This document shows positions 1-64,000 of a DNA stretch of 64,000 bases, in pieces; positions within the stretch are counted from its first letter, which is position 1, and each line of letters opens with the position of its first letter. Origin of the DNA: Cytophagaceae bacterium ABcell3. Lineage in GTDB: Bacteria > Bacteroidota > Bacteroidia > Cytophagales > Cytophagaceae. The position numbers and the translations under genes were made by a program. Location: positions 1,262,584 to 1,326,583 of the forward strand of contig CP133159.1 in the NCBI GenBank assembly GCA_030913385.1, given 5' to 3'. The notes beneath the pieces were generated by a model. It searched no databases. It was given only the letters and a program-made list of their open reading frames with translations, and was not told the origin of the DNA.

Positions 1-975
1 GGACGGGTTCTCGAAGACTTGCAGGCAAATACACGTGAACTTGAAGGGCAGCAGGAAAAGAAACATCCTTATGATTTTGCACTTTGGAAAAAGGCATCTC
101 CTTCTCATATTATGCGTTGGGATTCTCCGTGGAGTGTTGGTTTCCCTGGTTGGCATTTGGAGTGCTCTGCTATGAGTGCCAAATATTTGGGTACATATTT
201 TGATATACATGGGGGCGGTATGGACTTGATGTTTCCACACCATGAATGTGAGATAGCCCAAGCCAAGGCAGGTCATTCGCATGATCCGGCCAAATATTGG
301 TTACATAATAATATGATTACCATTAATGGTCAGAAAATGGGCAAGTCGCTCGGTAACTTTATTACTATGGAGCAGCTTTTTTCAGGTAATCATGAATTGC
401 TAGAAAGGTCTTATAGCCCTATGACCATCAGGTTTTTTATCCTTCAAGCCCACTATCGGAGTACCTTAGACTTTTCCAATGAGGCGCTTATCGCTGCTGG
501 AAAAGGTTATAAAAAGCTTATCAATGGCCTTAGGAATGCTAAAAGTCTGGTGTATACCCAAGGGAATGAGATTCTAGATGCAAAAGTCGATGAAAACATT
601 TTAAGGCTATCGGAAAAATGCTTTGATGGTTTGAACGATGACTTTAATACAGCTGTTACCATTGCAAACCTTTTTAATCTACTGAAAAAGATTAATTCTA
701 TCAGCACAGGGCAGCTTCATCCAGGAAAAATTAGCCAGGAAACTTTTGACCGTATGAAAAATACCTTTATAGGAATTGTAGAGGACGTTTTGGGGTTGTA
801 TGAAGAAAAAGTTGGTAGCGCTGAAGGTTTGATTGATGGCCTGCTTGAAATTTACCGTGAAGCAAAAGCAAACAAGGATTTCGAAAAGGTAGATAAAATT
901 AGGGCTTACTTTAAAAAAGAAGGCTTGGTCATTAAAGACATGAAGCATTCTATAGATTGGGCATATGAAGAATAA
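1..975 (+). CDS. cysS: Cysteinyl-tRNA synthetase, C-terminal part (5' end outside window)
   Basis: Charges tRNA-Cys with cysteine in the cytoplasm. The frame is open from base 1, so the first part of the class I catalytic domain lies upstream of the window; 324 residues are present. Visible are the zinc-site segments GWHLECSAM and PHHECEIAQ, the KMSKS-type loop [10 protein letters not shown] that binds ATP/tRNA, and the helical anticodon-side C-terminus. An apparent TTG start at base 19 is only an internal leucine codon. The stop overlaps the next gene by 11 bp, so the two are probably co-transcribed. Confidence 0.95.
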
Positions 976-1981
976 CAATATATCTTACGCTGTAAGCTGT
1001 GTAGCAGCTTTCCTCCTGTTGCTTTCCTCTTGTGGGGAACAGCAAGACCGGGCAACTACGGAATCTCCTCAGGTTTCTACCACCAAAGAAGTTAAAGAGG
1101 TAAATGTCCCTAGTTTCAATGCAGACTCTGCTTATTATTTTATAGAAAAGCAGGTTTCTTTTGGGCCTAGGGTGCCCAATACAGAACCTCACCGAAAAAC
1201 TGGTAAATACTTGGTCGGTCAGTTGGAGAAGATGGGTTTGAAAACGTATGTTCAGGAGTTTGAGGCCGAAGCTTTTGATGGTACGGTACTTCAATTGAAA
1301 AACATCGTAGGCAGTATTAACCCTGAAGCCTCAAAAAGGATTCTTTTGGCAGCTCACTGGGATACCAGGCCTTTTGCAGACCAAGATTCTGAAGATACCG
1401 ATGTGCCTATAGATGGTGCCAATGATGGTGCAAGTGGGGTAGGGGTTTTGCTTGAACTGGCCCGGGTTATCCAGTCCCATGAGAATAAGCCTGATGTAGG
1501 AATTGATATTATATTCTTTGACGGTGAAGATTATGGGCAGCCTGAAGGCAGCGGGGATTTTAAGCCTGACACATGGTGCCTTGGATCTCAATATTGGGCC
1601 CGTAATAAACATAAGGAAAACTACTCTGCTTACTATGGCATTTTATTGGATATGGTAGGAGGAGCTAATGCTAAGTTTGCCCTGGAAGGAACGTCTATGA
1701 AATATGCCCCTTCTGTAATGAAAAAGGTCTGGGACACAGGAAACCGGTTGGGGTATTCAAACCACTTTATTTATAAGCAAACAGCTCCTATTACAGATGA
1801 TCACTACTATGTGAATACTATTGCTAAAATACCTATGATTGATATTATTGAATACAATCCTCACGGAGACGGTTATTTTGGCGACTATTGGCATACCCAT
1901 GATGACAATATGGATGTGATAGACAGAGCTACATTGCAAGCTGTTGGTCACACACTGTTAGAAGTGTTGTATAGAGAATAG
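965..1981 (+). CDS. M28-family zinc peptidase / glutaminyl cyclase-like lipoprotein
   Basis: 338 residues. An N-terminal hydrophobic stretch ends in a lipobox (LSSC, Cys at about residue 23), so it is probably a periplasmic or outer-membrane lipoprotein. The M28 metal ligands are recognisable in order: AAHWDTRPF (His), NDGASG (Asp), FFDGEDYG (Glu) and YWHTHDDNMD (His). AAHWDTRPF and the WCLGSQYWA segment resemble glutaminyl-peptide cyclotransferases more than aminopeptidases; which reaction it performs cannot be decided from sequence. It overlaps cysS by 11 bp and converges on ldcA with 1 bp between them. Confidence 0.88.
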   Translation: MKNNNISYAVSCVAAFLLLLSSCGEQQDRATTESPQVSTTKEVKEVNVPSFNADSAYYFIEKQVSFGPRVPNTEPHRKTGKYLVGQLEKMGLKTYVQEFEAEAFDGTVLQLKNIVGSINPEASKRILLAAHWDTRPFADQDSEDTDVPIDGANDGASGVGVLLELARVIQSHENKPDVGIDIIFFDGEDYGQPEGSGDFKPDTWCLGSQYWARNKHKENYSAYYGILLDMVGGANAKFALEGTSMKYAPSVMKKVWDTGNRLGYSNHFIYKQTAPITDDHYYVNTIAKIPMIDIIEYNPHGDGYFGDYWHTHDDNMDVIDRATLQAVGHTLLEVLYRE

Positions 1982-1982
1982 G

Positions 1983-2879
1983 TTAAAAGGCTATTGTTGC
2001 GTAAGTTTCAGACACTTTTAATGCCGCACTTTTACCAATAGCCAGCGTATAATTTTCAGGCTCATGTCCAGCCGGGAAACCATAGCAGACTGGGTAGGCA
2101 TATTCGCTTACGTGGTCTGCTATTATTTCATAAGCCGTTTTGCCAAAGGGGATGTCCCCGTCTTTCATATCGGAAAAGTGCCCAACTATTAATCCCGCTA
2201 AATTACTAAGTTTTCCTGAGCGCTTAAGCATCACCATCATTCTGTCTAGCTGGTACATATATTCGTCAATATCTTCGAGAAATAGGATTTTGCCCGCAGT
2301 GTCAGGTTCTGAAGATGTGCCCGTGAGGGTGCAAAGTATCGAAAGGTTACCGCCAATCAATCGAGCCTCTGCAACCCCTTCTCGGTTTAATTTATGCCCC
2401 GCGATCTCGTAACTAAGTTTTTCTCCAAATAGTGCTTGGCGTAAATATGCCAGCGATTCGCTTGTAGTTCTATGGGCAAAAAGTACGGGCATGGGTGCAT
2501 GCAGTGATGGAATTTGCCATTGGGCAATATGGTTGAGTAACACCGTGACGTCGCTAAACCCTGCAATCCATTTCGGAGATGCTCTAAATTTCGAAAAGTC
2601 AACTTTGTCTATAATTCTACTTGTGCCATAACCTCCGCGCGCACATAAGATGGCCTTTATTTCAGGATTGTCCAAGGCATGCTGTAAGTCTTGCAGCCTT
2701 TCTGCATCTGTGCCTGCAAATTGGTTATCTTGTGATAGCGTGTTTTCGCCAAGTATAACCTCAAGCCCCCAAGATTTGATGGTTTCTATACCAGGGGCAA
2801 GCTCTTCGAATTCAAATTTCTTGGCGGTTGCTACTATCGCTATTTTGTCTCCTTGTTTTAGGTAATCGGGATTATGCAT
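1983..2879 (-). CDS. ldcA: LD-carboxypeptidase (peptidase S66), murein tetrapeptide recycling
   Basis: 298 residues, the usual length for the S66 family, which removes the terminal D-alanine from tetrapeptides during peptidoglycan recycling in the cytoplasm. The nucleophile serine sits in AGFSDVTVL (about residue 109). The downstream acidic residue lies in FLEDIDEYMYQ and the histidine in FPAGHEPENY, completing the Ser-Glu-His triad; ARGGYG is the conserved turn before it. No signal peptide. It is transcribed away from the ompH genes' terminator and ends 1 bp from the M28 gene. Confidence 0.9.
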   Translation of the reverse strand: MHNPDYLKQGDKIAIVATAKKFEFEELAPGIETIKSWGLEVILGENTLSQDNQFAGTDAERLQDLQHALDNPEIKAILCARGGYGTSRIIDKVDFSKFRASPKWIAGFSDVTVLLNHIAQWQIPSLHAPMPVLFAHRTTSESLAYLRQALFGEKLSYEIAGHKLNREGVAEARLIGGNLSILCTLTGTSSEPDTAGKILFLEDIDEYMYQLDRMMVMLKRSGKLSNLAGLIVGHFSDMKDGDIPFGKTAYEIIADHVSEYAYPVCYGFPAGHEPENYTLAIGKSAALKVSETYATIAF

Positions 2880-3030
2880 AATAAGGGCTTTATTTGCTTT
2901 TTTGATTGGGTAATATACTAAAAATAGTAAAAACTAGCCTGAGACATTTAAACCCGAGTTATGCGGTAGTGTTTTACCTTTTAGCGATCATGAGATTGGC
3001 CAACCTGACTTTTATATCGAGATTTTGGAG
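2880..3030. other. Intergenic region, nothing firm
   Basis: Stretch between ldcA and the ompH terminator. A segment around 2948-2975 (AACCCGAGTTATGCGGTAG) faintly resembles the end of the small inverted-repeat element described elsewhere in this window, but the match is too weak to call a copy. Confidence 0.3.
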
Positions 3031-3060
3031 AAAAAAAAGAGCCTTGACAGTCAAGGCTCT
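3031..3060 (-). terminator. Intrinsic terminator after ompH
   Basis: Perfect 9-bp stem (GAGCCTTGA / TCAAGGCTC, 3039-3047 and 3051-3059) with a 3-nt loop; read on the minus strand it is followed by eight T residues. It lies just after the stop of the first OmpH gene and ends the bamA-ompH transcript. Confidence 0.85.
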
Positions 3061-3087
3061 TGTACACTCTTTTAATATTCTCTTAGA

Positions 3088-3645
3088 TTATTTCTCTATT
3101 GATGGAGACGAAGTAGGGGCTGAAGCTCCTGGGGCGTTAACACCTAGTTCTTTAAGTACAAGTTCAGACACATCGTCCTCTTTGTTTTGTGCATAAAGTA
3201 CAGCGCCTTCACCGCTAAGGATATAAGCATATCCTTTATCTTTTCCTACTTTGTTGATAGCGTCCTGAATTCTGTCAAGAACCGGATCGGTAAGCTGTGC
3301 GTGTTTCTTTTGTAGGTCTTGCTGAGCTTTGTTTTCAAATTCTCTGATAGACATTTGTAACTGCTGCAACTCTCTTTCTTTAGTTTGCTTTACACTTTCA
3401 GCCATCGTGTTGGCACCAGCCTGGTAAGCTTCAAGTTTCTTTTCGAACTCATCATACTTTTCTTTCAAATGGTCTTGAAGTTTCTTTTCATAAGTCTGCA
3501 GATCGTTTTTTATCTGTTCAGATTCTGGCATTTTTTCAAATACATATTCTAAGCTGGTGTATCCAATTCTGATATCCTGTGCATTTACTGCCAGGCTTCC
3601 AGTCAGAAAAAAGAGTGTCAGGAATAGAAAGGCTTTAGTTCTCAT
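3088..3645 (-). CDS. OmpH/Skp-family periplasmic chaperone
   Basis: 185 residues: signal peptide (MRTKAFLFLTLFFLTGSLAVNAQ-type, cleavage after about residue 22), then a short beta strand region (IRIGYTSLEYVFEKMP) and a long charged coiled-coil (about residues 45-120), the layout of Skp, which holds unfolded outer-membrane proteins for BamA. The tail is rich in Ser/Pro/Ala. It is the last gene of a bamA-ompH-ompH series, ends at a strong terminator, and is a paralogue of its neighbour. Confidence 0.88.
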   Translation of the reverse strand: MRTKAFLFLTLFFLTGSLAVNAQDIRIGYTSLEYVFEKMPESEQIKNDLQTYEKKLQDHLKEKYDEFEKKLEAYQAGANTMAESVKQTKERELQQLQMSIREFENKAQQDLQKKHAQLTDPVLDRIQDAINKVGKDKGYAYILSGEGAVLYAQNKEDDVSELVLKELGVNAPGASAPTSSPSIEK

Positions 3646-3703
3646 TTTTTTGTATTTATTACTTTGGTTAAAAACAATATGGCAATTTAATTAATTCCTT
3701 GGT

Positions 3704-4246
3704 TTATTTATTATTTTCGAGATAATCATCTTTGTCTCCGAGCCCAAGTTCTTCCAAAACATAGTCTGTATAATCATGGACAGGGTTTGTATAAATCATT
3801 ATCAAAGCGCCAGATCGGTCAAAAACAAAGGAAAGTTTCTTTTTCTTTGCAACTTTTTCGACTGCCTCATATACTAAGTCTTGAACAGGTTTGATTAGTT
3901 CCTGTCTTTTTAAAAAAACTAACCCTTCAAATCCGAAAACTTTTTTTTGCCGGTCTTTTACCGCTTTTTCTTTGGCGGCGATTTCTGCCAACCTTTCCTT
4001 TTTCATTTCCTCAGTTAGAAGGACTTCTTCGGATTGATATCCTTTTACCATCTTTTCATGTTCGGACTTCAAATCCTCTATTTCCTTCTGCCATTTGGAC
4101 GAAAGTTCATTGAGCTCTTTTTCTGCCTCTTTATATTCAGGCATTTTTTTCAGTATAAAGTCTGAATCAATATACCCGAATTTCTGCGCATAGCTTGTAT
4201 TTGACAAAGCTGTCAAGAAGAGTGCCAGAATTAAGATTTTCCTCAT
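3704..4246 (-). CDS. OmpH/Skp-family periplasmic chaperone, second copy
   Basis: 180 residues from the ATG at 4246, chosen because a signal peptide (MRKILILALFLTALSNTSYAQ-like) begins there; the longer open frame to 4282 would overlap the end of bamA and precede the signal. Mature part: FGYIDSDFILKKMPEY strand motif, then a Lys/Glu-rich coiled coil (about residues 40-110), as in Skp. Same start motif as its downstream paralogue (GY-S/D-x-x-KMPE). It follows bamA with 16 bp between, so the client-insertion machine and its chaperones are one transcription unit. Confidence 0.88.
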   Translation of the reverse strand: MRKILILALFLTALSNTSYAQKFGYIDSDFILKKMPEYKEAEKELNELSSKWQKEIEDLKSEHEKMVKGYQSEEVLLTEEMKKERLAEIAAKEKAVKDRQKKVFGFEGLVFLKRQELIKPVQDLVYEAVEKVAKKKKLSFVFDRSGALIMIYTNPVHDYTDYVLEELGLGDKDDYLENNK

Positions 4247-4262
4247 CTGAAACATTATTTTT

Positions 4263-6830
4263 TTATCTAATCTGCTGTCCAATAGTAAATGTTACTTGCG
4301 AACGGTCGGTCGTTCTGTCTTGACCAGGCAGATTGTCTAAACGATAACCCCAGTCAAGTCCGATCATACCAAAGGCAGGCATAAATATTCTTGCGCCCAC
4401 ACCAGCAGCACGGTACACATTGAACGGGTTAAAGTTATTAAAATTGTTCCAGGTATTACCTGCTTCAAGGAAACCTACACCAAATAGTGAAAATGCAGGG
4501 CTCAAGTTGATCGGATATCTAAGTTCTGCCACATATTTGGCAAACATAGTACCACCTGCATCTCTTGGAACAGGACCGTCAGGAAGTTCTGGCAATACTT
4601 GGTTGTTTGGATATCCTCTTAGTCCGATAATGTCTGAACCTAATAGGAAGTTGAAACCAGATAGACCATCACCACCCATTACAAACCTTTCAAAAGGAGC
4701 AATACCTGCACTTCTGCTATAGCCGCCGATAAATCCAAAGTGCGCTCTCATGTTTAGTACTAGGTTTCTTTTCTGTCCTGGTATTAGTGTGGTAAACCAA
4801 GAGTTGTCCATAATCCATTTATGATACTCTACCCACCTGTATCTGTCTTCAGGAAGTATAGACTCATCATGATAGTTTATGTTCCTGAATAGCGAGTAAG
4901 GCGGTGTTACTGCTACCTGTAGGGATATATTAGACCCCGATGTCGGGAATGTAAAATCGTTTACACTGTTTCGTGCGATGGTAGTCGTAAAGGTAAAGTT
5001 ATTCGCGACACCATCAGAGAATCCTAACTGAGCAGACTGATAATTACTTAAACGGTACTGCAATAAAGTAATTGAGTTGTTTAATGTAAAGAAGTCATCA
5101 GGCCAGGTAAGGCGTTTCCCAAGACCAATGGTTGCACTGGACACATCAAGGAAACCTGTTGCCCTTCTGGTTTCGGGGTCGATGGTGTTCATCCTAGACT
5201 TGCTCAAGCTTATGTTCAAAGATTGAGGTCGTTTACCTCCCAACCAAGGTTCTGTAAATGACAGAGAGTATGTTTGGAACTGTCTACCACTGGCCTGAAC
5301 CCTAAGCGCCAAACGCTGCCCATCTCCAGAAGGTAGCGGGTTCCATGTTTTAAAGTTGGTGATGTTTCTCATAGAGAAGTTGTTGAACACCAAACCTACG
5401 GTACCTACAGGACCAAACCAGCCACCCCAACCACCAGAGAGTTCTATCTGGTCGCTTGGTTTCTCTACTACATGGTAGTTGATGTCTACCGTACCATCTG
5501 CCGGATTAGGCACTGGGACAATGTTTAGCTGTTCTGGGTCAAAGTATCCTAGCTGTGAAAGTTCTCGTTGCGAACGGATAAGGTCCGACCTACTAAATTT
5601 CTGTCCTGGCAATGTTCGGACTTCCCTTAAAATAACATGGTCATGTGTTTTGGTATTTCCTGACACAGTTACATTTTTAATTGTAGCCTGCTGTCCTTCG
5701 TATACCCGCATCTCTATATCTATGGAGTCGTTTTCTACTCTTACTTCAACAGGTTCTGCATGGAAAAACAGGTAGCCGTCGTCCAAGTAGAGAGAGCTCA
5801 CGTCCCAGCCGTCTGGGTTATACGATAGTCTTCTTTGAAGTTTTTGGAAGTTATAGACATCACCTTTTCTGATGTTCAGGATCGTGTCAAGAACACTGCT
5901 AGGGTGGATGAAGTTACCTGTCCAGGTAATGTTTCTAAAGTAGTACTTGTTACCTTCCTCAATGTTAATGTCAATATTTAGCCTGTTTTCTTCTACTAAA
6001 TATATCGAGTCAGACACGATCTGGGCATCGCGATATCCGAGGGTGTTATAATACTCTATGATCCTCTCTTTATCCGCCTCGTACTCGTTCTTTATTAATT
6101 TAGAAGAAGAGAAGATGTTTCTAAGGTTTCTCTCTTTCGTTTTTTTCATTTGGCGTCTCAGTTTTCTGTCTGAAAGCTGATCAGGGTCAGAAACATTGCC
6201 ATGAAAGTTTATCGAATTGATTTTTACCCTTTGTTTCCTGTCGACGTTAACGGTTAGCACGACATTATTGGGTAGGAGTGAATCTTTTTTCTGAACGATA
6301 TTTACGTCGGCGTTAAAGTATCCTTTTTCAACATAAAAGTTTCTTACTTTTCTACGGGAGTTTTTGATCATGGCGTCGGTTACAATGGCACCGGTGCGCA
6401 ATCCCATCTTCTCTTTTAAGTCGTCGTGGTCTGCTTTTTTTACGCCTGTAATTTCTATCCTAGAAAGTCGTGGTCTTTCTTTAAGGTGGAAGTTTAGGAA
6501 AATTTTGTTGCCTTCAATTCTGGTGGCATTTACCTCTACATCCCCGATTAGTTTCTGATCCCAAAGCTTTCGGATGGCATTACTGAGTTCTTCGCCAGGT
6601 ACCTGTATCACGTCGCCCTCTCTCAATCCTATAATAGACATGAGTGCGTTGTGGTCTAGGTACTCTATTCCTGAGAAGGTGATTTCGCCAATGGCATACT
6701 CTTCAGGATTGGTATAGCTCAAGTTTAAGTCTTTGTTGGACTTTCTTTTGTTAAACCTGATTTGGGCATCGGAAGAATAAAAACTAAAGAAAAAGCCTAG
6801 AATCAGTGTTATAGATAATATTTGTCTCAT
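4263..6830 (-). CDS. bamA: BamA/Omp85 outer-membrane assembly factor
   Basis: 855 residues. Signal peptide ends at about residue 22 (SSDAQ). The N-terminal half carries repeated POTRA domains (motifs such as GEITFSGIEYLD, SRIEITGVKKAD, INSINFHGNVSD, YFRNITWTGNF, TIKNVTVSGNTKT). The C-terminal half is a 16-strand-type barrel with the conserved loop-6 motif GLRGYPNN. It inserts beta-barrel proteins into the outer membrane. Its ATG overlaps the uppS stop by one base and two Skp-like chaperones follow, an arrangement common in Bacteroidota. Confidence 0.95.
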   Translation of the reverse strand: MRQILSITLILGFFFSFYSSDAQIRFNKRKSNKDLNLSYTNPEEYAIGEITFSGIEYLDHNALMSIIGLREGDVIQVPGEELSNAIRKLWDQKLIGDVEVNATRIEGNKIFLNFHLKERPRLSRIEITGVKKADHDDLKEKMGLRTGAIVTDAMIKNSRRKVRNFYVEKGYFNADVNIVQKKDSLLPNNVVLTVNVDRKQRVKINSINFHGNVSDPDQLSDRKLRRQMKKTKERNLRNIFSSSKLIKNEYEADKERIIEYYNTLGYRDAQIVSDSIYLVEENRLNIDINIEEGNKYYFRNITWTGNFIHPSSVLDTILNIRKGDVYNFQKLQRRLSYNPDGWDVSSLYLDDGYLFFHAEPVEVRVENDSIDIEMRVYEGQQATIKNVTVSGNTKTHDHVILREVRTLPGQKFSRSDLIRSQRELSQLGYFDPEQLNIVPVPNPADGTVDINYHVVEKPSDQIELSGGWGGWFGPVGTVGLVFNNFSMRNITNFKTWNPLPSGDGQRLALRVQASGRQFQTYSLSFTEPWLGGKRPQSLNISLSKSRMNTIDPETRRATGFLDVSSATIGLGKRLTWPDDFFTLNNSITLLQYRLSNYQSAQLGFSDGVANNFTFTTTIARNSVNDFTFPTSGSNISLQVAVTPPYSLFRNINYHDESILPEDRYRWVEYHKWIMDNSWFTTLIPGQKRNLVLNMRAHFGFIGGYSRSAGIAPFERFVMGGDGLSGFNFLLGSDIIGLRGYPNNQVLPELPDGPVPRDAGGTMFAKYVAELRYPINLSPAFSLFGVGFLEAGNTWNNFNNFNPFNVYRAAGVGARIFMPAFGMIGLDWGYRLDNLPGQDRTTDRSQVTFTIGQQIR

Positions 6831-7579
6831 TAAGAATTTGAATTCAATTGTTCGCTGGTTTTGCCGAACCGTCTTTCTCTATTCTGGTAGTCAATAATAG
6901 CTTCATATAGGTTTTCTCTTCTGAAGTCCGGCCAAAGGACATCAGTTATATGAAACTCTGCATAGGCGAGTTGCCACAGCAGAAAATTGCTAATCCTGTT
7001 TTCGCCACTTGTGCGAATCATTAATTCTGGATCGGGAACCTTGCTTGTATTCAGATAGTTAGTAAAAATTTCTTCATTTATATCTTCCGGGTTTATTTTG
7101 TTCTTTTTTACATCGAGTGCAAGCTTTTTTGCAGCATTGGCAATTTCCCACCGGCCACTATAACTCAGTGCAAGGATCAAGTTGAGACGGGTGTTGTTTT
7201 TTGTTTCTTCCATACCCTCGTTCAACTCTTGCTTACACTTTTCAGGCAACTCCTCTGTATTACCGATCGTAAGTAACCTGATATTGTTTTTGGAGAGTGT
7301 TTTTATTTCTCCGCCTATGGTAGAAACCAGTAGCCCCATTAAGGCATTGACTTCGTCTTTGGGCCTATTCCAGTTTTCTGTAGAAAAAGCGTAAAGCGTC
7401 AAATACTCAATACCGAGCTCTGCACAAGCTTCTGTTACATCACGTACAGACTCAACAGCATTTGTATGTCCAAAAATTCGTTCTGCACCTCTTTTTTTTG
7501 CCCAACGTCCATTTCCGTCCATTATAATGGCAATATGGCGTGGTAACTTTTTCGGATCAATCTGATCTTTTAAACTCAT
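6830..7579 (-). CDS. uppS: Isoprenyl (undecaprenyl) diphosphate synthase
   Basis: 249 residues, typical for cis-prenyltransferases that make the lipid carrier for peptidoglycan and polysaccharides. Conserved blocks: the pyrophosphate-binding IAIIMDGNGRWAKKRG (about residues 16-31, catalytic Asp), FSTENWNRP, and the C-terminal ELMIRTSGENRISNF and WPDF motifs. Cytoplasmic. Its stop overlaps the bamA start (TAATG), so translational coupling is likely. Confidence 0.95.
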   Translation of the reverse strand: MSLKDQIDPKKLPRHIAIIMDGNGRWAKKRGAERIFGHTNAVESVRDVTEACAELGIEYLTLYAFSTENWNRPKDEVNALMGLLVSTIGGEIKTLSKNNIRLLTIGNTEELPEKCKQELNEGMEETKNNTRLNLILALSYSGRWEIANAAKKLALDVKKNKINPEDINEEIFTNYLNTSKVPDPELMIRTSGENRISNFLLWQLAYAEFHITDVLWPDFRRENLYEAIIDYQNRERRFGKTSEQLNSNS

Positions 7580-7639
7580 GTAGAAGAATCAAAAATTTTA
7601 AAAAGCAAATCTACAAAAGCATATTGCTAAATTAAAAAA

Positions 7640-8341
7640 TCAATACACATTATTTTTTCGCTGGAATTCAGGGCAAGCTATGCCGTAGAATGTGTAGCTT
7701 ATGGAAAAGCCGGTATAGTAGTACCAGTCATTAAGATGTGGATTGGCTAACTGTTTGCTGTACCCATCAGCGTAAGTGTCTGATATGTTGTCTAAATAGT
7801 CGGTAAATGTTTTACGGGCTACAAACTCGGCATTCAAATTGACTGTTTTTGTTAACTTATACTTAATGCCGATACCAATAGGGATAGAAGGGTTTACGGC
7901 TCCTCCACGTATGGCTGTTCCCGGATAGGCACGTTGATAATTGAATATCGCAAGACCTGCGGTAAGATAAGGGGCAAACCTTCTTCTGTCCTTGTATCGC
8001 CTGAAGTCCAAAAAGTTGTACTCGGCCATTATAGCCGCTTCAGTGATGTTGTTGTGAAACTCACCGTCACGTGCTGCAGGCACAGGATCTTGGGCGCCTT
8101 CGTCAGAGCCTTTTATCCTTCCAGTCATAATGGAACCTCTTAAGGTAAAAACCGGGCTGAAGTTGCGTCTGTAAAATACCATGCCACCTGGACGGTAATT
8201 GAGCACGTCAAAACGTGGTGCATACTCTCCTGTATAATTTAATGCACCTAAACTAATTCCTATTTCATTTTTTTGCCCGTTTGCGCTAAAGGCTATTAAG
8301 GCAAAAAAAATAGGAAGAATGAACTTTCCTATTTTTTTCAT
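7640..8341 (-). CDS. DUF6089-type outer-membrane beta-barrel protein
   Basis: 233 residues with an N-terminal signal peptide (ends near FSANGQ) followed by alternating strands rich in aromatic and glycine residues, expected for an 8-to-10-strand barrel. LGALNYTGEYAP, RGSIMTGRIKGSD and the ending GFSISYTFYGIACPEF mark it as the DUF6089 family, seen next to uppS-bamA in Bacteroidota; its function is not known to me. The next upstream gene is a longer paralogue. Confidence 0.8.
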   Translation of the reverse strand: MKKIGKFILPIFFALIAFSANGQKNEIGISLGALNYTGEYAPRFDVLNYRPGGMVFYRRNFSPVFTLRGSIMTGRIKGSDEGAQDPVPAARDGEFHNNITEAAIMAEYNFLDFRRYKDRRRFAPYLTAGLAIFNYQRAYPGTAIRGGAVNPSIPIGIGIKYKLTKTVNLNAEFVARKTFTDYLDNISDTYADGYSKQLANPHLNDWYYYTGFSISYTFYGIACPEFQRKNNVY

Positions 8342-8370
8342 ATGTGCTAAACGTAAGTATTAAAATATTG

Positions 8371-9342
8371 TTATCTAAAGTTTGGACATATTATTCGGTT
8401 TGGAATAATATATGTCAAATGAAAACCTGTTACTATATACATGTCCCTTCTTCCATTCCCTCTTTGATCGCCAGGCATCCCATACCCGTTGACAGAACCA
8501 TAGACATTGCCGGTTTGTGTCTCTTGGAATACCAAACCTCCCTGTTGTTCCATTATCTGCCTTTGCAACTGTGGGTCTTCAGCCAAACTGTATATTGATC
8601 TATCAGCCATAGTAGCGGCTAATTCACCTCTGTGCTGCTCTATTAGGTCTCTGTCTGCATATACCCCGCTTACATCATCCAGGTAGTTTGTAAAGGTAAA
8701 GCGCCATCCTATTTCAAAGCCTAAGTCCCAGTTTTCACTAAGCTTATACCTTACCCCGATTCCTAGCGGTATAGCAATCTGGTGCAAAGAGTATGGGGCT
8801 TGGTCGACTCCTGGCACCCCTTGTCCTTCTGTACTGAGTGGTCTTAGGTCTACCCAATCGCCCGTTCTAGGGTCTGTGCCCTGTGGGTTGTGGTGGAAAT
8901 AGGCCAGCCCCGCAAAAACATAAGGAATAAGGTTTGGTCTCTCCCTATAGTGTCCTCTGGTAGCTATAAGGTCAAAAACGACATCGGTTTTTATCTCAAA
9001 TATATCATTTCTGAAGTTTAGGTTTCGCAACCTTCTTTCCAGGTCTCTTTCTGGATTGGCATAAGCATCGCTTCCTGTTATGCGCCCATAGGAGATATTT
9101 CCTCTAAAAGAAAACCTCGATCCGTGTCTATACGTATAAGAAATACCGATATTTGGTCTTGTAAATCTTAGAGAAGACCCGATAAAGCTGGGGCCTGGGT
9201 CTAGCTCGCCAGTATAGCTCATGGCATTGATATTTGCCCCTATGCTGTAATACCTGTTCCTTTTCATATAATCCTGACCCTGGGATTCTGAAAAGTTTAA
9301 CAGAAAGTATATTAGTAATACTATCCTGAATGGGTTTTTCAT
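8371..9342 (-). CDS. DUF6089-type outer-membrane protein, longer paralogue
   Basis: 323 residues, signal peptide (cleavage near ESQGQ), then a barrel-like pattern. It shares with the shorter neighbour the motifs MSYTGELDPG, RGNISYGRITGSD and a C-terminus of the form Y-x-x-P-x-x-x-CP-x-F. It carries an extra segment of about 60 residues (roughly 235-295, rich in Gln/Gly) before the final strands. The 28-bp gap suggests one transcript with the other DUF6089 gene. Function unknown. Confidence 0.78.
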   Translation of the reverse strand: MKNPFRIVLLIYFLLNFSESQGQDYMKRNRYYSIGANINAMSYTGELDPGPSFIGSSLRFTRPNIGISYTYRHGSRFSFRGNISYGRITGSDAYANPERDLERRLRNLNFRNDIFEIKTDVVFDLIATRGHYRERPNLIPYVFAGLAYFHHNPQGTDPRTGDWVDLRPLSTEGQGVPGVDQAPYSLHQIAIPLGIGVRYKLSENWDLGFEIGWRFTFTNYLDDVSGVYADRDLIEQHRGELAATMADRSIYSLAEDPQLQRQIMEQQGGLVFQETQTGNVYGSVNGYGMPGDQRGNGRRDMYIVTGFHLTYIIPNRIICPNFR

Positions 9343-9420
9343 AGATTTTTTTTACACCTTCCTTTTGTAGGGTGGTTAGGAAACGAAAATATGCAGAAAC
9401 TCTGCTATTTTACAGGACTA

Positions 9421-9428
9421 CAAAAATA
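9421..9428 (-). promoter_or_regulatory. Candidate -7 promoter element for the DUF6089-uppS-bamA series
   Basis: Minus-strand TATTTTTG fits the Bacteroidota TAnnTTTG -7 consensus and lies about 80 bp upstream of the first DUF6089 start in the only sizeable gap before it. No clear -33 TTTG was found. Confidence 0.35.
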
Positions 9429-9444
9429 AATTTACGAAAATTAT

Positions 9445-10323
9445 TTAATTTCTCATGTCCAAGCCCCAGTTTAATTTGCTGCGAAGGGTTTCTAGGTAGT
9501 TATAGTTGTCTAGTTGTACCAGCTTGGCTTTAAACCTACATTTTCTTACTGATAGTTTGGTGCTTACCGGAACACTTTTTGATCGTGAGTCAAGAGAGAT
9601 TAAAAACTTTTTATTTCTGGACTCAATTTCAAATGATATAACGCTGTCATCAGAGACTACCATAGGCCTGACATTGAGGTTGTGAGGGCTTACTGGCGAT
9701 ATGATAAAATTGTTTGATTTGGGCATGACCAAGGGGCCGCCACAGCTAAGGTTGTAGCCTGTAGAGCCTGTTGGAGTTGATATAATCAATCCATCTGCCC
9801 AATAAGAATTGAGATAGTCGCCGTCTATGTAGGTATGGACCACAATCATAGACGAAGTGTCTCTTTTTAAGATGGTAAATTCGTTTAGACCAAAGTTTAC
9901 TCCATCAAAAAATCCTTCTCCTTCATCCAGCTCGATAAGGGTTCTTTCATTGATCGTAAAGTCTTTGTTAAAGATAGCTTCTACGGCAGAGTTGATGTTT
10001 TCTTTGGGGGTTGTGGCCAAAAAGCCTAGCCTTCCTGTATTAATTCCCAGAATAGGGATGTTTTTAGGGCCGACATAAGTAACCGATTCCAGTAAAGTGC
10101 CATCGCCTCCAATACTAAGCACAAAATCTGGTTTTTTAAACTCTTCTCTTGTACAATAAGTCCCTACTTCCGGTAGTGAAATACCTTTTTTTAGCAGAGA
10201 GTTATAAAATGGTTGGAAAACTTCCACCTTGCAACTTCTTCCTGCAAGGAGGTTAAAAAGGTTTTGAAGTTCAGAAAGAGATTTACTATCTGTTAAAGGC
10301 CTTCCATGTATGGCAAGAATCAT
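9445..10323 (-). CDS. nadK: NAD kinase
   Basis: 292 residues. Phosphorylates NAD to NADP in the cytoplasm. The catalytic GGDGTLLES motif (about residues 70-78), the NTGRLGFLA segment and the later SCGGPLVMP and SPVSPHNLNVRP blocks are all present, as in NadK/PpnK. Upstream, 14 bp away, is a CBS-domain gene that often accompanies nadK in this phylum, suggesting one operon. Confidence 0.95.
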   Translation of the reverse strand: MILAIHGRPLTDSKSLSELQNLFNLLAGRSCKVEVFQPFYNSLLKKGISLPEVGTYCTREEFKKPDFVLSIGGDGTLLESVTYVGPKNIPILGINTGRLGFLATTPKENINSAVEAIFNKDFTINERTLIELDEGEGFFDGVNFGLNEFTILKRDTSSMIVVHTYIDGDYLNSYWADGLIISTPTGSTGYNLSCGGPLVMPKSNNFIISPVSPHNLNVRPMVVSDDSVISFEIESRNKKFLISLDSRSKSVPVSTKLSVRKCRFKAKLVQLDNYNYLETLRSKLNWGLDMRN

Positions 10324-10337
10324 GGCAGAATTAAGAG

Positions 10338-11003
10338 TTAAATATTCAGGTATCGAAAAAGTAGATCCAGTCGCTCTTTATCGTTGTTCATAAAGTCAGA
10401 CTCTTGAAAATGCGCTACAATGGCATACTGGTATCTTTCAAGTGTAGCAATAACCCTAGAAAGGTCTTCTTTGTTTAACTTAAGGGTAAGTTTGAGCAAG
10501 TCAGGTTCATTCTCATCATCCATTACAAAGGCGCTCAATATTTTGACGCCATTCTCTTCTACCAGTCTGCTTATTTCGGCAAGGGAATAGTCTCTTTGCC
10601 TCACGGCCAGTACCAATATGCCACCAGGGCTTTGGCTGGCAAAAAGCTGTGCAGTCGCAGATGCTGTATCATTAATTGAAATGATACCTAAAAACTTTTT
10701 ATCATCATCTACTACGGCAAGCAGTTGCAGTTTATGCTGACCTGCCAATTTAATTAATTCATAAAAGTGGGCTTGTGGTGTGGCATATACCTCTTCATGT
10801 TGAAGAGGATATTCCGACAAAGGTTTTTCTGAATCGTTGGCTCCCAGAAGCGTTTCTTCCGATATGATACCCTTATAAGTGCCATTGTCGACCAATACTA
10901 GCTGTTCGACTCGGAACTCTTTCATCCAGTTAAGAGCCATCGCAGTAGTATCGGATGGCTTTAATGGTGGCATCATATGGTTGATAAGTTCTTCTGCTGT
11001 CAT
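10338..11003 (-). CDS. CBS-domain protein with ACT-like C-terminus
   Basis: 221 residues without signal or membrane segments. Two CBS repeats occupy about residues 5-125 (KPSDTTAMALNWM, GIISEETLLG, AHFYELIKLAG, GIISINDTAS), a module that usually binds adenine nucleotides. The rest (GGILVLAVRQRDYSLAEIS...) looks like a small ACT-type ligand domain. It is between nadK and an alpha/beta hydrolase and overlaps the latter's stop by 4 bp. A nucleotide-sensing role is inference; the target is unknown. Confidence 0.75.
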   Translation of the reverse strand: MTAEELINHMMPPLKPSDTTAMALNWMKEFRVEQLVLVDNGTYKGIISEETLLGANDSEKPLSEYPLQHEEVYATPQAHFYELIKLAGQHKLQLLAVVDDDKKFLGIISINDTASATAQLFASQSPGGILVLAVRQRDYSLAEISRLVEENGVKILSAFVMDDENEPDLLKLTLKLNKEDLSRVIATLERYQYAIVAHFQESDFMNNDKERLDLLFRYLNI

Positions 11004-11767
11004 GCCATAACTTTATCTTCCAGAAATTCGATTAATATTTGGTTAAATGTTTCCGGATGCTCCATCATGGGAGCGTGTCCGCATTTGTCAATAAATCTTA
11101 AAATAGAGCCTTCTATGAGCCTGTTAAACTCATGTGCGACCATTGGCGGCGTAATGGTATCATTAAGCCCCCATATAAGTAAAGTCGGAACTTTAATTTT
11201 AGTTATTTCTTTCGCCATATTATGTCTTTGTGCAGACTTTGCAATGGCTATAATTCTCATGCACTTCGGAATGCTGCTGATGATATTAAAAACTTCATCA
11301 ACTAGTTCTTTAGTCGCGCTTTCCGGTTTATAGAAAGTATATTCGACCCTTTCCTTGATGTAGGTATAACTTCCCCTTTTCGGGAAAGAGCCGCCCATAG
11401 AGTTTTCAAATAAACCTGAGCTGCCTGTAAGCACTAGTTTTTTAACCTTGCGTTCATTTCTGAGTGTATATATGAGTCCTACATGACCACCCAAAGAATT
11501 GCCCAGCAGGGTCATATTGTCAAGTTTCATTTCTTCCACAAAACCTTCAATAAAACTAACTAAACCATCTACACTGGCAGATTTTATTGGTGTTTCATAT
11601 ATGGGCATTACCGGAATTATAACCCTATACTTATTTGAGAAGCAATTGATAACACTTTCCCAGTTGCTTAGGGCGCCAAACAGTCCATGCAAAAGCAGCA
11701 TGACTTCCCCTTCTCCTTCATCTATATACCGGAATCCGTTACGATTTTTAATATCCCAGTTTTGCAT
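11000..11767 (-). CDS. Alpha/beta-fold hydrolase
   Basis: 255 residues with the full triad: oxyanion HGLFG (about 28-32), nucleophile elbow LLGNSLGGHVG, acid in WGLNDTITP, histidine in CGHAPMMEHPE. No signal peptide, so cytoplasmic. The substrate cannot be predicted; it resembles MhpC/BioH-like esterases in general form only. It overlaps the CBS gene start (ATGA-type junction). Confidence 0.8.
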   Translation of the reverse strand: MQNWDIKNRNGFRYIDEGEGEVMLLLHGLFGALSNWESVINCFSNKYRVIIPVMPIYETPIKSASVDGLVSFIEGFVEEMKLDNMTLLGNSLGGHVGLIYTLRNERKVKKLVLTGSSGLFENSMGGSFPKRGSYTYIKERVEYTFYKPESATKELVDEVFNIISSIPKCMRIIAIAKSAQRHNMAKEITKIKVPTLLIWGLNDTITPPMVAHEFNRLIEGSILRFIDKCGHAPMMEHPETFNQILIEFLEDKVMA

Positions 11768-11821
11768 TAAAAAAAAGATTTAATAAACAATATAACAAAC
11801 GTGTAATAGTATGACAAAGTT

Positions 11822-12403
11822 TTATTCACAAAGCTCCAGGTTTTGGGTTATGGTCAGCCAATTTTTCAAAATTTCCTTTCCATATTCCGTCATCACTGCT
11901 TCAGGATGGAACTGTATCCCATATACTGGAAGCGATTTATGTTTAATGGCCATTACTTCTTTTCCAGCTCTTGCTAATACCTTTATATGCGATGATAAAG
12001 ATGAAACTATTAAAGAATGATAGCGAACGACCTTAAAATTACGTGGAATATTAACAAAAAGCGGGTCTTTCTCACAAAAAATTTCTGATAATTTTCCGTG
12101 CATGGGTTTGATAGCATGTGATAGTGTGGCTCCAAAGTATTGACTTATAGCCTGATGCCCTAGGCATATGCCTAAAATAGGGAGTCTCGGCATGAGTAAG
12201 TTTAAGTAGTCCATAAGGTAGCCTGCGTCATTGGGTTTTCCTGGTCCGGGCGAAATCACTACACCCTTATATTGTGAGATCCTACTTTCTATTTCTTCGG
12301 GCCTGGTTGTGTTTCTGCACACTTTTACCTCTGCCCCTGCCTGAAGCAAGTAATCTTTTAGATTATGTGTAAATGAGTCGAAATTGTCTATAAGAAGAAT
12401 CAT
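11822..12403 (-). CDS. pabA: Glutamine amidotransferase component of aminodeoxychorismate/anthranilate synthase
   Basis: 193 residues, class I (triad) glutaminase. Nucleophile cysteine in GICLGHQAI (about residue 79), His and Glu in QFHPEAVMT near the end, and the N-terminal LLIDNFDSFTHNL signature of TrpG/PabA. It supplies ammonia to a PabB or TrpE partner that is not in the window, so folate (PABA) versus tryptophan use is undecided. Its start overlaps the cvpA stop by 4 bp. Confidence 0.88.
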   Translation of the reverse strand: MILLIDNFDSFTHNLKDYLLQAGAEVKVCRNTTRPEEIESRISQYKGVVISPGPGKPNDAGYLMDYLNLLMPRLPILGICLGHQAISQYFGATLSHAIKPMHGKLSEIFCEKDPLFVNIPRNFKVVRYHSLIVSSLSSHIKVLARAGKEVMAIKHKSLPVYGIQFHPEAVMTEYGKEILKNWLTITQNLELCE

Positions 12404-12921
12404 ACTTTTTTAAAATACTCCTGTATGACAGGAAAAACATCTTCAAATGGAACAATCTCTGTTAAATAGTGTACTGTGCCAGGCGCAAAATTTACTATTG
12501 GCATATATAAGCTACTTTCCTGTGTATATGCCTTCATGCTTATTACCTCACTGCTATTTATCAACCATAAAACCAAACTTACTATAAAGGCCATTCGCGC
12601 TGCTCCAAATAAGGCACCAGCTAAACTGTCTACATGGCCTAGAAGTGTCAGGTCTAAAATTTTTTTAAGGATCTTTCCTATTAAATGAAGCCCTATAAGA
12701 ACGACTACAAAAATTAATAGGAAAGAGAAAAATACTAAAAGTATGGAGTCTGGCAGGTGCTCTTTCAGCAAGTTGATCCCATGGTTCAGGAGCTTAAAAG
12801 CAGCAACAATAGCCGCAACTAGTGCGAAGAAAGAAATAATCTCCCGCAAGAAACCTTTTCGGTAGCCTTGGTAGGCTCCTAATAAGAGTAATACAATTAA
12901 TATAATATCAATTGCCTTCAC
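12400..12921 (-). CDS. cvpA: CvpA-family inner-membrane protein
   Basis: 173 residues with four predicted membrane helices (about 5-22, 26-50, 62-85, 100-123), and the CvpA start pattern with AIDIILIVLLLLGAYQGYRKGF. Family members are linked to colicin V export and to peptidoglycan or biofilm traits; the molecular role is unclear. It overlaps both flanking genes (4 bp with pabA, 14 bp with the yqeY homologue). Confidence 0.82.
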   Translation of the reverse strand: MKAIDIILIVLLLLGAYQGYRKGFLREIISFFALVAAIVAAFKLLNHGINLLKEHLPDSILLVFFSFLLIFVVVLIGLHLIGKILKKILDLTLLGHVDSLAGALFGAARMAFIVSLVLWLINSSEVISMKAYTQESSLYMPIVNFAPGTVHYLTEIVPFEDVFPVIQEYFKKV

Positions 12922-13375
12922 CTGCTTTTTTTAGCATTGATTTTACAATAAAAGAAATAATTTTCCCATCCGCTTGGCCGGCCAGTTCTTTAGTGGCTGT
13001 ACCCATTACTTTGCCCATATCCTGTGGTCCTTGTGCGCCAGTGTCTTTGATTATCTGTTGCACCTTTTCAGCTATTTCTTCTTCAGAAAGTTGCTTTGGA
13101 AGGTACTCTTCTATAACGTTAAGTTCCGCAGTTTCTATATCCTGAAGGTCTTTGCGCCCTTGTTGTTCATATAGCTCTGCAGATTCTCTTCTTTGTTTAG
13201 CCGCTTTGGTCAACAGCTTGATTTCTGCATCTTGAGAAAGCCCGCCTTGGTTCCCTTTTTCAGACTCTGCAAGCAATATCAGCGACTTAACACTTCTTAG
13301 CGCCCTTAGCCTATTTTTGTCTTTATTGAGCATGGCTTGCTTTATGTCAGCCTCTATTCTTTCTTTAAGACTCAT
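12908..13375 (-). CDS. GatB/YqeY domain protein
   Basis: 155 residues, entirely helical in appearance. Family features: SLKERIEADIKQAMLNKDK at the start, LRALRSVKSLI, EYLPKQLSEEEI and the end PQDMGKVMGTATKELAGQADGK. It matches the tail domain of GatB that contacts tRNA, found alone in YqeY proteins; its job is uncertain. First gene of a minus-strand set reaching cvpA and pabA and divergent from pdxJ, so its promoter lies in 13376-13443. Confidence 0.88.
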   Translation of the reverse strand: MSLKERIEADIKQAMLNKDKNRLRALRSVKSLILLAESEKGNQGGLSQDAEIKLLTKAAKQRRESAELYEQQGRKDLQDIETAELNVIEEYLPKQLSEEEIAEKVQQIIKDTGAQGPQDMGKVMGTATKELAGQADGKIISFIVKSMLKKAGEGN

Positions 13376-13443
13376 ATAAAATTACTTTTAATATTCAATT
13401 ATATTAAATTGCAGGCAAAGTTAATAAATAATTATTCAAACGG

Positions 13444-14157
13444 ATGACAAGATTAAGTGTCAATATCAATAAAATTGCAACACTACGCAATGCCAGGGGG
13501 GGCAACAACCCTGATGTATTAAAAACTGCCTTGGATTGCGAAAGATTTGGAGCGCAAGGAATAACTGTACACCCTCGCCCCGATGAAAGGCATATAAGGT
13601 ATGAAGATGCTAGGGTTTTAAAGAAGCATATAAGTACTGAATTAAATATTGAAGGGAACCCTGAGGGGAAATTTATTGAACTGGTGGAAGAAGTGAAGCC
13701 CGCCCAGGTAACTTTAGTGCCTGACCCACCTGGAGCTATTACTTCTAATGCTGGCTGGGATACTATTAAACATCAGGATTTTCTTAAAGATATGATAAAC
13801 AGCTTTAAAGGTCTGGGAGTAAGGGTGTCTGTGTTTGTTGATCCTGATTCGAAAATGGTGGAAGGCGCTGCCAATGCAGGGGCTGACAGGGTAGAATTTT
13901 ACACAGAACCTTATGCTAGTGCTTACCTTAAGGATCCTGAAGCTGCGGTTGCACCATATATAAAAGCGGCGCAAGTGGCTGTAGAACTTGGGCTGGAAAT
14001 CAATGCCGGCCATGATCTGGATTTGAAAAATTTAAAATTTTTGGTGCAGAAAATACCTTCTATAAGTGAGGTCTCTATTGGGCATTCACTGATATGTGAT
14101 GCGCTTTATTTTGGTTTGGAAAATACTATTCAATTATATTTAAGACAGTTGAAATGA
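13444..14157 (+). CDS. pdxJ: Pyridoxine 5'-phosphate synthase
   Basis: 237 residues, standard length. Last step of the deoxyxylulose-phosphate-dependent vitamin B6 route: joins 1-deoxyxylulose 5-phosphate and 3-amino-2-oxopropyl phosphate. TIM-barrel motifs: [30 protein letters not shown] (active-site His), [18 protein letters not shown] and EVSIGHSLI. Divergent from the yqeY homologue and overlapping the next hydrolase by 4 bp (ATGA). Confidence 0.95.
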
Positions 14158-14912
14158 AATTATTTTACAGAGAGCTTGGGCAAGGGGAGCCATTGATTAT
14201 TTTACATGGTGTGTTCGGATCGTCTGACAATTGGCTTACCCCAGCCAAATTATTGGAAGATGATTATAAAGTGTATTTGCTAGATGCCAGGAATCATGGA
14301 CAGTCGCCGCATAGTGATGAGTTTACATATGATGCCATGGCTGATGACCTTATGGAAATGATTCAGGAGCTTGGGCTTGAGAACCCTTTGGTAATGGGGC
14401 ATTCTATGGGGGGGAAGGTGGTAATGAAGTTTGCCATAAAATATCCTGACGCTTTTAAAAAACTTGTGGTTGTAGATATTGCTCCTAAATACTACCCGGT
14501 CCACCACAATCAGATACTCGAAGGGCTTAACGCTATCAAGCCAGAAAACATCAGTGGGCGAAATGAGGCCGATAAAATCCTGTCAGAATATGTGCCGGAG
14601 TTGCCCGTAAGACAGTTTTTGTTAAAGAACCTTTACCGGAATGATGAAAATAAATATGCTTGGCGCATAAACCTTCCGGTTGTTACTGAAAAGATTGAGC
14701 AAATTGGGGAAGCTTTGCCTGAAGATGCGTCTGTCGAAAAACCGGTGCTATTTATTAGAGGGGCAAACTCTCGATATATAAAGGATGAGGACAAACCTTT
14801 AATAGAAAGTATATTCAAAAAAGCTTCGCTGGAAACCATAGAAGGCGCTGGGCACTGGGTACATGCAGAAAAGCCGTCAGCATTTATAAAAGTGGTTAAG
14901 GACTTTTTCTAA
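14154..14912 (+). CDS. Alpha/beta-fold hydrolase (YbfF-like esterase)
   Basis: 252 residues. [10 protein letters not shown] (oxyanion region), nucleophile in [11 protein letters not shown] (about residue 84-94), an acid near [10 protein letters not shown] and histidine in [11 protein letters not shown]. The [20 protein letters not shown] segment is typical of YbfF-type acyl-CoA/ester hydrolases. Cytoplasmic. Its start overlaps the pdxJ stop and its last bases overlap the convergent DUF2905 gene. Confidence 0.82.
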
Positions 14913-15136
14913 AAAAAGCGCCTTATAATGTAAAGACCGAGAGAAAGCAATATACTTAGTACAATGCTGGTGGCAATAGGGATATAAACAGTCCAGTTTC
15001 TGCCCCTAAAAGATAGGTCGCCTGGAAGCTTGCCGAAAAACGGGATTTTGCCTGCAAATACTATGATTAGCCCGAATATCATTAAAACGGCTCCTGAAAT
15101 AATCAATAATTTGCCGATACCGCTGAATTGTTCCAT
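14909..15136 (-). CDS. DUF2905-type small membrane protein
   Basis: 75 residues with two hydrophobic helices (about 8-28 and 48-70) separated by GKIPFFGKLPGDLSFRGRN, the signature of DUF2905. No known role. Convergent with the hydrolase (4-bp overlap) and divergent from the methyltransferase gene. Confidence 0.8.
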   Translation of the reverse strand: MEQFSGIGKLLIISGAVLMIFGLIIVFAGKIPFFGKLPGDLSFRGRNWTVYIPIATSIVLSILLSLGLYIIRRFF

Positions 15137-15154
15137 GAATTAAAGTATAAGAAA

Positions 15155-15877
15155 TTGACCCAAAATAAAGGAAAAATTTATTTAATACCCACTTTGCTTT
15201 ATCCCCAAACAGAAGATAAAGTACTTCCTGAATTTAATAAACAAATTATTAAAAGCTTAAGTTACCTTTTGGTAGAAAATGAGCGAAGTGCCAGAAGATT
15301 TATTAGTTCATTGCATTTAGGGATTGACATTTCATCGCTTCAGCTCTTTGTATTGGACAAAAATACCACTCTTGAAGAGGTCGCTACTTATTTTGATAAG
15401 ATTCCTGACAATGAAGATATAGGTATTTTGTCAGAGGCTGGATGTCCAGGAATAGCAGATCCAGGTGCAGTGGCTGTTTTTCTTGCTCACAAGGAGCATA
15501 GGGAAGTTGTTCCTCTCGTGGGGCCTTCGTCTATTTTAATGGCATTGGTCGGCAGTGGGTTTAGCGGACAGGTATTTACTTTTCACGGGTACTTGCCGGT
15601 GAAAGCATATGAAAGGGGCAAAGTGCTTCGGCAACTTGAAAAAGAAACGTTGCAGAAGGGGGTTACTAATATATTTATGGAAACGCCTTATCGTAATGAT
15701 GCCCTATTGTCGGATTTGCTTGATTGCTGTAATGGTGAGACATGGCTGTGCATTGCCAGTGAGATTTCAGCTCCAGGGCAAATGATTGTTAGCAGGAAAC
15801 TCCGAGACTGGAAAAAGAACAAACCGGTTTTGCATAAAAAACCTACCGTTTTTCTTTTTGGCAAACCTCAGAGGTAA
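15155..15877 (+). CDS. RsmI-like SAM-dependent methyltransferase (tetrapyrrole methylase fold)
   Basis: About 240 residues. Motifs of the COG0313 group: GKIYLIPTLL at the start, SEAGCPGIADPGA (SAM-site loop), GPSSILMALVGSGF, TFHGYLPVK and a late IFMETPYRN. Relatives methylate the 2'-OH of C1402 in 16S rRNA; Bacteroidota often have two paralogues and this shorter type may have another target. Start is uncertain: no ATG in frame; the TTG at 15155 places GKIYLIPT near the N-terminus as in the family, whereas a TTG at 15128 would overlap the divergent DUF2905 gene. Confidence 0.82.
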   Translation: MTQNKGKIYLIPTLLYPQTEDKVLPEFNKQIIKSLSYLLVENERSARRFISSLHLGIDISSLQLFVLDKNTTLEEVATYFDKIPDNEDIGILSEAGCPGIADPGAVAVFLAHKEHREVVPLVGPSSILMALVGSGFSGQVFTFHGYLPVKAYERGKVLRQLEKETLQKGVTNIFMETPYRNDALLSDLLDCCNGETWLCIASEISAPGQMIVSRKLRDWKKNKPVLHKKPTVFLFGKPQR

Positions 15878-16145
15878 ATGGTCAGGGGGCGATAGTCGTA
15901 ATACTGTTTTGAGGGGGGGGCTTTGTGTAATGGTTTTAGCCTTTTGCCAGCTATGCTAGCCTTAATGCTAAATTTTGATTAAGAACTTTTCGAACTATTC
16001 TTTTCTTTACAGGTAGTGCTATAATATCGGAAGTTTATGGAAAGTAGTTGCGTATGTCTGGATTGTTTATGTCTCATGTTTGTAGGATAGGCTTTTCAGG
16101 AAGAAAAGGGAGGAAAGAAATGTTTTTATTTGTTTCAAATTACCA
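15878..16145. other. Intergenic region before metK
   Basis: About 270 bp with no gene. It contains an eight-G run near 15914. I looked for a SAM riboswitch-like fold and found no convincing set of stems; the only regulatory sign is the -7 promoter element close to metK. Confidence 0.4.
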
Positions 16146-16153
16146 TAAATTTG
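16146..16153 (+). promoter_or_regulatory. metK promoter, -7 element
   Basis: TAAATTTG matches TAnnTTTG and lies 26 bp before the metK ATG. A TTTG at 16129-16132 is closer than a normal -33 element, so only the -7 part is trusted. Confidence 0.5.
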
Positions 16154-16178
16154 GTTTTCATTTTTAATTAAAACGAAC

Positions 16179-17447
16179 ATGTCATACTTATTTACTTCAG
16201 AATCAGTTTCCGAAGGACACCCTGATAAGGTAGCGGATCAAATTTCTGATGCTATACTTGATGCATATTTGAGTCAGGATCCTAACTCCAGGGTTGCATG
16301 TGAGACGTTAGTAACAACTGGGCTTACAGTTTTGGCCGGTGAAGTTACGAGCAAAGCAGTTGTGAATGTACAGGATATTGTAAGGGAAACCATCAAGAAA
16401 ATTGGTTATACCAAGGCTGAATATATGTTTGAGGCTAATTCCTGTGGGATTATAAATGCACTACATAAACAATCTCCTGATATTGCAAGAGGGGTAGATG
16501 AAGGAGAAGACAAAGAGCAGGGAGCTGGTGACCAAGGTATGATGTTTGGCTACGCTACCAATGAAACAGAGGAATTCATGCCGATGGCTTTGGCTTATTC
16601 TCATAGAATATTGAAAAGGCTGGCAGAGATTCGCAAGGGTGGGGAGATTATGACTTATCTAAGACCTGATAGCAAATCTCAGGTGACTATAGAATATGAT
16701 GACAATGGTAAGGCAAAAAGAATTCATACCATTGTGGTTTCTACTCAGCATGACGAGTTCAGTTCTGAAGAAACAATGCTTGACACGATCAAGTGTGATG
16801 TTATTAAAAATGTTATTTCAGAGGTCATTCCACCTGAACTGCTGGACGATAATACTATTTATCATATCAACCCTACTGGCAATTTTGTTATAGGAGGGCC
16901 ACATGGGGATGCAGGCTTAACCGGTAGGAAGATTATTGTGGATACATATGGCGGAAAAGGGGCACATGGAGGAGGTGCTTTTTCTGGTAAAGATTCTTCT
17001 AAAGTTGACCGTAGCGCTGCCTATGCTGCGAGGCATATAGCCAAAAACTTGGTGGCGGCAGGAGTGGCCGATGAAGCGTTGGTTCAAGTAGCTTATGCTA
17101 TAGGTGTTTCAAAACCTGTGTCGCTGACGGTAAATACTTATGGAACTTCTAAAGTTAAACTTACTGAAGGGCAGATCGCAGAAAAGCTAAAAGATATTTT
17201 TGACATGCGCCCGAAAGCTATAGTGGAGCGGTTGGGACTTAGAAATCCAATATTTTCTCCAACGGCAGCTTATGGCCACATGGGAAGGGAGTCGTTTGCT
17301 GGAGAGGTGGAAGTTAACTATGTAGAAACTTCAAATATAGATGGTGTAGAACAGGAGATAAGAAGAAAGCAAAAGAAAACGGTTGACTTCTTCACTTGGG
17401 AAAAGTTAGACTATAAGGATAAAATAAAATCTGAATTTGGGATATAA
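16179..17447 (+). CDS. metK: S-adenosylmethionine synthetase
   Basis: 422 residues. Makes S-adenosylmethionine from methionine and ATP. Signature blocks: [19 protein letters not shown], the [13 protein letters not shown] hexapeptide region and the P-loop-like [19 protein letters not shown]. Slightly longer than E. coli MetK, as usual in Bacteroidota. Transcribed alone, from the TAAATTTG promoter to a strong terminator. Confidence 0.97.
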
Positions 17448-17476
17448 AAAAAGGGCTTTAAATAAGCCCTTTTTTT
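17447..17476 (+). terminator. Intrinsic terminator after metK
   Basis: Stem AAAAGGGCTT / AAGCCCTTTT (17449-17458 and 17464-17473) with a 5-nt loop and a run of seven T. The A-rich left arm lets it also serve the convergent hpf gene. Confidence 0.9.
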
Positions 17477-17496
17477 ATATCCGGTTCTTAATGATC

Positions 17497-17802
17497 TTAA
17501 TGATGGCTTTGCATCTTGTCTTTTAACTTTAGGATTTGCCTTTTCAGGTTGTCATAAAGCTTGTCCGTTGCTTCCTCAAAAGAAGAAGCTTGCTCTTTAG
17601 CCACTATAGCAGAAGTTCCCGGCAAATATAATTTTACGTTCACTAATTTATTTTCTGGAGTGTCCGTGTTCTCCAAATGCAGATAAACTTCTCCTTCCAT
17701 TATTCTGTCATTAAACGTTTCTAGCTTGTCAAGCTTTTTTTGAATAAAGTCCAGAAGTTTTTGATCTGCTGTAAAGTGAATTGATTGAATCTGAAGTTTC
17801 AT
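17497..17802 (-). CDS. hpf: Ribosome hibernation-promoting factor, short form (HPF/RaiA)
   Basis: 101 residues, one beta-alpha-beta-beta-beta-alpha domain: MKLQIQSIHFTADQKL, DFIQKKLDKLETFNDRI, and the basic final helix FEEATDKLYDNLKRQILKLK. Binds the 30S decoding region in stationary phase. There is no long-form C-terminal dimerisation domain. It follows the Xer recombinase gene by 26 bp. Confidence 0.92.
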   Translation of the reverse strand: MKLQIQSIHFTADQKLLDFIQKKLDKLETFNDRIMEGEVYLHLENTDTPENKLVNVKLYLPGTSAIVAKEQASSFEEATDKLYDNLKRQILKLKDKMQSHH

Positions 17803-17828
17803 ACTACTCGAATTTAAGGTTAAAATTT

Positions 17829-18710
17829 TTATGACCGGGGATGTGCTTTGTTAAAAGCAGCTTTAATTTTTTCCATTGAATTATGCGTATATACCTGTGT
17901 CGCAGCAAGGCTTGAGTGTCCTAGCAACTCTTTTACCGCATTTATCTCAGCGCCATTGTTCAGTAGCTGAGTAGCAAATGTATGTCTTATTACATGTGGA
18001 CTTTTCTTTTCGGATGCCGCAAGCTCAGACAAATATTTATTTACCAGGCGGTAAATGAAAACCGGGTAGGTTTTTTCTTTTTTGTCTGTAATAATGAAAT
18101 ATTCTGTGTTACTGCCCTTCATATATGCTGCCTTTTCCCCCCTATATATACTAATGTTTTGTTTCAAAGTTTTGTTCATTGGGATAATTCTCTCTTTGTT
18201 TCCCTTGCCTAATACTTTTAATGTATTGTTGGCTTCGTTTATGTCTGCTTCCTTCAAATTTATGAGTTCGGAAAGCCTCATGCCGGTGCCATAAAAAAGC
18301 TCTAATACCATTTTATCTCTGGTTCCAGAAAAATCATCGGAAAAGCAAAGATGGTCAAGCAGGTTGTCCATGCTTGATGCCTCTATAAACGAGGGCAACC
18401 TTTTGGCTTGTTTGGGCGTCTTCAACTTGCCAGCAGGGTTTGTTTCTATGATTTCCTGTCTTTGTAAATACTTGAAAAAGGAGCGTAAGGTTGCAATTTT
18501 TCGGTTTACAGTAGCAGGAGAAATATTGTTTTCTAGAAGTTCAAGCATCCAAGACCTTATCATGTCATGTGTAGCACCGGATGGTTCCTCTAAATCATAA
18601 GCCGAATGGACAAATGCTCTGAATTGCTCCAGGTCATTCTGGTATGAGATGACAGTGTTGCTGCTGTATCTTTTCTCATTTGTCAGATAGTCTAAAAAAA
18701 AACTTACCAT
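17829..18710 (-). CDS. Tyrosine recombinase, XerC/XerD type
   Basis: 293 residues. N-terminal SAM-like core-binding domain (about 1-85), then the catalytic domain with Arg in GTGMRLSEL, His-x-x-Arg in HVIRHTFATQL, His in LLGHSSLAATQ and the tyrosine nucleophile in VYTHNS. The length and motif spacing fit the chromosome-dimer resolvases; the gene is in a housekeeping context (hpf, rpsU) rather than in an island, which supports a Xer role. Choosing between XerC and XerD is not possible here. Confidence 0.9.
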   Translation of the reverse strand: MVSFFLDYLTNEKRYSSNTVISYQNDLEQFRAFVHSAYDLEEPSGATHDMIRSWMLELLENNISPATVNRKIATLRSFFKYLQRQEIIETNPAGKLKTPKQAKRLPSFIEASSMDNLLDHLCFSDDFSGTRDKMVLELFYGTGMRLSELINLKEADINEANNTLKVLGKGNKERIIPMNKTLKQNISIYRGEKAAYMKGSNTEYFIITDKKEKTYPVFIYRLVNKYLSELAASEKKSPHVIRHTFATQLLNNGAEINAVKELLGHSSLAATQVYTHNSMEKIKAAFNKAHPRS

Positions 18711-18778
18711 ATCAGCTAAAACAATTAATGTTAAGCCAATATGGTAAATTTTGCTATAAAATAAAATGATAATTGATT

Positions 18779-18973
18779 CTACTGGTACTGACTTTGATTA
18801 ACTTTTTGCCTGTACATGGCTTTTGTTCTTCTATTCCGTTTTGAAACAGAGGGTTTTTCATAAAAGCTTCTGTTTCTGACTTCATTTAATACACCAGTTT
18901 TTTCAGACTTCTTTTTGAATCTTTTTAGTGCCTTGTCTAATGATTCATTTTCGTTTACATTGACTAAAATCAT
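18779..18973 (-). CDS. rpsU: Ribosomal protein bS21
   Basis: 64 residues from the ATG at 18973 ([19 protein letters not shown]); a TTG three codons earlier is less likely. Basic helical protein of the 30S platform with the typical [11 protein letters not shown] and [10 protein letters not shown] segments. Upstream, after 11 bp, begins a repeat element, so the leader is unusually short of native sequence and has no clear Shine-Dalgarno site. Confidence 0.95.
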
Positions 18974-18984
18974 AGTTGACAATA

Positions 18985-19139
18985 GTTAAACCTGAAATAT
19001 GCATTAGAACTTTCTATTGCGTGACAAAATAATTTCAAATCAGACGCTTCGCTTGCAAGAACCACTATGCTGCTTTGCAAACCAAATACGCTGTTTTTTT
19101 GCCCCTCATAACGAAATCTAATGCATTATCCGAGTTAAA
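18985..19139. repeat. Small inverted-repeat element, copy A (about 155 bp)
   Basis: Ends in imperfect inverted repeats: left TTAAACCTGAAATATGCATT, right end (reverse) TTTAACTCGGATAATGCATT. Its interior matches the copy at 35063-35236 when reversed (shared blocks CGTCTGATTTGAA, GTATTTGGTTTG, CATAGTGGTTCT, CGTTATGAGGGGCAAAA). There is no coding capacity. It looks like a non-autonomous, MITE-like element or a structured intergenic repeat, and lies 11 bp upstream of the rpsU ATG. Confidence 0.8.
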
Positions 19140-19206
19140 TTCTCATACTAATTAAGAGCCGTAAATTTAAAAAAGCAAACTTTATTTTTGTTAAAAAGCT
19201 TTTTGT

Positions 19207-20349
19207 TTATTTTTTCATTAAAGATCTGGCTATGACAATCTTCTGTATCTCAGATGTGCCTTCGCCGATGGTACACAGTTTAGCATCTCTATAGTATTTT
19301 TCTACAGGGTAATCTTTAGTATATCCGTAGCCCCCAAAGATCTGCACTGCCTCATTGGCTGTTTTGACGGCAACCTCAGAAGCGTAATATTTAGCCATAG
19401 CAGACTCCTTGGTCACGCTTTGGTTTCTGTTCTTCAAATCGGCCGCCCTGTAAATTAGCAACTTCGCAGCCTCTACTTCTGTAGCCATATCTGCTAATTT
19501 GAAGCTAATTCCTTGGAAGGAGGAAATAGGCTTGTTGAATTGGTGCCTTTCTTGCGCATAAGCTAGCGAGGCTTCCAGTGCGCCTTCTGCTATGCCTAAA
19601 GCTAGAGCGGCTATTGAAATCCTACCTCCGTCAAGAATTTTTAGGGCCTGAACAAAGCCTTCACCCACATCGCCGAGGATGTTTTCTTTGGGAACTTTAC
19701 AGTTGTCAAAGATCAGCTCCGTGGTTTCAGAAGCCCGCATTCCCAGTTTATTTTCTTTTCTTCCTGCGGAAAACCCAGGTGTCCCTTTTTCAACGACAAA
19801 GGCAGTGGCACCTTTTTTATCGCCCGGTGCTCCTGTTCGGGCTATGATTACTGCCACATCGCCAGACTTTCCGTGGGTTATAAAATTTTTAGAACCATTT
19901 AGAACATAGTGGTCACCATCGGGTAGTGCTACTGTTTTCATATTGGCTGCATCAGAACCTGTGTTGGGTTCTGTGAGTCCCCAAGCCCCTATCCATTCGG
20001 CTGTAGCTAGTTTGGGTAGCCATCTTTCTTTTTGCTCTTCACTGCCAAACTGCAAGATATGGTTAGTGCATAGTGAGTTATGGGCAGCCATTGATAAGCC
20101 AATGGAACCATCTATTTTAGAAAGCTCGGTAATGGCAGTTACATACTCGAAGTAGCCAAAACCGGCACCTCCATATTTCTCAGGCACCAAAACTCCCATA
20201 AGTCCGAGTTTGCCCATTTCTTTAAACATTTCTACAGGAAACGCTTGGTCTTCGTCCCACTGCATGAAATAAGGTTTTATATGCTTCTCTCCGAAATCTT
20301 TCACCATTCCGGTTATGAGCTTCTGGTTTTCATTAGGTATAAAGTTCAT
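19207..20349 (-). CDS. Acyl-CoA dehydrogenase, short/medium-chain type
   Basis: 380 residues from the ATG at 20349 (MNFIPNENQ); a TTG ten codons upstream gives a less plausible N-terminus. FAD-dependent first step of beta-oxidation. Features: [15 protein letters not shown] and TGAPG near the FAD/substrate pocket, the family pattern [18 protein letters not shown], and the catalytic-base region [14 protein letters not shown]. Stands alone between repeat copy A and the nucleotide-sugar cluster. Confidence 0.93.
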
Positions 20350-20433
20350 AGTATCAGTAAAAAATTTTTTTAAAAACAATCAATAAATTATAATGTTTTT
20401 CTAAATGTAGATCATTTATTAAACGAGAAATTA

Positions 20434-20441
20434 TATATTTG
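20434..20441 (+). promoter_or_regulatory. Candidate -7 element of the nucleotide-sugar operon
   Basis: TATATTTG fits TAnnTTTG and lies about 104 bp before ugd, in the gap between divergent genes. No good -33 TTTG seen. Confidence 0.4.
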
Positions 20442-20544
20442 GATGCAAATGACTTGACTTTTATTGGTCGGATTAAAAGTTTTTGGAATAGTTTAATTTT
20501 ATCACAGAATAACTAAATTTTTTAACAGATAAACCACTGTAAGT

Positions 20545-21873
20545 ATGAAAATAGCAGTAGTAGGCACGGGATACGTTGGCCTCGTTTCGGGAACATGCTT
20601 TTCTGAAACTGGAAACTTTGTTACTTGTATAGATAACAATGAAAAAAAAGTTGAAAAACTTAAAAGTGGCGTAATGCCAATATATGAGCCTGGACTGGAA
20701 ATTCTTTTTGAAAGGAACATAAATGAGGGACGTCTTAAATTTACCAGTAGCTTAGAAGAAGGTATAGAGGGTGCAGAAATTATATTTCTTGCCTTGCCAA
20801 CGCCTCCAGGAGAAGACGGTTCTGCTGACCTAAAGTATGTACTTGGGGTGGCTGAAGAGTTAGGGCCAATGCTTAAACAATATACTGTTATTGTTGACAA
20901 GAGTACTGTGCCTGTAGGTACTGCTGAAAAAGTAAGGAAAAGGGTAGCTAAAAATGCCAAAGTTGACTTTGATGTAGTTTCTAACCCGGAGTTCTTAAGA
21001 GAAGGTGTGGCTGTAGACGACTTTATGAAACCTGACCGTGTAGTGGTGGGTACAAGTTCGCCAAAAGCCAGAAAAGTAATGGAAATGCTATATGCGCCTT
21101 ATGTGAGATCTGGTAACCCGTTGATCTTTACTGATGAGCGGTCTGCTGAATTGATCAAATATGCAGCAAACTCTTTCTTGGCTATGAAAATCACTTTCAT
21201 GAACGAAATAGCCAATATGTGCGAAAGGTTAGGGGCAAATGTTGATCAGGTACGTATAGGTATGGGTACAGATAGCCGTATTGGAAAACGCTTCTTGTTC
21301 CCTGGTATCGGTTACGGTGGTAGCTGTTTCCCTAAAGATGTACAGGCTTTGGTTAAAATGGCTGAAGAGTCAGAGTATGACTTTAAGACGCTTAAGTCTG
21401 TCATGGAAGTCAACCATGTTCAGAAAACAGCTTTATTCCCTAAAATAAAAGCTTTCTATAATGGTAACCTACAAGGTAAGAAGTTTGCTATGTGGGGTCT
21501 AGCCTTTAAGCCTAATACTGATGATGTTAGGGAGGCGCCTTCGCTTTATCTAATAGATGCTTTATTGAAAGAGGGTGCAGAAATTACTGCTTTTGACCCC
21601 GAAGCTATCGAAAATGTAAAAGGAATTTTAGGTGACAAGATTCAGTACAATGACAATGCCTATGATGCACTAAGTGGTGCAGACGCTTTAATTATAGTTA
21701 CTGAATGGTCAGAGTTTAGAACGCCAGACTTTAACAGGATGGATTCTCTTCTTACCAGTAAAGTAGTTTTTGATGGTAGAAATGTTTTTGACCTTTTTAC
21801 TATGAAAGATAAAGGATACCACTACGAGTCTATAGGACGTGAAATTGTACAACCTGAAACTGTAAAATCATAA
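20545..21873 (+). CDS. ugd: UDP-glucose 6-dehydrogenase
   Basis: 442 residues. NAD-dependent two-step oxidation of UDP-glucose to UDP-glucuronate. Rossmann start [19 protein letters not shown], the middle domain and the catalytic cysteine in [12 protein letters not shown], then the second nucleotide-like domain beginning [13 protein letters not shown]. First gene of the eight-gene cluster; its product is the substrate of the next gene's enzyme. Confidence 0.95.
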
Positions 21874-21877
21874 TATT

Positions 21878-22849
21878 GTGTCTGGTAAGAAAAGAGTATT
21901 AATTACAGGGGGGGCTGGTTTTCTTGGCTCCCACCTTTGCGATAGGTTTATAAAAGAAGGGTACCATGTCATTGCCATGGACAACCTGATTACTGGTGAT
22001 TTAAAAAACATAGAACACCTTTTCCATTTAGAAAATTTTGAATATTACAACTGTGATGTTTCAAAATTTATTCATGTGCCTGGTGATCTGGATTATATCT
22101 TACACTTTGCTTCTCCTGCTAGTCCTATAGACTACTTGAAAATTCCTATTCAGACATTAAAAGTAGGATCTTTAGGGACGCATAACTGCTTGGGGCTGGC
22201 AAAAGCTAAGAATGCTCGTATTCTTGTGGCATCTACCTCTGAAGTTTATGGTGACCCTTTGGTACACCCTCAGAATGAAGATTACTGGGGTAATGTAAAC
22301 CCTATTGGGCCAAGGGGGGTATACGATGAAGCCAAACGTTTTCAGGAGGCTATGACCATGGCTTACCACACCTTCCATGGTGTAGAAACCCGTATCGTGC
22401 GGATCTTTAATACCTATGGCCCACGTATGAGATTAAATGACGGGCGTGTATTGCCTGCCTTTATCGGTCAGGCCATTCGGGGCGAGGATTTGACGGTGTT
22501 TGGAGATGGTTCGCAAACGCGTTCATTTTGCTATGTTGATGATTTGATTGAAGGTATTTATCGTTTGTTGATGAGCGACTATGTTTACCCTGTTAATGTG
22601 GGCAACCCTAGTGAAATTACTATCGGTGAATTTGCAGAAGAGATCATTAAGTTGACTGGTACTTCGCAAAAGGTGATCTACAAGCCATTGCCTAAAGATG
22701 ACCCTAAACAGCGTCAGCCTGATATTGCCCGTGCCAAAGAAATTTTAGGATGGGAGCCTAAGGTGAACAGGGCCGATGGTCTTAAAATTACTTATGAATA
22801 TTTTAAATCTCTTCCGGAGCAGGACTTGACCCCTAAAGAGTTTTATTGA
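21878..22849 (+). CDS. UDP-glucuronate decarboxylase (UDP-xylose synthase type SDR)
   Basis: 323 residues from a GTG start ([12 protein letters not shown]). Extended short-chain dehydrogenase with NAD motif [12 protein letters not shown], the UXS-type [25 protein letters not shown] and catalytic Tyr/Lys in [10 protein letters not shown]. This group makes UDP-xylose from UDP-glucuronate, which the preceding Ugd supplies. Four bp after ugd. Confidence 0.88.
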
Positions 22850-22869
22850 TTTTGAACAAATCATCTTGT

Positions 22870-23451
22870 ATGGATGATCTAAAATATTTTTGCGACTCTT
22901 CATCCGTAGTGGATGAAGGATGTAGCATAGGAGAAGGTACAAAAATTTGGCATTTTTCCCACATTATGACCGGTTGCCGGATTGGTAAGAATTGTAATAT
23001 TGGTCAAAATGTTGTTGTTTCTCCTGATGTGGTTATTGGCAATGGTGTAAAAATCCAGAACAATGTTTCTGTATACTCAGGTGTAACATGCGAAGATGAA
23101 GTCTTTCTTGGCCCCTCTGTTGTTTTTACCAATGTTTTAAATCCGAGAAGTGCTATAAACAGGCGTGGTCAATACACACCCACTCTTGTTTGTAAAGGAG
23201 CTACCATAGGAGCCAATGCCACCATTGTTTGTGGTATTACCATAGGGAAATATGCTTTTATAGGGGCGGGAGCGGTAGTTACAAAATCCGTTCCTCAATA
23301 TGCTTTGGTCATGGGCAATCCCGCCAGGCAAAAAGGTTGGATGAGCGAACATGGGCATAAGCTATCTTTTGACAGTGAAGGTATAGCTGCTTGTCCTGAG
23401 AGTGGATTTAAGTATAAGATGGCCAATAATTTGGTGGAACGAATCGCCTGA
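22870..23451 (+). CDS. Hexapeptide-repeat N-acetyltransferase (WbpD/WlbB-like)
   Basis: About 193 residues from the ATG at 22870 (TTG at 22846 or 22852 would extend it into the preceding stop). Left-handed beta helix built from [IV]-G-x-x-x-x repeats: GCSIGEGTKIWHFSH, CRIGKNCNIGQNVV, ATIGANATIVCGITIGKYAFIG; ends with GNPARQKGWM. WbpD-like enzymes acetylate the 3-amino group of UDP-2-acetamido-3-amino-glucuronate. The oxidase and aminotransferase that would make that substrate are not in the window. Confidence 0.78.
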   Translation: MDDLKYFCDSSSVVDEGCSIGEGTKIWHFSHIMTGCRIGKNCNIGQNVVVSPDVVIGNGVKIQNNVSVYSGVTCEDEVFLGPSVVFTNVLNPRSAINRRGQYTPTLVCKGATIGANATIVCGITIGKYAFIGAGAVVTKSVPQYALVMGNPARQKGWMSEHGHKLSFDSEGIAACPESGFKYKMANNLVERIA

Positions 23452-23458
23452 AAGATAA

Positions 23459-24748
23459 ATGTATCAGAAATTAGTAAACAAGGAGGTATATCTAGGGGTT
23501 ATTGGGTTAGGGTATGTTGGTTTACCAATCGCTTTAGCATTTGCAAAAGAAGTAAAAGTCGTTGGGTTTGATATCAATCCTGAACGGGTTGATATGATGA
23601 GGGCGAGCATTGATCCGAGTGGCGAACTGAGCAAAGAAGATTTTGAAAACTGTGATATTGAATTCACCAATAACAGCAAAGATCTGGAAAAGGTGAATTT
23701 TTTTATTGTTGCTGTTCCTACTCCCATAGACGCCTTTAATTTGCCTGATCTTAAGCCTTTGCTGTCCGCTGTTAAAACGGTGGGTAAGGTATTGAAAAAA
23801 GGGGACTATGTGGTGTTCGAGTCTACGGTTTACCCAGGCTGCACTGAAGAGGAATGTGTACCTGTTTTGGAAAGTGAATCAGGTTTGCAATATATTCGGG
23901 ATTTTAAATGTGGTTATTCACCTGAGAGGATCAATCCAGGCGATAAAGAACACACATTGTCCCGTATTACTAAAGTAGTTTCTGGTTGCGATGGTGCGTC
24001 CTTGGAGGTTATATGCAAGACATACGAAATAGTGGTGAAAGCTGGGACCTATCGGGCAAAATCAATCAAGGTGGCTGAGGCGGCCAAAATTATTGAGAAT
24101 ACACAAAGGGATTTGAATATTGCTTTAATGAATGAGTTGTCTATCATTTTTGATAAAATGAATATCAATACGTATGACGTACTCGAGGCCGCTGGTACTA
24201 AATGGAATTTTCTTAGGTTTACGCCTGGTCTGGTCGGAGGGCATTGTATAGGTGTAGACCCATATTATTTGACATATAAAGCTAAGTCATTAGGCTATAA
24301 TCCTAATGTGATTTTGAGCGGCAGGGCTACCAATGACAACATGGGCGCTTATGTTGCAAAAAAACTGGTGCAAATGTTAATTGCGGATGATAAAAACATT
24401 CGCCGTAGCAAAGTATTGGTCTTAGGGGTTACTTTTAAAGAAAATGTATCCGATATCAGAAATTCCAAAGTGGTTGATATGATTAAAGAACTACAGTCAT
24501 ATAACCTTCAGGTGGATATTTCGGATCCTAAAGCTTCGGCAGAAGAACTCAAGGATATGTATGGGTTGGATCTGACAGTAAAACCTAAGAAAGATTACGA
24601 TGCGGTGATCGTTGCCGTTATGCATAAAGAGTATGCTGGCATGATAGAAACTGATTTTGACTCTTTTCTGAAGAAAAAGGGGGCTTTTATAGATATTAAA
24701 GGTTGGTTTAGAAAAACAATTACAAAATATCAATATTGGAGTTTATGA
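23459..24748 (+). CDS. UDP-N-acetylhexosamine 6-dehydrogenase (TviB/WbpO-like)
   Basis: 429 residues. Second nucleotide-sugar dehydrogenase of the cluster: VIGLGYVGLPIALAFAKE Rossmann start, FESTVYPGCTEEECVP, YSPERINPGDKEH, catalytic cysteine in GGHCIGVDPYYL and the terminal domain from LGVTFKENVSDIRNS. Sequence type fits the Vi-antigen TviB group that oxidises UDP-GlcNAc/GalNAc to the uronic acid. Substrate is inferred; a TviC-like epimerase three genes on supports it. Confidence 0.88.
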   Translation: MYQKLVNKEVYLGVIGLGYVGLPIALAFAKEVKVVGFDINPERVDMMRASIDPSGELSKEDFENCDIEFTNNSKDLEKVNFFIVAVPTPIDAFNLPDLKPLLSAVKTVGKVLKKGDYVVFESTVYPGCTEEECVPVLESESGLQYIRDFKCGYSPERINPGDKEHTLSRITKVVSGCDGASLEVICKTYEIVVKAGTYRAKSIKVAEAAKIIENTQRDLNIALMNELSIIFDKMNINTYDVLEAAGTKWNFLRFTPGLVGGHCIGVDPYYLTYKAKSLGYNPNVILSGRATNDNMGAYVAKKLVQMLIADDKNIRRSKVLVLGVTFKENVSDIRNSKVVDMIKELQSYNLQVDISDPKASAEELKDMYGLDLTVKPKKDYDAVIVAVMHKEYAGMIETDFDSFLKKKGAFIDIKGWFRKTITKYQYWSL

Positions 24749-25782
24749 CAAGCAAGGGAAAAATATTGGTAACTGGCGGGGCTGGCTTTATAGGGTCACA
24801 CACAGTGGTGGAGTTAATTAATGCAGGCTATGAACCGGTTATCGTAGATAACTTTTCTAACTCATTGGCTTCTGTATTGGATGGGTTGAAAAATATCATC
24901 CACAAAGATGTGCCTTGCCATAAAGTAGACTGTACAGATTATCTAGCACTTAAAGAAGTATTTAGAAAAGAGAAGTTTTCGGGCGTCATTCATTTTGCAG
25001 CCTTCAAAGCAGTAGGGGAGTCTGTTAAAGAGCCTTTAAAATATTATCATAATAATGTTGGTGGACTTGTTACGCTGTTGAGAGTTATGGAAGAGTTTGA
25101 TGTAAACCAGCTGGTTTTTTCTTCTTCATGTACTGTCTATGCGCAGCCTGATAAACTGCCTGTAGACGAAAGCACTCCTCGTAAAGCACAGTCGCCTTAT
25201 GGAAATACAAAGAAAATTTGTGAAGAGATTCTAGACGACTATTTAGTGTCTAACCAAAAAGCAGGTATTGTTTCTCTAAGGTACTTTAACCCTATCGGCG
25301 CACACCCTACGGGGCATATTGGAGAATTGCCTTTAGGGGTTCCTAATAACTTGGTACCATATATCACACAAACCGCGGCAGGTCAGCGAGAGAAGCTCAC
25401 TGTATTTGGTGGCGATTATAATACCCCTGATGGTACTTGTATCCGGGATTATATTCATGTATGCGACTTGGCTTCTGCCCATGTTAAAGCTTTGGAGGTT
25501 TTTGAAAAAATTTCAGCACCTGTCCATGAAATTGTTAATGTTGGAACAGGACAAGGGAATACTGTGCTTGAAGTAATTAAAGCTTTTGAAAAAGTTTCAG
25601 GCGAGAAGCTTAACTATTATATAGGGGAAAGAAGAAGTGGGGATGTGGAACAGATCTATGCCAGTACCCAGAAAGCTAAGGAAATGTTAGGCTGGGAGGC
25701 TCAATACAATATAGAGGATTGCATGAAAGATGCATGGAACTGGCAGAAAAATTTGAAAAATTTAAATGTGGAAATAGCATGA
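24745..25782 (+). CDS. galE: UDP-glucose 4-epimerase
   Basis: 345 residues from the ATG at 24745, which overlaps the previous stop (ATGA); an upstream TTG is less likely. NAD motif [22 protein letters not shown] and catalytic Tyr/Lys in SPYGNTKKICEE, with GIVSLRYFNPIGAHPTG as in GalE. Interconverts UDP-glucose and UDP-galactose. Its stop overlaps the next ATG. Confidence 0.93.
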   Translation: MTSKGKILVTGGAGFIGSHTVVELINAGYEPVIVDNFSNSLASVLDGLKNIIHKDVPCHKVDCTDYLALKEVFRKEKFSGVIHFAAFKAVGESVKEPLKYYHNNVGGLVTLLRVMEEFDVNQLVFSSSCTVYAQPDKLPVDESTPRKAQSPYGNTKKICEEILDDYLVSNQKAGIVSLRYFNPIGAHPTGHIGELPLGVPNNLVPYITQTAAGQREKLTVFGGDYNTPDGTCIRDYIHVCDLASAHVKALEVFEKISAPVHEIVNVGTGQGNTVLEVIKAFEKVSGEKLNYYIGERRSGDVEQIYASTQKAKEMLGWEAQYNIEDCMKDAWNWQKNLKNLNVEIA

Positions 25783-26828
25783 AAACAATTCTGATTACAG
25801 GAGGAGCAGGATTTATCGGCTCTCATGTGGTAAGATTATTCGTAAATAAGTATCCAGACTATAAAATTGTAAATCTGGACAAGCTGACTTATGCAGGCAA
25901 TCCAGCTAATATATCAGATATTGAAAATGCCTCAAACTATGAGTTTGTTAGAGGTGATATTGCTGATACAGCTTTTGTTACGCAACTTTTTGATAAGTAT
26001 AAGTTTGACAGTGTCCTTCACTTGGCGGCAGAGTCGCACGTTGACAGGTCCATAACCAACCCGATGGATTTTATATTTGCTAATGTAGTGGGTACGGTAA
26101 ACCTGTTAAATGCTGCTAAAAGCCTGTGGAAAGACAATTTTGACGGCCATTTGTTCTACCATATTTCAACAGATGAAGTTTATGGCTCTTTGGGTAAGGA
26201 AGGCTACTTCCTAGAAGATACCCCTTATGATCCACAATCGCCTTACTCTGCCTCTAAAGCTAGTTCAGATCATTTTGTGCGGGCTTACCATAATACCTAT
26301 AAAATTCCGGTGGTGCTGACAAACTGCTCTAATAATTATGGCCCTAATCAGTTTCCAGAAAAATTGATACCACTGTCTATCAATAATATTAAGAACAATA
26401 AACCACTGCCGGTTTATGGAAAAGGGGAAAATATAAGGGATTGGCTGTTTGTTGTAGACCATGCCAGGGCCATAGACGTAGTTTTTCATAAAGGAAAAGT
26501 TGGTGAGACCTATAATATTGGTGGACATAACGAATGGAAAAACATTGACCTTGTTAAGCTTCTGTGCAAAATCATGGATAAGAAGCTGGGAAGGGCTGAA
26601 GGTGAATCTGAGAAGCTTATTACCTTTGTTAAAGACCGTGCAGGCCATGATATGCGCTACGCTATCGATGCAACCAAAATTAAAGATGAGCTAGGTTGGG
26701 TGCCTTCACTTAATTTCGAAGAAGGGCTTGAGAAAACAGTTGACTGGTATCTTGAAAATACTGAGTGGCTTGAAAATGTAACGTCTGGTGCTTATCAGCA
26801 ATATTATGATAAGCAGTACAGTGCTTAA
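25779..26828 (+). CDS. rfbB: dTDP-glucose 4,6-dehydratase
   Basis: 349 residues from the ATG at 25779 (ATGA overlap with galE); the longer open frame inside galE is rejected because [17 protein letters not shown] is the natural N-terminus. Motifs: LAAESHVDRSI, the active-site Asp-Glu in STDEVYGSLG, YSASKASSDH, NCSNNYGPNQFPEKLIP. Gives dTDP-4-keto-6-deoxyglucose from the RfbA product. RmlC and RmlD homologues are not in the window, so the final sugar is open. Confidence 0.95.
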   Translation: MKTILITGGAGFIGSHVVRLFVNKYPDYKIVNLDKLTYAGNPANISDIENASNYEFVRGDIADTAFVTQLFDKYKFDSVLHLAAESHVDRSITNPMDFIFANVVGTVNLLNAAKSLWKDNFDGHLFYHISTDEVYGSLGKEGYFLEDTPYDPQSPYSASKASSDHFVRAYHNTYKIPVVLTNCSNNYGPNQFPEKLIPLSINNIKNNKPLPVYGKGENIRDWLFVVDHARAIDVVFHKGKVGETYNIGGHNEWKNIDLVKLLCKIMDKKLGRAEGESEKLITFVKDRAGHDMRYAIDATKIKDELGWVPSLNFEEGLEKTVDWYLENTEWLENVTSGAYQQYYDKQYSA

Positions 26829-26836
26829 TAATTTTG

Positions 26837-27841
26837 ATGTACGAAAGAAAATATCATCGAAAGGACATTAGTAAGTATTCCTTTTTAATTACAGGAGGTG
26901 CTGGTTTTATAGGTGCCAACCTTGTGGAATACTTATTGAAATATGGTGCAGGAAAGGTTGTTGTTTTAGACGACCTTTCCACTGGTAATTATGTTAATAT
27001 TGAAGCATTTGCTCAATATGGTAATTTCCAGTTTATAGAAGGTGATATTAGAAGTCAAAACGCTTGCAATAAGGCCTGTGAAGGTATTGATATTATTTTG
27101 CATCAGGCAGCATTAGGGTCTGTGCCTCGTAGTGTAAAAGACCCGGTGACTACTAATGAAGTTAATGTTACTGGTTTTTTGAACATGTTGAATGCTGCGA
27201 AGGAAAATGGCATTAAACGTTTTGTGTATGCAGCTTCTTCTTCTGTTTATGGCGATCATCCAGGGTTGCCCAAGGTCGAAGCGCATATTGGTAAACCTCT
27301 TTCGCCTTATGCTGTTAGTAAATATGTAAATGAGCTTTATGCAAATGTTTTTTCAGGGCTTTATGGCATAGAAACAATTGGTTTGCGGTACTTTAATATT
27401 TTTGGCCCCAAGCAAAGTCCTGAAGGTTCATACGCTGCTGTAATACCGCTGTTTATTAATAAAATGCTGAACCATGCTGCTCCTGAGATTAACGGAGATG
27501 GTTTGCAAAGCCGCGACTTTACGTTTGTTGAAAATGCAGTACAGGCAAATGTACTTGCAGCCTTGACCGACAATAATGAGGCGGTCAATCAAGTGTACAA
27601 TATCGCTGTAGGAGAACAAACCAGCCTAAATGGGCTTGTTCGGCTTATAGGAGAGGTTAGTGGTATCACGATACAGCCTGAGTATAAATCCCCTAGACCG
27701 GGAGATATAAAAGATAGTCTTGCCGATATTGGTAAGGCCCAACAATTTTTAGATTATAAGCCTTATTTTAATGTAAAAGATGGGCTGTCAATAACTTTTG
27801 AATGGTTTAAGAAAAATTTTGAACATCTAAACCAAAACTGA
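26837..27841 (+). CDS. UDP-N-acetylglucosamine 4-epimerase-like SDR (TviC/WbpP-like)
   Basis: 334 residues from the ATG at 26837 (a TTG lies one codon before). [54 protein letters not shown] and [14 protein letters not shown] match the WbpP/TviC group that epimerises UDP-GlcNAc(A) to UDP-GalNAc(A). Together with the TviB-like dehydrogenase this points to a UDP-GalNAcA branch; the activity is inferred from family resemblance. Confidence 0.85.
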
Positions 27842-27846
27842 TTTTT

Positions 27847-28722
27847 ATGAAAGGAATTATATTAGCCGGTGGTTCCGGAACAAGACTTCACCCATTGACG
27901 CTTGCTGTAAGTAAGCAGCTTATGCCTGTTTATGATAAACCTATGATTTATTATCCATTGGCAAGTTTGATGGAGGCTGGTATTAGGGAAATACTGATCA
28001 TATCTACTCCGCATGACCTTCCTAATTTCAAAAAACTTTTAGGAGATGGATCTTCCTTAGGCTGTAGCTTTACCTATGCCGAGCAACCTAAACCCGAAGG
28101 ACTTGCCCAAGCTTTTGTTATAGGGGAGGATTTTATTGGTCAGGATAAAGTAGCCCTGATTTTGGGTGATAATATTTTTTATGGTACCGCCATGAGCGAC
28201 CTGTTAAGAAGCAATAATGACCCTGAAGGAGGCGTAGTATTTGCGTATCACGTCCATGATCCAGAGCGGTATGGTGTGGTCGAGTTTAACAGCGACAATA
28301 CTGTATTGTCTATTGAGGAAAAGCCTACCAAACCAAAATCCAACTATGCAGTACCTGGTTTGTATTTTTATGACAATTCAGTTATTGAAATTGCAAAAGG
28401 GTTAAAGCCTAGTGCCAGAGGGGAGTTGGAAATAACAGATGTTAATAAAGCGTATTTAAAAGACGGTAAACTTAAAGTAGGCATTCTTAGTAGGGGAGAT
28501 GCGTGGTTAGACACGGGTACTTTTACCTCTTTAATGCAGGCTGGAAATTTCGTACAGACTATAGAAGAACGTCAAGGTTTAAAAATTGGCTGTATAGAGG
28601 AGATCGCTTTTCATATGGGATATATTGATGAAGGGCAGCTTGAAAAACTTGCCCAGCCTTTGATGAAAAGTGGCTACGGCAAATATTTGATGAACCTATT
28701 GGAGCATAAGGTTTATCAGTAA
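27847..28722 (+). CDS. rfbA: Glucose-1-phosphate thymidylyltransferase
   Basis: 291 residues. Nucleotidyltransferase start [16 protein letters not shown] followed by [35 protein letters not shown] and [12 protein letters not shown]. Makes dTDP-glucose for RfbB. Last gene of the cluster, five bp after the epimerase gene; a long hairpin follows. Confidence 0.95.
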
Positions 28723-28742
28723 GAATACTTTTTACAGGATAT

Positions 28743-28788
28743 ATGGGGAGGGTATTGAGCTGCTGAAAATGCTCTATGCCCTCCCCAA
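28743..28788. terminator. Long hairpin after rfbA, possible terminator
   Basis: Arms of about 17 bp with two mismatches (TGGGGAGGGTATTGAGC and GCTCTATGCCCTCCCCA) around a 10-nt loop. The downstream T-run is weak (AAATACTTTTAG), so termination is likely but not certain. Confidence 0.55.
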
Positions 28789-28805
28789 ATACTTTTAGCC
28801 CAGAG

Positions 28806-28821
28806 TTTTCTACGTAGAAAA
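28806..28821. repeat. Perfect 16-bp palindrome
   Basis: TTTTCTACGTAGAAAA between the rfbA hairpin and the partial repeat copy B. No other copy recognised in the window; could be a protein-binding site. Confidence 0.45.
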
Positions 28822-28889
28822 TGACTTAAGATCAGTTGTTTAGCTTATATTTGTATCTTAACCATAATTGCTGCTATTCATTGGCGACT

Positions 28890-28950
28890 CAAAATTGCTG
28901 ATTTATTGACTCGCCCCTCATAACGAAATCTAATGCATAATCCAGGTTAG
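28890..28950. repeat. Small inverted-repeat element, partial copy B
   Basis: One end only: GCCCCTCATAACGAAATC followed by TAATGCATAATCCAGGTTA, identical over about 38 bp to the reversed left end of copy C and close to copy A. The other terminus is not recognisable. The terminal TTA supplies the stop codon of the minus-strand chrA gene. Confidence 0.75.
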
Positions 28951-30188
28951 AAGATAAATCCGGCAGAAAGTCCAGCTATAATTATATAGGGAGGGGGAAT
29001 TTTGGTTAATAGCAATGTCAAAAGTGTGGCTATAAAAACACCATAGTTTAAAAATGTCATTTGAGAAGGCTCTCCTAAGGTTGTAAAAAGCAATAGGGCT
29101 GTTGCTGTAACTATTCCTGCACTGGCCGCATTGATTCCTTCGAGGGAGGCTTTTACTGCCCGGTATTTTTTTAGCTTTTCCCAGATATTCACCATAAAAA
29201 AGATAAGTAAAGTTCCAGGTAAAAATATGCCCGCAGCAGCGACCAATCCTCCGCCTACTTCACCCCAAAAACCAAACTCTCTCATTGAAAGCGCGCCAAT
29301 AAAGGCAGTAAAGCAAAAAATAGGGCCAGGGAAAGCTTGTTGAAGCGCAAATCCTGAGAGGAACTCCTCTGCTGATAGATAGTCTTTAAACTGTACAAAC
29401 TCTTTGTAAAGCAAAGCACTTAATGGATGCCCCCCACCGAAAATAATGCTGCCATTCCGAAAGAAGTTTTCAAAGAGCCGTATTATTTTAAGGTCTGTCA
29501 CATGACCGATAAACGCCGCCCCAATAAAAATGGAAGAATAAATGAGCAAACTTTTCCAGCTAATGGAAAGCCCCGACTTTTCTTCTTTAGGGTGTTTTTT
29601 GAACCGTATAGCTGTTGCGCACCCTGCCAGTATCAAAAGTACAGGGAAAATACCAGGCCACCTGATAAAGTATGAGGCTATGGCAGCAATGATAAATATA
29701 AAGTGACTGGTTTTGGTCTGGACGGAATAGCTGCTGATTTTATAAGCAGACCATGCTACAAAAGCTACTGCCATCGGTTGTATAAATCGGGTGAAAGTGA
29801 TAGATATATCATGGCGCTGGAGCCAAGATATACTCATTGCCGCAAAAATCATTAGAAGGGTAGTAGGCAAAATCCAAACAAATAGCGTGAGCCATGCTAA
29901 GCGATACCCTCCAAGCTTGAACCCTATGGCTGTTATGATTTGGGTAGACGCAGGGCCTGGGAGTATGTGGCAGAATGAATTTAATTCCACTAAATCTTTT
30001 TCGGTCAGGTACTTTCTTTTTGTTACAAAAGTGTTGAAAAACAAAGTCAAGTGGGCCTGAGCGCCACCAAAAGAGGTAACAGTAAGAAGAAATACATCTC
30101 GCAGAAAGATCAAATATCTTACTCTTCGGGTGTCGGTAACTTCTTCCCCTAGTATTTTATGGGTGATATATTTGTTATACGATTGCAA
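28947..30188 (-). CDS. chrA: Chromate transporter family protein, two-domain ChrA
   Basis: 413 residues with two CHR modules of about six helices each. Module 1 starts FLLTVTSFGGAQAHLTLF and has NSFCHILPGPASTQI; module 2 has NGSIIFGGGHPLSALLY and LQQAFPGPIFCF. Inner-membrane transporter; chromate export is the family name but the physiological ion may differ. The first module has FGGAQAH where FGGPxAH is usual. The only start found is TTG at 30188. It ends within a repeat end and stands alone. Confidence 0.88.
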   Translation of the reverse strand: MQSYNKYITHKILGEEVTDTRRVRYLIFLRDVFLLTVTSFGGAQAHLTLFFNTFVTKRKYLTEKDLVELNSFCHILPGPASTQIITAIGFKLGGYRLAWLTLFVWILPTTLLMIFAAMSISWLQRHDISITFTRFIQPMAVAFVAWSAYKISSYSVQTKTSHFIFIIAAIASYFIRWPGIFPVLLILAGCATAIRFKKHPKEEKSGLSISWKSLLIYSSIFIGAAFIGHVTDLKIIRLFENFFRNGSIIFGGGHPLSALLYKEFVQFKDYLSAEEFLSGFALQQAFPGPIFCFTAFIGALSMREFGFWGEVGGGLVAAAGIFLPGTLLIFFMVNIWEKLKKYRAVKASLEGINAASAGIVTATALLLFTTLGEPSQMTFLNYGVFIATLLTLLLTKIPPPYIIIAGLSAGFIF

Positions 30189-30316
30189 AAAATATGTTTA
30201 TAGCTAAAAACAATAAGTTTTTTGTTTGGTTTATATAATTTGTTTGCGTTTTTCAATTGATACCATTTCTTTTACAAGATAAATTTATTTTTCTAATTTG
30301 TAAACATGATGAAGAT

Positions 30317-31174
30317 ATGAAAAAGTCATACTTGATTTTTATAGGTTTTTTGGGATTTTTTGCCTGCGAGCAACCTGACCCTGAAAATGGCACTGTCATA
30401 GCAACTGACACTGTGGAACAAGACCGTACCCGTAGGGATGTAGACGCATACCATGTCGTAAAAGATACTACTGTTGAAGTCGGAGGCATTAGCATTACCC
30501 CTCTTGAAGATTCTCCTGAATTTGCCGATGGTATTCTAGAAATGAACCAGCCAGAAGAGGATGCTTCTTTCGATGAAGAAACTGTTACGTTTGATTATGA
30601 AATTACCAATTTTAGACTTGGGCACCCAACAGACACCACAGCATGTCCTAGATGCAGCAATTCTGAAAAAGGGCAACATATTCACCTGATTTTGAACAAT
30701 CAACCTTACCTGGCCAGGTATGAAACAAACTTTACTGAAACATTAGACCCTGGGCATTATGTCTCTTTGTCTTTCTTATCTCGTTCTTATCACGAAAGTG
30801 TAAAACATAATGATGCCTATGTACTGAGACAATTTACTGTTGGAGATGTAGACGCTGAGGAAGTAGATTTAACAAAGCCTTTCTTGTTTTATAGCCGTCC
30901 TAAAGATGAATATGTGGGAGTAGAGGCAGAAGCCGTTTTGCTTGATTTTTATTTAGTAAATGCTGAGTTGTCTGAAAATGGATATAAAGTTCGTGCGACT
31001 GTGGATGGTAATGAATTTCTCTTGGTCAGATGGTGTCCATTTGTAATGGAAGGTTTACCAATGGGCGAGGTAGATATAAAATTAGAACTTCTTGATGCAG
31101 ATGGTAATTTAGTGGACACTGAGTTTAACCCTTCCGAAAGGACTATTACATTAAGGGAAGCACCAGGTGCTTGA
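30317..31174 (+). CDS. Lipoprotein of unknown function with CPRC motif
   Basis: 285 residues from the ATG at 30317, where a lipoprotein signal begins (MKKSYLIFIGFLGFFACEQP, lipid Cys at about residue 17). The acidic linker is followed by two beta-rich halves: one with YEITNFRLGHPTD, the pair TACPRCS and QHIHLILNNQPY, the second with DFYLVNAELSENGYKVR. The CxxC plus nearby histidines could bind a metal, but no function is recognised. Alone between divergent chrA and convergent recO, with a terminator. Confidence 0.8.
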   Translation: MKKSYLIFIGFLGFFACEQPDPENGTVIATDTVEQDRTRRDVDAYHVVKDTTVEVGGISITPLEDSPEFADGILEMNQPEEDASFDEETVTFDYEITNFRLGHPTDTTACPRCSNSEKGQHIHLILNNQPYLARYETNFTETLDPGHYVSLSFLSRSYHESVKHNDAYVLRQFTVGDVDAEEVDLTKPFLFYSRPKDEYVGVEAEAVLLDFYLVNAELSENGYKVRATVDGNEFLLVRWCPFVMEGLPMGEVDIKLELLDADGNLVDTEFNPSERTITLREAPGA

Positions 31175-31195
31175 TTTAAAACTTTAAAACTATAG

Positions 31196-31226
31196 AAAAA
31201 GCCGGTCAAAAGCCGGCTTTTTTTAC
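31196..31226 (+). terminator. Intrinsic terminator after the CPRC lipoprotein
   Basis: Stem AAAGCCGG / CCGGCTTT with a short loop TCAAAAG-type sequence and a run of seven T. Its A-rich left arm may also stop transcription from recO. Confidence 0.85.
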
Positions 31227-31882
31227 ATTATCTCTTGTAGGATTTTTAAGGACCGCATTTCTCCAAAGTTGTCTATATGTGCTGCGTAAAACCTTAAAAT
31301 GACATCCAAAAGGCGTCGCCTCATGCCAGCGTTTAATATGATTTGACTATCATACCTTTGCTGGATCAGCGCTTCCAGTAATTGAGTTTCATCTTGATTT
31401 AACCCATGATAAATATCTTCCGATGCCGCAGGGTAATATCCTAGTAAACCAGCATATTTCAATAAAAACTGTAAATGGAAATTGCTAAAGCTACTTTCTG
31501 CATCATCAAACCACGAAAAACTTAATGATATAAAGTCAAACAGCTCTTGGTTGGGAACCTCTTCTTTAAGTGTGCGGGCCAATATTTCGTTTAGAAAGAT
31601 TGCAATAGAGGTTTTGATTGGGTCAAAAGGTATGCCTGAATAAGGTTTGCTGCACCTGATTTCTGAAATCCGGTTTATTTCCCTTTTTTCATTATGATAA
31701 ACCACTAGGTCTAGTAAGGTGAGCGGTTGGAAGAAAGCAATACGGCTTCCCGGCTTTTTGCTTCTAACGCCATTGATGATATAAGTCCTAAGTCCAAACT
31801 GCTCAGTATATATTTTGCTGATAATAGAGGTTTCTCTATATCTGATAAAATTTAAAACTACCCCTTTGGTTTTATGAAGCAT
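31223..31882 (-). CDS. recO: DNA repair protein RecO
   Basis: 219 residues. N-terminal OB fold (MLHKTKGVVLNFIRYRETSIISKIYTE-like pattern, then GLRTYIINGVRSKKPGSR), followed by helices. Loads RecA with RecR in recombinational repair. The zinc-binding cysteines of some RecO proteins are absent, as in many Bacteroidota. Its ATG directly follows the murF stop. Confidence 0.9.
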   Translation of the reverse strand: MLHKTKGVVLNFIRYRETSIISKIYTEQFGLRTYIINGVRSKKPGSRIAFFQPLTLLDLVVYHNEKREINRISEIRCSKPYSGIPFDPIKTSIAIFLNEILARTLKEEVPNQELFDFISLSFSWFDDAESSFSNFHLQFLLKYAGLLGYYPAASEDIYHGLNQDETQLLEALIQQRYDSQIILNAGMRRRLLDVILRFYAAHIDNFGEMRSLKILQEIM

Positions 31883-33169
31883 TTAAAGTACCTCCAATAA
31901 TTTTTCAAGTCCCATACCCCTGGAACCTTTTATAAGAATATGGCAATGTTTTGGTGCCAGCGATTTGAGTTTGCTTTCCAGCGCGTCTCTCTTTTCTGAA
32001 TATTCTGCATCCGGCATTACGGCAGCAGCTTCTTTCATATGCGGGCCACAAAGGAAGACTTTGGTAAACCCAGCATTTTTTAGAAGGTCGCCAATGGCCC
32101 TATGTTCGGCAGGGCTTTCTGAACCGAGTTCTAACATATCGCCTAGTATGGCAATTTTTTTGTCTGCTGCAATTTTTTTGAAATTCTGAATGGCAACTTT
32201 CATTGAAGACGGATTAGCATTGTAAGCATCCAATACGATATGGTTCGTGCCTTGCTCTACGATTTGGCTTCTGTTGTTTTGGGGGACATAAGAGGCTACG
32301 GCTCTTTCAGCGTCCTGTGCTGGCACTTTAAAATATTTTCCAATACAGAGTGCCGCTGCTATATTTTCATAGTTATACGCCCCTATGAGCGCCGTTTCTA
32401 CTGTGTTGTTGTTCTCAGTTTTGAGCTTTACAAAAGGATCTGCCGATACTAACTCACAGTGGTAGAAATCATTTTCCCCTGGATACATGATGGGTTCTTT
32501 GAACTTGGACATAGAAAGGAGAACCTCATTTTCGGAATAGACAAAAGCGGTACCATTGGTTTCTAATAAGTAGTCATATAGTTCACCTTTTCCTTTTTTT
32601 ACGCCTTCTATGCCTCCGAAACCTTCTAAATGGGCTTTGCCAATATTAGTAATTAAGCCATGGGTAGGTTCGGCTATCTTACAATAACCGGCTATCTCCT
32701 GCTGATGGTTAGCGCCCATCTCTATAATGGCTATTTCGGTGTCAGTGGCAATGGATAATAAGGTGAGGGGGATGCCAATATGGTTGTTTAGGTTGCCTTT
32801 GGTGGCATATGTTTTATATTTGGCAGCAAGGACTGTGTTTACGAGCTCTTTGGTAGTAGTTTTGCCATTAGAACCTGTAATGGCGATGAACGGAATAGAA
32901 AATTGTCTTCTATGGTGCCTAGACAGTTTCTGTAACGTGTCAAGAACATTGTCTACCAATAAAAAACGCTCATCTTTTACAACTTTCTGATCATCTACTA
33001 CAGCATAAGCAGCTCCTTTGCTTAAGGCATCTTCAGCAAATTCATTGGCATTAAAGCTTGGGCCTTTTAATGCAAAAAAAATATTTCCCTGTTGAATGTT
33101 CCTTGTATCTGTACTTACTCCTGTGCTTTTCTTGTAAATTTGATAAAGGTTTTCTATTGAAACTGCCAT
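31883..33169 (-). CDS. murF: UDP-MurNAc-tripeptide--D-Ala-D-Ala ligase
   Basis: 428 residues. Final cytoplasmic peptidoglycan-precursor step. N-terminal substrate domain with DTRNIQQGNIFFALKG, ATP motif AITGSNGKTTTKELV (about 96-110), central EMGANHQQEI and the C-terminal KGSRGMGLEKLLEVL. Joined to recO without a gap. Confidence 0.95.
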   Translation of the reverse strand: MAVSIENLYQIYKKSTGVSTDTRNIQQGNIFFALKGPSFNANEFAEDALSKGAAYAVVDDQKVVKDERFLLVDNVLDTLQKLSRHHRRQFSIPFIAITGSNGKTTTKELVNTVLAAKYKTYATKGNLNNHIGIPLTLLSIATDTEIAIIEMGANHQQEIAGYCKIAEPTHGLITNIGKAHLEGFGGIEGVKKGKGELYDYLLETNGTAFVYSENEVLLSMSKFKEPIMYPGENDFYHCELVSADPFVKLKTENNNTVETALIGAYNYENIAAALCIGKYFKVPAQDAERAVASYVPQNNRSQIVEQGTNHIVLDAYNANPSSMKVAIQNFKKIAADKKIAILGDMLELGSESPAEHRAIGDLLKNAGFTKVFLCGPHMKEAAAVMPDAEYSEKRDALESKLKSLAPKHCHILIKGSRGMGLEKLLEVL

Positions 33170-33220
33170 TCCTGTAAAGTTTTAAAAAAGTTATATTGTC
33201 AATAAAACCCCATCTGAAAA

Positions 33221-33607
33221 ATGAAGGTTCTTTTACATTTAAAAATTATACCGAAAGATAAGTTTATTTTCGAAAATAAGCTTTCTGCTGTTAAAGGCAA
33301 ATTTACAAAAGCAGAAGATCTAGTGTTGCTGGATGCAGATAATTTCTCTGATGGGGAATACCTGAAACATGTAGCCTCTTTGGTAAAGGAAAGTGAAAAA
33401 AGTGTAGTTCTTTTTGAATCTTGTACAGAAGACGGGACGCTCTGTTTTAGAAAATTTATGGAAACCCTTTATAAAAAGAAAGACAATATCATGGTATTGA
33501 CTATAGGGGACAATGCTGTTTTGGACAAACTCCTGTCACCTTTGACGCATGTTTATGCCTCAGAAGGTGATCAAAGTAGCCGTATTTACGATTTTTTGCA
33601 GGACTAG
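33221..33607 (+). CDS. Hypothetical protein, 128 residues
   Basis: No signal peptide or membrane segment; predicted alternating strands and helices (KVLLHLKIIP, EDLVLLDADNFS, KSVVLFESCTED, NIMVLTIGDN) hint at a small alpha/beta fold. I do not recognise a family. Divergent from murF with 51 bp between; followed by a fragment of the small repeat. Confidence 0.65.
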   Translation: MKVLLHLKIIPKDKFIFENKLSAVKGKFTKAEDLVLLDADNFSDGEYLKHVASLVKESEKSVVLFESCTEDGTLCFRKFMETLYKKKDNIMVLTIGDNAVLDKLLSPLTHVYASEGDQSSRIYDFLQD

Positions 33608-33632
33608 CAGCTCTTTTTAGTTGCTCGGGTTT

Positions 33633-33649
33633 CATAATCCAGGTTAAAG
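33633..33649. repeat. Isolated end of the small repeat element (fragment E)
   Basis: CATAATCCAGGTTAAAG, matching the reversed left end of copy C for 15-16 bp. It contains the TTA that is the stop codon of the next minus-strand gene. Short, so chance cannot be fully excluded. Confidence 0.45.
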
Positions 33650-34237
33650 TCGGAATTGAAGCCCTACTGTACCATAGCCAAATATGCCGTAACCACCTTC
33701 TGCAAACAATCCAAAACCTCTATAAAAGTAGTACCTAGCACCTGCTGTAGCGCCAATCAGGTAAGGACTTGGTTCTTCTTCTAGATCAATTACTGTTACA
33801 TCTCTGGTTCTATATGCGCCTGAGATGCTTATGTATAAATCTAATCGGTCAGAGTGCAAATTGCTATCATGCAGCTTTTCCAATAGATGTAAGTAATGGA
33901 ATGAACTTCTTACGCCAAATATTATATTGTCTATTGCATATTCTTGATCTGTAGGAATATGTGTATAAAGCCTCTGGTTCCAGCCTCCCAATATACCTGC
34001 ACTTAAAAAATCGGTTATTCCGTAATCTACATTAATGGACGCAGGAGGTAAACTGCCGTGCTCCCTAGAGTGATCAAAACTTTCCCCTCTGAAATAGGCA
34101 AATGATACGCCTGGGCTTATTAGTATGTCATTACGCTGGAATGCCTGATCGTCCAGCCCATCAAGCGTTACAGGGTTCATTTGGGCGGATGCCTCTAACG
34201 TGAGTATACAGAAGAAAAATATTATGTACTTATGCAT
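33644..34237 (-). CDS. Predicted outer-membrane beta-barrel protein, unknown
   Basis: 197 residues: signal peptide (YIIFFFCILTLEASAQ), then amphipathic strands such as ISPGVSFAYFRGES, VDYGITDFLSAGILGG, IIFGVRSSFHYLH and the ending GYGIFGYGTVGLQFRL, typical of small barrels ending in an aromatic/hydrophobic residue pattern. No family identified. Its stop lies in a repeat fragment. Confidence 0.65.
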   Translation of the reverse strand: MHKYIIFFFCILTLEASAQMNPVTLDGLDDQAFQRNDILISPGVSFAYFRGESFDHSREHGSLPPASINVDYGITDFLSAGILGGWNQRLYTHIPTDQEYAIDNIIFGVRSSFHYLHLLEKLHDSNLHSDRLDLYISISGAYRTRDVTVIDLEEEPSPYLIGATAGARYYFYRGFGLFAEGGYGIFGYGTVGLQFRL

Positions 34238-34485
34238 AGAAAAAAGTATTTCGTTACCTAAAAAACTTTCTAGAAGTGACTTTGTTTATTCTCTGATTAG
34301 TAGGCCACAGGCGATGGGACGGTTAGAAATAGCGGCTTTTTTCGACCTAAGTTGGAGATACTTCGTAATTAGTATAGTAAAGCATTGTTTGACTGGAGAA
34401 CAATGAATGGTAAGTGAGGCTTGTAGTGCAGATTCTCTGGGAAAAAATTCATAATATTTATTTACATCGGAACAATCCGTCAACT

Positions 34486-34938
34486 ATGGGTAGGGTAACA
34501 GGTTTACTGCTTTTCTTTTCAATAATTATTAGTGGGTGTGGAAACTCACCTATGGACGATCATTCTGATGTGTCTCATTATAATTATGACTTAGGCTTTG
34601 TCAAGGCAAAGCATGATGCCTCACTCTCTATGTTGGAATTTATAGCTATTTTTCAGCAGAGGCAAAAAGATACCTCTTTCTTTTTTTCTGTTAAGGCCGA
34701 ATTTACTGAAGGGAACCTTTCGGAACATATGTGGGTAGAGGTGGTCAATATTAAAGATAAAACCATTAGAGGCATACTGGGAAACCAGCCTCAGATGTTA
34801 AGGAAAATCCAGTTGGGAGAGCAGGTGAAACTTCACATATCAGAGGTTGAGGACTGGATGATCTATGACATGAAGCGTGATACTGTTTTGGGCGCCCATC
34901 TGATCAGGGCTATGGGCAGGGAACACCTGCTCCATTAA
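34486..34938 (+). CDS. DUF2314-type lipoprotein
   Basis: 150 residues from the ATG at 34486, where a lipoprotein signal begins (GRVTGLLLFFSIIISGCGNS); an earlier in-frame start adds a non-signal-like extension. The C-terminal half carries DUF2314 hallmarks: FFSVKAEFTEG, HMWVEVVNIKDKTIRGILGN, LGEQVKLHISEVEDWMIYD. The role of this domain is unknown. Its TAA stop is part of the TAATTA sequence flanking a mobile element. Confidence 0.75.
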   Translation: MGRVTGLLLFFSIIISGCGNSPMDDHSDVSHYNYDLGFVKAKHDASLSMLEFIAIFQQRQKDTSFFFSVKAEFTEGNLSEHMWVEVVNIKDKTIRGILGNQPQMLRKIQLGEQVKLHISEVEDWMIYDMKRDTVLGAHLIRAMGREHLLH

Positions 34939-35062
34939 TTAGGGCGCGCTGAAAAACGCCCAAAATACTGATCTGTTTATATTTGTATAAAAATTATGAG
35001 GTATAGGTGCAAGGGTTTTTCGGTTATTTCTTATTTTTCCGTGCACAGTAAATTGAGAAACT

Positions 35063-35236
35063 TTTAACCTGGATTATGCATTAGATTTCGTTATGAGGGG
35101 CAAAAGAGCAAAAAATCAGCGTATTTGGTTTGTAAAGCATAGTGGTTCTATGGTTAAAAACCAAATGCGAGCGAAGCGTCTGATTTGAAGTTATTTTGCC
35201 ACGCAATAGAAGATCTAATGCGTATTTCAGGTTTAA
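35063..35236. repeat. Small inverted-repeat element, copy C (174 bp, best copy)
   Basis: Left end TTTAACCTGGATTATGCATT, right end reversed TTAAACCTGAAATACGCATT; the two arms match imperfectly for about 43 bp, out to GGCAAAA. Interior shared with copies A and D (AAAAAATCAGCGTATTTG, GTAAAGCATAGTGGTTC, AGCGTCTGATTTGAAGTTA). No coding capacity. Nested inside the 423-bp element. Confidence 0.85.
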
Positions 35237-35259
35237 TCCAATATTTTTTTTGGGCTAGC

Positions 35260-35347
35260 CACAAGCGCACAATCTACTTTATGGCCTTACATTCGAAGTA
35301 TTCCAATACGTCTTCATGTAAGGCCATGCGTATCTTGCACACTTGTG
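35260..35347. repeat. Fold-back inverted repeat inside the 423-bp element
   Basis: Perfect 12-bp arms ATGGCCTTACAT (35281-35292) and ATGTAAGGCCAT (35316-35327), continued outward by CACAAGCGCACAA and TTGCACACTTGTG (35260-35272, 35335-35347; three mismatches). Together they can form a long stem next to the right end. Confidence 0.8.
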
Positions 35348-35363
35348 ACTTTTTCAGCAGGCC

Positions 35364-36143
35364 CTAATTACCTAATGTAAAGTCATCAGCGTCTTGCCAC
35401 GCAGGAAAAGCTTTTCTAAAGCTATCTAGGCTTTCCTTGTTCAAGATTGCTGTTTGTATTGTTTCATGATTGTCACAAGCATATATGAGTTCACCTTTGG
35501 GCGAGAATACACCTGAGTCACCCGAATAGCTGATGTCATTCCCATCTTTTCCTATGCGATTTACACCTATTACATACGATAGGTTTTCAATAGCCCTTGC
35601 CTGGAGCAAACTTTTCCAAGCGATGCTACGGCTTTCGGGCCAGTTGGCAATGCAAATGAGCAGGTCGTACTCGTTGTTTCTGTTCCTTAGCCATACGGGA
35701 AAACGGAGGTCGTAGCAAACAACAGGCAAAATATTCCAGCCTTTGAGTTTTACTATGGTTTTTGTTTTGCCTGGTGAAAAAACTTCATGCTCGCCAGCCA
35801 TCCGAAATAGGTGCCTTTTGTCATAGCATTCATAACTTCCGTCAGGGCGCATCCACACCAGTCTGTTGTAAAAGTTGTGGTTTTCTTTCACTATAAAGCT
35901 TCCGGTGATTACTGCTTGTGTCTGGGCAGCCATTTGTTTCATCCATTTAAATGTCGTCAGGTTCATTGGCTCGGCTACCTCTTGGGCATGCATGGTAAAG
36001 CCTGTGTTAAACATCTCCGGCAAAACAATTAGGTCTGGTTGCTCAGTTATCTGCCAAATTCTTTCCTCGAAATTTGCCAAGTTTGCTGTTTTGTCCTGCC
36101 AGGTTAATGGATTTTGGATCAATGTGGCTTTCAGATCTTGCAT
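35364..36143 (-). CDS. Omega-amidase / nitrilase-family hydrolase (YafV/Nit2-like)
   Basis: 259 residues with the nitrilase triad: Glu in VLPEMFNTGFT (about residue 43), Lys in YDKRHLFRM and Cys in VVCYDLRFPVW. YafV/Nit2-type enzymes hydrolyse 2-oxoglutaramate or 2-oxosuccinamate, the products of glutamine or asparagine transamination. It overlaps the preceding aminotransferase gene by 13 bp, which fits a transaminase/omega-amidase pair. Its last codons run up to the mobile element's right flank. Confidence 0.88.
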   Translation of the reverse strand: MQDLKATLIQNPLTWQDKTANLANFEERIWQITEQPDLIVLPEMFNTGFTMHAQEVAEPMNLTTFKWMKQMAAQTQAVITGSFIVKENHNFYNRLVWMRPDGSYECYDKRHLFRMAGEHEVFSPGKTKTIVKLKGWNILPVVCYDLRFPVWLRNRNNEYDLLICIANWPESRSIAWKSLLQARAIENLSYVIGVNRIGKDGNDISYSGDSGVFSPKGELIYACDNHETIQTAILNKESLDSFRKAFPAWQDADDFTLGN

Positions 36144-37273
36144 AAAATATCGGTTGCTTTTCGTAGTGTACCTTCTTGTTTGGCAAAGCAGAACCTTAAG
36201 ATCTTATCGTCTTTTTTATTGTGATAAAAGGTCGACACTGGAATACATGCTATGCCATTTTCTTTAGTAAGTTTTTCTGCCATTACTACATCACTGTCTT
36301 TGGAAATGTGACTGTAGTTCGCCAGTTGGAAATATGTGCCTTCTGATGGCTCTATCAAAAAGCGAGACTCCTTGAGTGCTGTATTGAAAAAGTCCCGTTT
36401 CTTTTGGTAAAAATCAGGAAGCTTAAGATAGTGTTCTTTTTTCTTTAAAAAATCTGCCATGGCAAACTGCATGGGGGTAGGAATACTAAAGGTGATGTAC
36501 TGGTGGATTTTCCTGAACTCTTCAGTCAGATGTGCAGGCGCTACGCAATAGCCCATGCGCCATCCGGTGGTATGATAGGTTTTACCAAAGGAAAATGCAG
36601 TAAAACTCCTGTCTCGCAACCCTGGATGTTTTAGGATACTTTCATGTGTAAGGTTGTCAAAAGTGATGTGTTCATACACTTCGTCGCTGAGGACAAAAAG
36701 TCCTGATTCTGTAACTATCTCTTCCAGTTGCAATAGGTCATGTGGCGCTAGGGTACTACCTGTGGGGTTGTGGGGCGAATTGATAATAATAAGTTTGGTG
36801 CGCTTGTTTATTGCTTTTCGTACCAAGTCCCAATCTGGTTTGTAGTGCGGCCAATTCATTTCTATAAATACAGGCTTCCCGCCACAGAGTTGTATGGCAG
36901 GGACATAACTGTCGAAGGCTGGTTCAAATACAATTACCTCATCTCCTGGCTTGACTACTGTAGATATTGCTGTATATACAGCTTCAGATGCGCCGCAGGT
37001 AAGCGTGATCTCTGTTTCCGGGTTTACCTGCGCATTATAGCATAGTTTTATTTTTTCAGCAATAGCTTCCCGAAGCAGGGCTACTCCAGCCATGGGAGCA
37101 TATTGGTTTAAACCTGCCTTCATATAAGTGTATACAAGGTCTACCAGCTCATCGTCACACGAATAATCAGGAAAGCCTTGGGCCATATTAATGGCATTAT
37201 GTTCTGCCGCCATTTTAGACATGACGGTAAATATGGTGGTGTTTACATTGGGTAATTTGCTGGAAAAAGTCAT
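36131..37273 (-). CDS. Class I/II PLP aminotransferase (methionine/glutamine type, YbdL-like)
   Basis: 380 residues. NMAQGFPDYSCDDELVD, GLNQYAPMAGVALLREAI, NSPHNPTGSTL and the PLP lysine in FSFGKTYHTTGWRMGY follow the YbdL/glutamine transaminase K/kynurenine aminotransferase group. Likely transaminates methionine, glutamine or aromatic amino acids against 2-oxo acids; the overlapping omega-amidase would pull the glutamine reaction forward. Two bp from the deformylase gene. Confidence 0.9.
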   Translation of the reverse strand: MTFSSKLPNVNTTIFTVMSKMAAEHNAINMAQGFPDYSCDDELVDLVYTYMKAGLNQYAPMAGVALLREAIAEKIKLCYNAQVNPETEITLTCGASEAVYTAISTVVKPGDEVIVFEPAFDSYVPAIQLCGGKPVFIEMNWPHYKPDWDLVRKAINKRTKLIIINSPHNPTGSTLAPHDLLQLEEIVTESGLFVLSDEVYEHITFDNLTHESILKHPGLRDRSFTAFSFGKTYHTTGWRMGYCVAPAHLTEEFRKIHQYITFSIPTPMQFAMADFLKKKEHYLKLPDFYQKKRDFFNTALKESRFLIEPSEGTYFQLANYSHISKDSDVVMAEKLTKENGIACIPVSTFYHNKKDDKILRFCFAKQEGTLRKATDILCKI

Positions 37274-37274
37274 A

Positions 37275-37826
37275 TTACTTCCTCACTGGAAACTTCATTT
37301 TATAATCTACTGTTACTTTGCCCTTGCTGATGTTGGACAGCTTTCCTTTAAGCAAATTTTTTCTGAGCCCTGACATGTAGTCTACAAATAAAATACCTTC
37401 TAGATGATCATATTCATGTTGGAAAATTCTGGCAGCTATGCCATCGTACTCCTCTATATGTTCATTCCAGTCGGTGTCAAAATATTTGACTTTTATACTT
37501 TCTGGTCTTGTGACAGTAGAGCGAATGCCTGGAATGCTCAAACATCCTTCTTCATACTCCCATTCTTCTTCACTTTCTATAAGAATCTCAGGATTGATAA
37601 ATGTTTTTTTGAAATCAGTAAGGCTTTCATCCAATCCAGATCCGTCGGCCACAAAAATTCTGAGAGATTTGTTAATTTGAGGGCCTGCTAAACCTACACC
37701 GTGCGATGCATACATGGTCTCAAACATATCATCGGACAATTTCTTAACATCAACAGAGCCTTTTTCAATATCAGAAGCTGGTTTTTTTAAAATGGGATCT
37801 CCGTATGCCACTATGGGATATATCAT
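37275..37826 (-). CDS. def: Peptide deformylase
   Basis: 183 residues. Removes the formyl group from new proteins. All three metal-site motifs are present: GVGLAGPQI (about 42-50), EEGCLSIPG (Cys ligand) and QHEYDHLEG (two His, catalytic Glu). Followed by the aminotransferase gene and preceded by ruvX in the same direction. Confidence 0.95.
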   Translation of the reverse strand: MIYPIVAYGDPILKKPASDIEKGSVDVKKLSDDMFETMYASHGVGLAGPQINKSLRIFVADGSGLDESLTDFKKTFINPEILIESEEEWEYEEGCLSIPGIRSTVTRPESIKVKYFDTDWNEHIEEYDGIAARIFQHEYDHLEGILFVDYMSGLRKNLLKGKLSNISKGKVTVDYKMKFPVRK

Positions 37827-37860
37827 TTTCTTACTTAAGTTTATTAAAGGGGTATAATAA

Positions 37861-38274
37861 TTATTTTTTCATTTCGAGAAAAGACTGCAATATAATAGTT
37901 GCGCTAATCTTATCAACATTTGATTTGTCCCTACGGTTCTTTTTGCTCATGCCGCCTGCCAGCATTGCATCTAAAGCAATAGAAGAAGTAAAGCGCTCAT
38001 CTACAAGAAATACCTCTTTTTCGGGAAAGGCTTTCTTTAAATGTTTAATCATGATGTGCACATGCCGTGCGTTTTCAGATTCAATATTTTTGAGCGTTTT
38101 TGGCATGCCCACTACAAAAGATTCTATTCCCTCGCTTAAGTCATAGGTTTTGAGGAATTCTATAAGTTTAGATGAATGCACTGTCTCTAGGGGAGTGGCA
38201 ATTATTTTCATCGGATCTGTTACTGCGAGTCCAGTCCTTTTGGTTCCATAGTCTATGGCGACGATCCTAGGCAT
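37861..38274 (-). CDS. ruvX: Putative pre-16S rRNA nuclease / Holliday-junction resolvase YqgF
   Basis: 137 residues with RNase H-like core: AIDYGTKRTGLAVTDP at the N-terminus, VVGMPKTL, VDERFTSSIALDAML and the terminal DKISATIILQSFLE. Matches YqgF/RuvX, which trims 16S rRNA ends. Starts 1 bp after the preceding membrane-protein stop. Confidence 0.93.
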   Translation of the reverse strand: MPRIVAIDYGTKRTGLAVTDPMKIIATPLETVHSSKLIEFLKTYDLSEGIESFVVGMPKTLKNIESENARHVHIMIKHLKKAFPEKEVFLVDERFTSSIALDAMLAGGMSKKNRRDKSNVDKISATIILQSFLEMKK

Positions 38275-38275
38275 G

Positions 38276-39709
38276 TTATTTATAATTATATAAAGTGAGT
38301 TGTGTCCACTGCCTGTTAATCATTGGGTTGTGCTTTTCTGTAATTCTTTCTGAATAATTGTCTGGCACAGGGTATCCTTCTGGGAGCAGCAGCAGTGTGT
38401 TGTGTAGTTCATCTTCTTGCAATAGTGCGCCTTTGTCTTCAAAAGATGCAGCCTCTACACCTGAATCTTTGAGGTACTGATTTATTTGGGGATATGAAAC
38501 TATCCTAACATCTGAAAGATCTTTTTTGAGCAACCTTTTAGACATAGAGGCTATGGCTGTCGGTTTACTGTTGTCCGAAACTACACCTGTATTGAGCGAT
38601 ACATATAATATAAGAAACAATGAAATAATTACTTTAATCAACATGAAATTAAAATTCACTAGGAAATAGATAATTCCGTAGCAAATAAAGATCATTAAAA
38701 AAGGAAGAAATGGCAAAATGTGCCTGTGAAGATTGTTGCTGTCCCTAAATATATAGGAAAAGATAAGAAACAGTGACAATGATGCCAGGCCAATTAACAT
38801 TTTAGGTTTGCTATGGCCAAAGCTTAGGGTAATCATTAATCCGAAAAACAATAAGGCTATGACAGGCAGAGAAGTAAATATAGCCAATAAGTTTCTTCCT
38901 GGGATATAACCTGTAAGCCCTTCAGCCCAAATACCTTCCAGAATTTCTATAAATCCAGGCCCAGTGTTTGCTGTCCCGGCTGTCAGCATCAGTGAATTGA
39001 AATACATTTCTGTATAAGCCCATAATTGGCTGGGACCAATATATATGGTGAAAGGGACCAACCACAAAAGAATGCCAGTAAGCAAAAACGGGATACTCCA
39101 GATAAACCTTCTTTTTTTGACCAGTGCGTATATTGCAGGTAATACTATCAAAGGGATGTATGAAAACATTACTCCTGGAAGAAGACCTGCTAGAAACCAG
39201 CCTTTATAAAGGTATCTTGCTTTGAAGTTGTCAACCAGAAGGTAGTAAAAAACAGGTAGCGCTATAGCCAGAGCCATCAGGTCGGGAAGGAATTTATTTC
39301 CCATAAGCCAAATGCTTGTATTGAAAAAGATCAAAAAGCCAGTTAGTCCACCTTCTAATGAGAATAAGGTGACCCTTAATATTCTGGAAGTGTAATATAT
39401 GATAAGCCATGTGCTTATACCACCTGCAACGGCAAATGCGGTGGATAAAGAATGGGTGAAGAAGTTTATGCTATTGATGACTGTATATAAAATAGGATAG
39501 CCTGGTAAAGCAGGCGTGCCTGAAGCAATATCATAATTGATAAAGCCCAATATGAAATTCATAGTTTCGGTATCTTCAACATAATTGGCCGTAGTCAATA
39601 GCCTAGTTAAGACACATACAAGGAGAATAATGATATGAGAAAGCGTTTGCTTCAAAAAAATGCTTTTTTTACTGACAGGTTTTGGTTTAATTAGATAAAA
39701 TTTATTCAA
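38276..39709 (-). CDS. Polytopic membrane protein, GT-C glycosyltransferase-like
   Basis: 477 residues with roughly 11 membrane helices. The first external loop after helix 1 carries acidic residues (NYVEDTETMNF), as in GT-C lipid-sugar transferases, and the C-terminal 70 residues form a soluble domain (DVRIVSYPQINQYLKDSG). No specific family is recognised. Its role could be in glycan or lipid glycosylation; confidence in that is low. Confidence 0.6.
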   Translation of the reverse strand: MNKFYLIKPKPVSKKSIFLKQTLSHIIILLVCVLTRLLTTANYVEDTETMNFILGFINYDIASGTPALPGYPILYTVINSINFFTHSLSTAFAVAGGISTWLIIYYTSRILRVTLFSLEGGLTGFLIFFNTSIWLMGNKFLPDLMALAIALPVFYYLLVDNFKARYLYKGWFLAGLLPGVMFSYIPLIVLPAIYALVKKRRFIWSIPFLLTGILLWLVPFTIYIGPSQLWAYTEMYFNSLMLTAGTANTGPGFIEILEGIWAEGLTGYIPGRNLLAIFTSLPVIALLFFGLMITLSFGHSKPKMLIGLASLSLFLIFSYIFRDSNNLHRHILPFLPFLMIFICYGIIYFLVNFNFMLIKVIISLFLILYVSLNTGVVSDNSKPTAIASMSKRLLKKDLSDVRIVSYPQINQYLKDSGVEAASFEDKGALLQEDELHNTLLLLPEGYPVPDNYSERITEKHNPMINRQWTQLTLYNYK

Positions 39710-39839
39710 AAATAACTTTATAAAGATAAAATAAGGAAAATCCGTGCCAGTTTATTATAAAAAGTTTTAATTTCTGTATTTGTATGGAATTATATTTTCG
39801 GTACATTGTTTGTTAGATAGAAAAAGTTTATATTTTATA

Positions 39840-39847
39840 TAACTTTG
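39840..39847 (+). promoter_or_regulatory. Candidate -7 element of the S41 protease gene
   Basis: TAACTTTG fits TAnnTTTG, 56 bp before the GTG start; a TTTG at 39809-39812 lies somewhat too far upstream for an ideal -33. Confidence 0.4.
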
Positions 39848-39902
39848 TTTTCCTTTACAGGTTAGTAAATTACCCATATATTTTTAATTAAACGTTAATT
39901 CA

Positions 39903-41525
39903 GTGAGTAAAATCAAAAACAGAAAGTTCTATATAAGGCTTCCTTTTATGTTGGCCCTGGCAATTGTGTGTGGGATTTTTATAGGAGCTACACTTTTTGA
40001 CAATGGTAAACAAAGCAATATAGTGTCTAACTATATGCGGTTTGCTGAAATTTTAACTTATATCCAAAAGGACTATGTCGATACGGTCGATATTGATGAG
40101 TTGGTGGATCACGCTATTGTGAAAATGCTTGAGAAGCTTGACCCTCACACCGCATATATTCCTAAAAAAGATATTGATGTGGCCAGGTCCCAACTGGAAG
40201 GTGATTTTGAAGGAATAGGGATAGAATTTAACATTATTAAAGACACCATCTTTGTTATTGCCCCCATCAGTGGTGGCCCTTCTGAATCTGTAGGTTTAAT
40301 GGCCGGTGACAAAATTGTGACAGTTGATGGAGAGAATGTAGCAGGCAAAGGCATTTCTAATATGGATGTTTTTGGCATGTTGAGGGGTAAGAAAGGTACC
40401 AAAGTTGAAGTTAGTGTGGTTCGTAAAGGTTCTAAAAACCCACTGGACTTTACCATTGTGCGTGATAAAATCCCTACATATTCTGTTGACGCAACTTATA
40501 TGATTGATGATAAAACTGGGTATATCAAAATAAGCAGGTTCTCTGCAAGTACCTACAAGGAGTTTAAGGAGTCGATGAAAGAACTTCAATCTAAAGGTAT
40601 GGAGCAATTAGTTTTAGACTTGCGCGACAACCCTGGTGGGTATATGGATCGTGCTACGAAAATGGTAGATGATTTCTTGCCTCCAAACAAACTGATCGTA
40701 TATACCCAAGGAAAAGATGCTCGGTATAACTCGCGTATTGAGTCAAATACTAAAGGTTCTTTTGAAGAAGGAGCGGTGGTCGTGTTGATAAACGAAGGAA
40801 GTGCTTCTGCTTCAGAAATTGTCTCTGGTGCTTTGCAGGATCATGACCGTGCACTCATAGTTGGTAGAAGGTCTTTTGGTAAAGGCTTGGTTCAAATGCC
40901 TATACCTCTGAACGATGGTGCCGAGTTGAGACTGACAATTTCGAGGTATTATACTCCTAGCGGCAGAAGTATACAAAAGCCATACAGCGAGGATGAAGAC
41001 TATGCCTCAGACTTGTCTAAGCGTTTTAAACATGGTGAGTTTTTCCATAAGGACAGTATACGTTTTGACGACAGCTTGAAATATACAACCGCAGCAGGGC
41101 GTACTGTGTATGGCGGTGGTGGAATTATGCCTGATATTTTTGTGCCGAGAGACACTTCTATGTACACCAATTATTTGGCGGAGCTGTTTAATAAAAATAT
41201 TATCAGAGAGTATACGCTTGACTACTTTAATAGCAACAAAAAGAAACTAAAGGCTATGGAGTTTGAAGATTATCTGAGAGACTTTGTGGTTACAGATGAA
41301 ATGCTTCAGGACCTTGTGAAAATGGGCAAAAAAGTTGATATTAAGTATAAAGAAAAAGAGTTTAAGCGTTCTAAAGAGTTTATGCGGACAAATGTAAAGG
41401 CTTATATCGCTCGGAGTGTTTGGGGTAACAGGGGTTTCTACCCTGTTATAAACAAATATGATGAAGTCTTCCAGACGGCGATCAAGAACATGGATAAAGC
41501 CCGAAAAATAGAAGCAGCAAACTAA
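39903..41525 (+). CDS. C-terminal processing peptidase (S41, Ctp/Prc type)
   Basis: 540 residues from a GTG start. N-terminal membrane anchor (about 10-28), PDZ domain (GIGIEFNIIKDTIFVIAPI to DFTIVRDKI), then the S41 domain with LVLDLRDNPGGYMD, the nucleophile serine in NEGSASASEIVSGAL and the lysine in GRRSFGKGLVQMP. Processes periplasmic proteins. The C-terminal extension of about 130 residues is typical in Bacteroidota. Ends at a strong terminator. Confidence 0.92.
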   Translation: MSKIKNRKFYIRLPFMLALAIVCGIFIGATLFDNGKQSNIVSNYMRFAEILTYIQKDYVDTVDIDELVDHAIVKMLEKLDPHTAYIPKKDIDVARSQLEGDFEGIGIEFNIIKDTIFVIAPISGGPSESVGLMAGDKIVTVDGENVAGKGISNMDVFGMLRGKKGTKVEVSVVRKGSKNPLDFTIVRDKIPTYSVDATYMIDDKTGYIKISRFSASTYKEFKESMKELQSKGMEQLVLDLRDNPGGYMDRATKMVDDFLPPNKLIVYTQGKDARYNSRIESNTKGSFEEGAVVVLINEGSASASEIVSGALQDHDRALIVGRRSFGKGLVQMPIPLNDGAELRLTISRYYTPSGRSIQKPYSEDEDYASDLSKRFKHGEFFHKDSIRFDDSLKYTTAAGRTVYGGGGIMPDIFVPRDTSMYTNYLAELFNKNIIREYTLDYFNSNKKKLKAMEFEDYLRDFVVTDEMLQDLVKMGKKVDIKYKEKEFKRSKEFMRTNVKAYIARSVWGNRGFYPVINKYDEVFQTAIKNMDKARKIEAAN

Positions 41526-41546
41526 GTTTAGTAACAACACATAAAT

Positions 41547-41582
41547 AAAAAGGCCTCCCGTTAATTTCGGGAGGCTTTTTTA
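41547..41582 (+). terminator. Intrinsic terminator after the S41 protease
   Basis: Stem GCCTCCCG / CGGGAGGC (41553-41560, 41568-41575), 7-nt loop, six T downstream. Confidence 0.92.
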
Positions 41583-41677
41583 TTGACCTGGTTTCTTCTG
41601 TAGAACATAGCTAATTTGTAAACCTTTTATAATTGTTTGTTTTTTTTATATTGAGTGGTATATTTTATAAAAGTAGT

Positions 41678-42063
41678 AAAATTTTTTAGGATTACCCATT
41701 TAAGTCTCTAGGAAGTAATAAGTTTTTTTGTACGATAAATTGCTTTTTAATGGCGATATGTGCTAATGTTAGAAAATAAAGCGGCCATTGATGAAATTGC
41801 GTTAAGAACTTTATAAGCATGGAGCGGCCAAAAAATTTGCTGTTTGAGCCCGACGCAAGGAGGGTGGGTTTCATCCCGATAGCTATCGGGATAGCGTAAT
41901 GGTTATAAAGTTTAGCAAATTTCATCACAGGCCTTGACTTTTTTGCTTACTTTTTTTGTCTAAGAAAAAAAGTAAGGCCCTGCCGGCGAGGCAAAAGTAA
42001 CTAAGCGAGCCTAGGTAAGCTAATAACACATAAGATATCTAAATGGGTAACCCTAAAATTTTT
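41678..42063. repeat. Palindrome-rich inverted-repeat element (about 385 bp)
   Basis: Outer arms AAATTTTTTAGGATTACCCA (left) and, reversed right end, AAAATTTTAGGGTTACCCAT, continuing to ATTTA. Inside are a perfect 20-bp palindrome (ATCCCGATAGCTATCGGGAT, 41873-41892) and a perfect 12-bp hairpin (CTTACTTTTTTT, 41946-41957 with 41965-41976). Such palindromes recur in many Bacteroidota genomes. The frames inside look non-coding. The right end touches the gamma-glutamyltransferase start codon. Confidence 0.65.
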
Positions 42064-42064
42064 A

Positions 42065-43765
42065 ATGGGATTTTTGAAGCTTAAATCTTATATTTTTTTG
42101 TTCTGTGCCACTTTACTGCTTAGTTGTGCGCACAGTGATCTTTCTGAAGAGGGGACTGTGGGAGAGAAAGCAATGGTGGTTACCGCGCACCCTTTGGCAT
42201 CCCAAGTAGGGGTTGAAATCTTAAAGACCGGAGGAAATGCTTTTGATGCTGCTATTGCTGTTGAATTTGCATTAGCGGTTGTATACCCAGATGCGGGCAA
42301 TATAGGAGGGGGAGGTTTTTGGGTCATTAGAACGAAAGATGGAGAAACAAATGCCCTTGACTATAGGGAAGTAGCTCCTGCTGCTGCTTCCAGAGATATG
42401 TTCTTAGATGAGGAAGGAGAACCCATTTCAGAAGAAAGTCATCGAGGTCATTTGTCTGCTGGGGTGCCCGGCACTGTAGATGGTATGGTAAATGCTCATC
42501 GGAAATATGGCAGCAAGCCTTGGGAAGAGTTGTTGCAGCCTGCTATTGATCTTGCCTTGCATGGTTTCCCTTTGACCAAGAAGGAAGCAAAAAAGTTGAA
42601 CCGCTATATGGATGACTTGGAAGAATATAGCACTGTTAGGCCGGAACACATGCTTAACGATCGCTGGCGGGCGGGAGATACTTTGGTTTTAGAGGAATTG
42701 GGCATGACATTGGCGCTAATTCGCAATTATGGCAGGGCTGGTTTTTATGAAGGGGTTACTGCTAGAAATTTAATTGCTGAAATGGAAAGAGGGGGAGGTA
42801 TTATCAGCTTGGAAGACCTGGACTCTTACCGTTCTGTTTGGCGGAAACCTGTGGCCGGCAAATATAAAGATTGTAAAATCATTTCAATGCCTCCTCCTTC
42901 TGCTGGCGGAACAGGTTTGCTTCAGTTGCTCAAAATTACAGAGGGTTATCCTTTGGCTAAATGGGGGTGGAATTCCACCCAAAGCATCCATCTTATGACC
43001 GAGGCATGCAGAAGGGTGTATGCGGACCGTTCCAGGCATTTGGGTGATCCAGATTTTTGGGACATTCCTTTGGACGGCCTTATCGATGATGATTATTTAA
43101 AGGGGCGAATGGCTGACTTTTCTATGGGTCAGGCTACAGATAGTGATGAGGTTTATGCGGGAGAACCTTTTTTTGCAGAAAGCCATTCCACTACACATTA
43201 TTCTATTGTAGACCCAGAGGGAAATGCCGTTGCTGGAACTACTACCTTGAATAGCATTTATGGTTCTAGGGTGGTTGTAGCTGGTTCAGGTTTTTTATTG
43301 AACAATCAAATGGCTGATTTTAGCCTAAAGCCTGGACATCCTGATATTTACGGCTTGGTAGAAGGAGAAGCGAATGCCATTGCTCCTGGAAAACGTATGC
43401 TTAGCTCTATGACACCTACTATAGTAGAAAAGGACAATCAGCTTTTTATGGTATTAGGAAGTCCAGGTGGCTCAACGATTATAACCACGGTTTACCAGAC
43501 AATTCTCAATGTAACTACTTTTGATTTTCCCATGCAAGGGGCGGTTAATGCAGAACGTTTTCACCACCAATGGAGGCCTAACTGGATATTGGCAGAATGG
43601 GGATCTATGCGATTCTCATCTGTTTTTGAGCTCTTGGCCAAAGGTCACCGGATAGCGCCGGCTATAGAAGGCTTAGGTCGTGTAGATGCTGTTTTAGTTC
43701 GTCCTGATAATACGCTCGAAGGAGGCGCAGACCCTCGGGGAGATGATAAGGCGGAGGGTTTTTGA
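42065..43765 (+). CDS. ggt: Gamma-glutamyltransferase, lipoprotein form
   Basis: 566 residues. Lipobox LLLSCAHS (Cys at about residue 18) places it in the periplasm or outer membrane. Proenzyme of the Ntn-hydrolase fold: GNAFDAAIAVEFALAVVYP and NIGGGGFW in the large subunit, autocleavage/nucleophile threonine in ESHSTTHYSIVD, then GSRVVVAGSGFLLNN and GSPGGSTIIT. Cleaves gamma-glutamyl bonds, e.g. of glutathione-like peptides. Its ATG is 1 bp from the repeat's end. Confidence 0.93.
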   Translation: MGFLKLKSYIFLFCATLLLSCAHSDLSEEGTVGEKAMVVTAHPLASQVGVEILKTGGNAFDAAIAVEFALAVVYPDAGNIGGGGFWVIRTKDGETNALDYREVAPAAASRDMFLDEEGEPISEESHRGHLSAGVPGTVDGMVNAHRKYGSKPWEELLQPAIDLALHGFPLTKKEAKKLNRYMDDLEEYSTVRPEHMLNDRWRAGDTLVLEELGMTLALIRNYGRAGFYEGVTARNLIAEMERGGGIISLEDLDSYRSVWRKPVAGKYKDCKIISMPPPSAGGTGLLQLLKITEGYPLAKWGWNSTQSIHLMTEACRRVYADRSRHLGDPDFWDIPLDGLIDDDYLKGRMADFSMGQATDSDEVYAGEPFFAESHSTTHYSIVDPEGNAVAGTTTLNSIYGSRVVVAGSGFLLNNQMADFSLKPGHPDIYGLVEGEANAIAPGKRMLSSMTPTIVEKDNQLFMVLGSPGGSTIITTVYQTILNVTTFDFPMQGAVNAERFHHQWRPNWILAEWGSMRFSSVFELLAKGHRIAPAIEGLGRVDAVLVRPDNTLEGGADPRGDDKAEGF

Positions 43766-43837
43766 TAATAGCAATTTGTCAATGCTTGTATATAAACTAA
43801 TCTTTTCCTTACCGGTTAAATATAAAAAGGAAGAGGT

Positions 43838-44125
43838 ATGGAATTATTTACTAAAATTGAAGGCCTGACCAAAAAGACCAAAGAAGCATTTAAAATTAAT
43901 GGTCAGCATAAGAAAGAATCAGGCATACTAAGTGATTCGGCAGCCAGAAAAATTGTTGCGTCTGGATATACTACCAGTATGATATTAGGGTCTGTATTTG
44001 CAGGGGCGGCACTTATGGCGTTTGCCGTTCGTGACCTGCACTTTGTAATTGAATTTAATAAAAGTGATAAGTGGAATAAAGCATATTCTTTCGATATCAA
44101 GAAATTTAAGCTTCATTCCAGTTGA
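43838..44125 (+). CDS. Small single-helix membrane protein, unknown
   Basis: 95 residues. A charged N-terminal part (KIEGLTKKTKEAFKINGQH) and one membrane helix at about 45-64 (TSMILGSVFAGAALMAFAV), then a basic tail. AGGAAGAGG-type bases just upstream of the ATG (43830-43836) form a better ribosome site than most genes here have. Family not recognised. Confidence 0.6.
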   Translation: MELFTKIEGLTKKTKEAFKINGQHKKESGILSDSAARKIVASGYTTSMILGSVFAGAALMAFAVRDLHFVIEFNKSDKWNKAYSFDIKKFKLHSS

Positions 44126-44153
44126 ATCTGGTTGAATTTGAAAGACGAGCTAA

Positions 44154-44197
44154 CAAAAAAGAGGCAGCTAAAAGATAATTTAGCTGCCTCTTTTTTA
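44154..44197. terminator. Bidirectional terminator
   Basis: Perfect 10-bp stem GAGGCAGCTA / TAGCTGCCTC (44161-44170, 44181-44190) with A-run before and T-run after, between two convergent genes, so it can act on both strands. Confidence 0.92.
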
Positions 44198-44211
44198 TGG
44201 TTTTGACAATG

Positions 44212-45234
44212 TTATTTAATGCTAAATCCTCCTTCGCCGATTAAATGACCTTCAGAGTATATGTTTACATAATAATTTCCTTCAGTATAGTTAAAGCCTT
44301 TTAGCATATCAAATGTTAGCTGCTGGCCAGTATTATCAAAGTCAATGTTTTGGCTAAGGGTATAGAAAATATCTGTGCCATCGGCCAGGGTAGTTGTCCC
44401 ACCACCATTGGCTATGTCAGAGAAGGTTTCACCAGAAGGCAACACAAGTGCCACGTAGAACTTTTTCTTTTCTTTTTTAGCTGCCTTGTTGTCAGCTAAA
44501 TTGAAGTTAATCCTTAACTGTTCAACCCTTCTGCCCCTCAATGTAGGCTTGTCCATTTCTTTGCCGTTCGATTTTACGCCTAGGATTTCTAGGTTTTCAG
44601 CTTTTAGGATAGATGCATCTTTTAACGCCTTCATTGTGGTAGATAGAGAGTCGCCTAATTGTAGCTTTTCCTCATTAAGGTGACTTATGTTAGTTGACAA
44701 GCTATCATTCTCCTGGTGCAGTTTGGCTATTTCTTTATCTTTCTCTGCAATTTCTTTGCGCAATTTGGATATTAGTTGGTCAACTTCTTTTTTAGATTTA
44801 GAGGTAAGCGCTGAAGATCTTCTTAGCGTGGTGATAGTGTTGTTCAGTTCAGCAATTTTGGCATCAAGGTCTGAGTTTTCCAAGCCTAGCTGATCTCTTT
44901 CAGCCCTGATCCTGTCTAATTCATCTCTTATTTCAGATAGCTCATTGGCTTTAGTAGAAACTTCACTGTCTATTTTTCCAATCTCGGCCCTTAACTCACG
45001 TATTTCTGATTCCTGTGCTGTATTGGAGTTGTTTATTAGTACAAGCCCTGCAATTAAACCGATATTTATAAGAAGTGAGAAAATGAGTAAGATAAGCGGT
45101 AACTTACTGCCACTTTTCTCTTTTTTTTCTTCTTTAGCTTTAGTAGAGGTTTCTTTGACCGGTTTTTTGGTTACGCCTGGTTTCTTTATAGGGTCTTTTT
45201 TGATGTCGTTTTTGTTTTCCTTATTAGGTTCCAT
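44212..45234 (-). CDS. Membrane-anchored coiled-coil protein, unknown
   Basis: 340 residues: Lys-rich cytoplasmic tail (about 1-45), one membrane helix (about 46-68, LPLILLIFSLLINIGLIAGL), a long coiled coil (about 75-210, heptads rich in Leu/Glu/Lys) and a C-terminal beta domain (LRINFNLADNKAAKKEKKKF to GGFSIK). The end resembles periplasmic domains in other Bacteroidota hypothetical proteins; function unknown. Convergent with the 95-residue gene. Confidence 0.7.
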   Translation of the reverse strand: MEPNKENKNDIKKDPIKKPGVTKKPVKETSTKAKEEKKEKSGSKLPLILLIFSLLINIGLIAGLVLINNSNTAQESEIRELRAEIGKIDSEVSTKANELSEIRDELDRIRAERDQLGLENSDLDAKIAELNNTITTLRRSSALTSKSKKEVDQLISKLRKEIAEKDKEIAKLHQENDSLSTNISHLNEEKLQLGDSLSTTMKALKDASILKAENLEILGVKSNGKEMDKPTLRGRRVEQLRINFNLADNKAAKKEKKKFYVALVLPSGETFSDIANGGGTTTLADGTDIFYTLSQNIDFDNTGQQLTFDMLKGFNYTEGNYYVNIYSEGHLIGEGGFSIK

Positions 45235-45410
45235 ACAGTCTATCTGGTTATATTATGTATTACAATGTTTTAAGTTGAATCTGGAATTTAGCAATTTATA
45301 AATATATTATGAAATAATGTGCTAATAAAAAGTTTATAAGATGTAATTTTACTTCCGGCACATATATTGTGTAGTAGCATTTGTAACTAAGTTTTAAAAA
45401 AAATTGTTCT

Positions 45411-45851
45411 GTGAGTTCATCCAAGAAGGTCATAATTAACTACTTTTTCCCTCGGTTTGTTCGTATTGGTTCTGTTTTAATTTTAGCCATAGGTTTTTTG
45501 GGCTTTAGTGCCAATACTGTAGCGGCTATGCTGGCGCTGCTCGCATGGATTATGGTTCAGACTACCCATCACGGTATCGAAATTGATCAAGAAAAAAAGC
45601 TCTACAAAAAGTATCTCAGTGTTTTAGGGTTCGAATTTGGCTCCTACGAATCCTATAAGGAACTTGCCGGTTTAACTATAGACGAGGATCTTGACAAGCA
45701 GCAAAATGTAATCTATCAGGGCTATGTCGACTTCTCGAAAAAGGGATATCTGATGTTGATAAAAGATAAATCCAGAGAAAAGGTTTTGTCGGTGGTCAAT
45801 AAGTTGGCAGACGCTTATGACCTGGAAATTATAGATGAAACAAAAGGGTAG
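45411..45851 (+). CDS. Small membrane protein, unknown
   Basis: 146 residues from a GTG start. Two close hydrophobic segments (about 17-34 and 36-52) are followed by a soluble part with a PH-like strand pattern (GIEIDQEKKLYKKYLSVLG, YVDFSKKGYLMLIKDKS). Divergent from the coiled-coil gene across 176 bp. No family recognised. Confidence 0.62.
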   Translation: MSSSKKVIINYFFPRFVRIGSVLILAIGFLGFSANTVAAMLALLAWIMVQTTHHGIEIDQEKKLYKKYLSVLGFEFGSYESYKELAGLTIDEDLDKQQNVIYQGYVDFSKKGYLMLIKDKSREKVLSVVNKLADAYDLEIIDETKG

Positions 45852-45910
45852 AGGGGCTCTGGTGTCCTAGAACCTTTGCTTGTTGGTGAAAACGCCAATA
45901 GAGGAAGCCC

Positions 45911-46513
45911 TCAATAAACCATTACATCATCGGATCTCTTATTATCAAACCTGTAAACCTCTTTCGGGCAGAAGCAAATATCCATAGGGATATCATAAGG
46001 GTCAATGCCTTCTATAATCTCTACAGGCTGGAAAAATGAGATGCCTGCTTTGTATGGGTTTACTTTTAGGCTGGCAAGGTAACGGTCATAAAAACCCTTG
46101 CCATAGCCTATGCGGTACCCTCTTTTGTCAAAAGCGAGCAGCGGTAATACTACCAAGTCTGGCTGTAGGGACGTATATTCGGGATGCTCAGGTTCGGGTA
46201 TACCCCATTTGTTCACCTTTAGTATAGTTTCTTTCGTAAGAAGGACGTTTTTTAGTAGCTTAGTCCCTGGTTCTGTAACAGGTATTAAAATTTTGGTTTC
46301 AGGGCTTCTTTGCCTGATGGCATCAATCAATAAGAATGTATCAGGTTCGTTGTGATTGGCAATAGGCAAAAAAAGATGGACTACCGAAAAGGTACGGATA
46401 TCAATACTGTTGAAAAAAGTATTGGCTATCAATAAGCTCTTTTCCCTGCATTCTTCTTTTGAAAGCTTTTTGCGTTTGCTTAAATATATATATCGTAGCT
46501 CCTGTTTATTCAT
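45911..46513 (-). CDS. 5-formyltetrahydrofolate cyclo-ligase
   Basis: 200 residues. ATP-dependent conversion of 5-formyl-THF to 5,10-methenyl-THF. Motifs: N-terminal KQELRYIYLSKRKKLS, VLPLLAFDKRGYRIGYGKGFYDRYL (the GYGKGFYDR signature) and PMDICFCPKEV. Overlaps the bshC stop by 8 bp. Confidence 0.93.
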   Translation of the reverse strand: MNKQELRYIYLSKRKKLSKEECREKSLLIANTFFNSIDIRTFSVVHLFLPIANHNEPDTFLLIDAIRQRSPETKILIPVTEPGTKLLKNVLLTKETILKVNKWGIPEPEHPEYTSLQPDLVVLPLLAFDKRGYRIGYGKGFYDRYLASLKVNPYKAGISFFQPVEIIEGIDPYDIPMDICFCPKEVYRFDNKRSDDVMVY

Positions 46514-48068
46514 GCTCTATGAAGATTTTGAACCTGAAATCAAAAGGGTCAAAATTGTTGTACAACTTTTCTATAAAAGAATGGTCATTGATATAAAAGT
46601 TAAGGAAGTTTTCATGCCTTTCTTGTAATCCACCATTAGGGAACAGCTTGTCCAAAATATTTTGCACCTGGTTTACTTCTGTTTCGAAGCGCTTTTTTCC
46701 AGCGTTTCTTATTTTCTTCTCTGTATCAGACAACACAGAAAGTATCCGTTGTCTTTGTGCTAACACAAATTGCTCCAAGGATTTATCTGTCTGAACCGCC
46801 CTTTCTTGAAGCTGTTCAAACATTTTATTCACCTGTGCGACCTCATTTTCAGTAGAAAACTCTTCTCCCGATTTGCTGTAAACATATTTTTCCAAAATAT
46901 CTTCAGGCTTTAAGAACAAGTCCTCCGGCTGTATTCCTGTTTTTAAAAGTTTTCTATTGGTGTTTTTGTTAATGACCATGGCCACACTTCTTGGGAAAAG
47001 AACTGGAAAAGAAGTATCAAGGTGGTTAAAGGCATCTTTTAGCTGCATCCAGTAAGCCAGTTCTGCCGGTCCTCCTATATAGGCAAGGTTTGGTAGTATC
47101 TGTTCTTGATAAACAGGCCTTGTGAGTACATTCGGGCTAAAGCATTCAGGTTTTTCTTCGGCCATTTTCATGATTTCTTCCAGGGAAAAGTTTAGGGATG
47201 TATTAGCTACTTTGAACCTGTCTTCTTCCCGTATTATTCTTTCCCTGATACTGCCGCTCAACCAAAATAGGTTTATTTCTCTGACGTGGGCTTGGGCATT
47301 ATACCCAGTTTCGGACAATCGCATAGAAGTGCCACTCACCAAATCGTGGACGGAGGTTAGTTCAAGCTCCTTGACGATTAGGGTTTTCATATGCTTTTTT
47401 AACACCGCATGGTCTGCGTTTACAGTTACTAAGCCTTTGTCCCCAAACAGGTGCGTAACTAGTTTTCTTGTTGCTTCTGCTAAATTCCGGCTTTCTGTAT
47501 AGCTATGTTTGAGGTTTTCGGGTAAATCGGGTACATCTTTTAGGAGCTCTTCTAAGCCGCGGGTGTTAAGCCTGCCTACTGCTCCGTGCGCTTCTTTGTT
47601 CCAGGTATAGGTTTGGCCGAATAAGTTAAAGTGGTTTATTTCTGCAAAATCATGGTCTTCTGTGGCCATCCAATATACCGGTACGAAATTGCTATCAGGA
47701 TATTTGATACTGAGCGACTCCGCTAGCTTAATGGTAGTAAGTATTTTGTAAATAAAATATAAGGGGCCAGTGAGCAAGTTTAGTTGATGGCCGGTAGTAA
47801 CGGTATAGGTGTTTTCTTTCTTGAGCTGCCCAAGGTTTTCCTCAAGCTTTTTGGGAAGTGTTAGACCTGAATATTGCTCTTCGAGTACTTTGGTGAGGTC
47901 TTGACGAATTTCGGGTGAAAAGCTCCTGTTTCTAATTATATCCTCAAAATTTTCCAGCTCAGGATATATGCCATAAAAAGGCTTTAATGCCTCTGACTTA
48001 TCTATATAATCGGTAAATAGGGAGGAAAAGCACCCCGTGTCTTTTACTGACAGATGTTTTAATTGCAT
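46506..48068 (-). CDS. bshC: Bacillithiol biosynthesis cysteine-adding enzyme BshC
   Basis: 520 residues. Believed to add cysteine to glucosaminyl-malate in the last step of bacillithiol synthesis. Family features: TGHQLNLLTGPLYFIYKI, YWMATEDHDFAEINH, a CTERM coiled coil (about 400-470) and NFYINDHSF. Indicates that this organism's main low-molecular-weight thiol is bacillithiol. Confidence 0.93.
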   Translation of the reverse strand: MQLKHLSVKDTGCFSSLFTDYIDKSEALKPFYGIYPELENFEDIIRNRSFSPEIRQDLTKVLEEQYSGLTLPKKLEENLGQLKKENTYTVTTGHQLNLLTGPLYFIYKILTTIKLAESLSIKYPDSNFVPVYWMATEDHDFAEINHFNLFGQTYTWNKEAHGAVGRLNTRGLEELLKDVPDLPENLKHSYTESRNLAEATRKLVTHLFGDKGLVTVNADHAVLKKHMKTLIVKELELTSVHDLVSGTSMRLSETGYNAQAHVREINLFWLSGSIRERIIREEDRFKVANTSLNFSLEEIMKMAEEKPECFSPNVLTRPVYQEQILPNLAYIGGPAELAYWMQLKDAFNHLDTSFPVLFPRSVAMVINKNTNRKLLKTGIQPEDLFLKPEDILEKYVYSKSGEEFSTENEVAQVNKMFEQLQERAVQTDKSLEQFVLAQRQRILSVLSDTEKKIRNAGKKRFETEVNQVQNILDKLFPNGGLQERHENFLNFYINDHSFIEKLYNNFDPFDFRFKIFIEHE

Positions 48069-48200
48069 TGCTTTGGGTTTGGGGCAAAAATAACTAAAAT
48101 AATTCTAGGTAGGCAAAAGACATTGGAATATCTTAGCTTATAGGTTAACAAGTAAAGTTGTTTAATTGATTTTCATAGTCTGGAGGTTCCTTTGTAGATA

Positions 48201-49919
48201 ATGACAAAATTCAATGATAAAAAAACAAATATAATAGCACACTTTTGGGTGGGGGGTATTTTACCCGTCCTGCTTTACTTTCTTTTCTATATTTTCTACA
48301 CCTATCCGTTGCTTTTTCAGTTTAATGGTCATGTGCCTGGTTCAGGCGGTGATGTATATCAGTATTTGTGGAATGCTTGGGTTTCGGAGGCCAGTCCCTC
48401 TAATATGTTTTCACTAAAAACGGATTACCTTTTTGCACCGAAAGGGATTTCGCTGATGCTGCACACTTCTACGCCTATTATGAGCTTCTTTTCTCAAATG
48501 TTTTCAAATAACATTTTAGGGATCAATATTTTCCTTGCCTTAAACTTTGTACTTTCAGGTTTGGGTGCTTTTCTGCTGTCCCGGCTTTATATTAGCTCTA
48601 TTGCATGGTGCTTATTGGTAGGGTTTATTTTTGCTTTTGCGCCGTGGAAAATGATGCGGTTGACTGAGCATTATAACTTGGTGTTGACTGCCCCTTTGGT
48701 GTTTTATATTTATTTTTTTACTAAAACATTTGATTTTGGTAATCCAGTAAAGGTTACTAGCACTACAAATTTGCTGTTTTGCTTTGTTGCAGGTTTGTTG
48801 ACGCTGGCAAGTGATCTTGTGCTTACTATGTTGGCCTTTTATTTTAGTGTCGCATGGTTTGTTGCCTACCGGTTTAGGAATATTTCGTGGAGTTTTAAAA
48901 GTGTTGGCTTTTTTATAGTTCTTTGGGTTGTTGCGCATTTTATAATTAGGCTTCTAAGGTTGTCTTTTGATGATGTAGGAGCATTTTGGTGGGGTTCAGA
49001 CCTGCTTAATTTATTTGTGCCTCCTGCTCATCATTTTTTCTCGAATCTCTTTAGCGAAAGTTTTATAAGCAGCCTTTTGCCACAGGAAATAGAAAATGTC
49101 AACTACCTAGGAATTGTTTTAATCGTTTTGGCGGTTATTTCCTGGGTTTTGAAGAAGAAACTTATTTTGCCCAGTGATATAAAAGTGTTTGCGCTTTTAG
49201 CCCTTATTTTTGCTTTTTTAACAATGCCAGTTTTTAAAATAGCTGGGGTTACTTTATTCAATAATCCTCTTTCGTTTATTCATTTTGTGCCTGGAATCAA
49301 TAATTTTCGGATACCTGGCAGATTTGTGCTGTTGGTATATTTATGTTTGCCCATAGCAGTTTTTTATATACTGGATAAAAAAGGTGTAAAGCCCATATTA
49401 GGGGTTCCTCTCTTTTTACTGTTTCTGATAGATTATTATCCAAGACAGTTTCCCAGCGTTCAGCTCAATGAAAGCCCCAAAATATATAATAATTTAAAAC
49501 AACTTCATGGAGAGGTTTTATTGCCGGTGCCTTTTGGTATTAGAGATGGATTTAACGAAGCGGGGAAGTTTAATGTAAAGGATTTATGGTACCAATCACT
49601 GCACCACAAAAATATTATTGGGGGGTATGTATCCAGAGTTCCTGAAGAGGTGTGGGCTTTTTATCACCAAAATCCTGTTATGGACTTCTTGCTAAAGGTA
49701 CAGGAAAACCCTAGTTTAAAGGTGCCAGACTTTTCTGAAAATGAGGTGGAAGATTTCTTCCTTGTTTATAAGCCAGATATTGTTTTGATTGCGCCTCAAT
49801 ATAGAAACACTTCAGTGGAGCAGTTTATAGACCAATTAGTCATGGGTCGTGCCATGCACCAACTCGAAAAAGATGGTTATAAAGCCATTAGTATTAGCTG
49901 GCAATCAAAACTCTACTGA
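48201..49919 (+). CDS. Polytopic membrane protein, GT-C-like
   Basis: 572 residues with about 11 helices and a soluble C-terminal domain (about 430-570). The first loop, FNGHVPGSGGDVYQYLWNAW, has an Asp positioned as in GT-C transferases and YfhO-type proteins. Probably handles lipid-linked sugars; substrate unknown. Its last 15 bp overlap the convergent pdeM. Confidence 0.62.
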   Translation: MTKFNDKKTNIIAHFWVGGILPVLLYFLFYIFYTYPLLFQFNGHVPGSGGDVYQYLWNAWVSEASPSNMFSLKTDYLFAPKGISLMLHTSTPIMSFFSQMFSNNILGINIFLALNFVLSGLGAFLLSRLYISSIAWCLLVGFIFAFAPWKMMRLTEHYNLVLTAPLVFYIYFFTKTFDFGNPVKVTSTTNLLFCFVAGLLTLASDLVLTMLAFYFSVAWFVAYRFRNISWSFKSVGFFIVLWVVAHFIIRLLRLSFDDVGAFWWGSDLLNLFVPPAHHFFSNLFSESFISSLLPQEIENVNYLGIVLIVLAVISWVLKKKLILPSDIKVFALLALIFAFLTMPVFKIAGVTLFNNPLSFIHFVPGINNFRIPGRFVLLVYLCLPIAVFYILDKKGVKPILGVPLFLLFLIDYYPRQFPSVQLNESPKIYNNLKQLHGEVLLPVPFGIRDGFNEAGKFNVKDLWYQSLHHKNIIGGYVSRVPEEVWAFYHQNPVMDFLLKVQENPSLKVPDFSENEVEDFFLVYKPDIVLIAPQYRNTSVEQFIDQLVMGRAMHQLEKDGYKAISISWQSKLY

Positions 49920-50558
49920 AATTATTTTTTCGCCGGTTACCACATATACCTGTGTTTTTTTAGTAGGTTTCATTATATACAGTCCGGTGAGGTTTCCAAA
50001 AGCGGGCAAAAACAGTGTCCTGTTTTCAAAATAGAAACATGGCAATTGCAAGGACTGGTGCGCTAATCCTTGGAGGTTTACCCCTGGGTGGATATGTCCA
50101 CATATATTAACTGACCCTGTCGCCCCCTTCTCTGGCTGATGGCTAAATAAAAAAGGACCTTTTGTCAACAGTCCTTGTATCACCTCGAGGCCAGCGTCTA
50201 TATATGAGCAGGTGGGCAAAATGTCATGATTCCCCTTAAGGAGCCTAAATTTTATCTCTGGAAAATCATGAAGATATTCACAAAAAATATCCCACTCCTT
50301 GTTTAGGCTACTGTGAAACAAATCTCCTAAAAAAAGGACTTCTGTGGGCTTGTGAGACTCTAGTAATGCTTTTAAAACCTGTAGGTCTTTTTCGCCACAG
50401 CCTGGACTGATGTTTATGCCTTCTCTCCGAAAGTGGCTTGCCTTGCCAAGATGTAAATCAGCAAGTATAAGCGTATTTGTTTCCTCCCATAGCATTGCTT
50501 TTTGGGGAAGAAGCCTTAATGTCTGTCCTTCAATATTTAAACGTGGCACAGTTTGCAT
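49905..50558 (-). CDS. pdeM: Ligase-associated DNA damage response endonuclease PdeM
   Basis: 217 residues, calcineurin-like metallophosphoesterase. Metal motifs: LILADLHLGKASHFRREG, LFLGDLFHS, LKGNHD and the late CGHIHPGV. The pattern matches PdeM, normally adjacent to an Lhr-like helicase, an ATP-dependent ligase and an MBL-fold exonuclease. Here the helicase is about 5.7 kb away and the other two are not in the window. Confidence 0.88.
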   Translation of the reverse strand: MQTVPRLNIEGQTLRLLPQKAMLWEETNTLILADLHLGKASHFRREGINISPGCGEKDLQVLKALLESHKPTEVLFLGDLFHSSLNKEWDIFCEYLHDFPEIKFRLLKGNHDILPTCSYIDAGLEVIQGLLTKGPFLFSHQPEKGATGSVNICGHIHPGVNLQGLAHQSLQLPCFYFENRTLFLPAFGNLTGLYIMKPTKKTQVYVVTGEKIISVEF

Positions 50559-50723
50559 TACTTTTTTATATAACAGTTTTAATCCTAAAAGTTAAGTAAG
50601 CTTTGTGGTTTTTGAGAATTGGAAGGTAATGAGCCGTTGAAGATAATTCAAGTGCAGGTCAGATTATTTTATAACAATAAGATTTTGTACTGTGTTATTA
50701 AAATGCTACTAAGGTTATGAATT

Positions 50724-51062
50724 ATGGTAATAGCTGAATGGAATGGTAAAATCATTGCGAAAAGTAAGCAGGTATTAGAAATTGACGGCTATACTTATTT
50801 CCCACTTAGTGCTCTTAAAAGCAAGTATTTTGAGGAAAGCAAATGCCGGGGGCGGTGTCCGGACAAGGGTATTGCGCATTACCTGCACCTTCATGTTAAT
50901 GGAGAGGTCAATGAAAATGCCGCATGGTTTTACCCTGATCCTTTAGAAAAAGCATGGATGCTAAAAGGCATGGTTTCTTTCTGGAAAGGAGTGAAGGTTG
51001 AAAAAACGGCAGGTTATGACAATGTTTATTGGCCTAAATTCTTAAAGCAGTATTTTAATTAG
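50724..51062 (+). CDS. DUF427-domain protein
   Basis: 112 residues. AEWNGKIIAKSKQVLEIDG, YFPLSALKSKYFEES, CPDKGIAHYLHLHVNGEVN, AAWFYPDP and MVSFWKGVKVE are the standard DUF427 beta-barrel blocks. Role unknown. The CRGRCP stretch gives it two nearby cysteines; it borders the metal-related genes. Confidence 0.85.
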   Translation: MVIAEWNGKIIAKSKQVLEIDGYTYFPLSALKSKYFEESKCRGRCPDKGIAHYLHLHVNGEVNENAAWFYPDPLEKAWMLKGMVSFWKGVKVEKTAGYDNVYWPKFLKQYFN

Positions 51063-51073
51063 TTTTTGAAATA

Positions 51074-52048
51074 TTAAGCTATACAGCTTCTTAACATGTT
51101 TTCATAAGCTTTTTCCTCCAGACCTTTGCCTATAAATACTATCCTGCTTTCCAAACACTCTTTAGACGATGGGTGCTTTTTAGTGCTTATATTTTTCCCA
51201 ACAGATTGGATAATCATGCCTTCGCCATCTCCACATTTTATAATGCCTTTTATACGATAAACATCTTTGGCCTGAAATATTAGAAAGGCAAAAAGTCTGG
51301 CATACAACCTGTCAAAATCAAATTGCTCCTTAAATTTAAAAGTAATTGAGGTTATGTCCCCATGGTTATGGTGGTGGTGATGATGGGTATATTGATGGTT
51401 ATTTTTTTTACCATGTCCATGATTGGGAGTATAGGAGGAGCCAATGCTTTTGTGTGGCTCAACTGAAAGTATGGCCTCCAAGGGGAATTTGTCTTTGTTT
51501 CCGGCAAAAACTTTGGCACAGGGGTTGATTTTGGCCAGCACCTTTACCAGCTCTTGGACATACCGTGGGTTAACCCTATCTGTTTTGTTGATCAAAATGA
51601 TATCACTGAATGAAATTTGTTGGATACAAGATTCATTTTCTTTAAGCTGGTCTTCTATGAGCTCTGCATCTACTAGGCAAATGACCCTGGTGAGGGGGAA
51701 AGCTTTGCCTATGGCTGGCTGGTTTAAAAACGGAAGTGCTATTCCTGCTGGGTCTGCAATACCTGTAGCTTCTATAATTAACTCGTCAAATGTTTCTTCT
51801 TTGTGAAATAGCTGGTTTAGTATTTCATATAGGTTTTCATTTAACGTACAACATAAGCACCCATTGTTCATTTCCACAATGTCTCCTTCTGCTCTTAAAA
51901 TTAACTCACTGTCGATACCAGCTTCGCCAAATTCATTTTCTATAATGGCAAACCGTTGGTTTTTGCGTACTTCTATTAGGGCATTTAGGAAGGTAGTTTT
52001 GCCTGCTCCTAAAAAGCCTGTAAGTATAGTTACTGGTCTTTCTTGCAT
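51074..52048 (-). CDS. COG0523 GTPase, zinc metallochaperone-type (CobW-like)
   Basis: 324 residues from the ATG at 52048; the upstream TTG is unlikely. G3E GTPase: Walker A GFLGAGKTTF, the CXCC metal motif in NNGCLCCTLNE, EATGIADP, INKTDRVN, a His-rich loop (HGHGKKNNHQYTHHHHHHNHG, about residues 207-227) and the CobW C-terminal domain. Zinc-starvation members of this group insert zinc into client enzymes. Its ATG is 1 bp after the stop of a broken Fur-family gene, and it belongs to the DUF1826 transcript. Confidence 0.9.
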   Translation of the reverse strand: MQERPVTILTGFLGAGKTTFLNALIEVRKNQRFAIIENEFGEAGIDSELILRAEGDIVEMNNGCLCCTLNENLYEILNQLFHKEETFDELIIEATGIADPAGIALPFLNQPAIGKAFPLTRVICLVDAELIEDQLKENESCIQQISFSDIILINKTDRVNPRYVQELVKVLAKINPCAKVFAGNKDKFPLEAILSVEPHKSIGSSYTPNHGHGKKNNHQYTHHHHHHNHGDITSITFKFKEQFDFDRLYARLFAFLIFQAKDVYRIKGIIKCGDGEGMIIQSVGKNISTKKHPSSKECLESRIVFIGKGLEEKAYENMLRSCIA

Positions 52049-52049
52049 G

Positions 52050-52471
52050 TTAAGATTTATCAGATAAGCAATCAATGCATTTTCCTTCAGCAAGGAAATG
52101 GATTTGTTTTACTTGGTGTTTGTTTAATTGGTTTAGATAATTCTTGGGTAGTTCCGGAAGCGCAATTATAGTTTCGCATTCTGTACATTTTAGATAGAAC
52201 CTGTTAGGGCTTTGCATGGACGTACTTGTGTTAAAAACATTTTTTTATACACCGTCCGAGTCCATGAGCTTTTTTAATAAACCTGCATTGGTTAGCAAGA
52301 TCATATTTCTATATATTATATGGTAACCCGGTCAGCCAGTTTGTTTAGTAATACTGCCAATTCTGAGTGTGCGTATGACTTACGGTTTAGCATTAAAATC
52401 TTTAGCACTTCTATCCGTAGCTTGGTGACTTTTATCTTTTTGTTTTGAAGTAATTTAACTGCGCTTTCCAT
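52050..52471 (-). pseudogene. Fur/Zur-family metalloregulator, disrupted
   Basis: Two halves of a Fur-type repressor. From the ATG at 52471, 51 codons encode a winged-helix start (KKIKVTKLRIEVLKILML, HSELAVLLNK, LADRVTI) and stop at 52316. Removing a 5-bp ATATA duplication (52311-52321) restores VTIYRNMILLTNAGLLKK. That frame meets a TAA at 52245-52247 and then continues through RFYLKCTECETIIALPELP to FLAEGKCIDC, the CxxC pairs of the metal domain. Repaired length is about 137 residues, normal for Fur. Neighbours suggest it was Zur. The second half alone (52050-52217, from an ATG) could still be made as a 55-residue zinc-ribbon-like peptide. Confidence 0.85.
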
Positions 52472-52492
52472 TAGTTTAAAGAATAAATATAT

Positions 52493-53167
52493 TTAGCTTA
52501 GTTCTGACAAAAAGGCTCCCGTATCTAACCTCAGCAGCACCCTTTGTTCTTTTGTCTCTTCTATAGAAGGACTTCTATGAAAAACAGGCATGGTGTAGTT
52601 GCTGGTATGCAGTGCGCCTTTTAATATAGTTATGTCGAAAGCTTCAGTGTTTTCTGTTTGGTCTGGGTTTATCAATAAGGAATCGTTACTTTCTTTGTTT
52701 AAACATTTTTTGTTGATGTTGTCATTTCTTACCCAAATCGTGCCGGGGCCACGATAGGTGCATAGTAGTCGCAAGTCGTTGATATCTGTGTGAAAGAGAC
52801 GGCACATGTTGGAATTTACCACCGCAAAGTAAAGTTTGATGGTATCTGCTTTTATTATTCTGCCGAAGGCATTTATTATCTTGAAAATATCATCTAGAAA
52901 TTCCAAATAGCCTTGTTTCGAGTGTAGACCTTGGGCTTTAAGCTCTTTTTCAAATTTCCACGCTAACTCCTCAGCTGAGCCTTTTAAAGAGATGCTTTTC
53001 AAAGAGGTGTGCAATAACTGATCAGTAAAATGAACAATAGGGCTTATTGGTTGTCTTCTGTGAATAGCAATATTGTACTCGGGTTCTTGGATACGATTTA
53101 GCTCACTGAGATTCTGCGCATAGATATAATGGGGTGCGAGTGGAGTTTTTTGTTTTATAATGGCCAT
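52493..53167 (-). CDS. DUF1826-domain protein, zinc-regulon type
   Basis: 224 residues. DUF1826 blocks: CRLFHTDINDLRLLCTYRGPGT and MPVFHRSPS. The conserved His/Asp/Arg pattern suggests a metal-binding cupin-like core. DUF1826 genes often sit beside COG0523 genes in Zur regulons, as here. First gene of the DUF1826 - fur-like - COG0523 transcript, preceded by a palindromic operator and a TAATTTTG promoter element. Confidence 0.85.
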   Translation of the reverse strand: MAIIKQKTPLAPHYIYAQNLSELNRIQEPEYNIAIHRRQPISPIVHFTDQLLHTSLKSISLKGSAEELAWKFEKELKAQGLHSKQGYLEFLDDIFKIINAFGRIIKADTIKLYFAVVNSNMCRLFHTDINDLRLLCTYRGPGTIWVRNDNINKKCLNKESNDSLLINPDQTENTEAFDITILKGALHTSNYTMPVFHRSPSIEETKEQRVLLRLDTGAFLSELS

Positions 53168-53192
53168 GTTTGTAAGGAATGTTGAAAGTTAT

Positions 53193-53224
53193 CAAAATTA
53201 TTTTAATCGCAACGATGTTGCATG
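53193..53224 (-). promoter_or_regulatory. Promoter and predicted Zur-type operator of the DUF1826 operon
   Basis: Operator palindrome GCAACGATGTTGC at 53209-53221 (GCAAC / GTTGC around a 3-nt centre, embedded in CGCAACGATGTTGCATG), followed on the minus strand by TAATTTTG (53200-53193), a fit to TAnnTTTG, 26 bp from the DUF1826 ATG. The same palindrome precedes the hisI-type gene. Confidence 0.7.
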
Positions 53225-53266
53225 GTAAAAAGTTTCTTATACTTGCGTAAGGCAGAATGTTTTTTC

Positions 53267-53398
53267 TCAATCCTGTGCGATATGGGTTTTAACTGTGTCT
53301 TGCTTCTCCACGCTATTTGTCTGATCTAGTGCTGCTGCTATTACATGTAAAAGTATGGTCAAGTATATGATGATGTTTAATTTTAGTAGCTTATTCAT
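53267..53398 (-). CDS. Possible small secreted peptide, 43 residues
   Basis: From the ATG at 53398: hydrophobic leader LLKLNIIIYLTILLHVIAAA followed by a short polar tail (LDQTNSVEKQD). It lies 42 bp after the hisI-type gene and may share its transcript. No homology claimed; its only support is the leader-like composition and position. Confidence 0.3.
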   Translation of the reverse strand: MNKLLKLNIIIYLTILLHVIAAALDQTNSVEKQDTVKTHIAQD

Positions 53399-53440
53399 GT
53401 TGACTAAGGATCAAAAGGTAAAACAGTTAGAAAAAAAATC

Positions 53441-53866
53441 TTATTTTTCGCCCTTCAAAAAAGTAAGTGATTCAGTATCTGATATTAGCTTCCGATAAAA
53501 GCATGTTTTTCGATTTTCGCCATTTTCTTTGATGGTATGACAGGCACCACCTGCTATGATCGTAACCTGATACACCAGCGCATCTTGGTCACAATCAACT
53601 AATATGTTATCTACTTTGAGTAAATTACCGGCAGAAGCTCCTTTTATCCATAAACATTTCCTTGACGTGCTATAAAAAGCAGCTAGGTTGTTTTTATAGG
53701 TAAAATCAAACGCTTCTTTATTAACCGATGCGACCATTAGTATTTGTCCTGTTGTGGTTTCTTGTACGACAACAGGTAATAAACCTCCTCTTTTCTCAAA
53801 TTGAAGGTTTAGTGAAGTTCCTTCCTCCAGTACATTTTTAATTAACGGTTGCTTATCATTAAACAT
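53441..53866 (-). CDS. Phosphoribosyl-AMP cyclohydrolase-like protein (HisI paralogue)
   Basis: 141 residues from the ATG at 53866 (MFNDKQPLIKN); another ATG at 53896 would lie at the transcription start. HisI motifs: GLLPVVVQETTTGQILMVASVN, AFYSTSRKCLWIKGASAGN, VDCDQDALVYQV (three Asp and a Cys), GGACHT and CFYRK, so both metal sites are kept; a short extra loop (IKENGENRK) separates GGACHT from CFYR. HisI paralogues occur in Zur regulons with COG0523 genes. No other histidine genes are nearby, which supports a zinc-stress copy. Confidence 0.82.
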   Translation of the reverse strand: MFNDKQPLIKNVLEEGTSLNLQFEKRGGLLPVVVQETTTGQILMVASVNKEAFDFTYKNNLAAFYSTSRKCLWIKGASAGNLLKVDNILVDCDQDALVYQVTIIAGGACHTIKENGENRKTCFYRKLISDTESLTFLKGEK

Positions 53867-53903
53867 TGAAGCGTTGGTATTTATGGGTTCAAACATATAA
53901 TGA

Positions 53904-53944
53904 CAAATATAATAAACTTTTTTTAAACGCAACAATGTTGCATG
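53904..53944 (-). promoter_or_regulatory. Promoter and predicted Zur-type operator of the hisI-like gene
   Basis: Operator GCAACAATGTTGC at 53929-53941 (within CGCAACAATGTTGCATG, 16 of 17 identical to the DUF1826 site) followed on the minus strand by TATATTTG (53911-53904). The expected start of transcription is near 53897, leaving about 30 nt of leader before the ATG at 53866. Confidence 0.7.
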
Positions 53945-54024
53945 TAAGTATTGTTTTTGAGATACATTTGGCTCTTTTTTCATGCTATTTATGTTAATCA
54001 TATATAGACATAGAATTAAGAGTT

Positions 54025-54291
54025 ATGAAACGTAAAGTTGAAGTGTTTGTGGCCGGGTGCGCTGTTTGCGAACCGGTAGTGGAATTGGTCAATGAAATGG
54101 CCGCTGACCACTGCGATGTGATTGTTTATGATATAGCAGAGCAATGCGATACAGAGGAATGTGTGCTTAAAGTAAAAGATTATGGTGTTTCTCAAGTACC
54201 AGCCATAGCTGTTGATGGCAAACTTTTGGATTGTTGTGCCAATGTTGAGAAGACGAAAGAAGATTTAATTAAAGCTGGTATTGTAGAATAA
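54025..54291 (+). CDS. Small thioredoxin/glutaredoxin-like protein
   Basis: 88 residues, no signal peptide. Thioredoxin-fold half: VEVFVAGCAVCEPVVELV with the CAVC redox pair (about 12-15), strand DVIVYDIAE, and cis-proline region GVSQVPAIAVDGKLLDCC. Extra cysteines occur at DHC, QCDTEEC and DCC. Similar small proteins accompany metal and arsenic resistance genes. Divergent from the hisI-like gene; ends at a terminator. Confidence 0.75.
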   Translation: MKRKVEVFVAGCAVCEPVVELVNEMAADHCDVIVYDIAEQCDTEECVLKVKDYGVSQVPAIAVDGKLLDCCANVEKTKEDLIKAGIVE

Positions 54292-54318
54292 GGAGCCGGC
54301 AAATAAAGGTTTTTTGTT

Positions 54319-54349
54319 AAAAAAAGCGGGTGTATGGCCCGCTTTTTTA
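54319..54349 (+). terminator. Intrinsic terminator after the thioredoxin-like gene
   Basis: Stem AAAAAGCGGG / CCCGCTTTTT with a TGTATGG loop and a run of T. Confidence 0.88.
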
Positions 54350-54409
54350 CTTTCTAAGTTTTACTGAACTATCTCTTCGAAAGCTGGGTTCATAGTATGT
54401 AACCGAATT

Positions 54410-54787
54410 ATGATGCTCAAGAAAACTTTCCATATCGCCCTTTCGCTCGTACTTTTAGTGACCGTTACAGGTGTAAGTACTGCTAATATGATATGTAATT
54501 TCTCTGCGGAAGACGAAGTTGCATGTTTATCAGAAATTGAAACTAAGGATTGCGCCAGTCAGGAGTGCTGCGAGTTTAGCATAGAGCATAAGAAGCTAGA
54601 GGCTGATCTTTCTGATGAAAAAGAGGAGGCCGAAGCTCCAGAGGTGGTCATTGCTACCGTGCCACTATTTAATGCGGTGCCAGACCTTAAGGTAACTATG
54701 CGCTATAAGTCGCATGGTGAATTGATATACAAAACAGATGCGCAACCTGAAGACATTAATGTCTTGAACCAAAATTTCCGGCTATGA
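54410..54787 (+). CDS. Secreted cysteine-containing protein, unknown
   Basis: 125 residues starting MMLKK (the second ATG at 54413 is equally possible). Signal peptide (FHIALSLVLLVTVTGVSTA) then a Cys cluster (MICNF, VACLSE, KDCASQECCEF) and an acidic stretch (ADLSDEKEEAEAPE). The layout recalls small Bacteroidota exported proteins with a single C and a CC pair (HYC_CC_PP type), but the HYC part is not present, so the assignment is open. Followed by a CC-repeat peptide gene. Confidence 0.65.
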   Translation: MMLKKTFHIALSLVLLVTVTGVSTANMICNFSAEDEVACLSEIETKDCASQECCEFSIEHKKLEADLSDEKEEAEAPEVVIATVPLFNAVPDLKVTMRYKSHGELIYKTDAQPEDINVLNQNFRL

Positions 54788-54793
54788 TAGTTG

Positions 54794-54863
54794 GTCAAAT
54801 AATATAAATCTTGTAAGACAAAGGTTTATAGTGTGGTAATAATTAATATCAACATTATTTGAC
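54794..54863. repeat. Inverted repeat between the two cysteine-rich genes
   Basis: GTCAAATAAT at 54794-54803 and its exact reverse ATTATTTGAC at 54854-54863, 50 bp apart, in the leader of the CC-repeat peptide. Could be paired operator half-sites or a long-range hairpin. Confidence 0.45.
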
Positions 54864-54885
54864 TAAACAATTTAATACTAAGGAA

Positions 54886-55050
54886 ATGAAAAGAAATATT
54901 TTAATAGCCGTTTTCGGACTGTTCTTCGGAACAGCAGCTTTTGCAAGTGTACAATCTTCAGAAATAAACAACGACTGCTGCCAGCCAAAATCTGAGTGCT
55001 GTGAACCTAAAGCAGAATGTTGTGAATATAAAATAACATCAGCTTGCTGA
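54886..55050 (+). CDS. Small secreted CC-repeat peptide, metallothionein-like
   Basis: 54 residues from the ATG at 54886 (MKRNILIAVFGLFFGTAAFA signal); the longer frame has a non-signal extension. The mature part is about 33 residues with CCQPKSE-CCEPKAE-CCEYK, i.e. three CC pairs spaced by five residues, and a final Cys. Seven cysteines in such a short exported peptide suggest metal or thiol binding outside the cytoplasm. A terminator follows. No family recognised. Confidence 0.75.
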   Translation: MKRNILIAVFGLFFGTAAFASVQSSEINNDCCQPKSECCEPKAECCEYKITSAC

Positions 55051-55057
55051 TATAGAA

Positions 55058-55092
55058 GAAAGCCCCGGGATAGCTCTGGGGCTTTTTTGTTT
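55058..55092 (+). terminator. Intrinsic terminator after the CC-repeat gene
   Basis: Stem AGCCCC / GGGGCT (extended by a G-rich/T-C mismatch part), followed by six T, starting 11 bp after the stop codon. Confidence 0.85.
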
Positions 55093-55371
55093 TTGGGGTG
55101 GTATGTTAACATTTACAAAAATCGATCTTCAAAACTGGATTAGATCCTGTATTTTATAAGGGGTAGTAAAAGACGAACCTTGAAGAAGGTTCTTGGAAAC
55201 TCATAATTGAATCACCAATCGTCATTCTCACATCTGTTGCGGGGGCTGTATGAGAAAGAAGGTTATGTTTTTTTAGTTTTCTTTGCTTCGGATTTCTTTT
55301 CCTGAGGTTTTAAAGCTAAGTTATTTTCTAGATCTTTGTTGGAAGTTTTCGGTTAAAGAAAATACATTCAT
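55093..55371. other. Intergenic region with a small hairpin
   Basis: About 280 bp without a convincing gene. It holds a perfect 7-bp hairpin GAACCTT-GAAG-AAGGTTC (55175-55192) and an imperfect pair around 55224-55256 (ATTCTCACAT / TGTATGAGAA). These might form a structured leader for the downstream gene; no known RNA family was recognised. Confidence 0.35.
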
Positions 55372-55800
55372 ATGCCATACATACCATTTTATTCTGTTTG
55401 TCCTCAAACTGCTATGGAGGAAACAAAAGCGATTACCATACAGGATACTAACAATGAATTTGGCCTTCCCCAAGGCCAATATTATTTTACAGAGCTTTTT
55501 TGTGACGAGTGCGATTGCCGGCGTGTGTTGTTGCAAGTATACTTAGGTCAGGAAATAGTTGCAACTATCGGGTATGGATGGGATAAGCTTTCTTTTTATA
55601 AAAAAGAGTTTTTGGTGCTTGGTGAAAAAGAGATTATTAGTTTCAAAGGCCCTTCTTTGGACATTTACCAAACTCAATCTAAAAGCTCGAATAAAATTTT
55701 TAACATGTACAAAAAACTATTGTTCTCAGACAAAGGATATCTGGATAGAATAGAAAAACATTACCTGCAGTTTAGGAAGGTATTAGAACACTATACATGA
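55372..55800 (+). CDS. Conserved hypothetical protein with CDECDCRR motif
   Basis: 142 residues, no signal. Central motif YYFTELFCDECDCRRVLLQV then IVATIGYGWD, ISFKGPSLD and a C-terminal helix ending DRIEKHYLQFRKVLEHY. I recall similar proteins with an F/Y-C-D-x-x-x-CDCRR motif in diverse bacteria, function unknown. The clustered Cys/Asp could bind a metal. Confidence 0.68.
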   Translation: MPYIPFYSVCPQTAMEETKAITIQDTNNEFGLPQGQYYFTELFCDECDCRRVLLQVYLGQEIVATIGYGWDKLSFYKKEFLVLGEKEIISFKGPSLDIYQTQSKSSNKIFNMYKKLLFSDKGYLDRIEKHYLQFRKVLEHYT

Positions 55801-55915
55801 TTTGATATACCATCACAAAACTAGACCTATTCGTCGATAATATTAACATAAGTCACATAAACAAAATGTTGTTTTTTTTTAGTGCCAAGTAAGGATTCCA
55901 TTATATTACCTATTT

Positions 55916-56227
55916 ATGGACAATACCAATAATAATGAAAGAGCTGTGCTGCTTGTGTCAGATATGTTAAGTATTCAGAAGGGCTTAATATGCGGTACAG
56001 AGGAAGAGCAGATGAAATTACTTGCTGCCTATATTGAGGAACTAATACACAACGATTTCAGCCGTCTGCTCCAGATCCTTTATAGGGTAGATGTGCCGGA
56101 AGAGAAGTTGAAGAAGGCTCTTGCCGAGAACAAGGAGAGTCTTTCTTCTGGAGAAATTATAGCTCGTTTGCTGGTTGAAAGGCAGGTGCAGAAAATTGAA
56201 CTTCGGGCTAAGTATAGCAGTAGGTAA
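55916..56227 (+). CDS. Hypothetical helical protein, 103 residues
   Basis: Soluble, entirely helical, acidic N-terminal half (IEELIHNDFSRLLQILYRVDVPEEKLKKAL) and Arg-rich C-terminus (RQVQKIELRAKYSSR). Similar small proteins accompany chaperone or stress genes in Bacteroidota, but I do not recognise a named family. Follows the CDECDCRR gene in the same direction after 115 bp. Confidence 0.6.
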   Translation: MDNTNNNERAVLLVSDMLSIQKGLICGTEEEQMKLLAAYIEELIHNDFSRLLQILYRVDVPEEKLKKALAENKESLSSGEIIARLLVERQVQKIELRAKYSSR

Positions 56228-56230
56228 GTT

Positions 56231-56307
56231 TGATCATCAAATTCCATCATCAAACTATTTTATCATTGTATAATCGAATCATCATATAATTGTATCATCA
56301 AATCATT
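56231..56307. repeat. Degenerate ATCATCAAAT repeats between convergent genes
   Basis: Five or six imperfect units (ATCATCAAATT, ATCATCAAACT, ATCATTGTAT, ATCATCATAT, ATCATCAAATCATT) fill the gap and reach the stop codon of the helicase gene. Confidence 0.6.
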
Positions 56308-58720
56308 CCAGCTTCCATTGCTTCTTCATTTTCATGATTCGGGTTTCTATATCCTCATTAGAGTATTTTTCTCTAAAACGCTCCGCTATAATAGGAAAGC
56401 TGAACGGAGAGGGGCGGTCCAGGTTTTTAATGACGATTTCCTGACGGTTTATCTTCTCAAAAGTTTTATGAAGTCCATGCAGGTTTAGCTGGAAATCCGC
56501 CACTTCGTCATAAGCCTGTCGCAGGAGCAGGTTATCGGGTTCATATTCCTGAAAAACCTTGAAGAACAAATGCGAAGAAGCCTGCAGGTGCCTTGCCTTT
56601 ACCATTTTGCCGGGATAACCCTGAAACACCAGCCCTGAAATGGATGCAATGTCCCTAAAACGCCTGACGGCCATTTCTGTTGCATTTACACAGTTCAGCG
56701 CATCGGAGCCTAAATAGTCCGTGCTGAAAATCCCTTCGTTAATAAATTTTTCGATTTCAATCTGCTGGTCCGTTAAAAGCTCAAAGCCATAGTCGTTCAT
56801 GGCTATGGAAAAACTAGCAGGTTTTTGGACGCTCATACGGGCAGCCAGTACTGCGGCCATTCCTTCATGGATCAAGCGACCTTCAAAGGGAAAAAAGAAA
56901 AAGTGCCACCCCTCGCGCGACTTTAAAGTTTCTATGAGAAACTGGTTTTTCTGGGGTAGTAGAGACTGTTTTTGTTGAAGTTCGAGCAAGGGGGCTATGG
57001 CCTGTATTTCCGGATCTGAAATACTGCCGTTCAGGTATTCTTGTATTTTAAAGCGTATCATTTCGGAAAGTTCGGAAGAGAGGGACATGCGCCCTCCTTG
57101 CCAGCCGGGAACTTTACCTTTCTTGTTTTGGACCTTTTTGACATAGGCTTCAAAATTCCTCACTTGTATTAACTCTAGGTTTTTTCCGGCAAACCAGAAG
57201 CTGTCGCCCGGGTTTAGGGAAGAGATAAATGACTCTTCAATCGTGCCCAGATTTTTGCCGCTCATGTATTTTACCTGCATAAGCGTATTGCTAACGATGG
57301 TTCCAACAGAAAGTCTATGCCGCATGGCTTGTCGACGGTTTGTCAGTTTATAAACACCGTTTTCAATGATAACTTTAAGAAACTCCTCGTAGCCTTGTAA
57401 TCCTTCTCCGCCCTGGGTGATAAAAGAAAGGAGCCAGTTCCACTCCTCCTCTGAAACAGAGTCAAAACAATGGGTGCCGAGTGTTTCCCGGAAAACCTCT
57501 TCCTGCCTGAAACCTTCGGAAACAGCCAGCGTTGCCAGATATTGTGCGAGTACATCAAAAGAACGTATATAGGGCGTGCGCGACTCAATAAAGCCCCTGC
57601 TGATCGCTTCGCGGAAAGCTGCCCCTTCTATTATTTCCAGTGAATGGGTTGGTAGGAAATAGATTTTGCTTGTTTGCCCGGGGGCATGCCCTGAACGGCC
57701 TGCCCGCTGGATAAACCTGGCCACACCTTTGGCACTGCCTATCTGTATTACGCTATCTACGGGTCTAAAGTCTACTCCCAAATCCAGGCTGGATGTAGCT
57801 ATTACCGCTTTTAGTTTCCCTTGGTGAAGGGCATCTTCGACCCAGTTTCTAAGTTCTAAATTGATGGAGCCGTGGTGGAGGGCGATATTCCCTGCAAGTG
57901 CTGGTTCTAAATCTAATAAACGCTGGTACCATATCTCTGCTTGGGAACGGGTGTTTGTAAATATCAGCGTTGATTGGCTGTCATTAATTATAGGTAGTAC
58001 TGCATGGGCAAGTTTGATTCCCAAATGTCCTGCCCAAGGGTATTTTTCTATTTCATCAGGAAGCAAGGTGTTTACTTCGATAGCTTTTTCGATTTCTGCA
58101 CGAATGGTGGTGTTTTTCGGCGGATGGTTTCCTAGAAGGACTTCTTTTGCCTGTTCCAAATTTCCGATGGTTGCGGAAATACCCCAAATGCTTAAGTCTG
58201 GATTAAGAGTTTTTAGTCTCGATAGCGCCAGTTCTACCTGGACACCTCTCTTGCTGCCCATGAGTTCATGCCATTCGTCAGCTACAAAATACTGTAGCCC
58301 TGATAAGAGTTTGGAGTATCCTTTCTGTGCCAGCATCAGGTGAAGGCTTTCGGGAGTGGTAATTAGGACATCGGGCATATTTCTTTTTTGCCTTTCCTTT
58401 TCTTTATGTGCCGTGTCACCTGTCCTGATACCTATGGTCAATGGAAGTTGCAGGTCTGTGCAGGTTTGCTGAAGTGCGGTGTGTATTTCTCTGGCCAAAG
58501 CCCGTAGAGGTGTAATCCAGATGACCTTAAGGCCTCGCTTTTGTTTTTCGGCTATTTGCTCTAACATACCAAACCACATGGCATAAGTCTTTCCACTGCC
58601 TGTTGGGGCATTTAATAAACCCGACATGCCTGTAAAGACTGCATAAAATGCTTCCTTTTGGAATTGGTGTGGCTTCCAGCCTTTTAACTTGAACCATTCT
58701 TCTGCTAGCGGGAGCTTCAT
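56303..58720 (-). CDS. Ligase-associated DNA damage response DEXH-box helicase (Lhr-like)
   Basis: 805 residues from the ATG at 58720 (MKLPLAEEWF); an upstream start is less likely. Superfamily 2: Q-like motif KPHQFQKEAF, Walker A NAPTGSGKTYAMW, DEXH box VADEWHELMG, SATIGN, motif V-VI HHGSINLELRNWVE, ATSSLDLGVDF and QRAGRSGHAPGQ, then the Lhr winged-helix/C-terminal region. Partner of PdeM in DNA repair; here apart from it, with no ligase or exonuclease gene nearby. Confidence 0.92.
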   Translation of the reverse strand: MKLPLAEEWFKLKGWKPHQFQKEAFYAVFTGMSGLLNAPTGSGKTYAMWFGMLEQIAEKQKRGLKVIWITPLRALAREIHTALQQTCTDLQLPLTIGIRTGDTAHKEKERQKRNMPDVLITTPESLHLMLAQKGYSKLLSGLQYFVADEWHELMGSKRGVQVELALSRLKTLNPDLSIWGISATIGNLEQAKEVLLGNHPPKNTTIRAEIEKAIEVNTLLPDEIEKYPWAGHLGIKLAHAVLPIINDSQSTLIFTNTRSQAEIWYQRLLDLEPALAGNIALHHGSINLELRNWVEDALHQGKLKAVIATSSLDLGVDFRPVDSVIQIGSAKGVARFIQRAGRSGHAPGQTSKIYFLPTHSLEIIEGAAFREAISRGFIESRTPYIRSFDVLAQYLATLAVSEGFRQEEVFRETLGTHCFDSVSEEEWNWLLSFITQGGEGLQGYEEFLKVIIENGVYKLTNRRQAMRHRLSVGTIVSNTLMQVKYMSGKNLGTIEESFISSLNPGDSFWFAGKNLELIQVRNFEAYVKKVQNKKGKVPGWQGGRMSLSSELSEMIRFKIQEYLNGSISDPEIQAIAPLLELQQKQSLLPQKNQFLIETLKSREGWHFFFFPFEGRLIHEGMAAVLAARMSVQKPASFSIAMNDYGFELLTDQQIEIEKFINEGIFSTDYLGSDALNCVNATEMAVRRFRDIASISGLVFQGYPGKMVKARHLQASSHLFFKVFQEYEPDNLLLRQAYDEVADFQLNLHGLHKTFEKINRQEIVIKNLDRPSPFSFPIIAERFREKYSNEDIETRIMKMKKQWKLE

Positions 58721-58886
58721 GTGAAATGAATGTGTGGTCTTATAACAATTTGAAAGCACCAAAAGGTTTAATTAGTAGCCAAAGCGCTATGACTTTATCT
58801 CTTTGCAACTCAGGACTAGTTCTGTCAATAAGTTAAAAACAATTGAGAGGCAAAAGTGTAATATATATCCAGTATTATGTGAGTTT

Positions 58887-59480
58887 ATGAGAAATTTCCC
58901 AGTGGTTTTACTCTTTATATGGATTGCACTGCCATTGTATGGACAAGATGGGGAAGGGGATTTGCTTCATAATGAGGTAGGTGTTGCAATCACCGGAGGA
59001 AACCAGGCAGCAGGGGCGGGAGTTTTTTACAGAAGACACTTTGAGAAAGGCGCTATTCGTGTTTGGGCGCAGTCGGAAGGCAGTGGAAATTTAGACGCCG
59101 ATCAAAACTTCATAGGTATGTATAATGCCGATGTTGCTTTGGGATATCAGCGACATTTTCAGGCTGCTGATAGATGGACGGTGTATTATGGCCCTGACCT
59201 TATTTTTGGCTATCAAAAAGTAAATATTGAAGAAGGAGAACCTCCGGTTGCTATTGATGCCCGAACACTTAGATTTGGTGTGAGGCCATTTTTAGGAGTT
59301 TCATTCCGGTTTAGAGAAAGGATTAAAGTATCGGCGGAAACCCGGCTTACCTTCTTTTATAATAGGGAAAGGGCTACCCAAGCCTCTGCACCGGATGTTG
59401 AGCCAGAAACAACATCGGTATCTTACCTTGAGTGGAATACCTTGCCCGCAGGTGCTTTAATGTTTAGTTTTTTCTTTTGA
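58887..59480 (+). CDS. Predicted outer-membrane barrel protein, unknown
   Basis: 197 residues from the ATG at 58887, where a signal peptide begins (MRNFPVVLLFIWIALPLYGQ). Strand-like segments: EVGVAITGGNQAAGAGVFYRR-type, ADVALGYQRHF, RFGVRPFLGVSFRF, VSAETRLTFFYN and a final GALMFSFFF, consistent with an 8-10-strand barrel ending in Phe. No family recognised. Divergent from the helicase gene. Confidence 0.65.
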   Translation: MRNFPVVLLFIWIALPLYGQDGEGDLLHNEVGVAITGGNQAAGAGVFYRRHFEKGAIRVWAQSEGSGNLDADQNFIGMYNADVALGYQRHFQAADRWTVYYGPDLIFGYQKVNIEEGEPPVAIDARTLRFGVRPFLGVSFRFRERIKVSAETRLTFFYNRERATQASAPDVEPETTSVSYLEWNTLPAGALMFSFFF

Positions 59481-59529
59481 ATGATTGTAGGGTAAAGTTA
59501 TAATTGCTTTATATTTTTTTATGTTAAGT

Positions 59530-59571
59530 CAATAGTAATCCCGCCACCTTTTTTAGATGACGGAATTACTG
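59530..59571. terminator. Hairpin between convergent genes, likely bidirectional terminator
   Basis: Imperfect 12-bp stem AGTAATCCCGCC / GACGGAATTACT with T-rich loop; tails are only moderately T-rich on either strand. Confidence 0.5.
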
Positions 59572-59582
59572 TTGTTTGTAAT

Positions 59583-61889
59583 TTATTGCTTTACGAACTG
59601 CCTTGTAACCACCTTTTCAGCAGATTCAATTCTTAAAATATACATGCCTTTGCTCAGGTGAGAGATATCTATATTCTCTTTAAAAGGAAGTATTTCTGAA
59701 ATCCTGCCGTCTATGTTGCAAATTACCAGTTTTGAGTCAGGAGTGGCACCTTTTAATGAAATGGTGTTATAAGCAGGGTTCGGGTAAAGTATTATTTCCT
59801 CCTGCAGGTCATCTTCCGGCAAAGAAGCAAAAGTCGGCTGATCCGCTTTCTGGTCCATAATGGTAATACCGTTGCCATGCCCAAACCATATATTCCCTGT
59901 GCTGTCTGTGACATGATTTGTTATACGGTTGCTGAAGAGGCCATCTGCTTTGGTATAATGTGTCCACTGGTCTCCGTCTTTGGTATAATGAAAGCCATTA
60001 TCCCGTTCAATCACTATGGCAAAGCTGCTGTCTTTCCTCATCTCATATTTCACATCGAAATCATTGGCATCAAATAATTCCCATTTTTCTCCATCAAAAC
60101 AAACAACCTGACTGTTTTGTTCATCTGTTTTGCCCCATATCCTACCCCGATAGTCACAATGGATGTTTAGGATTGAAATGCCCTCAGGGTAATTAAACTT
60201 CTCTTTTTTTAGCCCATTTTCATACCTGATCAATTTATCTGATGTGGAGACCCAAATATTATCTTGTTTGTCTTTGGTAATACTTGACTCTGGTTCATTT
60301 AAAATATTTGCAAGGGTAACACCTTGCCCACTTACATTATAAAGGTCAATTTCTTCTTGTTTAATTTTAAGTGGATGGGTTTGAAAGGATGTGCCGTCAA
60401 ATTGAACTAGGGCTTCAATAGTGTGATAAAACGTTCCTCCACGCCCTAGGCTGACCAGAGAGTCATAACTAACGATAAACCATAGATGCCCGTTTTCTGT
60501 TCTGTTGAGAGAGTTCTTTTTCAGGATGTGCCTTTCTGCTGTGTTAAAGTGAAACCATGAATGGCCAAGGTTTTCCTTGATTAGCTCTTCTTCTTCACCG
60601 TCAGGGGTATACTTTGATATTGAAGTTTTCCAAGCTTCGTTTCTTCTTACGGGATGATATATATAGGCACCTGAAAGCGCATATATATTTCCGTCTTTGT
60701 CTGAGGCAAGATTTCTGTCAGCCAATTCGTGCATAAGAATCACATTGGAACAATTGTTGCCTGTTGAATATAGGTGGTGTGCATGTTGATACCATAGTTT
60801 TTCTGTATCATCTTTCCATATATTTAAAGCAGTCCTTCTAAGTCCAACGCCTTCTAACTGATTTTCTATATAACATTTTGAAGCCTGATCTTCATAGTTG
60901 ATTTTTGTGGCAGCACCTTCGCTTATCCGGTAAAGTCTGCTTTGGGTAGCACCTCTTATAGAAAGCCATTGGGTGCCTTTGCTGTCTATTAAAAGCTGTC
61001 CTGGGTTAAAGGACGAAAGGTTCTCTGCTGGGAATTCAACAGTTTGTTCAGTCCATTCGTTTTGATCGTAAATATAAAAGGATTGACCGTGAAGGAACCA
61101 TAAGCGGTTTTGTTCATCAGCATGTATGTAGCGTTTGTTGTTAAGGTCTTGTATATGAGAAAGGTTTTCTCCAGACTGGTCGTAAATGTATAAAGAATCG
61201 CTGACAATGATTTTCTGGCCATTGGCAGTTATGTCTACCTTGGAAGAGTTTTGATTATTAACCGTACACTCCTTCCCCAAAAGCTTCAATCGGCTACTTT
61301 CAAAGTCTAGCATCCATCGAAACTGCTCGCAACCGCTGCCCCAAAGCCTGCCTTCATTGTCTATGGCAAAGTTGCGGAAGTTGCGGAGTATGTTGCTTGT
61401 GTCTCCCGAAAATTCGTGTTCGGAAACGATTTCCACATCTTCTTTCAGGTTTAAATAAGTCCATTCGGTATTGTCATATTTCCATAAGGTGTCCCTATGG
61501 AAAGCATATAAGTTGTTGCTACTGTCTAGTTTGAAATCAGTATTTAAGGCTGTGTTTCCTGGATAGTTAATGGTTTCCCATATATTATTTTGGTAGATAG
61601 CAAGGTTGGTTTCTGAGTTGGCTATAACATCACCTGCATTGTTAACCCCTATCCAATAAAAAACATCAGAACTGCCTAGTCCATCTTCTGAAGTATATCT
61701 GGAAATGAGGTTTCCGCTCAGGTCTCTTTTTTCAATGCCATGAGGGGTGCTTGTCCATAAAAAATCTTCCAGGAGCGCCATGCCGGTAGCGTTATAATTT
61801 CCGTATGCAGCTTGCGTAGTAAAGGTTTGAGCGTTGACGATAGAGGCTCCCCAAAAAAAGTAAAAAAGTAAAAGGTTTAGCTGTTTCAT
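59583..61889 (-). CDS. Secreted beta-propeller protein with type IX sorting domain
   Basis: 768 residues. Signal peptide (FYFFWGASIVNAQ). The body consists of two-component-regulator-type propeller repeats (DNEGRLWGSG, DKQDNIWVSTSDKLIRY, DYRGRIWGKTD, DSTGNIWFGHGNG). The last about 75 residues form a type A T9SS sorting domain: EIILYPNPAYNTISLKG, ISHLSKGMYILRIES, RQFVKQ. It is probably exported by the type IX system and anchored or released outside. No kinase domains follow the propeller, so it is not a hybrid sensor. Confidence 0.85.
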   Translation of the reverse strand: MKQLNLLLFYFFWGASIVNAQTFTTQAAYGNYNATGMALLEDFLWTSTPHGIEKRDLSGNLISRYTSEDGLGSSDVFYWIGVNNAGDVIANSETNLAIYQNNIWETINYPGNTALNTDFKLDSSNNLYAFHRDTLWKYDNTEWTYLNLKEDVEIVSEHEFSGDTSNILRNFRNFAIDNEGRLWGSGCEQFRWMLDFESSRLKLLGKECTVNNQNSSKVDITANGQKIIVSDSLYIYDQSGENLSHIQDLNNKRYIHADEQNRLWFLHGQSFYIYDQNEWTEQTVEFPAENLSSFNPGQLLIDSKGTQWLSIRGATQSRLYRISEGAATKINYEDQASKCYIENQLEGVGLRRTALNIWKDDTEKLWYQHAHHLYSTGNNCSNVILMHELADRNLASDKDGNIYALSGAYIYHPVRRNEAWKTSISKYTPDGEEEELIKENLGHSWFHFNTAERHILKKNSLNRTENGHLWFIVSYDSLVSLGRGGTFYHTIEALVQFDGTSFQTHPLKIKQEEIDLYNVSGQGVTLANILNEPESSITKDKQDNIWVSTSDKLIRYENGLKKEKFNYPEGISILNIHCDYRGRIWGKTDEQNSQVVCFDGEKWELFDANDFDVKYEMRKDSSFAIVIERDNGFHYTKDGDQWTHYTKADGLFSNRITNHVTDSTGNIWFGHGNGITIMDQKADQPTFASLPEDDLQEEIILYPNPAYNTISLKGATPDSKLVICNIDGRISEILPFKENIDISHLSKGMYILRIESAEKVVTRQFVKQ

Positions 61890-62135
61890 GATAAAAATGT
61901 TTTTGTTGAGTCGTCTAAAGATACAGTTTATTTGTAAAAACTTGAAATATAGGTTGATATAAAGTTCCTTGGTTGGATGATATTGTGGTGAACTGCTGAA
62001 CTCGGCTTTGGTATTTATTATAAAGAATGAGTTTATATGATTTAAGTTTATATTGAATTCAGGAACTAGTATAATGCCGGTAGATGGTTTGAAATTGGTA
62101 TGGGAAGGTGAAGTGACGTACGTAGGTAAAATTGT
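61890..62135. other. Intergenic region between divergent genes
   Basis: About 245 bp with no gene. On the minus strand TATCTTTA (around 61920) is near the TAnnTTTG -7 form for the propeller gene. Otherwise only A/T-rich sequence is seen. Confidence 0.3.
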
Positions 62136-62618
62136 ATGACTATGATTTGGTTTAACCTTAAAAAACTAGAAAGAAAAATTATTAAAAACGAATTCTCAGA
62201 TGAAGAAGGTTTTAAGTACTTTCTTGGCACTTCTATTATATGGTTCTTAGGGCCTTTTATAGGTGTTGCAGAGAGTCCTATTGATTATATTGAACTTCCT
62301 ATAGGCCTAGGAATTACCATTTGGGGTTCTTATTCTATTTTTAAAGTTAACGCTTCAGGAGATGGAAAAGATTTTTTCAAAAGGTTCTTTGCTCTATCAT
62401 GGGTCATAGGAATTAAGCTTCTGGTGATTGGGCTAATCATACTTGTTCCTTTGATCGTATTGGGCATAATGTTAGGAGATATTGATTATGCAGAGGAAAG
62501 TGTGCTTACTTTGACGGAAGAGTTTTTTGTGATAACCTTTTCGTTGCTTTTTTTAATAGTTTATTATCTTTTGTTAATTAAGTCATTTAGATGTGTTTCC
62601 CAGAATGATAAGCGGTAA
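62136..62618 (+). CDS. Small multi-pass membrane protein, unknown
   Basis: 160 residues (ATG at 62136 or 62142). About four hydrophobic segments (25-43, 50-68, 84-112, 130-150), acidic external stretch DIDYAEESVLTLTEE. No family recognised. Alone between divergent and convergent neighbours. Confidence 0.6.
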   Translation: MTMIWFNLKKLERKIIKNEFSDEEGFKYFLGTSIIWFLGPFIGVAESPIDYIELPIGLGITIWGSYSIFKVNASGDGKDFFKRFFALSWVIGIKLLVIGLIILVPLIVLGIMLGDIDYAEESVLTLTEEFFVITFSLLFLIVYYLLLIKSFRCVSQNDKR

Positions 62619-62667
62619 AAGGATGTTTGTTAGCTTTTTCATTTATGGGGGAAGACGTTTATATAAT

Positions 62668-63822
62668 TTAAAGCTCTTCCTCTCTGATGGGGTGGGTTCG
62701 AGCGATTTCCCCTCCATCCCAACAATCATATAAACCAGTAGGGGGTGCTAGGTAATCTTTTTCGGCCTCTTCTTTATCTAGATTTTTAATAAGTTTAAGT
62801 TCCTTAAGAAACCTTTTGGCCGCTTTAGACATTTCTTGGTGGTCATTTTCAGGGTAAGTAAAACAAATGTGAACACCCAAACCTTCGGGGCTGACATAGG
62901 TAATCATATGGAGATGATATTTAATGTCGTTATCCGTATATGTCCCTTTAAAGTAAATGCCATTTTTTAAGTTCAAAGGGTAAGTGATTTGTGTGTGTTT
63001 AAGCACTTTCTCAAACTGTGTGTTTTTCTGAATAAAAGGTTTTTGCTTCAGTAGCCCATAGGCGTAAGGGGAATTGGTGAAGTCTTCGGCATTTTCTGTG
63101 CGGACTGTTATTTTTGATATGTTCTTGGATTTTTTATTATGTTTAATAAAGGTAAAGTTGCCGGAGTCTGAGGTTTGAACTGCCAGCCAGTCGTTTTCAG
63201 GCATGCGCAAGTGCAGGTTGCAAGAATAAATATAGTACCGGGTACGGTAGTTTTTTTTGCTAACAAGCTGGGTATTTTTATAGAACCCCCACCAGCCTTC
63301 TTTTCTGCCTTGCTCATATCGGCCTGTGGAGCGCAATGTGCCATCTTGGTAATAGTATTCGGAGATACCGTTTTTAAGGGAGTCTTTATAGATAGATGTA
63401 AAAGCTAGATTGCCATTTGGGTAATAACGTTTATAGCTTCCTTTTAATAAGTCTTTTTCATAATACGCATGTATTTTCAGTCTTCCATTTTTATAATATT
63501 CTGTATAGGGACCTTCTAATTTGTTTTTGTGGTAGCGGGATATTCTTTTGATTTTCCCATTTGAATAGTATTTGGTGAACCGGCCTTCTTTTTCACCTTT
63601 ATCCAACGAGGAATACCTCCCTGAAGAATTTAATTGATGTGTTCTCGCATCAAATTCTTTTCTCAAAGTAACTTTTTTTGTACTAGAGTCAACCCAATAT
63701 CCATAAGCGCTATCCGTAGTGGTTATTTGTCGATCCTTATTAAACCACGTGGTGTCTTGGGCTGGCAAGGAAAAGGCCAATCCTAAAAAAATGAATGATA
63801 ATGTAAGAAACCCAGCTTTCAT
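62668..63822 (-). CDS. Secreted MORN-variant (YwqK-type) repeat protein
   Basis: 384 residues. Signal peptide (LTLSFIFLGLAFSLPAQ). Residues about 70-190 are YwqK/MORN-like repeats: KEGRFTKYYSNGKIKRIS, LEGPYTEYYKNGRLK, LKGSYKRYYPNGNL, KNGISEYYYQDGTLR, KEGWWGFYKN. The C-terminal 190 residues are a separate unknown domain. The name antitoxin given to YwqK proteins has little bearing on secreted Bacteroidota forms. Confidence 0.78.
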   Translation of the reverse strand: MKAGFLTLSFIFLGLAFSLPAQDTTWFNKDRQITTTDSAYGYWVDSSTKKVTLRKEFDARTHQLNSSGRYSSLDKGEKEGRFTKYYSNGKIKRISRYHKNKLEGPYTEYYKNGRLKIHAYYEKDLLKGSYKRYYPNGNLAFTSIYKDSLKNGISEYYYQDGTLRSTGRYEQGRKEGWWGFYKNTQLVSKKNYRTRYYIYSCNLHLRMPENDWLAVQTSDSGNFTFIKHNKKSKNISKITVRTENAEDFTNSPYAYGLLKQKPFIQKNTQFEKVLKHTQITYPLNLKNGIYFKGTYTDNDIKYHLHMITYVSPEGLGVHICFTYPENDHQEMSKAAKRFLKELKLIKNLDKEEAEKDYLAPPTGLYDCWDGGEIARTHPIREEEL

Positions 63823-63867
63823 ATGTTCCCTTTAGTTAAATAAGCCGGAAACGTTGTTTTCTGTTTT

Positions 63868-64000
63868 GTTAAGCCGGATTATGCAATAGGGTTTATCATG
63901 AGGGGCAAAACAACAAAAAATCAGCGCATTTATGTTGTAAAGCATGCAGCTCTATGGGCTGTTGTTTAGTTACGTGAAAGAAGTTTCTGGTGCATATTTT
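63868..64000. repeat. Small inverted-repeat element, diverged copy D (cut by window end)
   Basis: Begins GTTAAGCCGGATTATGCAAT and keeps the interior blocks ATGAGGGGCAAAAC, AAAAAATCAGCGCATTT, TTGTAAAGCATG; the last bases (GGTGCATATTTT) match the beginning of the right arm. A short TAAGCCGGA at 63841 repeats the element's first bases. Confidence 0.65.

Follow-up and report, generated by a model that had tools for sequence, protein, structure and literature searches.

Gene content of the locus

The window, by which we mean the whole 64,000-nucleotide stretch analysed here, belongs to the genome of Cytophagaceae bacterium ABcell3 (G000) and carries three small cysteine-rich ORFs on the plus strand. 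These proved to be real and to lie where the original prediction had placed them, at 54025 to 54291 (88 aa), 54410 to 54787 (125 aa) and 54886 to 55050 (54 aa). The first encodes a Thioredoxin_3 (MTH895/ArsE-like) protein and appears to be a separate transcription unit; a terminator-like hairpin with a U tract, found by folding, lies between it and the other two genes (54320 to 54348, plus strand). The latter, which we call the pair, are predicted to encode an exported protein that, by profile scores, is a diverged relative of the HYC_CC_PP family (pair gene 1, the partner) and an exported peptide (pair gene 2) supported by profile scores and by its relatives. The CC-x5-CC-x5-CC array of the peptide (C31-C32, C38-C39 and C45-C46), evident in both sequence and alignment, is encoded at 54976 to 55023 (plus strand). 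An intrinsic terminator found by a terminator consensus scan stands 3′ of the peptide gene (55056 to 55088, plus strand), and a similar hairpin, by eye, follows the peptide gene in G005, G011, G015 and G018, four genomes that belong to one genus (g6), and in G079. Start codons, signal peptides (also by hydropathy) and the labels of many neighbours were assigned by eye throughout. An inverted repeat between the pair genes (54794 to 54803 and 54854 to 54863) was set aside, as a 10-bp repeat arose in 96 of 5,000 mononucleotide shuffles; none as long as 10 bp lies between the pair genes of G005, G011 or G018.

The zinc-limitation neighbours

The adjacent minus-strand genes encode a HisI-type protein (PF01502), a DUF1826 protein and a COG0523 GTPase. 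A Zur-box-like palindrome, GCAACAATGTTGC (53929 to 53941), lies in the interval separating the HisI paralog from the thioredoxin-like gene; it precedes the likely HisI start (53896) by 32 bp and the thioredoxin-like gene by 83 bp. The exact sequence occurs at five sites in the genome. One is that in the window; the others adjoin a second COG0523-like gene, a lipoprotein gene that precedes a receptor gene and, in two copies, a LanC-like/export cluster. Copies with one mismatch occupy seven places, two with zinc-type neighbours (DUF1826 in the window; a HupE-like gene and an intact Fur-like gene) and five (2673884, 3316458, 4048012, 4253829 and 4315188) without any by eye. When up to two mismatches are allowed, the genome holds 73 forward matches, whereas the reversed control pattern gives 22 and 31. 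Work on other phyla links Zur to COG0523 and HisI paralogs (PMC2770081) and to DUF1826 (PMC5786701). A Zur regulon is plausible here.

One might therefore read the whole stretch as a zinc-limitation programme in which the peptide handles zinc. The original prediction had placed the three genes beside zinc genes, and the adjacency is correct; the HisI paralog, DUF1826, the COG0523 GTPase and the Zur-type palindromes all adjoin the three genes, and the first three have printed ties to Zur. However, the zinc genes lie on the opposite strand, no copy of the palindrome within two mismatches occurs from 53942 to the window end at 64000, no zinc gene was recognized by eye around the pair in g6, G002 or G079, and a sink would be counterproductive under zinc shortage. 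We consider this reading very unlikely. A zinc sink was rejected as the main reading because the limitation gene set is on the other strand with no palindrome near the pair, and position therefore suggests no zinc role for the peptide.

Two further observations concern this candidate regulon. At 52053 to 52471 (minus strand), the window holds an interrupted Fur/Zur-like gene in two frames (an N-terminal ORF of 51 aa and a C-terminal one of 55 aa), and an intact Fur-like gene occurs elsewhere in the genome (L230); a COG0523 GTPase gene stands beside each, and the two GTPases are 56% identical over 324 residues. Elsewhere in the same genome (C1:3576820-3589475, locus L229), three exact Zur-type palindromes accompany a receptor gene, LanC/LanB-like genes, a small leader peptide of the GG type and an ABC exporter with a peptidase domain (by eye), possibly a peptide natural product cluster under zinc control.

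The thioredoxin-like gene

The cysteines of the 88-aa protein (residues 12, 15, 30, 41, 46, 70 and 71) comprise a CxxC, C30, C41, C46 and CC70-71. The protein scores above the gathering cut-off of PF13192 (27.7 against 24.8 bits) and far below that of TIGR00412 (MTH895/ArsE; 24.1 against 62 bits), and among solved structures it found weak sequence matches only (best 1nho, E 0.0061). The hairpin behind the gene has a 12-bp stem; a 69-nt stretch containing it folds at -21.1 kcal/mol (z -2.40, with 5 of 200 shuffles as stable), and it is absent from the listing of the terminator consensus scan.

The three genes had been predicted to be functionally linked. This did not hold for the thioredoxin-like gene: a search of 98 relatives at E≤0.01 detected it in just two, G000 and G087, and in none of the other genomes that carry the pair (G002, G005, G011, G015 and G018) nor in G079, all of which were searched; it also has its own terminator-like hairpin and belongs to a different family, one associated with metal resistance. 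The trio as one system was accordingly rejected. At E≤1e-10, a two-row profile of the protein had matches in 15 of the 395 genomes searched in the phylum. At 15 of the 17 loci outside the window (L248 to L264), a CsoR-like or MerR-like regulator, or a MerT-like or HMA-like gene, lies within 1.5 kb on either side (by eye). Relatives also stand beside genes for P-type ATPases or beside ars genes. In these loci (L248 to L264), small thioredoxin-like proteins that share a CxxC and a distal CC recur beside CsoR-like or MerR-like regulators and mercury- or copper-type genes. Matches were also found in 26 plasmid records, of which five were inspected: in four (from Oscillatoria, Gloeocapsa and two Hymenobacter) the nearby annotations include metal regulators, transporters or ars genes, and the fifth (Halobacillus) has an adjacent MerR-family gene and a cut P-type ATPase gene at its edge. 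Judged by these relatives, the protein is a member of a family usually found in metal-resistance clusters (mercury, copper and arsenic). It shares with them the CxxC and distal CC but differs in lying beside zinc-limitation genes, with no resistance operon recognized. It would act as a separate cytoplasmic protein, perhaps read from the region of the Zur-type box, and shared control by this candidate box is possible. A possible promoter is TACATTTG (53963 to 53970, plus strand), a single, weak motif match that fits TAnnTTTG, the -7 promoter consensus of Bacteroidota.

Conservation of the pair

The two remaining genes do stay together. Profile A1, built from six partner sequences with that of the window first, matched at E<1e-49 in 6 of the 19 genomes of the family (G000, G002, G005, G011, G015 and G018). 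Members necessarily match a profile built from them; what is informative is that the other 13 have a strong match to neither pair profile. The next-best match (4e-7) is a second gene in G002. At E≤0.1, 11 of the 19 matched, the weak ones (G007, G012, G016, G006 and G009) at 1.5e-4 to 0.05, and those in G006, G007 and G009 are by eye canonical-looking HYC_CC_PP genes. In all six pair genomes the partner homolog lies upstream of the peptide homolog on the same strand, with gaps of 98 (G000), 160 (G005), 175 (G011), 154 (G018), 178 (G015) and 106 bp (G002). The pair spans 3 of 10 genera, and four of the six genomes belong to one genus, so that independent cases are few. The original interpretation was supported in that the exported CC-repeat peptide has relatives beyond the strain and retains a neighbour, and in G002 the pair sits among metal genes (by eye an ATPase fragment, HMA and 'YTCPMHP' proteins). 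No efflux gene was recognized by eye near the pair in the window or within about 10 kb on each side in the four g6 genomes.

Looser arrangements also occur. In G079, outside the family, a CC-x5-CC-x5-CC peptide is preceded at 23 bp by an exported CC protein of 117 aa, and this neighbour did not match HYC_CC_PP. G001, of the same family, was missed by both pair profiles; at L008:1273-2447 (minus strand) it has in a row an HYC_CC_PP-like gene (22.0 bits against the NCBIfam model, below its cut-off, and 29.1 bits against A4, a profile of 14 canonical HYC_CC_PP rows), an HMA-like lipoprotein gene and a gene for a 123-aa exported CC-rich protein.

The CC-array peptide

The peptide appears in the ORF list as 63 aa, from an upstream TTG, and was taken as 54 aa. 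Its N terminus is hydrophobic and ends in AFA, leaving, from residue 21, a mature part of 34 residues with seven cysteines arranged as CC-x5-CC-x5-CC-x7-C. Shuffling of these 34 residues yielded CC-x5-CC-x5-CC in 22 of 200,000 cases (1.1e-4); a CC triple with equal spacing of whatever length arose in about 0.12%. Among stop-terminated ATG ORFs of at least 30 aa in the 64-kb window, it is the sole one with two CC pairs 3 to 7 residues apart. No Pfam or NCBIfam model scored above cut-off for the peptide, the sole Pfam match being AppA_SCHIC (E 0.2, below cut-off); Pfam holds metallothionein models. A search of the open-licence literature, which is weak evidence, returned no title naming the peptide or the pair.

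When 98 relatives were searched with the peptide, 31 matched at E≤1, and only five besides G000 fell below 1e-3. The peptide profile (A2) matched 12 genomes, which within the family were the same six as for the partner; a separate search matched five genomes, namely G000 (the window itself), G477, G527, G759 and G665. Five of the six pair genomes keep the array; in the G002 homolog it is lost and the signal region retained. Three more genomes of the order (G079, G164 and G044) carry the array without an HYC_CC_PP-type partner, none being found in the flanks examined in G164 and G044. Other matches were discarded on reading: those of A2 in G036, G353 and G239 depend solely on the signal region, in a signal-bearing protein without any CC, and those in G527, G759 and G665 are other proteins or frames. 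Spread by plasmids was likewise discarded, a plasmid collection having given no match at E≤1. G477 encodes a small exported peptide containing a single CC-x5-CC, possibly a distant relative, whose neighbours are by eye of non-metal types.

A further reading is that the peptide is an inert or near-neutral low-complexity product of which only the signal peptide is conserved. That the array is gone in G002 while the signal region is kept, and that G036, G353 and G239 matched through the signal region alone, would fit such a product. Against it, the window peptide scored 32.3 bits with a profile built from the four g6 peptides, a score that none of 999 shuffles of its mature part reached (maximum, 28.1), nor any of 999 shuffles of its signal part (maximum, 29.1). 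Over the whole peptide, dN/dS is well below 1 in g6 (dN 0.04 to 0.08 and dS 0.46 to 1.02 among the four genomes). The partner gave dN 0.06 to 0.09 and dS 0.42 to 0.46 among three g6 genomes (G005 was excluded for its different length), and both pair genes are under purifying selection in this one genus. The six array cysteines are invariant in seven aligned peptides, a set chosen for keeping the array. We regard an inert product as having only a slight chance.

The partner and the HYC_CC_PP family

The 125-aa protein has a hydrophobic N terminus, with cysteines at 29, 39 and 48 and a CC at 53-54. It scored 59.7 bits against a profile of five homologs (999 shuffles of the post-signal part, maximum 25.5). 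A Pfam scan matched no family, its profile found no match among solved structures, and the NCBIfam model HYC_CC_PP (NF047658, cut-off 28 bits) gave no match at E≤10. Two of its homologs do exceed that cut-off, those of G005 (37.6 bits) and G002 (32.0 bits), at loci L002 and L009, and the comparison of A1 with A4 aligned 121 columns with a probability of 98.0 and an E value of 1.4e-13. On this profile-level match, the partner is a diverged HYC_CC_PP relative, outside the curated cut-off. The original prediction knew of no described system of this composition; the middle gene does have known relatives. Like HYC_CC_PP proteins, the partner is small, exported and from Bacteroidota, with a CC close to its centre and a conserved L-x-Q-x-F at the C-terminal end. 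The canonical invariants are, in the numbering of the first of 14 rows, H25, C27, C46, CC65-66 and PP118-119; the window partner has C29 and CC53-54 but lacks the HY before the first cysteine and the PP, and it accompanies a CC-array peptide rather than CusA/HMA genes.

HYC_CC_PP itself is common, 255 of 390 genomes in the order having a match over the cut-off, and no paper was found under this name in the open-licence literature. The canonical copy of G000 (C1:3925644-3926039) has an HMA-like gene on one side and, on the other, one gene further, a CusA-like pump and an outer-membrane factor; in G005 and G015 the canonical genes lie in operons with CusA-like, outer-membrane-factor and HMA genes (all by eye). 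Because the canonical HYC_CC_PP of these three genomes sits in Cus-type operons, the partner would be diverged kin of a copper/silver-type efflux companion. In the best 30 canonical loci (1.5-kb flanks, ATG ORFs of 30 to 249 aa), no CC-x5-CC peptide was found, and pairing with the peptide therefore seems to be a feature of the diverged branch.

A possible role in the envelope

We propose, with about an even chance of being right, that the pair is a two-gene exported unit that binds a soft, Cu(I)-like metal in the envelope, the thioredoxin-like gene being separate. A metal buffer in the envelope is the best reading because the peptide is short, exported, thiol-rich and under selection, because its partner is kin to a Cus-operon protein and because the G002 pair lies in a metal cluster. 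The region from 54410 to 55050 would be co-transcribed up to the terminator, and both products would be exported by Sec. In the periplasm, the peptide would offer neighbouring thiol pairs with a seven-residue period to soft thiophilic ions, and the partner, as a paralog of the Cus-operon HYC_CC_PP protein, may help to load, hold or hand over the metal. Cu(I) or Ag(I) is the most likely ligand, given the Cus link of the partner family; other metals or As(III) are possible. Several points count against a soft-metal pair, namely, the lack of an efflux neighbour recognizable by eye in the window and g6, the loss of the array in G002, the failure of the window partner to match HYC_CC_PP and its lack of the HY and PP residues, the absence of this partner type from the flanks examined in G164 and G044, the G079 neighbour that does not match the family and the concentration of four of the six genomes in one genus.

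The periplasm is also oxidizing, so that the cysteines of the peptide could be disulphides, which speaks against metal binding. Alternatively, the peptide might be a secreted, disulphide-stabilized product (toxin-like, signalling or surface) that binds no metal, with the partner as its folding or immunity protein. In favour of this, the peptide is small, exported and cysteine-rich and has a conserved partner gene. However, the even seven-residue spacing of the CC pairs, with stretches rich in Lys, Glu and Gln between them, is unlike a knotted fold, the g6 forms carry 18 cysteines and the partner is related to a Cus-operon protein. Nor was any processing, transport or modification gene recognized beside the pair, except an EamA-like transporter gene after the pair in g6 (by eye). 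We think this alternative quite unlikely.

The proposed metal binding by the pair invites comparison with known thiol-based systems. Bufferins (Buf1/Buf2) are described as MNIO-modified exported copper-binding peptides (PMC12452194), and the window peptide resembles them as a short, Sec-exported, cysteine-rich product of a short gene unit and a proposed periplasmic metal sink. Identity with the bufferins was rejected: the MNIO enzyme (PF05114) was found in none of seven genomes (the pair genomes and G079), with 2 of 14 control genomes positive, and no bufferin precursor model such as DUF2282 (PF10048) matched the peptide. The bacterial metallothioneins SmtA and MymT, as treated in PMC7558416, are similarly very short and cysteine-rich with no large fold expected, but the window peptide differs in its probable export, its seven-residue CC period and its lack of a model match above cut-off. 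Csp1, in the same account a Tat-exported four-helix bundle, is like the proposed unit an exported thiol-based Cu(I) store, although the peptide is far too short for such a bundle.

A bolder view, which we offer tentatively and think rather doubtful, is that the pair represents a new class of unmodified, Sec-exported metallothionein system, in which a heptad-spaced dithiol peptide would be kept reduced and loaded in the periplasm by its partner without a modifying enzyme, the same spacing being reused in arsenic operons. The exported thiol-rich metal sinks known to us are the enzyme-modified bufferins and Csp1, compared with which a short, unmodified peptide served by a partner of its own would be simpler in design. 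If the pair does bind metal, it would give HYC_CC_PP proteins, with their wide distribution in the order, a first testable role.

CC arrays elsewhere and the arsenic connection

A scan of named genomes for CC-x4-[DE]-CC-x4-[DE]-CC returned at least 120 stretches, 80 of which were examined as loci. Among the matches listed, 73 of the 80 loci have the array in an open frame, 30 of them with an upstream ATG, and eight, from several phyla, encode short proteins (≤160 aa) with a hydrophobic start. No ATG ORF of at least 60 aa in the 80 loci listed matched the HYC_CC_PP-type profiles at E≤1. The spacing probably recurs across phyla by convergence, and the CC pattern alone was rejected as evidence, since many of the remaining matches listed look like chance frames or repeats. 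Short exported CC-x5-array peptides were seen at L079, L109, L110, L113, L144, L112, L095 and L090 (Victivallales, Planctomycetes, Pyrinomonadaceae, Bacteroidales and others); the flanks examined there yielded no HYC_CC_PP-type gene.

The window array might chiefly be an arsenite or antimonite trap, cysteine pairs being able to bind As(III), with the thioredoxin-like gene a remnant of the same response. As(III) is favoured by two settings. In G164 (L065:994-2313), the array peptide has, by eye, an ECF sigma-factor-like gene on one side and, on the other, a DUF6428-like gene with a cysteine-rich tail. In three Bacteroidetes/Chitinophagales records, a 31-aa peptide (CC-x5-CC-x5-CC-x3-CC) is encoded between ArsR-like and ArsM-like genes (by eye) at L081:5245-5340 (minus strand), L099:1571-1666 (plus strand) and L126 (match at 4616 to 4663, plus strand). 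An ArsM-like frame in L270 ends in CC-x5-CC, and the sole order-level relative found for the thioredoxin-like gene, that of G087, lies near ArsR-like, ACR3-like and phosphatase-like genes (by eye). However, no ars gene was recognized in the stretches around the pair in the window, g6, G002 or G079, and the 31-aa peptide has no signal, went unmatched in 198 genomes sampled from the phylum (a search that had no positive control) and may be convergent. An arsenic trap in the window is on balance unlikely. The 31-aa peptide itself, judged from its gene neighbours, looks like a minimal cytoplasmic arsenic-binding peptide.
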